Shown here one piece after another: positions 1 through 33,062 of a stretch of 33,062 nucleotides of DNA (the first letter of the stretch is position 1; every line of letters starts with the position of its first letter). The stretch spans positions 1 through 33,062 of the forward strand of contig LLYT01000024.1 of assembly GCA_002049545.1 (NCBI GenBank), in the 5' to 3' direction. The notes under the pieces are model-generated. The model did not search any database. It saw only the letters and a program-made list of their open reading frames with translations, and was not told where the DNA came from. The stretch comes from Deltaproteobacteria bacterium tcs-42 (GTDB lineage Bacteria > Desulfobacterota > Desulfuromonadia > Desulfuromonadales > Geopsychrobacteraceae). A program made the position numbers and the translations under genes.

Positions 1-185
1 CTTCTCCCGCCCGCCTCACGACGTAGCGAGTTACTTACCTCCGGCAACCCCGTTCGATGGGTGCGACGGGGAGGTGCTACCCGGAGTGATAATCCTGATG
101 TTGGCCTCCTATGTCTCTCACGGTTACACAGGGACGGACTGTCACCGTCACTGAGGGAAACGGGCTGCGAGTCGCCCGTTACAAA
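1..185. other. Noncoding window edge, nature unresolved
   Basis: No convincing reading frame is present. The stretch is GC-rich and structured: an inverted repeat AACGGGC/GCCCGTT lies at 159-180, and a smaller one (GACGG/CCGTC) near 134-147. A GTGCGAC motif at 68-74 resembles the 5' end consensus of bacterial group II introns (GUGYG), but no intron body, domain V or maturase follows, so I do not call an intron. It lies downstream of the minus-strand HAD gene. Confidence 0.3.
159..180 (-). terminator. Hairpin just after the HAD gene stop
   Basis: A perfect 7-bp stem (AACGGGC/GCCCGTT, 8-nt loop) sits 6 bases past the stop codon of the minus-strand HAD gene. On the minus strand it is followed by TTCCCTC, a poor U-tract. 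It could be a weak terminator or a 3' stabilising hairpin. Confidence 0.35.
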
Positions 186-991
186 CTAACAAGATATCTT
201 CTTTGCCTCTAAAATTGCTTCGGCCACTTCTACAAACCCAATCCCGCCAACCTGTTCGGTGATCCAGGTCGGGGGTGCTGTCAGCTGATCCTTAAATTGG
301 GCAACATTGGCGACCCCAACCGAATTCGGAAAATAATCGAACATCGGCATATCATTCGGGGAATCGCCGACAAAAATAACTCGCTCCTTGATTGTGTCCA
401 GATCCTGATCGAATATTTCCTGAAACAGATTTCTGCTCATCCTCAATTTATCGTATCGGCCAAACCACCCGTTCACATGAATCGAGCTGATTTTTGCCAT
501 GGCTCCCCCTTTTCAAATATCGCGACAACCCTGTCAACCTCAGCGTCGGGCAATGGTGGTACATCTTCACAGCAATCGATCGCCAAATCGGTTTCGCGAT
601 AAGCCTGATCGGCAGAGATCTTTGCCCTCGGGACCGTGGTTAAAATTTCAGCCTCCAACTCGATAAGCCGAGCACGGTCTTGTTGACGCTCCACTTCGAG
701 TTTCCAGTAACGCCGAACCATTTTATGTTGCTCAGATTGATAGTGAAAATAGAATGCCCCATTTTCACCGACAATCCCATCGACGGGCCAAATCCGGGCA
801 ATGTGATCACACCAGCCAGCGGGGCGTCCGGTCACAGGGATAATTTTTATTCCGCCACCCCGAAGATTTTCCAGAGCAGCATAGGCAACAGCAGGCACAC
901 GTCCGTTCAGTGTCAACGTATCATCAATATCGACCAGAACAGCTTCAACCAGCGCTAATTTTTCCCCACTCAGTTCTTTTAACGGCCGCAT
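186..991 (-). pseudogene. HAD-IIB-type phosphatase split by a -1 frameshift
   Basis: Two minus-strand frames together make one HAD-superfamily hydrolase. Frame 1 (991 to 473) starts at ATG 991 behind a strong AAGGAGG site. It carries motif I DIDDTLT (Asp21, Asp23), motif II PVTGRP and GENGAFY. Frame 2 (500 to 186) carries KISSIHVNGWFG, the Lys of motif III and motif IV FVGDSPNDMPMF. The joined length of about 267 residues suits the HAD-IIB class (Cof/sugar-phosphatase-like). The frames meet at a run of five G (505-509). One extra G, or a -1 slip on A_AAG_GGG (512-506), would restore ...FEKGGAMAKISS... Either this is a sequencing error or recent mutation, or the product needs programmed frameshifting. 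The substrate cannot be read from the sequence. Confidence 0.8.
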
Positions 992-1118
992 AAATTTCCC
1001 TCCTTTTCCCCGGAGATAATATCGTTAACAAATTATCACCTTATTTCGTATATCATACATTGTCACAAAAGCTTAAGATCAATATCGAAACCGGACCTCG
1101 ATCTTTCAAGGAGATATT

Positions 1119-1580
1119 ATGAATTACTGGCTGATGAAGTCTGAACCGAATGATTTCAGCATTGACGATCTGGAAAACATGCCAAACCAGACTGAACATT
1201 GGGATGGGGTCCGCAATTATCAGGCCCGCAATATGATGCGTGACCAGATGAAGATTGGTGATCAAGTGTTCTTTTACCATTCCAACTGCAAGGTCCCCGG
1301 TATTGTCGGGATTATGGAAGTGGTGCGCGAAGGCTATCCTGATCACACCGCCTTTGACCCGCAGACTAAATATTTTGACCCCAAAAGTGATCCACAAAAA
1401 CCACGCTGGATGATGGTTGATATCAAATATATCCGCCACACCAGCCGAACCATTTCACTGGCAGAGTTAAAAGAGTGTGAACTGTTGGAAAACATGCAAT
1501 TGGTCCGCAAGGGTAATCGACTCTCTATCATGCCGGTGACGGTGCAAGAGTGGAATGCGATACTTCAACTGGAAAAGTAA
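1119..1580 (+). CDS. EVE domain-containing protein
   Basis: This is a 153-residue cytosolic protein beginning MNYWLMKSEPNDFSIDDL, the characteristic start of the EVE family (thymocyte nuclear protein 1-like, formerly DUF55/UPF0310). The motifs WDGVRNYQARN and GDQVFFYHSNC follow and match the fold that binds modified bases. EVE is a PUA-related fold thought to read modified nucleobases in DNA or RNA; the ligand here is unknown. The start is supported by AAGGAG seven bases upstream. It is transcribed divergently from the HAD gene, with no close downstream partner. It covers the full usual length of the family, so it looks intact. Confidence 0.92.
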   Translation: MNYWLMKSEPNDFSIDDLENMPNQTEHWDGVRNYQARNMMRDQMKIGDQVFFYHSNCKVPGIVGIMEVVREGYPDHTAFDPQTKYFDPKSDPQKPRWMMVDIKYIRHTSRTISLAELKECELLENMQLVRKGNRLSIMPVTVQEWNAILQLEK

Positions 1581-1754
1581 GGGATATCACTTCTATTTTT
1601 TTTCGGCCAACTTGCTGAAAATACAGTCAAAGAGCTAGACATCCAGGTGAATCCGAGCCGATGTCGAATGAAACGGTCGTTTGAATCCGTTAGGGTTGAA
1701 TCAAAAGGAGCGGGCAACAGATTTTTCGATTCTCTCAACAACAAGGAGGACGAC

Positions 1755-2123
1755 ATGAAAACAAGATTAACTCTTTTGATGGCAGGACTGATTTTTCTGG
1801 CAACCCCGATGCTGGCAACCGCAGATGGCAGATGTGGTGATGAGCGACAACACCATTATAAAGGCCGGGTCAAACATGGCCGGCACGAACACAGACCCGA
1901 TTATGGCCGCACCGACTATCGGCCTCACCATCGTTATGACCAGAGACGTCACTACCGGGCAAAAAGGCAACTTAAGCGAGAGCTACGTAGAACGCGGCAG
2001 CAACTCCATCGGGTCAAACGGCAAATCAGGCACACTCATCGTCGCCTCCATTACGCCCGCCATCATGTGAAGCCTGTAGTTTTACCTGGACTTCCACACC
2101 TTGTTTTTCACTTTAACTGGTAA
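1755..2123 (+). CDS. Small secreted His/Arg-rich basic protein
   Basis: I chose ATG 1755 because AAGGAGG lies just upstream; a longer frame opens at 1647 but lacks a ribosome site. The 122-residue product has a clear signal peptide (MKTRLTLLMAGLIFLATPMLATA, cleavage likely before DG). The mature part is extremely basic: His, Arg and Tyr dominate, with repeated RxxRxxH patterns from about residue 45 to 105, and it ends in a hydrophobic LPGLPHLVFHF tail. I do not recognise a named family. The composition could fit metal binding or association with an anionic surface, but that is inference. A good terminator follows at 2161. It appears monocistronic. Confidence 0.72.
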   Translation: MKTRLTLLMAGLIFLATPMLATADGRCGDERQHHYKGRVKHGRHEHRPDYGRTDYRPHHRYDQRRHYRAKRQLKRELRRTRQQLHRVKRQIRHTHRRLHYARHHVKPVVLPGLPHLVFHFNW

Positions 2124-2160
2124 GGGATATTCCAGTACTTCTCCATTGAAGTGCTGTTCA

Positions 2161-2196
2161 AAAGGAGCCTTCCGTTTTGGGAAAGGCTCCTTTTAT
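2161..2196 (+). terminator. Rho-independent terminator
   Basis: AAAGGAGCCTT and AAAGGCTCCTTTT form an 11-bp stem around a 10-nt loop, followed by a T-rich tract. It ends the transcript of the His/Arg-rich protein. The rest of 2197-2447 is AT-rich and holds only a small GC hairpin near 2283-2301 and the candidate mrp promoter. Confidence 0.85.
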
Positions 2197-2374
2197 ATAT
2201 CTGCCACCAGACAGAATGGATGAAATTTTTTCCGCGCAACCAATTTTTGAAAAAATATTGCGGGCAGCACACAATGAACGATCCCGCCGCAAGCTGCGGG
2301 GAAATTGATTCCATGCTAAATTAAAATTAATATTTGTTTTTCTGATTTTTACATAGTACATTGCGTCCAACCAT

Positions 2375-2404
2375 TTGAATATTTTTTCCCTCTTAGGGTA
2401 AGAT
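2375..2404 (+). promoter_or_regulatory. Candidate sigma-70 promoter of the Mrp operon
   Basis: TTGAAT (2375-2380), an 18-base spacer and TAAGAT (2399-2404) lie about 45 bases before the first mrp start codon. The upstream DNA is AT-rich. Both hexamers are imperfect, so this is a proposal only. Confidence 0.4.
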
Positions 2405-2447
2405 CTATTCTATCTGATATTCGGTTTCTTCTCTGGAGTTTTGCAGC

Positions 2448-2927
2448 ATGAAGACAAAAGCGGCCACATTTATCATCATGCTGGTTTTCTGGACGATCAT
2501 GTCCGGCATGTTTGACCCGTTCCATTTTTCGCTCGGTATCCTCTGCTGTCTCCTTGTAGCTTTTTACAGCAGCGACCTGCTCTTCCCCGACCAGGGAAAA
2601 CCCTGGTTCAAAGAGCTGATCGGCATGGTCTGCTACCTGCCGTACCTGCTCTGGCAGATTGTCCTGGCCAACCTGCAGGTGACCTATATCGTTCTTCACC
2701 CACGCATGCTGGAAAAGATAGATCCGCACCTGTTCCGCTTCGAGACCAGTTTGAAACGACCGATTTCCAAAGTTGCCATGGCCCAGTCGATCACTCTCAC
2801 CCCTGGAACCATAACAGTTAATATTCACGAAAACCAGATTGCTGTCTACGCCCTAACCAGAGAAGCGGCTGCATCCTTGCCTGGAGAGATGGAGCGTCAG
2901 GTTGCCAAAGCGCTGGAGATCGAATAA
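2448..2927 (+). CDS. mrpE: Mrp/Mbh antiporter subunit MrpE (MbhA-like)
   Basis: This is a 159-residue membrane protein with two to three N-terminal transmembrane helices and a cytosolic C-terminal domain containing SITLTPGTITVNI, the hallmark MrpE/MnhE/PhaE motif. MrpE is needed for function and assembly of multisubunit Na+/H+ antiporters, though it does not itself form the ion channel. GGAG lies upstream of the ATG. It is the first gene of an eleven-gene operon, and its TAA overlaps the next ATG (TAATG). The length is normal for the family. Confidence 0.93.
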   Translation: MKTKAATFIIMLVFWTIMSGMFDPFHFSLGILCCLLVAFYSSDLLFPDQGKPWFKELIGMVCYLPYLLWQIVLANLQVTYIVLHPRMLEKIDPHLFRFETSLKRPISKVAMAQSITLTPGTITVNIHENQIAVYALTREAAASLPGEMERQVAKALEIE

Positions 2928-3274
2928 TGGTTGATAAATTACTCCTTTATGCAGCGGTTCTATTGCTTTTCCTGATGCTGCTCAGCTTGTACCGTGTTAT
3001 CGGCGGACCCAGTGTTCTTGATCGGATACTCGGTGGTAACGCGATCGGCACGAAAACCACCGTGCTCCTGCTGCTGATCGGCATCTTTTACGACAACCTT
3101 GGGATGTTTGTTGATATCGCAATCGCCTACGCGCTACTGAACTTTATCGCAACACTCGGTGCAACCCGCTTCTTTCTGCACCAGCGCGGTTCCAATGAAA
3201 TCCTTGAAGCTGTTCTCGACGAGCGGGCCGAAACCGTCAGCCCGTCCAAGTCATCCAAGGAGAGCGTCTCATGA
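2927..3274 (+). CDS. mrpF: Mrp/Mbh antiporter subunit MrpF (MbhB-like)
   Basis: The 115-residue protein has three predicted membrane helices. It carries the MrpF signature RVIGGPSVLDRILGGNAIGT followed by a YDNLGMFVDIAIAYALLNF helix. MrpF is a small core subunit of the Mrp antiporter membrane arm. The C-terminal tail from about residue 92 is hydrophilic and longer than in many MrpF proteins. The start overlaps the mrpE stop (TAATG), and the stop overlaps the mrpG start (ATGA), which indicates translational coupling. Confidence 0.93.
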   Translation: MVDKLLLYAAVLLLFLMLLSLYRVIGGPSVLDRILGGNAIGTKTTVLLLLIGIFYDNLGMFVDIAIAYALLNFIATLGATRFFLHQRGSNEILEAVLDERAETVSPSKSSKESVS

Positions 3275-3594
3275 GCCTTGTTATTATCCTGTTTCTCCTC
3301 GGCGGAATGTTCGGCCTCACCATCGGAGTTATCGGCATCCTCCGATTCCCCGATTTTTACAGCCGCCTTCACGCCGCCGGAAAATCCGATTCACTTGGAT
3401 CCGTTCTGGTGATTATCGCTGTGGCCCTGTACAACATTCAGGACTTCAACCTGGCCAATGCGCTGGTCAGCATTAAACTTATTCTGATCGCTGTTTTCAT
3501 TTTTGTTGCCAGCCCAACAGCAACTCACGCCATCACTAGAGCCGCGCTCGTCATTGGCGTGCCACACTGGACAAGGGGGGACGCAAAGAAATGA
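3271..3594 (+). CDS. mrpG: Mrp/Mbh antiporter subunit MrpG (MbhC-like)
   Basis: The 107-residue protein has three membrane helices and the family motif LRFPDFYSRLHAAGKSDSLG between helices 1 and 2, which is diagnostic of MrpG/MnhG/PhaG. The C-terminal part SPTATHAITRAA is also conserved in this family. It overlaps the mrpF stop by four bases (ATGA) and its own stop overlaps the following start in the same way. It is a core, non-pumping membrane-arm subunit. Confidence 0.93.
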   Translation: MSLVIILFLLGGMFGLTIGVIGILRFPDFYSRLHAAGKSDSLGSVLVIIAVALYNIQDFNLANALVSIKLILIAVFIFVASPTATHAITRAALVIGVPHWTRGDAKK

Positions 3595-3836
3595 TCTGGA
3601 TTCTCGACCTTCTTATTCTCAGCCTGCTTGTCATCTGTGCCATTGCCGCCATCAACATCAAGGACCTGCTCAGTGCGACAATTATCTTCGGCGTCTACAG
3701 TTTCCTGATGTGCCTGCTCTGGGCTGAGATGGGTGCTGTTGACGTTGCTTTCACCGAGGCGACGGTCGGTGCAGGAATCAGCACGGTCCTGTTTATCGCT
3801 GCCATCCTCCACACTTCACGAAGGAGTAAAGATTGA
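3591..3836 (+). CDS. MbhD-like/DUF4040 subunit (split MrpA tail, part 1)
   Basis: This is an 81-residue protein with three membrane helices and the motif FTEATVGAGISTVLFIAAI, typical of the DUF4040/MbhD segment. In canonical Mrp this segment is fused to the C-terminus of MrpA; in archaeal Mbh complexes it is a separate gene (mbhD). Here it is separate and sits exactly in the Mbh position, after the MrpG-like gene. It overlaps both neighbours by four bases. Confidence 0.85.
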   Translation: MIWILDLLILSLLVICAIAAINIKDLLSATIIFGVYSFLMCLLWAEMGAVDVAFTEATVGAGISTVLFIAAILHTSRRSKD

Positions 3837-4126
3837 AAGCACTTGCTCTCTTCACAACACTTGTGACAGGCGCCGTCCTGCTATACGGAACCATGGATTT
3901 CCCGGCCTTCGGAGACCCTCAGTCCCCGGCATCGACGCATATTTCCGCCTACTTCATTGAAGAAGCGGTCCACGAAACACATGTCCCGAACCTGGTCACC
4001 GCAGTCCTCGGCGATTATCGAGGTTACGACACCATGTTTGAGACCGTCGTTATCTACTGCGCCGGACTGGCCGTGATCAGCGTCCTGCGCCGTAAGAAAT
4101 CGGACAAGGAGGACAGCAGATCATGA
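3833..4126 (+). CDS. MbhE-like subunit (split MrpA tail, part 2)
   Basis: The 97-residue protein has an N-terminal helix and a second helix near residues 70-85, separated by a periplasmic loop. That loop contains the conserved VPNLVTAVLGDYRGYDTMFE segment shared by MbhE and the MrpA extreme C-terminus. It starts at TTG (3833) within the TTGA overlap with the previous gene. AAGGAG (3821-3826) six bases before the TTG supports this start. The unusual start codon may set the subunit ratio. Confidence 0.83.
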   Translation: MKALALFTTLVTGAVLLYGTMDFPAFGDPQSPASTHISAYFIEEAVHETHVPNLVTAVLGDYRGYDTMFETVVIYCAGLAVISVLRRKKSDKEDSRS

Positions 4127-4602
4127 AACTCCTCCAGGAACAGACTCAAAAGCTGAAAATCGGCGAAAGCCTGATCATTCAGACAGCGTCACGCCTGCTG
4201 ATCCCCTTTATTCAACTGTTCGGACTATATGTCATCGTCCACGGTCACTACAGTCCGGGAGGTGGTTTTCAGGGTGGCGTTATTCTCGGCGCATCCTTTG
4301 TTCTGCTCGCTCTGGCCTTCGATCAGAAATTTTCGATGCAGTATATGTCGGAAAAAACCAGCGGCCTGCTCGCAAACACGGGAGCTCTGATCTTTGTCGG
4401 GACAGGAACCCTGTGTGCCATCTTTGGTGGACTGTTCCTCCATTACAGTGCCCTCGACGTCTTGATTCCCCTGGGCCCGATTGAATGGCGCTCCTTTGGT
4501 ATTTTCATCGTCGAGGTCGGTGTCGGACTGGCCGTCATGAGCAACATGGCAATCCTGTTCTGGGTGCTCGGCTCGAACGGTGAAATGGATGAAGGGCTTT
4601 AA
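4123..4602 (+). CDS. mrpB: Mrp/Mbh antiporter subunit MrpB (MbhF-like)
   Basis: The 159-residue protein has four membrane helices and the MrpB/MnhB signature GHYSPGGGFQGGVILGASFVL. The preceding ASRLLIPFIQLFGLYVIVHG helix and the later EVGVGLAVMSNMAILFWVLG helix also match the family. The first 15 residues are hydrophilic and cytosolic. It overlaps the previous gene by ATGA, and mrpC begins two bases after its stop. Confidence 0.93.
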   Translation: MKLLQEQTQKLKIGESLIIQTASRLLIPFIQLFGLYVIVHGHYSPGGGFQGGVILGASFVLLALAFDQKFSMQYMSEKTSGLLANTGALIFVGTGTLCAIFGGLFLHYSALDVLIPLGPIEWRSFGIFIVEVGVGLAVMSNMAILFWVLGSNGEMDEGL

Positions 4603-4604
4603 CG

Positions 4605-4994
4605 ATGGAACAGTTCACGGCTTCAATTATCGCCAAATACAACTACTGGATCTATGTCACCCTGATGATGATCGGTTTCTACGCCATGATCGGCAAACGC
4701 AACCTGGTCAAGAAACTGATCGGTATGAACATCTTTCAGACCGCGATCATCCTGATGTTCGTCTCCTCAGGTGTAAAAATCGGAGCCAAGATTCCGATTC
4801 TCGATAAACACAAGGCACTGGAGCATGGTATCGGGGTGGCCGGGGTTGTCAATCCCCTCCCCCATGTCCTGATGCTGACGGCTATTGTTGTTTCCGTCAG
4901 TGTCACCGGGGTTGCCCTGGCGATACTGTTGCGGATCTATCGTAAATACGGAACCCTAGACGAGGACGAAATCCTGGAGAAACTTGGCAAATGA
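4605..4994 (+). CDS. mrpC: Mrp/Mbh antiporter subunit MrpC (NuoK/MbhG-like)
   Basis: The 129-residue protein has three membrane helices and is homologous to NuoK/NdhE. It shows KYNYWIYVTLMMIGFYAMIG, the NLVKKLIGMNIFQTAIILMF helix, and the late segment VNPLPHVLMLTAIVVSVSVTGVALAILLRIY that is typical of MrpC. It overlaps the following D-type gene by ATGA. It is the small proton/cation pathway subunit next to the large antiporter-like subunits. Confidence 0.93.
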   Translation: MEQFTASIIAKYNYWIYVTLMMIGFYAMIGKRNLVKKLIGMNIFQTAIILMFVSSGVKIGAKIPILDKHKALEHGIGVAGVVNPLPHVLMLTAIVVSVSVTGVALAILLRIYRKYGTLDEDEILEKLGK

Positions 4995-6472
4995 CCGTGC
5001 CTAATCTGCACATATACGTGCTTGCCGCTCCTCTTTTGACAGCTTTTTTTGTCAATTTGTTCGGGCGCAGATCAAATACCGTAATCGCCATTTTGACCAT
5101 TGGCTCGCTGACCTTTTCTTCGCTGGCATCGCTGGTGGTGATGAGCGGGATATTAAAACATGGTCAAATCAATTATGTTGTCGGCAACTGGCAAGCCCCT
5201 TACGGCATAGAACTGGTGGTTGACCACTTATCGGCACTGATGCTGGTTTTGATTTCGGTCGTGGCTCTACTCGCTTCAATGTCTGCCCTTAAATCGGTTT
5301 CCCAGGAGGTCCCCGGGCGCGAACACCAACTGTTTACCCTCTATCTGATTTTGATTGCCGGATTGATGGGTCTGGTTCTGACCGGCGATACCTTCAATTT
5401 GTACGTTATGCTCGAAATCACCTCGATCACCGCTTATGGCTTGATCGCCATGGGTAAGGGACGTGCCCCTCTGGCCAGTTTTAACTACGTCATCATGGGT
5501 TCTGTCGGTGCCTGTTTCTACCTGCTCGGGGTTGGCTACCTGTATCTGATGACCGGTAGTCTCAATATGGCCGATATCTACCAGATTTTGCAGACCATGG
5601 ATGGCGGTGCTGCTGTGGCCACCGCTTTTGCATTTATCCTGATTGGCCTCTGGATCAAGATGGCGTTTTTCCCCCTGCACGGCTGGCTCCCCAATGCCTA
5701 TAGCCTGGCACCAACCGGCGTCGCACTGATTGCGGCGCCATTAATGACCAAGGTGACTATCTACCTGATGGTACGGGTTATGTTTTCGGTCTTTTCTGCC
5801 GAATACAATTTCGTGCAACATCAACTGGCACAAAATATCATCGTCTGGACTGCCGCAGTCGGAATCATCTGCGCCTCTGCCATGGCACTGGCACAACGTG
5901 ATCTCAAGCGGATGCTAAGCTATATTATTGTCGCCGAAGTCGGTTATATGGTCGGCGGTATCTGGCTTGCCAATGAAACGGGAATGACGGGAGCAATCCT
6001 GCACATTGTTAATGATGCCCTGATGACTCTCTGCCTGTTTCTGGCCGTCGCAGCCATCATTTATCGACTCGGCAGTTGCGAATTCGATCAGTTGCAAGGT
6101 ATTTACCGGAAAATGCCGATTACCATGGCTGCTTTTACCGTTGGTGCTTTTTCGATGATCGGAATCCCCCCAACCGCTGGTTTTTTCAGCAAATGGTATT
6201 TGCTTCTGGGTGGCATAGAAGCAGGTCAGTGGGGATACGTTGTCGCGTTACTGTTCAGCTCGTTGGTCAATGCGATCCTCTTTTTCCGGATTATAGAAAT
6301 AGGTTTTTTTCATCGGGATGGCGAACCTCACAGCCACGAAGAAGCTGCCAAAGCACCACTGAGCATGCAGATACCTCTGATGGTCAGCGCGGCAACATTG
6401 ATTATTATTGGTCTGAGTTCCGGCTCTCTCGTAGACGCTATTATCAAGCTGACGATACCGATCGGTTTTTAG
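4991..6472 (+). CDS. mrpD: MrpD-type proton/cation-translocating subunit (NuoN/MbhH-like)
   Basis: The 493-residue protein has about 14 membrane helices and belongs to the proton-conducting transporter family (NuoL/M/N, MrpA/D). Ion-path residues are visible: the helix-5 Glu142 (LYVMLEITS), the helix-7 Lys223 (LWIKMAFFPLHGWLPNA) and the helix-8 Lys254 (LMTKVTIYLMVR). The C-terminal FTVGAFSMIGIPPTAGFFSKW motif is conserved. Position and sequence match MbhH/MrpD. A 72-base gap follows, the largest inside the operon. Confidence 0.92.
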   Translation: MTVPNLHIYVLAAPLLTAFFVNLFGRRSNTVIAILTIGSLTFSSLASLVVMSGILKHGQINYVVGNWQAPYGIELVVDHLSALMLVLISVVALLASMSALKSVSQEVPGREHQLFTLYLILIAGLMGLVLTGDTFNLYVMLEITSITAYGLIAMGKGRAPLASFNYVIMGSVGACFYLLGVGYLYLMTGSLNMADIYQILQTMDGGAAVATAFAFILIGLWIKMAFFPLHGWLPNAYSLAPTGVALIAAPLMTKVTIYLMVRVMFSVFSAEYNFVQHQLAQNIIVWTAAVGIICASAMALAQRDLKRMLSYIIVAEVGYMVGGIWLANETGMTGAILHIVNDALMTLCLFLAVAAIIYRLGSCEFDQLQGIYRKMPITMAAFTVGAFSMIGIPPTAGFFSKWYLLLGGIEAGQWGYVVALLFSSLVNAILFFRIIEIGFFHRDGEPHSHEEAAKAPLSMQIPLMVSAATLIIIGLSSGSLVDAIIKLTIPIGF

Positions 6473-6544
6473 TGTTTTTCTGCTGGCGGTTGAAGATACT
6501 TTTACAGCCGATCAAATGATTTAACAGACAAGGCAAACTCCACT

Positions 6545-8017
6545 ATGAGTTATCAAACATCGATCTGGCCACTGGCGGCTGTATTGATTTCACTCGTCGG
6601 CTCAATCCCGATCATGTTATCGGGTCGCCGTCCAAATGTGCGTGAAAGCTGGACCATACTGATTGCCCTGGGCAAGGTGATTATTGTCGCCTCACTCCTC
6701 CCTGCGGTATTAGCTGGTGGCGGCTTTGAATTTACTATTGCTGAAGTTATTCCCGGCGTTCCTATCGCCTTGCGCGTCGATGCCATGGGGATGTTCTTCG
6801 CCCTGGTAGCCTCCCTCCTCTGGCTGTTAACGTCGATCTATTCGATCGGCTATATGCGCGCCCTCAATGAGCATGCACAAACCCGTTTTTATGCTTCATT
6901 CGCGGTCGCTATTTCGGCAACCCTCGGAGTCGCTTTTGCGGCCAACCTGTTGACCCTCTACCTGTTTTACGAAATTCTATCACTCTCTACCTACCCTCTG
7001 GTCACTCATGAACAGAACGCTGAGGCACGTAAATCGGGGCGCAAGTATTTAACCTATATCCTGGGCACCTCAATCGCTTTAGCGCTGCCGGGGATGTTGA
7101 TCGTCTACTCAATCGCTGGAACCCTCGATTTCAAAGTGGGCGGGATTCTGACTGGAACCGGGGTCGCACCACAAACACTGGCGCTGATTCTGATCCTGTT
7201 CCTGTTCGGTTTTGCCAAAGCGGGGCTCATGCCTTTCCACGGTTGGCTACCGGCAGCAATGGTTGCCCCAACTCCGGTCAGTTCATTCCTGCATGGTGTT
7301 GCCGTGGTTAAAGTCGGGGTTTTTTCGATCCTGCGGATCATCTTCCATATTCTCGGCCCGGAACAACTCGTATTGGCCGATATCGGCTGGATAATCACGA
7401 CGCTAGCCTCGATCACTATTATCGTCGCCTCTTTGATTGCCCTGACCCAGGACAACCTTAAGCGCCGCCTGGCCTATTCAACCATCGGTCAACTCGCTTA
7501 TATGGTTTTAGGTGCCGGCATGTTAACCGCTGCCGGAATGACCGGTGGTCTGCTCCATATTGCCATGCACGCCTTCGGCAAAATCACCCTGTTCTTCTGT
7601 GCCGGCGCCATCGCTGTCGCAGCTGGAAAAAAATATATCAGTCAAATGGATGGGCTGGGGCGCCGCATGCCGCTGACTTATCTGGCGTTTATGTTCGGCT
7701 CCATTAGTATTATCGGCATGCCACCTCTTGGAGGCTTTATCAGCAAGTGGAATCTGGTCCTCGGTGCGGTCAACGGCGATCAACTGATCCTTCTGCTCGT
7801 GCTGCTCGTCAGTTCGCTGCTGAACGCAGCCTATTTCCTGCCAATCGTCTATCGTGGCTTCTTCGCTGAGGCTGCCGACCCTGTTTATGACCAGGGGATT
7901 AAAGAAGCACCCACATTCTGCCTGATTCCATTGTGTGTAACCGCTTGTGCTTCTCTGGCCCTGTTCTTTTACCCCGACGTTTTCCTCAGGCTGGCGCAGC
8001 TGGCTCTGGCCCTTTAA
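6545..8017 (+). CDS. Second MrpD/NuoM-type antiporter-like subunit
   Basis: The 490-residue protein has about 14 membrane helices and the proton-conducting transporter fold. It carries helix-5 Glu143 (YLFYEILSLSTYPLV), helix-7 Lys225 (FAKAGLMPFHGWLPAAM) and helix-8 Lys256 (VVKVGVF), so its ion path looks complete. It also has the closing motif GSISIIGMPPLGGFISKWNL. It is clearly diverged from its upstream paralogue. It could provide a second pumping channel in place of the absent MrpA antiporter domain. No strong ribosome site is visible, so coupling to the upstream genes is weak. Confidence 0.9.
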   Translation: MSYQTSIWPLAAVLISLVGSIPIMLSGRRPNVRESWTILIALGKVIIVASLLPAVLAGGGFEFTIAEVIPGVPIALRVDAMGMFFALVASLLWLLTSIYSIGYMRALNEHAQTRFYASFAVAISATLGVAFAANLLTLYLFYEILSLSTYPLVTHEQNAEARKSGRKYLTYILGTSIALALPGMLIVYSIAGTLDFKVGGILTGTGVAPQTLALILILFLFGFAKAGLMPFHGWLPAAMVAPTPVSSFLHGVAVVKVGVFSILRIIFHILGPEQLVLADIGWIITTLASITIIVASLIALTQDNLKRRLAYSTIGQLAYMVLGAGMLTAAGMTGGLLHIAMHAFGKITLFFCAGAIAVAAGKKYISQMDGLGRRMPLTYLAFMFGSISIIGMPPLGGFISKWNLVLGAVNGDQLILLLVLLVSSLLNAAYFLPIVYRGFFAEAADPVYDQGIKEAPTFCLIPLCVTACASLALFFYPDVFLRLAQLALAL

Positions 8018-8031
8018 GCTGAGGTAGAGAT

Positions 8032-8298
8032 ATGGATTCTGAAAACAAAAAACCGGAAGTCTGGACCTGGTTTGATCATCCGCAGAACATCAAAAGGCTT
8101 AAAATCGGTTTCTATATTGTTCTTGCTCTGCTAGTCATTCCCGATTTCTTCATGCACAAGCACAGTCTGTTTTCCTCTGTCGAAGCATGGCCTGGCTTTT
8201 ACGCCTTCTTCGGTTTTGTCGCCTGCGTGGTGATCATCCTCGTATCCAAACTGCTCGGCTTTGCTCTGAAGGAAAGAGAGGACTACTATGATCGCTAG
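8032..8298 (+). CDS. Small two-helix membrane protein of the Mrp operon
   Basis: The 88-residue protein has a charged N-terminus with a WTWFDHPQNIKRLK segment, then one membrane helix (about residues 28-42), a loop rich in aromatic residues, a second helix (about 58-76) and a charged KEREDYYDR tail. It is not one of the canonical Mrp subunits. It lies between two large antiporter-like genes and overlaps the next one by 11 bases, which argues that it is a stoichiometric partner of the third large subunit. I do not recognise a named family. Confidence 0.8.
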   Translation: MDSENKKPEVWTWFDHPQNIKRLKIGFYIVLALLVIPDFFMHKHSLFSSVEAWPGFYAFFGFVACVVIILVSKLLGFALKEREDYYDR

Positions 8299-10057
8299 CC
8301 TGCACCCCATCCTGCTGTTCTTTGCCGGGGCTCTCTTACTCTGGGTTCTGCCACTGCGTGGGCGCCAAGCTCTGATCCTGCTGGTCCCCGCAGCAGCGTT
8401 TGCCACGATCACTCAGCTCCCCCACGGAACCTTTTACGGGTATGAGCTGTTCGGGTTTGATCTTACTCTGCTTCGAGTGGACAAACTCAGTAAAGCCTTT
8501 GGCTACATCTTTACCATCAACGCCTTTGCCTGCTTCCTGTTTGCGCTGCATCTGAAAAACCGCTATGAGCACACGGCGGCTCTGGCCTATATCGGCGCGG
8601 CTCTGGGAGCCGTCTTTGCCGGCGACCTGATCTCCCTCTATCTGTTCTGGGAAGTCATGGCGATCACCTCAACGTTTCTGGTTCTGGCGCGCAAAACCCA
8701 GAGAGCTTACGGGGCCGCCTTCCGCTACGTTATGGTTCACATCTTCGGCGGGCTCTGCCTGTTGGCGGGGATTCTCCTGCAGGTCAACGCCACCGGTTCG
8801 GTCGCCTTCGACGGTTTCTCACTGGAAGGGCTACCGACCTATCTGATCCTGATCGGCTTCCTGGTGAATGCCGCAGCACCACCAATGAATGCCTGGCTGT
8901 CCGATGCCTATCCGGAGGCCACAGTCACCGGCGGCGTCATCATGACCGCCTATACGACTAAGACCGCAGTTTATACCCTGATCCGTGGTTTCGCTGGCTG
9001 CGAGATCCTGATGTTTGTCGGCTGCACCATGGCCGTCTACGGTATCATCTGGGCGATTCTTGAAAATGACATGCGGCGCATTCTCGCCTACTCAATTATG
9101 AACCAGGTCGGCTTCATGATCTGCGGTATCGGTATCGGGACCGCCATGGCCCTCAATGGCGCGGTGTCTCATGCCTTTGCCCACATCATCTACAAGGCCT
9201 TATTATGGATGAGCGCGGGGGCGGTCCTCTATCTGACCGGGAAAAGCAAATGCACCGACCTGGGCGGCCTGTACAAGACCATGCCACTGACGATGATCTT
9301 CGGGACCATCGGTGCCCTGGCGATTTCGAGTTTCCCGTTTCTCTCCGGCTACACCACCAAACCGATGATCATCTACGCTGGCGTCAATGAAGGGCTGTTC
9401 TGGGTCTGGCTGATTCTGGAAATCGCCTCCGCGGGCGTCTTCCTCCACGCCGGGATCAAGTTCCCCTACTTCGTCTTTTTCGCCAAAGACAACGGCCTGC
9501 GCCCGGGCGAGCCACCCAAGCATATGCTGGTGGCGATGGCGTTTCTGTCCTTCGTTTGTATCTTCATCGGCGTCTACCCGCAGCCGCTCTATGACATTCT
9601 GCCGTTCGGCGCGGTGGACTATCATGCGTACACCTTTGAGCACACCCTCAACCAGTTCCAGCTGTTGATGTTCTCAGCATTGGCCTTCTTCATGCTGCTG
9701 CCACTGCTGAAACGGACAGAGACCATCTCCATCGATACCGACTGGTTTTATCGTAAGGGTGGAAAGCTCTTCTACTTCGGTTGTGACAAGATCTTTAACG
9801 GAATCAACGACTTTGCTGCCCGTGTCTTTGGTCAAACCGTTCCGAGCCAGCTGACCCGCTTCTTCAGTGACCCATCGCGCAACGTACAAAAATATCTGGT
9901 CCAAATGGCCGCAGAAGCAACAGGGGACGATAGCCAGGTCAAGCGTCGCAACAAAGAGATCGACCACCGTACCAAGGCTCAGGCCTATCCAATTGGCGGC
10001 GGTGTTTTTCTGGCGGTCATTTTTCTGGCAATCATGTCAATCCTTTACTTTATTTGA
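8288..10057 (+). CDS. Third antiporter-like subunit (NuoL/MrpD family), long form
   Basis: The 589-residue proton-conducting transporter family protein has a long C-terminal extension (from about residue 470) ending in a final membrane helix, in the manner of NuoL-like subunits with a lateral element. Helix-5 Glu122 (YLFWEVMAIT) and the later Lys225 (TTKTAVYTL) are present. The helix-7 lysine found in the other two subunits is replaced by Asn194 (FLVNAAAPPMNAWLSDA), and the PFHGWLP motif is degraded to PPMNAWL. Pumping through this subunit may therefore be altered or lost. It is the last gene of the operon, overlapping its neighbour by 11 bases. Confidence 0.88.
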   Translation: MIASLHPILLFFAGALLLWVLPLRGRQALILLVPAAAFATITQLPHGTFYGYELFGFDLTLLRVDKLSKAFGYIFTINAFACFLFALHLKNRYEHTAALAYIGAALGAVFAGDLISLYLFWEVMAITSTFLVLARKTQRAYGAAFRYVMVHIFGGLCLLAGILLQVNATGSVAFDGFSLEGLPTYLILIGFLVNAAAPPMNAWLSDAYPEATVTGGVIMTAYTTKTAVYTLIRGFAGCEILMFVGCTMAVYGIIWAILENDMRRILAYSIMNQVGFMICGIGIGTAMALNGAVSHAFAHIIYKALLWMSAGAVLYLTGKSKCTDLGGLYKTMPLTMIFGTIGALAISSFPFLSGYTTKPMIIYAGVNEGLFWVWLILEIASAGVFLHAGIKFPYFVFFAKDNGLRPGEPPKHMLVAMAFLSFVCIFIGVYPQPLYDILPFGAVDYHAYTFEHTLNQFQLLMFSALAFFMLLPLLKRTETISIDTDWFYRKGGKLFYFGCDKIFNGINDFAARVFGQTVPSQLTRFFSDPSRNVQKYLVQMAAEATGDDSQVKRRNKEIDHRTKAQAYPIGGGVFLAVIFLAIMSILYFI

Positions 10058-10120
10058 ATCCCAAGGCAGACCGGGTCTATTGACCAGCGACAAACCATTG
10101 GTTGACAAAGAACCAGTTCC

Positions 10121-10168
10121 GATCCCCAGAACAGCGTAACGTTAAACCGTCATGCTGTTCTGGGGATC
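10121..10168. repeat. Perfect 15-bp inverted repeat after the Mrp operon
   Basis: GATCCCCAGAACAGC (10121-10135) and its exact reverse complement (10154-10168) flank an 18-base spacer. No T-tract follows on either strand. It could be a 3' stabilising hairpin or a terminator of atypical form. The surrounding region 10058-10346 shows no gene that I can support. Confidence 0.6.
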
Positions 10169-10346
10169 ATGCTGTACATACTGCCCTTAACTGAGCATAG
10201 GGGCCATTCTAACACCCGACCTCCACGCTGGCTTGCCAATTCCTACATCACATTGCCAGGGTTATGACCACTGAGGCCGGACAACACCAGTATAAGAGAA
10301 AACCGGCGTCATTCGTACATGTCCCACACATACCAAACCACAACCT

Positions 10347-10384
10347 AAAAAAGGCGGTCAGCTTTTCAGCCGAGCGCCTTTTAT
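10347..10384. terminator. Bidirectional terminator between the Mrp operon and the cytochrome gene
   Basis: AAAAAAGGCG and CGCCTTTTAT pair. An inner GCT-GAAA-AGC tetraloop stem on the minus strand gives a near-continuous hairpin. Both flanks are A/T tracts: CGCCTTTTTT on the minus strand serves the cytochrome gene, and CGCCTTTTATAAATTT on the plus strand serves the Mrp operon. Confidence 0.8.
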
Positions 10385-10413
10385 AAATTTACCGGAACGA
10401 TAGATTGTACAGA

Positions 10414-10734
10414 TTATTGACTGTGACAGGTGGAACAAGCGTCCATATCGTCAACTTCAGCATGACATGCACCACAGGTTGCGTGTCCACTGGCCATATC
10501 GGTGATCGCTATTGTGGCAGGCTCACCTTCGTGGCAGGCCTCACAGTCGGCCATTTCCTGGTGCATATTGTGATCAAAATAAACATTGCCCTTGGTGTCA
10601 CCCTCGTACTTGTAAACACCCTCTTCGAGGACTTCGACCTTGGTGATCGGAGCTTTTATCCCATTCTGCTGGGCCAGGAAAACCGGAATAAAAGAAAAAA
10701 TGACGGCTACAACCACAAATGCTAGATTTTTCAT
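10414..10734 (-). CDS. Periplasmic triheme cytochrome c7 (PpcA-like)
   Basis: The 106-residue precursor has an N-terminal signal peptide (about 21 residues, ending FLA). It has exactly three haem-attachment motifs: CEACH, CGACH and CSTCH. The pattern NVYFDHNMHQEMADCEACH followed by GHATCGACH matches the c7 fold of Geobacter PpcA-type cytochromes, with bis-His ligation supplied by the extra histidines. Such proteins shuttle electrons across the periplasm. The mature protein is strongly acidic (many Asp/Glu around the haems), whereas PpcA is lysine-rich, so its redox partners probably differ. GGAG precedes the ATG by seven bases. It appears monocistronic, with a terminator at 10347-10384. Confidence 0.9.
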   Translation of the reverse strand: MKNLAFVVVAVIFSFIPVFLAQQNGIKAPITKVEVLEEGVYKYEGDTKGNVYFDHNMHQEMADCEACHEGEPATIAITDMASGHATCGACHAEVDDMDACSTCHSQ

Positions 10735-10894
10735 CCGTTAACTCCATTATCTGATCAATTATACTTCATAAGTAAAATCTGCATATGTCTTCTACACCGA
10801 AGTGCGTTATATGTCAATTCACATTTCCACATGGATTCAGGGAAAACCGGAGAAATGATCGAAACAGTGGGAACATTGAGGGGATGGCAGTAAA

Positions 10895-12340
10895 TTACTT
10901 GAGCCTCCAATTTGTCCCTTCGCGAGTATCAAGCAGCACAATGCCTTTTTCTTCAAGCTCAGCACGAATCTCGTCACCACGGGCAAAATCTTTTTCTGCA
11001 CGTGCCTGCAGTCGCTGTTCGATAAAACCTGTGATCTGTTCCGCAGTGATATTCAACTTCGTCAGACCAGCCAGCTTGACCTTCTCCAGCCACTCGGTTG
11101 GCTGTGAGCGATACAGTCCAAGAACCTTTCCCAGACGCAAAATTGTCGCGTACAGATCGTCCACCTGAGCGACCAGTTCCGGTTTTTTTCTGAACTTTTT
11201 CGTTGTAACCAGACGGTTCATGGTGCGGACGCCATCAAATAAGTGGGCGATCGCCAAAGCCGTATTGAAATCGTCATCCATGGCTTCGCGGAATTTCTCT
11301 TCGACCTTTGCACCTTCTGTGCTACTGACATCGGGCCGATCAATCCCTTCTGTGGCCGCTGCAGCTGCTTCAAGTGCCTCATAAAAACGTCTCAGTCCAC
11401 TCTGTGCTTCAGCCAGGTTCTGCTCAGAAAAATCGATTGGTGATCGATAGTGGGCCGACAGGATAAAGAAACGGATCACCTCGGCATCATAGATTTTAAG
11501 AATGTCGCGAATAGTAAAAAAGTTGCCGACCGATTTGCTCATTTTCTCCTGATCGACATTCACAAAACCATTGTGCAACCAGTATTTAACAAACTGTTTG
11601 CCACTGGCTCCTTCACTCTGGGCGATTTCATTCTCATGATGGGGGAAGATCAAATCGCGCCCACCCCCGTGGATGTCAAAACTCTCACCCAACAACGAGG
11701 AACTCATTGCAGAACACTCGATATGCCAGCCCGGTCGACCCGCTCCCCAGGGGGATTCCCAGCCCGGTTCACCCGGTTTGGCCGCTTTCCAGAGGGCGAA
11801 ATCCATTGGATTGCGTTTCTGCTCACCCGGTGCGACTCGTGCCCCCGCCTGCATCTCTTCCATATTGCGTTTGGAAAGTTTCAGGTAATCGGGAAACTTT
11901 GCGACACTGTAGTAAACATCACCAGACGATTCATAGGCGATCCCCTTGTCGATAAGCTTTTGATTAATCTCAATAATCTGCTGGATATATTCGGTCGCTC
12001 GCGGTTCATGGGTCGGCTTGACCAACCCGAGAGAATCCATATCCTCATCAAATGCGGTGATGAACTCTTCCGCCAGCTCCTGACTTGAGATTCCCCGCTC
12101 ATTCGCCCGGTTGATAATCTTGTCGTCAACATCGGTATAGTTACGCACGTAAGTGGTCTCAAAATCGGCGAACTGCAGGTAACGGTAGATAATATCAAAA
12201 ACAATGTTGGCGCGGGCGTGACCAATGTGGCAATAATCGTAAACAGTGACCCCACAGACATACATCCCCACTTTGCCCGGAACCCGCGGTTGAAACTCTT
12301 CCTTTTTGCCACTCATTGTGTTGTAAACGCGTAAGGTCAT
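10895..12340 (-). CDS. cysS: Cysteinyl-tRNA synthetase
   Basis: This 481-residue class I aminoacyl-tRNA synthetase charges tRNA-Cys. The zinc-binding Cys29 ([18 protein letters not shown]) overlaps the HIGH motif. The second zinc segment includes [14 protein letters not shown] and [13 protein letters not shown], and the KMSKS loop is [12 protein letters not shown] near residue 270. The C-terminal anticodon-binding region is complete, and the length is normal. GGAG precedes the ATG. It is the last gene of the minus-strand cluster carD/ispD/ispF/glnS/cysS and follows glnS after a 102-base gap that contains a long inverted repeat. Confidence 0.97.
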
Positions 12341-12369
12341 GGTATTGCTCCAGTAATACAGTGTAGATA

Positions 12370-12434
12370 ACCACAGAGAAACGGAGGCATAGAGAAAGCC
12401 TGAAGCTTTTGACCTTTCTCCGTGCCTCTGTGGT
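12370..12434. repeat. Imperfect inverted repeat between glnS and cysS
   Basis: ACCACAGAGAAACGGAG near 12370 pairs with the reverse complement CTCCGTGCCTCTGTGGT ending at 12434; the inner AGAAAG/CTTTCT also pairs, with a few bulged bases. This ACCACAGAG...CGGAG type of sequence recurs as an intergenic repeat in many bacterial genomes, as I recall. Lying between two co-directional synthetase genes, it may reduce read-through into cysS, but no U-tract is present. Confidence 0.6.
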
Positions 12435-12442
12435 AACAGTTA

Positions 12443-14104
12443 TTATTTCAACTTTGCCCAGGTATCCCGTAAGGTCACAGTTCGGTTAAACACCGGTTTT
12501 CCGCGCTGCGAATCCTCGCTGTCAACGGTAAAGTATCCAACCCTCTCAAACTGGAACGTTGTCCCCGGTTCTGCAGCCAACAGTTCCGGCTCAATCAAAG
12601 CGGTTGTCGTTTGCATCGATTCCGGATTCAAAGCCTCCAGATAGTTTTCTCCTTTGTCAGGGTTTTCCTGATTAAACAGACGGTCATAAAGACGCACTTC
12701 GACCTCTTTTGCTTGTTCCGCTGACACCCAGTGGATAATCCCCTTCACTTTTCGACCCACCGGATTTTTCCCCAAAGTATCCAGGTCAGCCGAACATTTC
12801 AGTTCGACAACCTCACCATTTTCATCCTTGATCACCTCTTCGCACTTGATAATATAGCCATTGCGCAAACGAACTTCCCGTCCCGGGGCGAGACGGAAGA
12901 ACTTTTTGGGTGGATCCTCCATGAAATCATTGCGCTCAATATATAACTCATGACTGAACGGCAACTTGCGAATCCCCATATCGGGTTGTTGCGGATGATT
13001 CGGCGCATCCAGTTCTTCGACTTTATCTGCCGGATAATTGGCAATGGTCACCTTAATTGGATCAAGCACCGCCTGACGGCGGAACGCAGTCTGGTTGAGT
13101 TGCTCCCGCACACACTCTTCCAGAACCGACAGATCGATCCAGCTGGCTCCTCTACCGACACCGATCCGTTCACAGAAAGTCCTGATCGCCTCTGGGGGAT
13201 AACCACGACGACGCATTCCTACCAGTGTCGGCATGCGTGGATCATCCCAGCCGGAGACATGTTTGTCATTCACCAGTTGCAGTAATTTCCGTTTACTCAT
13301 CACGGTATAACTGAGATTCAAGCGGGCAAACTCAATCTGTTGCGGAGCAAAAATGCCCAGCTCTTGAATAAACCAGTCGTATAGGGGACGATGATCCTCA
13401 AATTCGAGCGTACAAATGGAGTAAGTCACCCCCTCAATCGAATCCCCCTGACCGTGGGCGAAATCGTACATTGGATAGATGCACCATTGATCTCCGCAGC
13501 GATGATGGTGGGCATGCAGGATCCGGTACATAGCCGGGTCACGCAAGTTCATATTGGGCGAACTCATATCTATTTTAGCTCGCAGAATATGTGCTCCATC
13601 AGGAAAATCGCCGTTTTTCATTTTCTCCAGAAGTTCGAGATTTTCTTCGCGACTGCGGTCCCGGTAGGGGCTGTCAACTCCCGGCTTGGTCAAGGTTCCG
13701 CGATTTTCCCGCATCTGTTCCGCCGTTTGACTATCCACGTATGCTTTTCCGGCTTTGATCAGTTGTACTGCCCAGAGATAAAACTGGTCAAAGTAGTCGG
13801 AAGCAAAATGGAGATGTTCACCCCAATCAAACCCGAGCCAACGCACATCGGCCTTTATCGCTTCGACAAACTCATCATTTTCCTTGAGTGGATTGGTATC
13901 GTCAAAACGGAGGTGACAACAACCGCCAAAATCTTCCGCCAAACCAAAATTAAGGCTGAAACTTTTTGCATGGCCGATATGGAGGTAACCATTCGGTTCC
14001 GGAGGAAACCGGGTGACAACCTGATCGCGTTTGCCACTTTCAAGATCTTCCGTGATGATAGTGCGGATAAAATTTGAACTGACGGGCCGTTCTGGTGTGC
14101 TCAT
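12443..14104 (-). CDS. glnS: Glutaminyl-tRNA synthetase
   Basis: The 553-residue enzyme charges tRNA-Gln directly, in the bacterial GlnRS (GlxRS-derived) family. It has the HIGH motif [16 protein letters not shown] at the N-terminus, the DDTNP segment, the family motif [12 protein letters not shown], and the KMSKS-equivalent VMSKRKL. The two anticodon-binding beta-barrels fill the C-terminal half, through to [10 protein letters not shown]. The length matches E. coli GlnS. The ATG at 14104 has AGGAC upstream. It lies 97 bases downstream of ispF in the same orientation. Confidence 0.97.
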
Positions 14105-14201
14105 GAAATGTCCTGTTTGGCAAATAATATTTTAAAAATAACCGTTCTTGTATCCGAAAAAATGATTCTGACTTAAAAGCCAAAAGCTAAACCGTCAGCC
14201 A

Positions 14202-14714
14202 TCAAATGATTGCTGCTCGTCTGGCAGCCAGGCGTTTCTCATCCCGCTGTAATAAAACTACCGCATGAGCTTCAATCCCTTCACCACGCCCGGCAAAACC
14301 CAGTTTTTCGGTCGTCGTTGCTTTAACATTAATCTGCTTCGATGCAACGCGACAATCGACGGCAATCCGTTCAACCATGACCGGAATATAGGCGGCCAGT
14401 TTTGGATACTGGCAGATAATCGTCACATCCAGATTTCCCACCAGGTATGCCTCTGCAACCATTTTGTGAATCACTTCGCGAAGCAGCTCCCGGCTGTCTA
14501 TTCCGGCAAAAGTCGCATCGGTATCGGGAAAATGTTGACCTATATCTCCCAGACCAAGAGCACCCAGAATGGCATCGCAGACGGCATGGAGCAAAACATC
14601 TCCATCCGAATGACCTAGCAGCCCGAGTTCATAGTCGATTTCAACCCCACCCATAATCAGTGGACGATCTTTGACCAGACGATGAACATCGTAACCATGG
14701 CCGATACGCATCAT
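14202..14714 (-). CDS. ispF: 2-C-methyl-D-erythritol 2,4-cyclodiphosphate synthase
   Basis: This 170-residue enzyme of the non-mevalonate (MEP) isoprenoid pathway converts CDP-ME 2-phosphate to MEcPP. The metal ligands are visible: Asp9 and His11 in [12 protein letters not shown] and His43 in LLHAVCD. GHSDGD and [12 protein letters not shown] are also present, with the family C-terminal motif [19 protein letters not shown]. The start overlaps the ispD stop by four bases (ATGA), the common ispDF arrangement. It carries a short Arg/Ala-rich extra tail after the usual end. Confidence 0.97.
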
Positions 14715-15412
14715 GTCAAATCTCCCAGTAAAGCGACAGCAACCAGAACATCTTCTGGAGTTGTGACTTTGATATTGCGATAATCGCCTTCCAGGATCTG
14801 CACCGGATGGCCAAGGCGCTCCAGCAGTGACGCATCATCGGTCGCGACAAAACCATCCTCAGTGGCCCGATCAAAAGCCTCCCGGATCAGATGATACTGA
14901 AACCCCTGTGGTGTCTGAGCCTGCCACAATCGATCCCGATCCGGAGAACCGGTAATTTTGTTATTTTCAACATTCTTGATCGTATCTTTAACCGGAACCC
15001 CGATGGTACAGGCACCGGTTTGACAAACGATATCAATCAACGAAGATAGGCTTTTACAGTCGAATAGAGGGCGCGCCCCGTCGTGGATCAAAATCGGTCG
15101 CTGTGGCTGACACAAGCCATCTTCTGCCAGGGCATCCAACCCATTTCGCACCGAATCCTGCCGTTGGCATCCCCCGGCAACAATCCGGCAGACCTTACTG
15201 AGGCCATAGCGATCAACAATCTGCTGCTGACAATAGGAGATATCATCGGGGGGAACGATCAAATAAATATTATTGACCCGGGGGTGATTTTCAAACAAAG
15301 TCAACGTATGAGCCAGAATCGGCTTGTCGGCAAGTTCGAGGTACTGCTTGCTGATTGAGCCCCCCATCCGGCGACCCGTCCCCGCTGCCGGGATAAGGAC
15401 AGTTGCTTTCAT
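14711..15412 (-). CDS. ispD: 2-C-methyl-D-erythritol 4-phosphate cytidylyltransferase
   Basis: The 233-residue enzyme of the MEP pathway forms CDP-ME from MEP and CTP. It has the nucleotide-binding start [20 protein letters not shown], the central motifs HDGARPLF and GVPVKDTIK, and [10 protein letters not shown] before the C-terminal [11 protein letters not shown] and [14 protein letters not shown]. Two ATG codons are adjacent at 15415 and 15412; I prefer the second because it leaves a better gap after GAGGA. It is coupled to ispF by a four-base overlap. A MITE-like element lies just upstream. Confidence 0.96.
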
Positions 15413-15446
15413 CATTTTCCTCTAAAAGGGACAGAGTGAATCATCG

Positions 15447-15606
15447 CTAGCAGGCTGTTGAAAAACAGCCTGTGGAGCCCATGGACGGGCGACCAAAATC
15501 GAGGGCTGATTTCTAAGTCCTTGATTTTGTGAGCAAGACGGAAATCGCATTTTCGGCTTGCGGAGTTGAAAAGGACCAGGATGGGACTTTTTCAACATCC
15601 TGCTAG
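15447..15606. mobile_element. MITE-like element with 19-bp terminal inverted repeats
   Basis: The 160-base element starts CTAGCAGGCTGTTGAAAAA and ends with the reverse complement of CTAGCAGGATGTTGAAAAA, so the ends match at 18 of 19 positions. It has no coding capacity that I trust. It sits between the carD terminator and ispD, so it may have separated an older carD-ispD operon. I recall sequences of this type (CAGGNTGTTGAAAAA) as widespread intergenic elements, but cannot confirm a family name here. Confidence 0.75.
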
Positions 15607-15624
15607 TCGGGAATGCATCGCCAT

Positions 15625-15665
15625 CAAAAACAGAAAGACCAGGCACATCATATGTGCCCGGCCTT
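15625..15665 (-). terminator. Terminator of carD
   Basis: On the minus strand GGCC-GGGCACAT, loop ATG, ATGTGCC-TGGTC forms a strong hairpin, followed by TTTCTGTTTTTG. It lies 25 bases after the carD stop codon. Confidence 0.85.
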
Positions 15666-15689
15666 AAATACTGCAATATCAAAAAAAAT

Positions 15690-16169
15690 TCAGTGGAAAA
15701 TATTTTCCAGGCGCTGCACAACCTGGGCCTCTTTGGCACCTTCGGCCAGAGAAACTTCTGTCACCAACAACTTGCGAGCCTGCTCCAGAACTTTTTTCTC
15801 TCCGTAAGATAGTTCTTTTCCTGTCCCGATCTGGTAAAGATCGCGTAAAACATGTGCCACTTCCAGCAGATCACCGGTTTTCAATTTATCGTTATATTCC
15901 CGCTGCCGCCTGCTCCATGAAGCAACCTTCCCACCGCTGGATGGTTCGGCCAGGGCAGCAAAAACCCCGGTAATGCGTTGTTGATCAATCAGCTGACGCA
16001 TGCCAACGTTGTCAACATTACTCACCGGAACCATGATTTTCATATCACTGTCCACGATTTTCAAGATATAGAATTGTTGACTATGACCAGAGTACTCGCG
16101 AGTTTCAATATCTTCAACCACTCCAACTCCCTGAGTTGGATAAACTGCCATATCCCCGACTTTAAACAC
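15690..16169 (-). CDS. carD: CarD family transcriptional regulator
   Basis: The 159-residue protein starts VFKVGDMAVYPTQGVGVVEDIE, the CarD/TRCF RNA-polymerase-interacting domain that binds the RNAP beta subunit. A helical C-terminal DNA-binding region follows (SWSRRQREYNDKLKTGD ... RLENIFH). Proteins of this family stabilise open promoter complexes, for example at rRNA promoters. I chose GTG 16169 because AAAGGAG lies eight bases upstream; a longer frame to 16208 would begin upstream of that site and includes the promoter -10. It lies upstream of ispD as is usual in this lineage, but with its own promoter and terminator. Confidence 0.93.
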   Translation of the reverse strand: MFKVGDMAVYPTQGVGVVEDIETREYSGHSQQFYILKIVDSDMKIMVPVSNVDNVGMRQLIDQQRITGVFAALAEPSSGGKVASWSRRQREYNDKLKTGDLLEVAHVLRDLYQIGTGKELSYGEKKVLEQARKLLVTEVSLAEGAKEAQVVQRLENIFH

Positions 16170-16198
16170 AATTAATCTCCTTTGGCTAGATATTGTGC

Positions 16199-16227
16199 AT
16201 AGTAACACAAATGACTGATTTCGTCAA
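16199..16227 (-). promoter_or_regulatory. Promoter of carD
   Basis: On the minus strand TTGACG (16227-16222), a 17-base spacer and TACTAT (16204-16199) form a good sigma-70 promoter, about 30 bases upstream of the GTG start. It also argues against the longer reading frame that begins at 16208. Confidence 0.7.
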
Positions 16228-16350
16228 AATTATAATTAAAGGTTAACCTCCTGATTCAAAAGAGAAAATACTCTCACAAAATTCCCCTCAATTTGGCCTT
16301 TTCTGATCGATTTTTCAGTTGCTCAACACGATTTTTTCCGCAAGAATGAT

Positions 16351-16458
16351 GCAGTCGCGATAAAGCATTGGGTGGCCAGGCAAAAATTTCGCCCCTGCAA
16401 GGCCTGGTTTTTCAGTGGCGAAACCTGCATCTTGTCGGTCGAGGATCTGAAAAACCAG
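16351..16458. repeat. Palindromic intergenic repeat, copy 1
   Basis: Perfect 12-bp arms CTGGTTTTTCAG (16404-16415) and CTGAAAAACCAG (16447-16458) enclose a degenerate apex ending GGTCGAGG. The left shoulder GCAAAAATTTCGCCCCTGCA matches the copies at 25698 and 27599. It lies in the 397-base gap between carD and the panE-like gene, which otherwise holds no gene that I can support. Confidence 0.7.
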
Positions 16459-16566
16459 CGTAACACCGTAGTGCGGACTGTTTATGACGCCATCAAGAAT
16501 GGCCACGACCACAATGAGTGCAACAACTGCGAGTTTTCGATAGTTTTTGAATGGGAGTATTCAATC

Positions 16567-17490
16567 ATGAGAATTGGAATGATCGGCTCTGGAGCCCTTG
16601 GCCTCTATTATGGCTCAATGCTGCAACGCAGCGGCCAGGACGTCCACTTTCTGCTCCGTCGGGACTACCACGCCATCCAGCAAAACGGACTACAGATTTG
16701 CTCCTGTAATGGCGACTTTCATCTTCCGCAGGTCTCCGGCTATCAAACCCCGGAAGAAATCGGCCAGGTGGACCTGGTCATTGTCGGACTGAAAACCATT
16801 TCCAACCACCACTTGATTGAGCTGGTCAGCCCCCTGCTCGGAACCAACACCGCAATCCTGACGCTACAAAACGGGCTCGGCAATGAAGAATTATTGGCGG
16901 ACGCATTTGGCGCAGAACATGTCCTTGGCGGAGTCGCTTTTCTTTGCAGCAATCGGGGAGAGCCCGGGACAGTCCACCATCTGGGCGAAGGCAAGATTCG
17001 GCTCGGTGAATTCGCTGGTGGGTTGAGCCAGCGGGGGCGTAATCTGGCAGAGATGTTTCGGGTCGCTGGTGTCCCCTGCGATGCAGTCAGCGATCTCCGT
17101 CGGGCACGCTGGGAAAAACTGGTCTGGAACATCCCCTTCAACGGGCTCTCGGCATTACTCGAAAAGGATGTCACCGATATCCTCAACCATCCATCCAGCA
17201 AAGAACTGGTGAGAGAGTTGATGTTTGAAGTGATTGCCGGTGCCAATGCACAAGATCTGGAAGAACCGATTGCCGGCCCTGAATTCAGTCAACAACTGAT
17301 CACCTTCACCGAAAACATGGATCACTATCGACCGAGTATGATGATTGATCGGGAGGAAGGGCTTCCGCTCGAGCTGGAAGCGATCTATGCAATTCCGTTG
17401 CAACAGGCTCAAGCGGTTGGAATAAAAATGGCAAAAATCGAGATGTTGCACACCTTGCTCGATTTTAGCGAAGCGTACATCCCCCGTTAA
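16567..17490 (+). CDS. 2-dehydropantoate 2-reductase-like protein (KPR/ApbA family)
   Basis: I chose ATG 16567 (GGGAG upstream) because the protein then begins at once with the NADP-binding Rossmann motif MRIGMIGSGALGLYYG; the longer frame from 16372 would only translate a palindromic repeat. The 307-residue product has VDLVIVGLKT, the TLQNGLGNEE motif, and the C-terminal domain helix RRARWEKLVWNIPFNGLSAL with the catalytic Lys and Asn. A later PSMMIDREEGLPLELEAI segment holds the substrate region. The family reduces ketopantoate to pantoate for coenzyme A synthesis, but many paralogues have other substrates. It is probably functional; the panE assignment is likely but not certain. Confidence 0.88.
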   Translation: MRIGMIGSGALGLYYGSMLQRSGQDVHFLLRRDYHAIQQNGLQICSCNGDFHLPQVSGYQTPEEIGQVDLVIVGLKTISNHHLIELVSPLLGTNTAILTLQNGLGNEELLADAFGAEHVLGGVAFLCSNRGEPGTVHHLGEGKIRLGEFAGGLSQRGRNLAEMFRVAGVPCDAVSDLRRARWEKLVWNIPFNGLSALLEKDVTDILNHPSSKELVRELMFEVIAGANAQDLEEPIAGPEFSQQLITFTENMDHYRPSMMIDREEGLPLELEAIYAIPLQQAQAVGIKMAKIEMLHTLLDFSEAYIPR

Positions 17491-17576
17491 CACCGATCGG
17501 TGGTTTGAGCCTTGATCTTTTACCTACATGCCACTTGGCGCCAATAACCCGACGACCAATATCGGGCAAGCAGCAA

Positions 17577-19667
17577 CTAACCGGAAGCACCCAACAAATC
17601 TAACAGCAGAGTTACCCCTTCTTCAACGTAGGGATCATCGGCTATTTTTTCATCCAGTGACTCTCCCTTTTTGTCGTCGTCATCACCCATCGCCATCATA
17701 CCATGCGGCGTCATTCTTTCTCGCTCATCACGTAGCTGATCCCGCTCGGCGAGCATATCTGCCAGCAACAATGACTGCAGAGTGTCGTCACGTCTCTTTT
17801 GAGCATTGTCAGCATCGGAAATGATTTCCTGAAAATCGCAATTCTCCGTTATACGGGCATGACTCAGCTGTTTCAGGGCTTCAATATTTTGAGCCGAATC
17901 TTTCCAATGTTGATAATCTGCCGAGGCGATATGGTCCCACGACAACGCATTATCGAGATATTTCTCACCACTCTCCAGACCGTCGAGGCGTGATGGCAGG
18001 ACAATATCGGGGAGAACCCCTTCTTCCTGTGTTGATTCACCGCTGATCCGGTAAAATTTCTGGATCGTCACCTTGACCGCACCCAGTGGCATATATTTAT
18101 CCATACCGCGCAAATTGACAAAACGATCCAGATCAAGCAACGCCTGTACGGTCCCCTTGCCGTGGGTATGTTCATCCCCAACGATCAAGGCCCGGCCATA
18201 ATCCTGAAGAGCCCCCGCGACGATTTCTGATGCTGAGGCACTGAAGCGATTCACCAGGACAATCATCGGCCCATCATATTCGACCGATCGATCATCGTCA
18301 CTCATCACCCGGATTTTTCCGGCGCCGCTGCGGATCTGCACCACCGGACCGGTCTTGATAAAAAGTCCGGTGACACTGACGGCATCAGACAATGAACCAC
18401 CCCCGTTATTGCGCAGATCAAGGATCAGCCCTGCGGTATTCTCGTTGCGTTGTTTTTTCAGTTCGTTGCGCAAATCATCGGTACAGTTGCGGTCGGTTTT
18501 GCCACTGTAGTCACGATAAAAAGTTGGAATTTTGATGTAACCGAAAGTCTCGCCACTCGTTTCGTCGGTCACGGTTGTCCCTATGACAAAAGTTTCGGCA
18601 ATCTCGACGACATCGCGAATAATCGGTATCACCTGCTGGCGACCATTCGGCTTTTTCACCGTCAAACGAACCTCGGTCCCCTTTTTGCCACGAATCAAGG
18701 CGACGGCATCACGGATCCGGGTGCCGGTAATATCAACAGCATCGGCAGAACCTTCCGCGACTTTGAGAATGATATCATCCGCCCCCAGTTGTCCCTGCTT
18801 TGACGCAGCACTTCCGGGAATAATCCGCACCACTTTGATATAGCCATCATCTTCACGCAACGTTGCCCCGATCCCCTCGAGAGAACCACTCATCTGAATA
18901 TCAAAATCCTCTTTTGAGGTTGGTGGCAGATAACTGGTGTGGGGATCAAACGCACGGGAAATAACGTTCAGGTAGCGGTCATAATGATCCTGGGGAGTCT
19001 CTTCGAGCATCCGCTTGAGCAAATTGCGGTTCGTTTTCCCAACCTTCTCACTGGCTTGCCGTAACAAGTCTGCTGCCGTCTCGTCATCAACAGGCAACAA
19101 AGCGCCGTCATCGTCGACACCGATCTCATCCTCACGCAGACTGATATAGCGACCCAGAGTCTGCCCTTTGATAATCTTTCGCCACCGTTCGCGCAGCTCG
19201 GTCAAGCCGGCAACGTAATCAAGCTTTTCGGCATCTGTTTCCATGCTTTCAACGACCGTTGGGTCGAGCTTCTCTTCAAGCAGTGTGGTAACAATATCCT
19301 GTACCTGGACAACCCGCCGGCTCAAAATATCTCGACCCGCAAGTGGCAAATCGAGTCGGCCACGGCGAATCGCATCATCAATCTTGCTGCGGTATGCTTC
19401 TAACCTGGCCACATCTTCCTGCCAGAGAAAGCGTTTCTGGAAATCAAGCTGCTTCAGATATAAATCAAAGGCGGCATTGGACAGTGCATCGTCGGTGGGC
19501 TTCTGGCTGTAATGTTTACCACTGAGTTGTTGCTGCAACATATGTCCAAGTAACCGAGCTCTATTTGTATCAAACGGTTCAGCCTGTTTGCACCAGACAC
19601 TGGCTGGTAACAACACAAGCAAAAGGACCAGAACAACTCGACTTACAGATTTTGCCGGATAAAACAT
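17577..19667 (-). CDS. prc: Tail-specific C-terminal processing protease (Prc/Tsp, S41A)
   Basis: The 696-residue periplasmic serine protease starts at ATG 19667 with CGGAG eight bases upstream, giving a signal peptide (about 26 residues, ending SVWC). The longer frame to 19766 lacks a ribosome site. Domains in order: an N-terminal helical Tsp region; a PDZ domain around GSLEGIGATLREDDGYIKVV; the S41 catalytic core with GGGSLSDAV; the nucleophile serine in NRFSASASEIVAGAL and the general-base lysine in HGKGTVQ; and a C-terminal DUF3340-type region. The length is close to E. coli Prc. Such proteases degrade misfolded or tagged envelope proteins and process lipoprotein partners. The Cys at the signal-peptide end (VWCKQ) could allow lipidation, though the box is poor. 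Confidence 0.95.
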   Translation of the reverse strand: MFYPAKSVSRVVLVLLLVLLPASVWCKQAEPFDTNRARLLGHMLQQQLSGKHYSQKPTDDALSNAAFDLYLKQLDFQKRFLWQEDVARLEAYRSKIDDAIRRGRLDLPLAGRDILSRRVVQVQDIVTTLLEEKLDPTVVESMETDAEKLDYVAGLTELRERWRKIIKGQTLGRYISLREDEIGVDDDGALLPVDDETAADLLRQASEKVGKTNRNLLKRMLEETPQDHYDRYLNVISRAFDPHTSYLPPTSKEDFDIQMSGSLEGIGATLREDDGYIKVVRIIPGSAASKQGQLGADDIILKVAEGSADAVDITGTRIRDAVALIRGKKGTEVRLTVKKPNGRQQVIPIIRDVVEIAETFVIGTTVTDETSGETFGYIKIPTFYRDYSGKTDRNCTDDLRNELKKQRNENTAGLILDLRNNGGGSLSDAVSVTGLFIKTGPVVQIRSGAGKIRVMSDDDRSVEYDGPMIVLVNRFSASASEIVAGALQDYGRALIVGDEHTHGKGTVQALLDLDRFVNLRGMDKYMPLGAVKVTIQKFYRISGESTQEEGVLPDIVLPSRLDGLESGEKYLDNALSWDHIASADYQHWKDSAQNIEALKQLSHARITENCDFQEIISDADNAQKRRDDTLQSLLLADMLAERDQLRDERERMTPHGMMAMGDDDDKKGESLDEKIADDPYVEEGVTLLLDLLGASG

Positions 19668-19886
19668 AAACGTAACTCCGTGTATTGGTGAACAATTGAG
19701 ATTTAAGATTCTTAAGACAATGTAACCCTGACCGCTGATGATTCGCAAGTGACAATTCCCGAACAAACACTCTCAGACAGAAAATATCTCATAAGAAAGG
19801 AGCAAACATTCTATTTCCTGTTAAACTGGAAGTCACACCAACAACCAGCGCTGCAAAGTCGCATGGCCGACAAAAGGAGATTTTCC

Positions 19887-20258
19887 ATGACAGAACAACG
19901 TCACTATCGACGGATTAATTTCCGCACCGAAGCAGATATCAACATTGACAACCAAATCTATCGCTGCGATCTGATCGACCTGGCTCTTCAGGGGGCCTTA
20001 TTCAGATCGGAACAAAAGCTTCCTCTAACACTTGGCAGTCAGGTTCCTTTGAACATCTATCTTCCCGATTCTTCTCTCCGGATGGAGTTTATCGGCGAGC
20101 TGATCCATCAACAAGGGGGCTTTTATGGTTTTATCTTTACCGCTGAAGAAGCCGAAAGCATGGGACACTTACGCCGCTTGCTGGAATTAAATTTTGGTGA
20201 TGCAGAGCAGGCGGAGGAAGAATTCATCCACTGGCTGAAGCGTGATCCGGCGGAATAG
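19887..20258 (+). CDS. PilZ domain protein with a degenerate c-di-GMP motif
   Basis: The 123-residue protein starts at ATG 19887, eight bases after AAAGGAGA; a longer frame to 19749 has no such support. The RxxxR motif is present (Arg9 and Arg13 in YRRINFR). The second motif, normally (D/N)xSxxG, reads DLALQG (Asp31 to Gly36), so the serine is replaced by alanine. PilZ domains bind cyclic di-GMP and control motility, secretion or polysaccharide output; the change could weaken binding, which is inference. The C-terminal helix (from about residue 90) is acidic. It is divergent from prc. Confidence 0.85.
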   Translation: MTEQRHYRRINFRTEADINIDNQIYRCDLIDLALQGALFRSEQKLPLTLGSQVPLNIYLPDSSLRMEFIGELIHQQGGFYGFIFTAEEAESMGHLRRLLELNFGDAEQAEEEFIHWLKRDPAE

Positions 20259-20303
20259 CCCTCAATGATCCAGAAAGTCTTTCCCTGCCCGATAAAAAAT
20301 CGG

Positions 20304-20450
20304 CGTAACTGTTCAGCAATACCTTGAGGCACCCATTCCAAGGGCCACTTTGCGCCGTCCATGGCCGTTCGACTGTCGCCGTCCGTGGCGACAGACGCCC
20401 TTTCCATGGGTACCACAAGCCCCTATCAGTAGTGGTGGTGAATAGTTACA
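20304..20450 (+). mobile_element. MITE-like element, copy A (147 bp)
   Basis: The element starts CGTAACTGTTCA and ends TGAATAGTTACA, an inverted-repeat pair. It differs from copy B at only 4 of 147 positions. A long inner palindrome (GGCACCCATTCCAAGGGC with GCCCTTTCCATGGGTACC) and a TGTCGCC/GGCGACA stem are included. The flanks AATCGG and AATTGA agree at 4 of 6 positions, perhaps an eroded target duplication. It lies between the PilZ gene and the zinc-ribbon gene and contains no gene. Confidence 0.85.
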
Positions 20451-20506
20451 AATTGACTTGTTTATCCGCCTTGCCCGGTTTCTTTCCGCACAAACCGATA
20501 AGCTGC

Positions 20507-20535
20507 TTGGCAAGCCCGACTTTGTACCCTATGAT
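20507..20535 (+). promoter_or_regulatory. Promoter of the zinc-ribbon/cls genes
   Basis: TTGGCA (20507-20512), a 17-base spacer and TATGAT (20530-20535) give a good sigma-70 promoter 33 bases before the start codon at 20569. It argues that the longer frame from 20458 is not used. Confidence 0.6.
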
Positions 20536-20568
20536 ATAAAAACTACAAATACGCGACTGGAGCAAATA

Positions 20569-20901
20569 ATGGCCATTAAACGATGTCAAAAATGTGAAGA
20601 ACCTCTCAAGGGAGAATATTGGTGCAGTCACTGCAAAACTGTTTTTAAATGTCCAATTCCCGGCTGTGGTGCTCCCATCAAACCAGGAGCGAGTGAGTGT
20701 CACCGCTGTGGTCTGTTCTTTGACGATTATCTGAATGGTCGGAAAATGTACCGTCGCTGCCCAAAATGTAAAAAGAAACAGGGCCTGTCCGAGCAACAAT
20801 GTCGTTATTGCAACCGTTGGTTCAACTGCCCGACCTGCGGAGAAAAAGTTTCGACCAATACGGTTCTTACCTGTCCCCGCTGTGGAACATCATTGCGCTA
20901 G
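20569..20901 (+). CDS. Multi-zinc-ribbon protein
   Basis: The 110-residue protein starts at ATG 20569 with GGAG upstream. It carries eight Cys pairs: RCQKC, WCSHC, KCPIPGC, ECHRC, RCPKC, QCRYC, NCPTC and TCPRC. These are spaced as four consecutive zinc ribbons of the double-zinc-ribbon type. No membrane helix or catalytic domain is visible. It could bind nucleic acid or a protein partner; the role is not known. Eight bases separate it from the downstream cardiolipin synthase-like gene, so the two are likely co-transcribed. Confidence 0.82.
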   Translation: MAIKRCQKCEEPLKGEYWCSHCKTVFKCPIPGCGAPIKPGASECHRCGLFFDDYLNGRKMYRRCPKCKKKQGLSEQQCRYCNRWFNCPTCGEKVSTNTVLTCPRCGTSLR

Positions 20902-20908
20902 GAAACAC

Positions 20909-22327
20909 ATGCTGACACTGTTACTGGCCACCCTCTGGATATTCTCGCTTCTGTCTGCCGGGCATGCACTGCTGACTAAGCGTGATCCACGTGCGTCGGT
21001 CGGCTGGATTGTTACCTGCCTGGCAATTCCGGGAGTCGGCGCGCTCATCTACTGGGTATTAGGTGTCAACCGCATCCGCACCCGCTCCCGGGAAATTCAG
21101 GAACAAGGGCAAGGGATGCACTGGCTGCATGTCGATCAACCCGCAAACAAGAACCATATTGAACATTTTCCCACCAGTGATACCAGCCGGGCCCTGATCA
21201 AACTCTGTGATACCGTCACCCGCCGCCCCCTCACTTTTGGCAATAAAGTGACCGTTCTATACAACGGCGAGCAAACCTATCCAGCGATGCTGGACGCAAT
21301 CAGCCAGGCAAAAGAATCGATATATTTATCCAGCTACATCTTGAAGCCGGATCAAATTGGCCAACAATTTGCCCGGAAATTGATCGCTGCCGCACAAAGG
21401 GGGGTTGACGTCAGGGTCCTGATCGATGCTTTCGGTGAACTCTATTCATTCAAAAAAATTCGCCATCTCTTCCACGGAACAAAAGTACAGACAGCAACCT
21501 TTCTCCCCCTCTCCCTGTTACGTACTTTACATCTGAATTTAAGAAATCATCGCAAATTATTGATTATTGACAATCGTTTCAGCTTCACCGGCGGGATGAA
21601 TATCCGTGAGCGACATATGGCTATGGCCCGAAATGCTCCAAGACGGATTATTGATATCCACTTCCGCCTCGAAGGGCCGGTCTGCGATCACCTTCGTGAC
21701 GCATTTATGGAAGATTGGCATTATGCAACTGATCAGAAACGTGAACCGTATAACTGGCCACCCGCCCCCATGGTCGGAACTGCCTGTTGCCGCGGGATCA
21801 GCAGTGGCCCCAATGAACAGCATGAAAAGCTCCACTGGATTCTGATTGGAGCACTGGCATGTGCCAAGTCCCATATCCGCATTATGACCCCTTATTTTCT
21901 GCCGAATCGCGCGCAGCTTGCCGCTATCAATGCCGCAGCTCTCCGGGGAGTGCGGGTTGATATTCTCCTTCCGCAACAAAACAACCTCCCCTATGTTGGC
22001 TGGGCCACAAATGCATTACTGTTTGAATTACTTGAACACGACACCCATATCTATTTCCAGCCTCCCCCATTTACCCACAGTAAACTTCTGCTGATCGATG
22101 ATGAATATGCCCTGGTCGGTTCTGCCAATATTGATCCGCGCAGTTTGCGGTTGAATTTTGAATTTAACGTGGAGATTTTTGATCCTGAAACGGTGAATGA
22201 ACTCACCCTCCATTTTGACAAATCTCGCGAAGAAGCTCACAAAATCTCCCTCAAAGATATGGACAAACGTCCCCTGCCCGTACGCTTGCGCGATTCCTTC
22301 TGCCGCTTGTTTTCACCCTACCTGTAG
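20909..22327 (+). CDS. cls: Cardiolipin synthase (phospholipase D family)
   Basis: The 472-residue membrane enzyme starts at ATG 20909 (AGGAA upstream), where two N-terminal membrane helices begin; the longer frame from 20735 overlaps the zinc-ribbon gene in another frame. It has two HKD motifs: His214/Lys216/Asp221 (HRKLLIIDNRFSFTGGMN) and His390/Lys392/Asp397 (HSKLLLIDDEYALVGSANID). This matches ClsA-type synthases, which make cardiolipin from phosphatidylglycerol at the inner membrane. The length is close to the usual 480. Confidence 0.93.
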   Translation: MLTLLLATLWIFSLLSAGHALLTKRDPRASVGWIVTCLAIPGVGALIYWVLGVNRIRTRSREIQEQGQGMHWLHVDQPANKNHIEHFPTSDTSRALIKLCDTVTRRPLTFGNKVTVLYNGEQTYPAMLDAISQAKESIYLSSYILKPDQIGQQFARKLIAAAQRGVDVRVLIDAFGELYSFKKIRHLFHGTKVQTATFLPLSLLRTLHLNLRNHRKLLIIDNRFSFTGGMNIRERHMAMARNAPRRIIDIHFRLEGPVCDHLRDAFMEDWHYATDQKREPYNWPPAPMVGTACCRGISSGPNEQHEKLHWILIGALACAKSHIRIMTPYFLPNRAQLAAINAAALRGVRVDILLPQQNNLPYVGWATNALLFELLEHDTHIYFQPPPFTHSKLLLIDDEYALVGSANIDPRSLRLNFEFNVEIFDPETVNELTLHFDKSREEAHKISLKDMDKRPLPVRLRDSFCRLFSPYL

Positions 22328-22383
22328 ATTGACCGGCGTGCCGTGCGTTGCAGCAAAAGATTCAATGGTCGGGGGCCACAGCA

Positions 22384-22411
22384 ATAAAAAAGACCGCTCT
22401 TTCAAGCGGCC
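22384..22411 (-). terminator. Terminator of the cpxRA-like operon
   Basis: On the minus strand GCCGCTT-GAAAG-AGCGGTC forms a hairpin followed by TTTTTTATT. It lies 13 bases past the second tiny ORF (22424). On the plus strand it follows cls by about 60 bases but has no good U-tract in that direction. Confidence 0.75.
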
Positions 22412-22423
22412 TCAGTTGCTATT

Positions 22424-22504
22424 TCATTTTTCTTCACTCGCCCCGGAATTTTCCAGGTCAGTTTTTTGCTTGCCGTCACGCGGAAGCTCACAGCTACCGG
22501 ACAT
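22424..22504 (-). CDS. Candidate 26-residue hydrophilic peptide
   Basis: The sequence is ATG TCC GGT AGC TGT ... GAA AAA TGA, encoding MSGSCELPRDGK then QKTDLENSGASEEK. It begins on the base immediately after the stop codon of the preceding 28-residue ORF (TGAATG) and ends 13 bases before the operon terminator. It is rich in charged residues with one Cys and has no membrane segment. No separate ribosome site is clear, so it would depend on coupling. I do not recognise it, and the coding call rests on position alone. Confidence 0.4.
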   Translation of the reverse strand: MSGSCELPRDGKQKTDLENSGASEEK

Positions 22505-22591
22505 TCATGTCTGAATGCCCATTTTGGGCAGAATCCAGCGGTTTAACGCATACCAGACAACGATAATTCCCAACAACATAAACCAATCCAT
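22505..22591 (-). CDS. 28-residue single-helix membrane peptide
   Basis: This small ORF encodes MDWFMLLGIIVVWYALNRW then ILPKMGIQT. A strong AAGGAG lies eight bases before the ATG. The residues form one membrane helix with a charged end (NRW...PK), like known small regulatory membrane proteins. It follows the cpxA-like stop by 74 bases and shares its strand and terminator. A TATAAT box (near 22613-22618) might give it its own promoter. Partner and function are unknown; a modulator of the sensor kinase or another envelope protein is a guess. Confidence 0.6.
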   Translation of the reverse strand: MDWFMLLGIIVVWYALNRWILPKMGIQT

Positions 22592-22665
22592 AGTGTTTCT
22601 CCTTCTTTGATTATAATTTCATCATAACCTGAAAAGTGGACTCCGGACAACCTCTCAGAGATGTT

Positions 22666-24039
22666 CTAATTTTTGCCCGGCAGAATGATCTCCACCAACA
22701 ATCCACCGGTGCTTCGGTTGACAGCTGTTATTGTCCCCTCATGGAGCTTTACCGCCCGCTCGGCTATGGCCAGACCTATTCCCGTACCGCCACTTTGACG
22801 GTCCCGCGCATCGGCCACCCGATAAAACGGTTCGAACAGTTTTGCCAAGGCCTGATCCGGCACCCCGCTCCCCTGGTCGGCAACCTGAATCGTCACGTTC
22901 TCTGGGGTGACTGATAAATCAACCGTCACAATACTACCATCAGCGGTGTATTTGACGGCATTGCGGATCACATTTTCCAGAGCCTGCGCCAGCAAGTCAT
23001 GCGACCCAAAATACACAGCCGCTTCTGGAGCCTGATAAACAACTTGACACTGGCGTCTTTCTGCCTCGTAATTCGCATCGACAACCAGATTGGCCAGTAA
23101 CACCTGCAGGTCGATTTCCTCAAAGATAACGTCACTCACACCACTTTCCAGACGAGTCAGGTTGAGCAGTTGGCCAATCATGGTATTCATTCGCTCTGCT
23201 TCCAGTTCAATTCGGCTCAGAGCTTTGTTGTGCCCATCCCGCTTTTCCTGCTGCCGTGCCAGCTCCAGAGCAATCCCCAACCGTGCCAGAGGTGAACGTA
23301 ATTCATGGGAGATATCCCGTAACAGGTTCTTTTGCGTTTCCACCAGAGTTTCAATCTTCCCGGCCATTTCATCAAAATCGTGCGACAACCCGGCCAGTTC
23401 ATTTCTTCCCTTGACCCGATCGCCAATCCGGATCGAAAGATCCCCGCCAGCAAACTTGCGGGTCGCTTGCCGCAAACGGCCAATCGGGGCGGTCAGGGAG
23501 CGGGCGAGGACATAACAGACCACAGCCGTTATCGCTAATAGAAGCAGGAGCTGCCAACCAAGAAATCCATGCGTCACCCCCTTCACTAAATTCCGGGATG
23601 GTGGACGCTGAGGCAGACTGATAGCGACAAAATAAGTCTTTCCTGAAGCCCCCCGAACAGCACTGGCTAATCCGTTTCGAGCTCCCATCATGGGGAAGAC
23701 AACTTCACCCGACTGCATTGCCCGATGCGCCATGTGCTGCATCCGGCGCGGCACCCTTCGGTTGGTCAGCGGCCGCCCATGACCATCAAATAACAACAGA
23801 TGGATTCCCGATTTTTCCAACAGGCGACCGGCAAATTTATCGACCTGCCGATTCCCCTCATACTCAAAAGCATGTATCGCATCTCGCCCGTATTCCGCGA
23901 TCGCTTGCCGGGCAAAATCCTGGTGTGCCAGAGGGGGAAACTCCTGATCTCGAAAGTAGGTCAAAATAACCACTGCTGTTGAAACCAGCAGGATAATCAA
24001 CAGAAAATTGAGAAATATCTTCAGGAATAAGCTGCGCAT
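22666..24039 (-). CDS. cpxA: CpxA-like sensor histidine kinase
   Basis: The 457-residue inner-membrane kinase has a first membrane helix (about 7-28), a periplasmic sensor region (about 30-155), a second helix (about 160-180), a HAMP domain, and a HisKA domain with His245 in RDISHELRSPLARLGIALEL (the CpxA-type H-box). The ATPase domain carries an N-box (ENVIRNAVKYT), a G1 box (DQGSGVP) and a G2 box (GGTGIGLAI). It likely responds to envelope stress and phosphorylates the adjacent response regulator. Its ATG overlaps the regulator stop (TGATG). Name assigned from H-box, gene order and CpxR-type boxes upstream. Confidence 0.9.
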   Translation of the reverse strand: MRSLFLKIFLNFLLIILLVSTAVVILTYFRDQEFPPLAHQDFARQAIAEYGRDAIHAFEYEGNRQVDKFAGRLLEKSGIHLLLFDGHGRPLTNRRVPRRMQHMAHRAMQSGEVVFPMMGARNGLASAVRGASGKTYFVAISLPQRPPSRNLVKGVTHGFLGWQLLLLLAITAVVCYVLARSLTAPIGRLRQATRKFAGGDLSIRIGDRVKGRNELAGLSHDFDEMAGKIETLVETQKNLLRDISHELRSPLARLGIALELARQQEKRDGHNKALSRIELEAERMNTMIGQLLNLTRLESGVSDVIFEEIDLQVLLANLVVDANYEAERRQCQVVYQAPEAAVYFGSHDLLAQALENVIRNAVKYTADGSIVTVDLSVTPENVTIQVADQGSGVPDQALAKLFEPFYRVADARDRQSGGTGIGLAIAERAVKLHEGTITAVNRSTGGLLVEIILPGKN

Positions 24040-24749
24040 CAGGGATGACTTTCGGGGAGGGAGTAGAGATATCCGACACTACGAATCGTTCTGATCCGTT
24101 CGGTCTGGCCCGCGTAATGGCCAAGCTTTTTCCGCAAAGCGCTGACATGCACATCGATACTACGGTCATAAGCCGACAAGCGCCGACCCAGAACTTTTTC
24201 TACCAGATCGTCCCGACTGATCACCTCTCCAGCTCTGGACAACAATACCTCAAGCAAATTAAATTCAACCGAGGTCAACTCAATATTTTCACCGGCACGT
24301 TGTACCATGCGATTGGTCTTGCAAAGAACAACATCCCCGACTTTCAATTCTGCAGATTTTTGAACAACCGAGGTCGTTGGCTCGACCGCCTCGACGCGCC
24401 GCTGAATTGCCCGAACTCGTGCGACCAACTCGCGTGGATTAAAAGGCTTTGGCAGATAATCATCGGCACCCAGTTCCAGCCCGACAATCCGATCAATATC
24501 ATCCCCGCGGGCCGTCAGCATAATCACCGGAATTTTACTGCTTTTCCGGATTTCCCTGAGAACGTCAAAGCCGTTCATTTCCGGCAACATAACATCCAGA
24601 ATCACCAGGTCATATTCTGTAGCAAGGGCCTGTGCAGCACCCTGTTTGCCATGATTAACGGCCTCAACCGCAAACCCTTCACCACTGAGATAGTCGTTCA
24701 GCAATTCACAAAGTTCTATATCGTCATCAATTATCAGGATTCGATTCAT
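24039..24749 (-). CDS. cpxR: CpxR-like OmpR-family response regulator
   Basis: The 236-residue regulator has a receiver domain with the phospho-acceptor Asp52 (LVILDVMLPEMNG), an acidic pocket (IDDD) and Lys101 (PKPFNPREL). A winged-helix DNA-binding domain follows (VISRDDLVEKVLGRRLSAYDRSIDVHVSALRKKLG), closely resembling CpxR. I prefer ATG 24749, six bases after GAGGA, over the preceding GTG at 24752. Divergent from it, three CpxR-type boxes and a CpxP/Spy-like gene support the CpxR name. Confidence 0.92.
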   Translation of the reverse strand: MNRILIIDDDIELCELLNDYLSGEGFAVEAVNHGKQGAAQALATEYDLVILDVMLPEMNGFDVLREIRKSSKIPVIMLTARGDDIDRIVGLELGADDYLPKPFNPRELVARVRAIQRRVEAVEPTTSVVQKSAELKVGDVVLCKTNRMVQRAGENIELTSVEFNLLEVLLSRAGEVISRDDLVEKVLGRRLSAYDRSIDVHVSALRKKLGHYAGQTERIRTIRSVGYLYSLPESHP

Positions 24750-24777
24750 CACAATTCCTCATCTGTTTCTGCTGTTA

Positions 24778-24783
24778 ATCATA
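24778..24783 (-). promoter_or_regulatory. Candidate -10 of the cpxRA-like operon
   Basis: TATGAT reads on the minus strand about 29 bases before the cpxR start. There is no recognisable -35, but a GTAAA-N5-GTTAA box (24807-24821) lies just upstream of where the -35 would be, consistent with CpxR-dependent autoregulation. Confidence 0.4.
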
Positions 24784-24806
24784 AAGAAGATCGAACCGTA
24801 CCGGGT

Positions 24807-24877
24807 GTAAAGAATTGTTAAGTGCAACCGCCTCCTGAAACTTTACATAACTTTACCCGATTTTTACAGCACTTAAC
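24807..24877. promoter_or_regulatory. Three CpxR-type boxes in the cpxR-cpxP intergenic region
   Basis: Box 1 is GTAAA-GAATT-GTTAA (24807-24821, plus). Box 2 is GTAAA-GTTAT-GTAAA (24856-24842, minus), an exact match to the E. coli CpxR consensus GTAAA-N5-GTAAA. Box 3 is GTTAA-GTGCT-GTAAA (24877-24863, minus). Boxes 2 and 3 are 21 bases apart, two helical turns. Confidence 0.8.
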
Positions 24878-24899
24878 CCACACTTCAGATTCTTTGCTT

Positions 24900-24905
24900 T
24901 ATAGT
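24900..24905 (+). promoter_or_regulatory. Candidate -10 of the cpxP-like gene
   Basis: TATAGT lies 22 bases downstream of box 3, with no good -35, as expected for a CpxR-activated promoter. The predicted start of transcription (about 24912) coincides with the left target duplication of the inserted 147-bp element. Confidence 0.5.
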
Positions 24906-24913
24906 AGAATCAT

Positions 24914-25060
24914 CGTAACTGTTCAGCAATGCCTTGAGGAACCCATTCCAAGGGCCACTTTGCGCCGTCCATGGCCGTTCGACTGTCGCCGTCCGTGGCG
25001 ACAGACGCCCTTTCCATGGGTACCACAAGCCCCTATCAGTCGTGGTGGTGAATAGTTACG
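24914..25060 (+). mobile_element. MITE-like element, copy B (147 bp), in the cpxP leader
   Basis: The terminal inverted repeat is CGTAACTGTTCA/TGAATAGTTACG. It is flanked by a perfect 6-bp direct repeat AATCAT (24908-24913 and 25061-25066), the mark of transposition. Inner structure includes TGTCGCC (24984-24990) pairing with GGCGACA (24997-25003) inside a longer palindrome. It has no coding capacity. It sits between the CpxR-controlled -10 and the cpxP-like start, so it should be transcribed as the 5' leader. Confidence 0.9.
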
Positions 25061-25107
25061 AATCATCAAACAACGCCAACACTCACTGTAACCCAAGGAG
25101 AAAAATG

Positions 25108-25674
25108 ATGAAAAAATCGACACTTATCCCAGCATTATTGATCGGCCTCTTGCTATCCAGCGGAACAGCATTCGCCTGGTCGGGGGGGCAAGGAAAAAGA
25201 CATTGTGGCGATTCCTGCGATCGTAGCGGGCAGAACATAACCCAGGAGCGGCACGAGGAGCGAATCGAAACGCGACTGGAGAAAATGGCGGTCATTCTTG
25301 ATCTGACCGAGAAACAAAAAGACCAACTCGAAGATCTGCATGAAAAACAGTTGCAGAATCATCAGGCCATGCGTGCAGAAATGCAAGCCAGCCGGGAAAG
25401 TTTACGTGATTACAAACAAAGTAATGAATTCAATGAATCTGAGTTCCGCGCTCTGGCGCAAAAGCATGCTGATCTGAAAACCGAAATGATGGTTCAACAT
25501 GCACAATCCAGGCAGCAGATCCTGGCAGTGCTGACTCCTGAGCAACAGCAAAAAGCGGAACAACTGAGAGATATGTGCGGTGAAGGTTTCCATGGCAAGC
25601 ATGGTGGTGATCGCGATTGCGAGGGTCACGGTAAACGTGGCGGGCAAGGTTCCGGAAAGCGTTACAGCAACTGA
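25108..25674 (+). CDS. CpxP/Spy-family periplasmic protein
   Basis: The protein of about 188 residues has a signal peptide (MKKSTLIPALLIGLLLSSGTAFA, cleaved before WSGG). It carries two LTxxQ-type motifs, LDLTEKQKDQL and LTPEQQQKAEQL, separated by a long amphipathic helix, as in Spy/CpxP chaperones and the CpxA inhibitor CpxP. The C-terminus is His/Gly/Cys-rich (MCGEGFHGKHGGDRDCEGHGKRGG), which suggests metal binding. AAGGAG precedes two adjacent ATGs (25105 and 25108); I prefer the second for spacing. Divergence from the cpxRA-like genes and the boxes between them suggest it is CpxR-induced and may feed back on the sensor. Confidence 0.88.
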   Translation: MKKSTLIPALLIGLLLSSGTAFAWSGGQGKRHCGDSCDRSGQNITQERHEERIETRLEKMAVILDLTEKQKDQLEDLHEKQLQNHQAMRAEMQASRESLRDYKQSNEFNESEFRALAQKHADLKTEMMVQHAQSRQQILAVLTPEQQQKAEQLRDMCGEGFHGKHGGDRDCEGHGKRGGQGSGKRYSN

Positions 25675-25697
25675 TTATTTCAAAATCATCTTTTGCT

Positions 25698-25806
25698 GCT
25701 TTCGCAAAAACTCACGGGATCGCCAAGCAAACATTGTATCCTGCAAGACTTGGTGGTGTTTCAGGGGCGAAGGCATACATAATAGTATGTCGAGGTTCTG
25801 AAAATC
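25698..25806. repeat. Palindromic intergenic repeat, copy 2
   Basis: The order GCTTTCGCAAAAACTC ... CCTGCAAGACTTGGTGGTGT ... TTTCAGGGGCGAAGGCATAC ... GTATGTCGAGGTTCTGAAA matches copy 3 read in reverse and, more weakly, copy 1. The apex ATACATAATAGTAT forms a small hairpin, and TTTCAG/CTGAAA form the arms. It lies downstream of the cpxP-like gene. Confidence 0.65.
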
Positions 25807-25813
25807 AAAATCG

Positions 25814-25856
25814 TCCCCTCTCCCTCAGGGTGTCGCTTTGGCGTCGGGGGAGGGGA
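25814..25856 (-). terminator. Hairpin downstream of the UspA gene
   Basis: TCCCCTCTCCC and GGGGGAGGGGA pair at 10 of 11 positions around a 21-nt loop. On the minus strand it follows the uspA stop by about 22 bases and is followed by CGATTTTGATTTTC. It may terminate both this gene and the convergent cpxP-like gene. Confidence 0.5.
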
Positions 25857-25878
25857 AATACTGGCAGTAACTGAAATT

Positions 25879-26304
25879 TTAAAAAAGCAGAACCGGACAT
25901 TCAACATTATGTAAAACATAATTTGCTACTGATCCAAATAATACATTGCGAATTTCGCCACTATTTACTTTCCTGCCGATCACTAACAACTGAAAATCTT
26001 CCTCGTTGGCAATCCGGGGAATCACTCGTCGGGGGGCACCAAACTCGAGGCGTTGTTCGACATTGAATCCCGCTTCACCGAGTTTCTTCGCCATGATTTC
26101 CAGCCGCTGCCTCGCCGCCTTTTCTGCATTTTCCCTGACCATCTCAATCTGAAAATCGGGAATCATCCGATAAGCCAGCTGGTCGTTGATGACATGCAAT
26201 AAAACCAGCTGTGGTGGGAACTTGTCTTTATACGTGACAATATCTTCAATAGTTTGTTGCGTGGTGGGGGAATCATTCACCGGAATCAAAATTTTGGTTT
26301 CCAT
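25879..26304 (-). CDS. Universal stress protein (UspA family)
   Basis: The 141-residue single-domain protein starts KILIPVNDSPTTQQTIEDIV (beta-1 and the Asp of the nucleotide site). It ends LLVIGRKVNSGEIRNVLFGSVANYVLHNVECPVLLF, the C-terminal half of the UspA fold. The ATP-binding G2xG9xG(S/T) motif is partly retained (GRKVNSG ... FGS), so nucleotide binding is possible but not certain. AGGAGG lies upstream of the ATG. The 89-residue gene ends 32 bases upstream on the same strand, so the two probably form an operon. Confidence 0.9.
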   Translation of the reverse strand: METKILIPVNDSPTTQQTIEDIVTYKDKFPPQLVLLHVINDQLAYRMIPDFQIEMVRENAEKAARQRLEIMAKKLGEAGFNVEQRLEFGAPRRVIPRIANEEDFQLLVIGRKVNSGEIRNVLFGSVANYVLHNVECPVLLF

Positions 26305-26336
26305 CAGAATCCTCCTTTAAAAAGGTCGCTGCTTGA

Positions 26337-26606
26337 TTAAATTGGAATCCGCATTTTCTTACAGTGGCTGCGCAAAACCATGAGAGCCTGATTCAGACGT
26401 GATATCTGCATATTTTTGGCTTTTACCAGTGCAACATCATCCAAAGGTACCTGAGTCTGTCTAATCTCCCTCTGAACTAAATTCAGATTAGATAGAATGA
26501 TTTTCAAATCTGCCGGAGTATATTTTTTCAGTCCCGGTGGCGACAGGCTGTAAAAACCACCTGCAACATCCTGTGCCAGTTTTTTTGGATTTCCAGAAAT
26601 TGCCAT
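26337..26606 (-). CDS. Small conserved-looking protein of unknown function
   Basis: The 89-residue product starts at ATG 26606 behind AGGAGG; a longer frame reaches 26708 without a ribosome site. It reads MAISGNPKKLAQDVAGGFYS then LSPPGLKKYTPADLKIILSN, followed by a helical segment with VKAKNMQISRLNQALMVLRS. It is soluble and basic, with no signal peptide or known motif that I recognise. It probably shares a transcript with the downstream UspA gene. It is divergent from the EamA gene, and the two longest possible frames would overlap, which supports the shorter start. Confidence 0.7.
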   Translation of the reverse strand: MAISGNPKKLAQDVAGGFYSLSPPGLKKYTPADLKIILSNLNLVQREIRQTQVPLDDVALVKAKNMQISRLNQALMVLRSHCKKMRIPI

Positions 26607-26706
26607 TAATTCGATCCTCCTGACAGGGATCATACACCGATTTGAACCCCACACCAATGAAAAGCCGCTTGCCTTTCTGCTGACAGCTGTGACATCAATT
26701 GCCGCC

Positions 26707-27602
26707 ATGGGACACTCTGATCACCGAAAAGGGCTGCTGTTAACTTTTACAGCTGTGCTGATTCTTAGCCCGGATGCGTTATTGGTCCGTTTAATTCAGT
26801 CCGATATCTGGACACTGTTATTCTGGCGGTGTTTCCTCACGGGATTAATGATGACACTGTTTCTGACAATCCGTTACCGTCATCAGTTTTTCCACAGTTT
26901 TTATGCGATTGGCCGAACCATGCGATTGGCCGAACCGGCTTGATATCCTCCGCGATGATCACCATTGGATCGCTCCTGTTTATCGGCTCCCTGAAACAGA
27001 CAGCGGCAGCTAACACATTAGTTATTCTGGCCACAGCACCAATTTTCAGCAGCTTACTCAGCTGGCTGATTCTGAGAGAAAAGATTCCACTGCGCACTAA
27101 ATTGTCAATTTTCACCTGTTTTGGTGGGATTTTACTGATATTTTCAGAAAGTCTACAGCATGGGCTGCTACTTGGTGACTTGATGGCGTTGGGGGCAACA
27201 GCAATGTGGGGTTCGAATATCGCTATTATTCGGAGCGGCAAAGCGGTCAATATGATTCCAGCCAATATTCTTGGCAATCTGGGCGTTGTCCCGATCGTTT
27301 ACTTTCTTGGCGCTCGACCTTTTCTGGTTCCCCCGGCGGATGTCGGATTTTTATTGCTGCTGGGTCTCGTCGTTCTGCCGATCTCTTTCGCCATGATCAC
27401 CCTCAGCCCGCGCTACCTGCAAGCCCCTGAAGTGAGCCTGATTCTTCTCATCGAAACTATCCTGGGACCGATCTGGGTCTGGCTGGTACTGGGGGAGGTG
27501 CCCCATGCCAAGACTCTGGTTGCGGGAGTATTGATTCTTGGCACCTTGCTCATCCACACCCTGTTATCCTTGCGCCAGTTAAACCACGAAATAAAAAACT
27601 GA
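26707..27602 (+). pseudogene. EamA (DMT) transporter disrupted by a 17-bp tandem duplication
   Basis: The N-terminal frame (to 26943) and the C-terminal frame (to 27602) are the two parts of one ten-helix drug/metabolite transporter of the EamA type, with two repeats. The later half has ATAPIFSSLLSWLILREKI and APEVSLILLIETILGPIWVWLVLGE, both family hallmarks. The unit ATGCGATTGGCCGAACC occurs twice in exact tandem (26903-26919, 26920-26936); removing one restores SFYAIGRT-GLISSAMITIGS and a protein of about 291 residues. The second repeat is perfect, so the event is recent, or reversible by slippage. The start is uncertain: ATG 26707 lacks a clear ribosome site. The substrate is unknown. The stop codon lies inside palindromic repeat copy 3. 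Confidence 0.85.
26903..26936. repeat. Perfect 17-bp tandem duplication
   Basis: Two adjacent identical copies of ATGCGATTGGCCGAACC. The length is not a multiple of three, so it breaks the EamA frame. Confidence 0.97.
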
Positions 27603-27670
27603 AAAACCACCAGACCTTGCAGGACGAAATTTTTGCCATCCCATCAGTTTTGTGCGAAAGCGTCGAGGTT
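27599..27670. repeat. Palindromic intergenic repeat, copy 3
   Basis: On the plus strand: CTGAAAAACCACCAGACC, TTGCAGGACGAAATTTTTGC, then GCGAAAGCGTCGAGGTT. It is the reverse-orientation counterpart of the copies at 16351 and 25698. It fills almost the whole gap between the converging EamA and GlxA-type genes and provides the EamA stop codon. Confidence 0.65.
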
Positions 27671-27671
27671 A

Positions 27672-28643
27672 CTAATCTCCAAACCGCTGTCGGTATGCCG
27701 TCGGTGAAATCCCGACAATCTGGCTAAACAGGCGACGAAAAGAACTGAGGTCGACGTAACCAACCGCACGGGTAATGGCTTCGAGAGATTGGTCAGTTCC
27801 CGTCAGTAACTGCTTTGCTTTTTCGATCCGCATCTTTTGCAGATACTCCAGCGGGGCCTCCCCGGTCGCTTTTCTGAAACGCCGGAGAAAGGTGCGCTCA
27901 TTCAATCCCGACCGCTTGGCCATGATCCGCACCGAAACTTTCTCTCGATAATATCGATCCAGCCACTGCTGAACCTTGAGTATCGGTTCGTCAATATGCT
28001 CCCTGCTCCCCTTGAATTTGACAAATGGAGCCTGGTCGCGACGACTTGAGTCAATCAACATCATCCGTGCACAAACATTGGCTAAATGCTTTGAACCATA
28101 TTTCGCAATCAGGTGAAGAGCCAGGTCACTGTGCGCACCGGTACCGCCAGCACAGAGGTAATCGATGCCATCGATGATAAGTCGGTCGATTTGCAGGTCA
28201 GTCTTGGGAAAACGTTGCCTGAAGCGCTCCGCAAGTTGCCAGTGGGTTGTTGCTTGACGCCCTTGCAGAATTCCTGCTTCGGCCAGCAAAAAAGCCCCGG
28301 AACACGCACTGGCAACGACCACCCCATTCTGGTGCTGCGTAGCAATCCAGTCTACCAGGGCGGATTGTTCCAATAACCAATCGGGTCGTCCCATAACTCC
28401 TGGAACGATCAATAGATCGATATTCTGGCACTCCGCCAAGCTGTGATTGGCCGTGACCTGCTGACGACTAAAACTGGTGACCGGTTCGCCATCAAGGGTA
28501 ATCACCTCGGTATGACAGAAAAGCGATTTGGCATCGGCAGATAGACGTTTTTGCTCCCAGTTTGCCAAGGTAAACAAATCCAACATTCCGGCGATCCCTG
28601 ACTGCAAACAATTGTCATACGCTATGATAGCGATATTCAACAT
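27672..28643 (-). CDS. GlxA-family transcriptional regulator (DJ-1/PfpI plus AraC HTH)
   Basis: The 323-residue protein starts at ATG 28643 with AAAGGAG eight bases upstream; a longer frame to 28703 has no such site. The N-terminal half (about 1-180) is a DJ-1/PfpI-type class I glutamine amidotransferase-like domain with the nucleophile-elbow motif ASACSGAFLLAEAGIL. The C-terminal 100 residues are an AraC/XylS helix-turn-helix pair (NERTFLRRFRKATGEAPLEYL and ITRAVGYVDLSSFRRLFSQIVG). Such regulators often control amino-acid or amine catabolism; the ligand is not known here. Its distance from the divergent trpX-like gene is 199 bases, so control of that gene is possible. Confidence 0.92.
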   Translation of the reverse strand: MLNIAIIAYDNCLQSGIAGMLDLFTLANWEQKRLSADAKSLFCHTEVITLDGEPVTSFSRQQVTANHSLAECQNIDLLIVPGVMGRPDWLLEQSALVDWIATQHQNGVVVASACSGAFLLAEAGILQGRQATTHWQLAERFRQRFPKTDLQIDRLIIDGIDYLCAGGTGAHSDLALHLIAKYGSKHLANVCARMMLIDSSRRDQAPFVKFKGSREHIDEPILKVQQWLDRYYREKVSVRIMAKRSGLNERTFLRRFRKATGEAPLEYLQKMRIEKAKQLLTGTDQSLEAITRAVGYVDLSSFRRLFSQIVGISPTAYRQRFGD

Positions 28644-28754
28644 CTCTTTTACTCCTTTGGCATCTATTATGTGATTATAGACCACGGCATGAATAATTAC
28701 CAATAAAAAAATACCAACACTGTTCCCTTTGCCAATAAATTTTCATTGTCCGCC

Positions 28755-28783
28755 TTGACCTATTTTCTGACTCTGGTTAGATT
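28755..28783 (+). promoter_or_regulatory. Candidate promoter of the ABC operon
   Basis: TTGACC (28755-28760), a 17-base spacer and TAGATT (28778-28783) precede the substrate-binding protein gene by about 60 bases. I found no trp-operator-like sequence near it. Confidence 0.5.
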
Positions 28784-28842
28784 ACCGTTTCGGTTTTATT
28801 CTTTCAAAGTCATCAACCAACTTTCGCAGGAGAAACATTGAT

Positions 28843-29793
28843 ATGAAACGTTTCAGCTACCAATTAATTTTCCTCATCTCCCTGGTGTTGCCAGCACTGC
28901 CGCTCTGCGCCGCTGACTATACTGTCTCATTCAACCAGATCGTTGAACATCCCGCTCTCGATTCTCTCCGCCAGGGGGTTAAGGATGAACTCACTGCACA
29001 AGGGCTGTCAGTCAACTACCACGACCATATTGCGCAGGGAAATATTGCTACAGCTAACCTGATAGCCAAACAAATGCTTGGTGAAAACCCCGATGTCGCT
29101 ATTGGTATCGCCACCCCGACCGCTCAAGCCTGTGCTCAAGCGATCAAAAATATTCCGATTATTTTTGCCGCAGTTACCGATCCAGTGGGTGCCGGATTAG
29201 TTCAATCTCTAGAGAAACCCGGTGGGAACATCACCGGTACATCCGATATGAGCCCCATTGACCGGCAATTGGAACTCATCCTTGAATTTCTGCCAGAGCT
29301 GAAGACAATTGGTGTCATTTATAACTCTGGAGAAGTCAACTCCGTCACTCTGGTACGGATTCTCAAGGAAGAGGCCGGTAAAAGAGGGATTGTCGTTGAA
29401 GAAGCGACTGTCAGCAATTCAGCTGGAGTTTCTCAAGCGGCAAAAAGCCTGATCGGCCGGGTGGAAGCTGCCTACATTCCAACTGACAACACGGTGGTTT
29501 CGGCATTTGAAGCCATCTCTCAAGTGGGTTATCAAGCTAAACTACCCATCTTTGCCGCAGATACCAACTCAGTTGGGAGGGGAGCGATTGCTGCCCTGGC
29601 AGTCGATTATTACAAAATGGGTCGTCAGACCGGGGAAATGGTCAGCCGGGTACTCAAAGGAGCCAAACCCGCAGAAATGCCGGTGGAAACCCTCCGCGAA
29701 TTCCAGATCCACCTCAACCCCGCCTCAGCTGCAAAAATGGGGCTGGATGTTACCGAAGCACTGCTGAAAAAAGCAGACAAAATTATCGAGTAG
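28843..29793 (+). CDS. ABC transporter substrate-binding protein (TrpX-like, DUF534)
   Basis: The 316-residue periplasmic protein has a signal peptide (about 23 residues, ending LCAA). The PF04392-type fold shows ADYTVSFNQIVEHPALDSLRQG, NPDVAIGIATPTAQA, and PGGNITGTSDMSPIDRQLEL. Members include TrpX-like proteins reported to bind aromatic amino acids. AGGAGA lies upstream of the ATG. The gene is followed by the permease and ATPase genes. With TrpR adjacent, tryptophan is the leading ligand candidate, by inference. A 115-base palindromic repeat separates it from the permease gene. Confidence 0.9.
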   Translation: MKRFSYQLIFLISLVLPALPLCAADYTVSFNQIVEHPALDSLRQGVKDELTAQGLSVNYHDHIAQGNIATANLIAKQMLGENPDVAIGIATPTAQACAQAIKNIPIIFAAVTDPVGAGLVQSLEKPGGNITGTSDMSPIDRQLELILEFLPELKTIGVIYNSGEVNSVTLVRILKEEAGKRGIVVEEATVSNSAGVSQAAKSLIGRVEAAYIPTDNTVVSAFEAISQVGYQAKLPIFAADTNSVGRGAIAALAVDYYKMGRQTGEMVSRVLKGAKPAEMPVETLREFQIHLNPASAAKMGLDVTEALLKKADKIIE

Positions 29794-29803
29794 ATAGATC
29801 ACA

Positions 29804-29918
29804 GCAACGCGTACAAGGGGACAGATGCGAGGCTTGCGGAAAGAAGGAGAACGAGGCGTAGTGATCTACGTCGAGTTTTTCTTATTGAGCATAGCGCCGC
29901 TGCTGGGTTCTTTGTTGC
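29804..29918. repeat. Long imperfect palindrome between ABC genes
   Basis: GCAAC (29804-29808) and GTTGC (29914-29918) bound an imperfect hairpin whose apex is GAGGCGTAGTGATCTACGTC with CGTAG/CTACG arms. The apex pattern (GAGGCGTA...TACGTCGAG) resembles that of the repeat at 25698. It lies inside an operon, between the substrate-binding and permease genes, so it may tune their ratio. Confidence 0.6.
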
Positions 29919-29934
29919 TCTCCCGACATAAATT

Positions 29935-30819
29935 ATGACTTATTTTGCTTTTATGGGAGCCCTTGAACAAGGCTTCGCTTATGGTTTTCTGGTTCTCGGA
30001 GTTTACCTGACTTTCCGCGTCCTCGATTTTCCCGACCTGACCGTTGATGGCAGCCTGCCATTGGGAGCCGCCGTTTCTGCCGTTGCAATAACAGCAGGAT
30101 TTGACCCCTTTCTCTCACTCCTGTTCGCCCTGCTGGCGGGATTTCTGGCAGGGATGGTCACCGGCATTCTCAGCACCAAACTCGGGATTCTCCACCTGCT
30201 GGCCTCAATCCTGACGATGATCGCCCTCTATTCTATCAATTTACGGATTATGGGACGCCCCAACATCACCCTGCTTGGTCAATCGACCATACTGGAACCA
30301 CTGACCAATGCCGGCATCGGCATGTTTAATGCCGCACCATTGCTTTTTGGCCTCTTTTCCACACTTGCTTTACTGCTCCTGCTCTGGCTGCTGCATACGG
30401 CATTCGGCCTGGCCATGCAGGCAACCGGTGCCAATCAACAGATGATAACCAGCCAGGGTGTTAACACCGACCGGGTCATCATTCTGACCGTTGGTCTTTC
30501 TAACGGATTGGCCGCCGTCAGCGGAGCCCTCCTCTGTCAAAGCCAGGGAGCTGCCGATGTCAATATGGGGGTTGGAACCATCATTGCGGGTCTTGCATCG
30601 GTTATTGTTGGTGAAACTTTGTTCGGTTGCCGCACCATCGGGCGAGCACTCCTCGCCGCGTTACTTGGATCGATACTTTACCGACTGACCATCGCCCTGG
30701 CGCTCAGCTTGAAATTGGGGCAATTCTCTTTTACCCCCAGTGACCTTAATTTGCTGACAGCCCTGTTGGTGGTTGGCGCACTGACTTTACCGAAGCTGCG
30801 CAGGAAGGTGTCAAGCTGA
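29935..30819 (+). CDS. ABC transporter permease (TrpY-like)
   Basis: The 294-residue membrane protein has about eight helices and the BPD_transp_2/LivH-type fold. It begins MTYFAFMGALEQGFAYGFLV and carries FRVLDFPDLTVDGSLPLGAA, a conserved start of TrpY-like permeases. Later it has the coupling segment QATGANQQMITSQGVNTDRV. No good ribosome site lies before ATG 29935. Its stop codon overlaps the ATPase start (TGATGA), which implies coupling. Confidence 0.9.
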   Translation: MTYFAFMGALEQGFAYGFLVLGVYLTFRVLDFPDLTVDGSLPLGAAVSAVAITAGFDPFLSLLFALLAGFLAGMVTGILSTKLGILHLLASILTMIALYSINLRIMGRPNITLLGQSTILEPLTNAGIGMFNAAPLLFGLFSTLALLLLLWLLHTAFGLAMQATGANQQMITSQGVNTDRVIILTVGLSNGLAAVSGALLCQSQGAADVNMGVGTIIAGLASVIVGETLFGCRTIGRALLAALLGSILYRLTIALALSLKLGQFSFTPSDLNLLTALLVVGALTLPKLRRKVSS

Positions 30820-31613
30820 TGATTGAAATCACCGACCTGGTCAAAACCTTCCATCAAGGCAGTATTAATGAAGTCCTTGCACTATCGGCAATCGACCTTC
30901 AAGTGCGAAAAGGGGACTTTATTACTGTCATCGGCTCTAATGGTGCAGGGAAAAGCACTTTATTGAATTGTCTGGCTGGTAGCTACCCGATTGACAGTGG
31001 TCATATCGTGATTGACGATCAGGATGTCTCCCGCTGGCCAGAATACAAACGAGCCACCCTAATCAGTCGGGTTTTTCAGGATCCGTTGCTGGGAACTTGT
31101 GGACCCCTTTCGATTGAACAAAATCTCGCCCTGGCTAATCGTCGTGGCAAGCCTCATGGGTTAAAGCCGGGAGTTCGGCAAAACGACCGGGAGCTGTTCA
31201 AAAAACAGCTAACGCAATTAAATCTGGGTCTGGAAGAGCGCTTAAAAGACAGCGTCGGCTTGCTCTCCGGTGGACAACGCCAGGCCCTCACCCTGCTGAT
31301 GGCAACTCTGGTTCAACCGAAAATTCTCCTTCTCGATGAACATACTGCCGCACTTGATCCCAAAACCGCATTACAAGTGCTGAAACTGACGCGGCAACTC
31401 ATTACCGATCAACACTTGACCGCCCTGATGGTCACCCACAACATGCGCGAAGCACTACAACTCGGTAATCGGTTGATCATGCTTCACGGTGGTCGGATCA
31501 TTCTTGATGTTTCGGGGGAAGAAAAAAAAGCAATGACTGTGGAAAGTCTGCTGGAGCAATTCTATAAGGTTCGTGGTGAAGAGTTTGTCTCAGACCGAAT
31601 GTTGCTGGTTTAA
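30819..31613 (+). CDS. ABC transporter ATPase (TrpZ-like)
   Basis: The 264-residue cytosolic ATPase has the Walker A motif GSNGAGKST near residue 40, the Q-loop RVFQDP, the signature LSGGQ, the Walker B motif ILLLDEHTAALD, and the H-loop VTHNMREAL. It powers the neighbouring permease, with which it overlaps by one base. It closes the transporter operon. The trpR gene converges on it, with a gap of 42 bases and no visible terminator. Confidence 0.95.
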   Translation: MIEITDLVKTFHQGSINEVLALSAIDLQVRKGDFITVIGSNGAGKSTLLNCLAGSYPIDSGHIVIDDQDVSRWPEYKRATLISRVFQDPLLGTCGPLSIEQNLALANRRGKPHGLKPGVRQNDRELFKKQLTQLNLGLEERLKDSVGLLSGGQRQALTLLMATLVQPKILLLDEHTAALDPKTALQVLKLTRQLITDQHLTALMVTHNMREALQLGNRLIMLHGGRIILDVSGEEKKAMTVESLLEQFYKVRGEEFVSDRMLLV

Positions 31614-31655
31614 ACAAGCAACGGCAGGCCACATCATGAAAAGAGTCAATCCAAT

Positions 31656-31916
31656 TCAACCTGACTTACCGCGCTTCCGATTTTTCAAAGCATTGGAGCC
31701 ACGCGAAACGGTAGCAATCCCGACACCCAGACTTTCAGCAATCTGCCGTTGTGGAATACCCTCTTCCAGCATTTCAAAAATCTGCAGCCGCTTTGCCACC
31801 TCATCAAGCTCACTGGCGGTCAAAAGGTCACGAAGAGCTTTTGACATCTCCTGCGCTGAATTCTGTGCCAGCAAATGATTGACTAAAGATTCAATGTATT
31901 TTATGTTTGTATTCAT
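31656..31916 (-). CDS. trpR: Trp repressor (TrpR family)
   Basis: The 86-residue helical protein has the family core LTASELDEVAKRLQIFEMLE and the helix-turn-helix RQIAESLGVGIATVSRGSNA, closely following E. coli TrpR (which has IATITRGSNSLK). The residues that contact tryptophan in TrpR, the Thr of LT, the Arg of KRLQI and the Arg of SRGSN, are kept. It therefore probably binds L-Trp. No Shine-Dalgarno sequence precedes ATG 31916; instead the operator lies directly against the start codon. It converges on the TrpXYZ-like operon and is divergent from the outer-membrane channel. Confidence 0.93.
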   Translation of the reverse strand: MNTNIKYIESLVNHLLAQNSAQEMSKALRDLLTASELDEVAKRLQIFEMLEEGIPQRQIAESLGVGIATVSRGSNALKNRKRGKSG

Positions 31917-31934
31917 GTACTAGTACAATAGTGC
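31917..31934. promoter_or_regulatory. trp operator-like site at the trpR start
   Basis: GTACTAGTACAATAGTGC matches the consensus GTACTAGTTAACTAGTAC at 14 of 18 positions: the left half-site is perfect and the right half 6 of 8. It touches the trpR start codon and overlaps the predicted -10 box, which suggests autorepression. Confidence 0.78.
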
Positions 31935-31952
31935 ACGAATAAGAGAAGTCAA
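31925..31952 (-). promoter_or_regulatory. trpR promoter, probably leaderless
   Basis: TTGACT (31952-31947), a 16-base spacer and TATTGT (31930-31925) read on the minus strand. The start of transcription would fall within about two bases of the trpR ATG (31916), giving a leaderless mRNA. On the plus strand TTATGT-N17-TACAAT (31901-31929) could drive the divergent gene at 31998, covered by the same operator. Confidence 0.6.
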
Positions 31953-31997
31953 CATTTTTCTGTCCCCGTTTTTAATTGCCATTCAAGGAGAGTTATT

Positions 31998-32906
31998 ATG
32001 TCCATTGTCCGCTTCCTTTCAAGTGTTGTTTTTGTCGGCATCATACTGCTGGCAACACCAGCCTGGTCTTACGACCAGCCATCCGTCAATCTTGGCTTTA
32101 CCAGCTTTCTTGATGGCGGCCCACCGGCCGGTCCCGGTTTCTACTTTGCAGAATACCTGCAATATTATAGCGCCGATACTTTTGTGGATGGCCCACCTGT
32201 TGCCGACATTGAAGCATGGGTCAGCCTCAACCAGCTCCTCTACCAATCAGATACCCCCGTCTTTCTCGGTGGCAAATGGGGGCTGGATATTATTGTCCCG
32301 CTGGTCAGCCTGAAAAGTGACCCGCTGCCCGATAACAATGCCGGAATGGGTGACCTGTTGATTGGCCCTTATATCCAATGGGATCCGATCATGGGAAAAA
32401 ATGGCCCGATATTTATGCATCGCATTGAGCTGCAAACCATCATCCCGACAGGTAAGTACGATGCCGATAAGGCCATAAATCCGGGGAGCAATTTCTGGTC
32501 ATTTAACCCCTACTGGGCTGCAACGCTGTTCGTCTCTCCAAAGCTGACTGCCAGCTGGCGCATTCACTACCTTTGGAATGGCAAAAACAATGATCCTTTT
32601 GCCGGCTTTTTACTCGACGATACCCAGGCCGGTCAAGCGGTTCATGGCAACTTTGCCTTTGCCTATGAAGTTATACCACAACAATTGCGGATTGGTATCA
32701 ACGGTTATTTTTTCAAGCAGATCGGTGATTCGGAGGAGAATGGGCAGAGTGTTGATCGTCGCGAAAAAGTCTTTGCGATTGGACCCGGTTTTGTCTGGCA
32801 CGTCAATCAGGATAATCATGTTTTCTTCAACTCTTATTTTGAATCGGATGCCGCCCACCGCACTGAAGGAGAGCGCTACACCCTACGCTTTGTCCACCAT
32901 TTTTAA
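31998..32906 (+). CDS. Outer-membrane channel (SphA/Phenol_MetA_deg family)
   Basis: The 302-residue protein has a signal peptide (about 24 residues, ending AWS). Alternating-residue strands typical of a beta-barrel follow, and it ends in a C-terminal phenylalanine (LRFVHHF), the usual outer-membrane sorting signal. The motifs [30 protein letters not shown] and [15 protein letters not shown] match the PF13557-type transporters implicated in uptake of hydrophobic aromatic compounds. AAGGAG precedes the ATG. It is divergent from trpR, and the trp operator may also cover its promoter. A role in aromatic amino-acid or related uptake is inference. Confidence 0.85.
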
Positions 32907-32912
32907 TCGAAA

Positions 32913-32987
32913 CGTAACTATTCACCACCACGACTGATAGCGGCTTGTGGTACCCATGGAATGGGTGCCTCAAGGCATTGCTGAACA
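32913..32987 (-). mobile_element. MITE-like element, copy C, internally deleted
   Basis: On the minus strand it reads TGTTCAGCAATGCC ... CACCCATTCCATGGGTACC ... GTGAATAGTTACG. Compared with copies A and B it lacks the central hairpin, apparently by recombination between two TTCCA repeats. It has also lost the last six or so bases of the other end (it breaks off after TGTTCA). It follows the outer-membrane channel gene. Confidence 0.85.
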
Positions 32988-32995
32988 ATCAGAGA

Positions 32996-33062
32996 ATAGA
33001 ATGGCCCTGTCACCAAGACCAAGCCCTCCGTTGCCACCGGACATGCGGTTTTCCCGCATCCG
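32996..33062 (-). other. Possible 3' end of a group II intron (domains V and VI)
   Basis: On the minus strand CGGATGCGG-GAAAA-CCGCA-TG-TCCG folds as a hairpin with a 2-nt bulge, the layout of group II intron domain V. Its catalytic AGC would lie just beyond the window edge. TGGTCTT-GGTGAC-AGGGCCA downstream can form a domain VI-like stem, and the intron might end ATTCTAT near 32996. The window cuts off the rest, so the intron-encoded protein cannot be checked. Confidence 0.45.

Follow-up and report, generated by a model that had tools for sequence, protein, structure and literature searches.

The question raised by this locus is how a stress gene came to be parted from its promoter by a strongly folding stretch of DNA, and what that stretch may do to the mRNA. 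The window, that is, the whole 33,062-nucleotide stretch that was analyzed (contig LLYT01000024.1 of Deltaproteobacteria bacterium tcs-42), carries a cpxP/spy-like gene together with genes for a cpxR-like regulator and a cpxA-like kinase (Table 1). The layout toward the gene is CpxR-like boxes, TATAGT, GAATCATC, a 145-bp element, GAATCATC again, 37 nt containing AAGGAG, and ATG at position 25105. With very high confidence in both its identity and its position, the element at the stress-gene leader was concluded to be a MITE-like, non-autonomous relative of IS66. The explanation as a whole, an insertion of this anatomy with the transcript start placed as below, is considered probable.

Table 1. 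Coordinates of the features of the stress-gene locus in the window
Feature	Position	Strand	Remarks
CpxR-like box GTAAAGAATTGTTAA	24807..24821	+	motif GTAAA-N5-6-GTAAA; kept in many relatives
CpxR-like box, + strand reads TTTACATAACTTTAC	24842..24856	-	from comparison with relatives
Third, weaker box TTTACAGCACTTAAC	24863..24877	-	overlaps conserved CTTAACCC (24872-24879)
-10-like TATAGT	24900..24905	+	24 of the 29 relatives have the hexamer at the same 20-nt distance from CTTAACCC
Target duplication GAATCATC, left copy	24907..24914	.	8 bp; would contain the transcript start, ~24911-24913 by spacing
MITE with ISBst12/IS66-type ends GTAACTGTTCAGCA / GTAACTATTCACCA	24915..25059	+	145 bp
Target duplication GAATCATC, right copy	25060..25067	.	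8 bp
Ribosome-binding site AAGGAG	25095..25100	+	comparable A/G-rich sites before ATG in relatives
cpxP/spy-like gene	25105..25674	+	189 aa; Pfam LTXXQ, 58.5 bits
cpxR-like response regulator gene	24039..24752	-	Pfam Response_reg, Trans_reg_C; divergent from the stress gene
cpxA-like sensor histidine kinase gene	22666..24039	-	Pfam HisKA, HAMP, HATPase_c

Genes of the locus

For the stress-gene product, the NCBIfam CpxP and Spy models were the best matches at ~46 bits, far short of their equivalog cut-offs, and the matches to Spy and CpxP structures were weak (E of 0.0013 to 0.088). The top NCBIfam model for the regulator was CpxR, with 229 bits against a cut-off of 341; among solved structures MtrA was the best match (E of 2.1e-48), and the CpxR receiver domain was matched at an E of 1.9e-38. 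Two CpxA models ranked highest for the kinase, with 312 and 277 bits and equivalog cut-offs of 800 and 486, neither of which was reached. In E. coli, cpxP is divergent from cpxRA. The present locus resembles that arrangement in gene order, in its CpxR-like boxes, and in a CpxP/Spy-family product, and it differs in that its proteins score below the equivalog cut-offs. To our knowledge, the E. coli cpxP leader contains no element. A longer reading frame beginning at TTG (24934-25674), which would extend the coding sequence into the element, was rejected because the relatives share the ATG start.

Promoter and empty sites

A search with the CpxP-like protein as query matched 45 of 60 genomes, this one included. 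The loci of 29 relatives, one per genome, were fetched and examined, and 15 genomes with weaker matches gave no locus. Up to 330 nt of upstream sequence was compared, with less for L035 (205 nt), L057 (85 nt), and L059 (123 nt); the upstream sequence of L060, which is without a start codon and whose match begins at residue 31, says little.

A sequence-only reading had proposed a TATAGT -10 element with CpxR boxes upstream, and both were found. The boxes (at 24807, 24842, and 24863; two are degenerate) correspond to the CpxR motif as given in the available part of PMC9600279 and are conserved in relatives. The putative promoter of the stress gene should be of the CpxR type. The gap between CTTAACCC and TATAGT is exactly 20 nt in all 24 relatives having this hexamer; a variant hexamer occupies its place in L043 and L048, and none was seen in L058-L060. 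The distance from TATAGT to ATG is 51 to 62 nt in these 24 of the 29 relatives, compared to 205 nt here, and no relative's locus (0/29) shares an 11-mer with the element in the available upstream sequence. Within the genus, the promoter is present and the element missing in all 11 loci that were fetched. L032, whose protein matched best (73% identity), has TATAGTAGAATCATCAAAC in one piece, and in the window those letters are parted by the element and the second GAATCATC; this is the empty-site allele on which the earlier reading had been made to depend. These comparisons give good support to that reading's view that the MITE was inserted past a CpxR-type promoter and ahead of the gene. Transposition of the MITE with an 8-bp duplication is demonstrated by the letters of the site and by the empty sites.

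The promoter block (24842-24905) is strikingly conserved across the family. A consensus promoter scan misses this conserved TATAGT promoter, which has a weak -35, and its sole call in the region (24705-24734) is at chance level.

Extent and family of the element

A terminal-inverted-repeat element followed by the gene start had been predicted and is present, with dimensions that needed correction: the element is 145 bp rather than 147 bp, and the duplication is a perfect 8 bp rather than the 6-bp AATCAT. The outer 16-nt arms of the inverted repeats (24913-24928 and 25046-25061) are 88% complementary, and the TC/GA of the duplication extends the predicted hairpin stem. The element folds at -56.9 kcal/mol, with a z of -4.3 against 200 dinucleotide shuffles. 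It has the features of a MITE, namely, short length with terminal inverted repeats, a constant 8-bp duplication, and multiple copies together with an empty site.

The 8-bp duplications and GTAAC ends were presumed to point to IS66. The left end is identical at 13 of 14 bases to the ISDge4 end GTAACTGCTCAGCA, and the right end is identical at 14 of 14 bases to one end of L095, one of the transposase-bearing places described below. ISDge4 belongs to the ISBst12 group; in the available text of PMC12898284, its ends are given as GTGACTACTCAGCA/GTAACTGCTCAGCA and its repeat as 8 bp. The likeness to ISDge4 lies in the end sequences and the 8-bp repeat (same partial source), and the difference is that ISDge4 encodes a 449-aa transposase, whereas the 145-bp element encodes none. 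Both the GTAACT-type ends and the 8-bp duplication of the ISBst12 group are present, as for a non-autonomous derivative, and the single IS66-type transposase gene that marks an autonomous ISBst12/IS66 member is missing from it. Since 145 bp leaves no room for a transposase, the element was not filed as an IS66 element; since ISBst12-group IS66 elements have matching ends, it was classified as a MITE-like, non-autonomous IS66 relative.

The IS66 transposase (PF03050) gave no match in the element's own genome at an E of ≤0.001, where a draft of 121 contigs may lack repeats. PF03050 was matched in 10 of the 44 genomes of the family, one of the matches (L089) having GTAACTATTCAG ends. The 472-aa transposase of L089, used as the query, found six places in 5 of the 136 genomes of the order, and at an E of ≤1e-40 this ISBst12-type transposase was absent from the own genome and the 13 others of the genus. 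All six places have GTAACTATTC ends. The 8-bp duplication is perfect at two of them (L092 and L094), and at the other four the 8-bp flanks match at six (L091, which is the same place as L089), three (L093), two (L095), and four (L096) positions. Among the papers listed on MITEs, IS66, or ISBst12, in part with Geobacter or Desulfuromonas, none describes such an element for this lineage in its title or the opening of its abstract.

Copies in the genome

Matches to the element within its own genome (2.55 Mb, a draft of 121 contigs) are far beyond chance: there are at least 40, with 40 of 135 candidates scored and the weakest of those at an E of 4.2e-63. The 18-base left end has 99 genome matches at ≤3 mismatches, compared to 1 for the reversed control; a few of the 3-mismatch matches seem unrelated, and the 99 are not necessarily all full copies. 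The number of copies or fragments is estimated at 80 to 100.

At 30 MITE loci, the 8-bp duplication was perfect in 17, had one mismatch in 3, two mismatches in 2, and five to seven mismatches in 4, and was unscorable in the 4 that lie at contig edges. At L016 and L018, the poor duplications are due to a group II intron end standing in place of one MITE end. The 30 copies diverge from their consensus at one to four positions, the copy at the stress gene at two. By crude ORF calls, 10 loci lie between tandem, 6 between divergent, and 4 between convergent genes, 4 overlap a long ORF, and 6 are at edges; the stress-gene copy falls among the overlapping four as an artifact of the TTG frame rejected above.

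A second full-length copy lies in the window at 20305-20449, where the 8-bp flanks differ at two positions, and sits 286 nt ahead of a phospholipase-D-family gene (20735-22327). Among the 13 other genomes of the genus, the element gave weak partial matches in only 2, at 77% over element positions 28-106 (L062, genome G005) and 73% over positions 70-145 (L063, genome G008). These are perhaps older relatives of the MITE.

Group II intron at MITE ends

At the right edge of the window, a shortened MITE copy (32914-32987) runs directly into the 3' end of a group II intron, the two together spanning 32914-33062. The intron end, on the minus strand, was matched by RF00029 in a 183-base search with 25.4 bits and an E of 0.0023, short of the gathering score of 40. 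The genome contains its last 35 to 70 bases 21 times, counting the one in the window; nearly all of these places are at contig edges, and two further matches are partial. Twenty of these loci (L097-L116) were read: 14, again including that of the window, continue into a MITE end from about the sixth base, and 6 continue into other sequence. Judged from these junctions, MITE ends appear to have been invaded repeatedly by a group II intron, which seems to favor them as a target because they are the 3' neighbor at 14 of 20 loci. A search of the assembly for a reverse transcriptase (PF00078) gave no match at an E of ≤0.001, so the body of the intron is either missing or was not assembled.

The leader and its possible effects

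As a rule, transcription begins 6 to 8 nt after a -10 hexamer. On this spacing and the conservation of the promoter, the transcript start likely lies in the left duplication. For a start at 24912, the computed leader is 193 nt, of which 145 nt are element, and it would be 40 nt without the insertion. The earlier claim that nearly the whole leader is element RNA can thus be kept in the form that most of it probably is (~145 of 193 nt, or 75%).

The predicted hairpin leaves 2, 1, and 0 unpaired nucleotides at the 5' end for starts at 24911, 24912, and 24913, respectively, and 3 to 5 for starts at 24909, 24910, and 24914-24916. Among the 24 relatives with TATAGT, 12 leaders were folded; 9 have at least 10 unpaired 5' nucleotides and 3 have 0 to 6. 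The mean unpaired probability from the Shine-Dalgarno site to ATG was 0.54 with the element and 0.53 without it, and the folding thereby gives no support to the altered translation that had been suggested from sequence alone. Because the predicted accessibility of the ribosome site is unchanged, an effect would more likely be on mRNA stability or processing. Altered stability of the stress-gene mRNA is plausible on this model, and a measurable effect on stability or processing is given somewhat less than an even chance.

The mechanism proposed is as follows. A MITE with ISBst12-group ends entered the 5' untranslated region a few bases past the -10 box, generating the 8-bp duplication. With the promoter and ribosome-binding site intact, CpxR-type control should persist. 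The transcript would begin in the left duplication and the mRNA would gain 153 nt of leader, mostly one hairpin starting 0 to 2 nt from the 5' end. The likeliest effect, if any, would be slower 5'-end-dependent decay, which is proposed because RppH and RNase E depend on a 5' end that is single stranded (available part of PMC3997798). The main alternative effect would be cutting of the stem by RNase III. The genome encodes RNase E/G (two matches) and RNase III (one match). The specific form of this proposal, in which a 5'-terminal hairpin "cap" would block 5'-end-dependent decay and prolong CpxP output after stress with the promoter and ribosome site unchanged, is regarded as unlikely; the prediction is not robust, since neighboring starts leave 3 to 5 nt free and 3 of the 12 relatives also have 0 to 6 unpaired 5' nucleotides.

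Alternative explanations

The insertion may simply be neutral, one of many spreading MITE copies that survived here with the promoter and ribosome site unbroken. The chances of this reading are judged to be even, roughly equal to those of any effect. It is consistent with the equal accessibility of the ribosome site with and without the element, with the many copies in varied gene settings at the 30 loci, and with the consensus scan, which called neither a terminator nor a promoter within the element, although that negative is weak evidence because the scan also missed the conserved native promoter. Against neutrality, work on other mRNAs (available part of PMC3997798) leads one to expect slower decay from a hairpin so strong that begins 0 to 2 nt from the 5' end.

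That the MITE supplies a promoter of its own, with the transcript starting inside or after the element and the native promoter irrelevant, has a precedent in the outward promoters borne by Correia elements (available parts of PMC10969869 and PMC2649163). It is considered very unlikely here, as the native promoter is intact and conserved and the consensus scan, which can miss real promoters, found none in the element. The strong predicted fold would also suit a structured regulatory RNA of the stress gene, such as a riboswitch, with no insertion at all. This was contradicted by the empty sites and the copy number and is given almost no credence: the stretch was not seen in the upstream sequence available for the 29 relatives' loci and occurs at many places with 8-bp duplications, no Rfam family reached its gathering score within the window, and TwoAYGGAY on four other copies scored only 26.5 bits (E of 0.83) against a cut-off of 43. 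The reading retained is that of a MITE inserted just past a native CpxR-type promoter.

Relation to known systems and implications

A MITE between a promoter and its gene is a known kind of event, here in another lineage and with another element. In Neisseria meningitidis, mtrCDE is separated from its native promoter by a Correia element (CREE), which is included in the mRNA (available text of PMC2649163); the element has been linked to RNase III cleavage and to removal of the genes from their usual control (available parts of PMC2649163 and PMC10969869). The review PMC10969869, in its available part, names N. gonorrhoeae for the mtrCDE case. The likeness is the MITE placed between promoter and genes and carried in the mRNA, as would be the case here; the element family and the host are different, the reports of RNase III cleavage and changed control concern that system, and the comparison is functional only. 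MITECca01 of a Cardinium endosymbiont is similar as a high-copy MITE, with 169 copies that are mostly intergenic, and differs in being IS982-derived with intact parents in the genome (available part of PMC9769881), whereas the present element resembles IS66 and the assembly yielded no parent for it.

The locus offers a clean case of a MITE in a stress-gene leader with the promoter and ribosome site untouched, and a high-copy element with ISBst12-type ends is hereby described for this bacterium. The conserved cpxP promoter block could be used to probe the regulon. As relatives with the empty site are at hand, the effect of a 5'-terminal mobile hairpin is directly testable. If the proposed stabilization were true, other MITE copies at transcript starts could be portable stability switches genome-wide.
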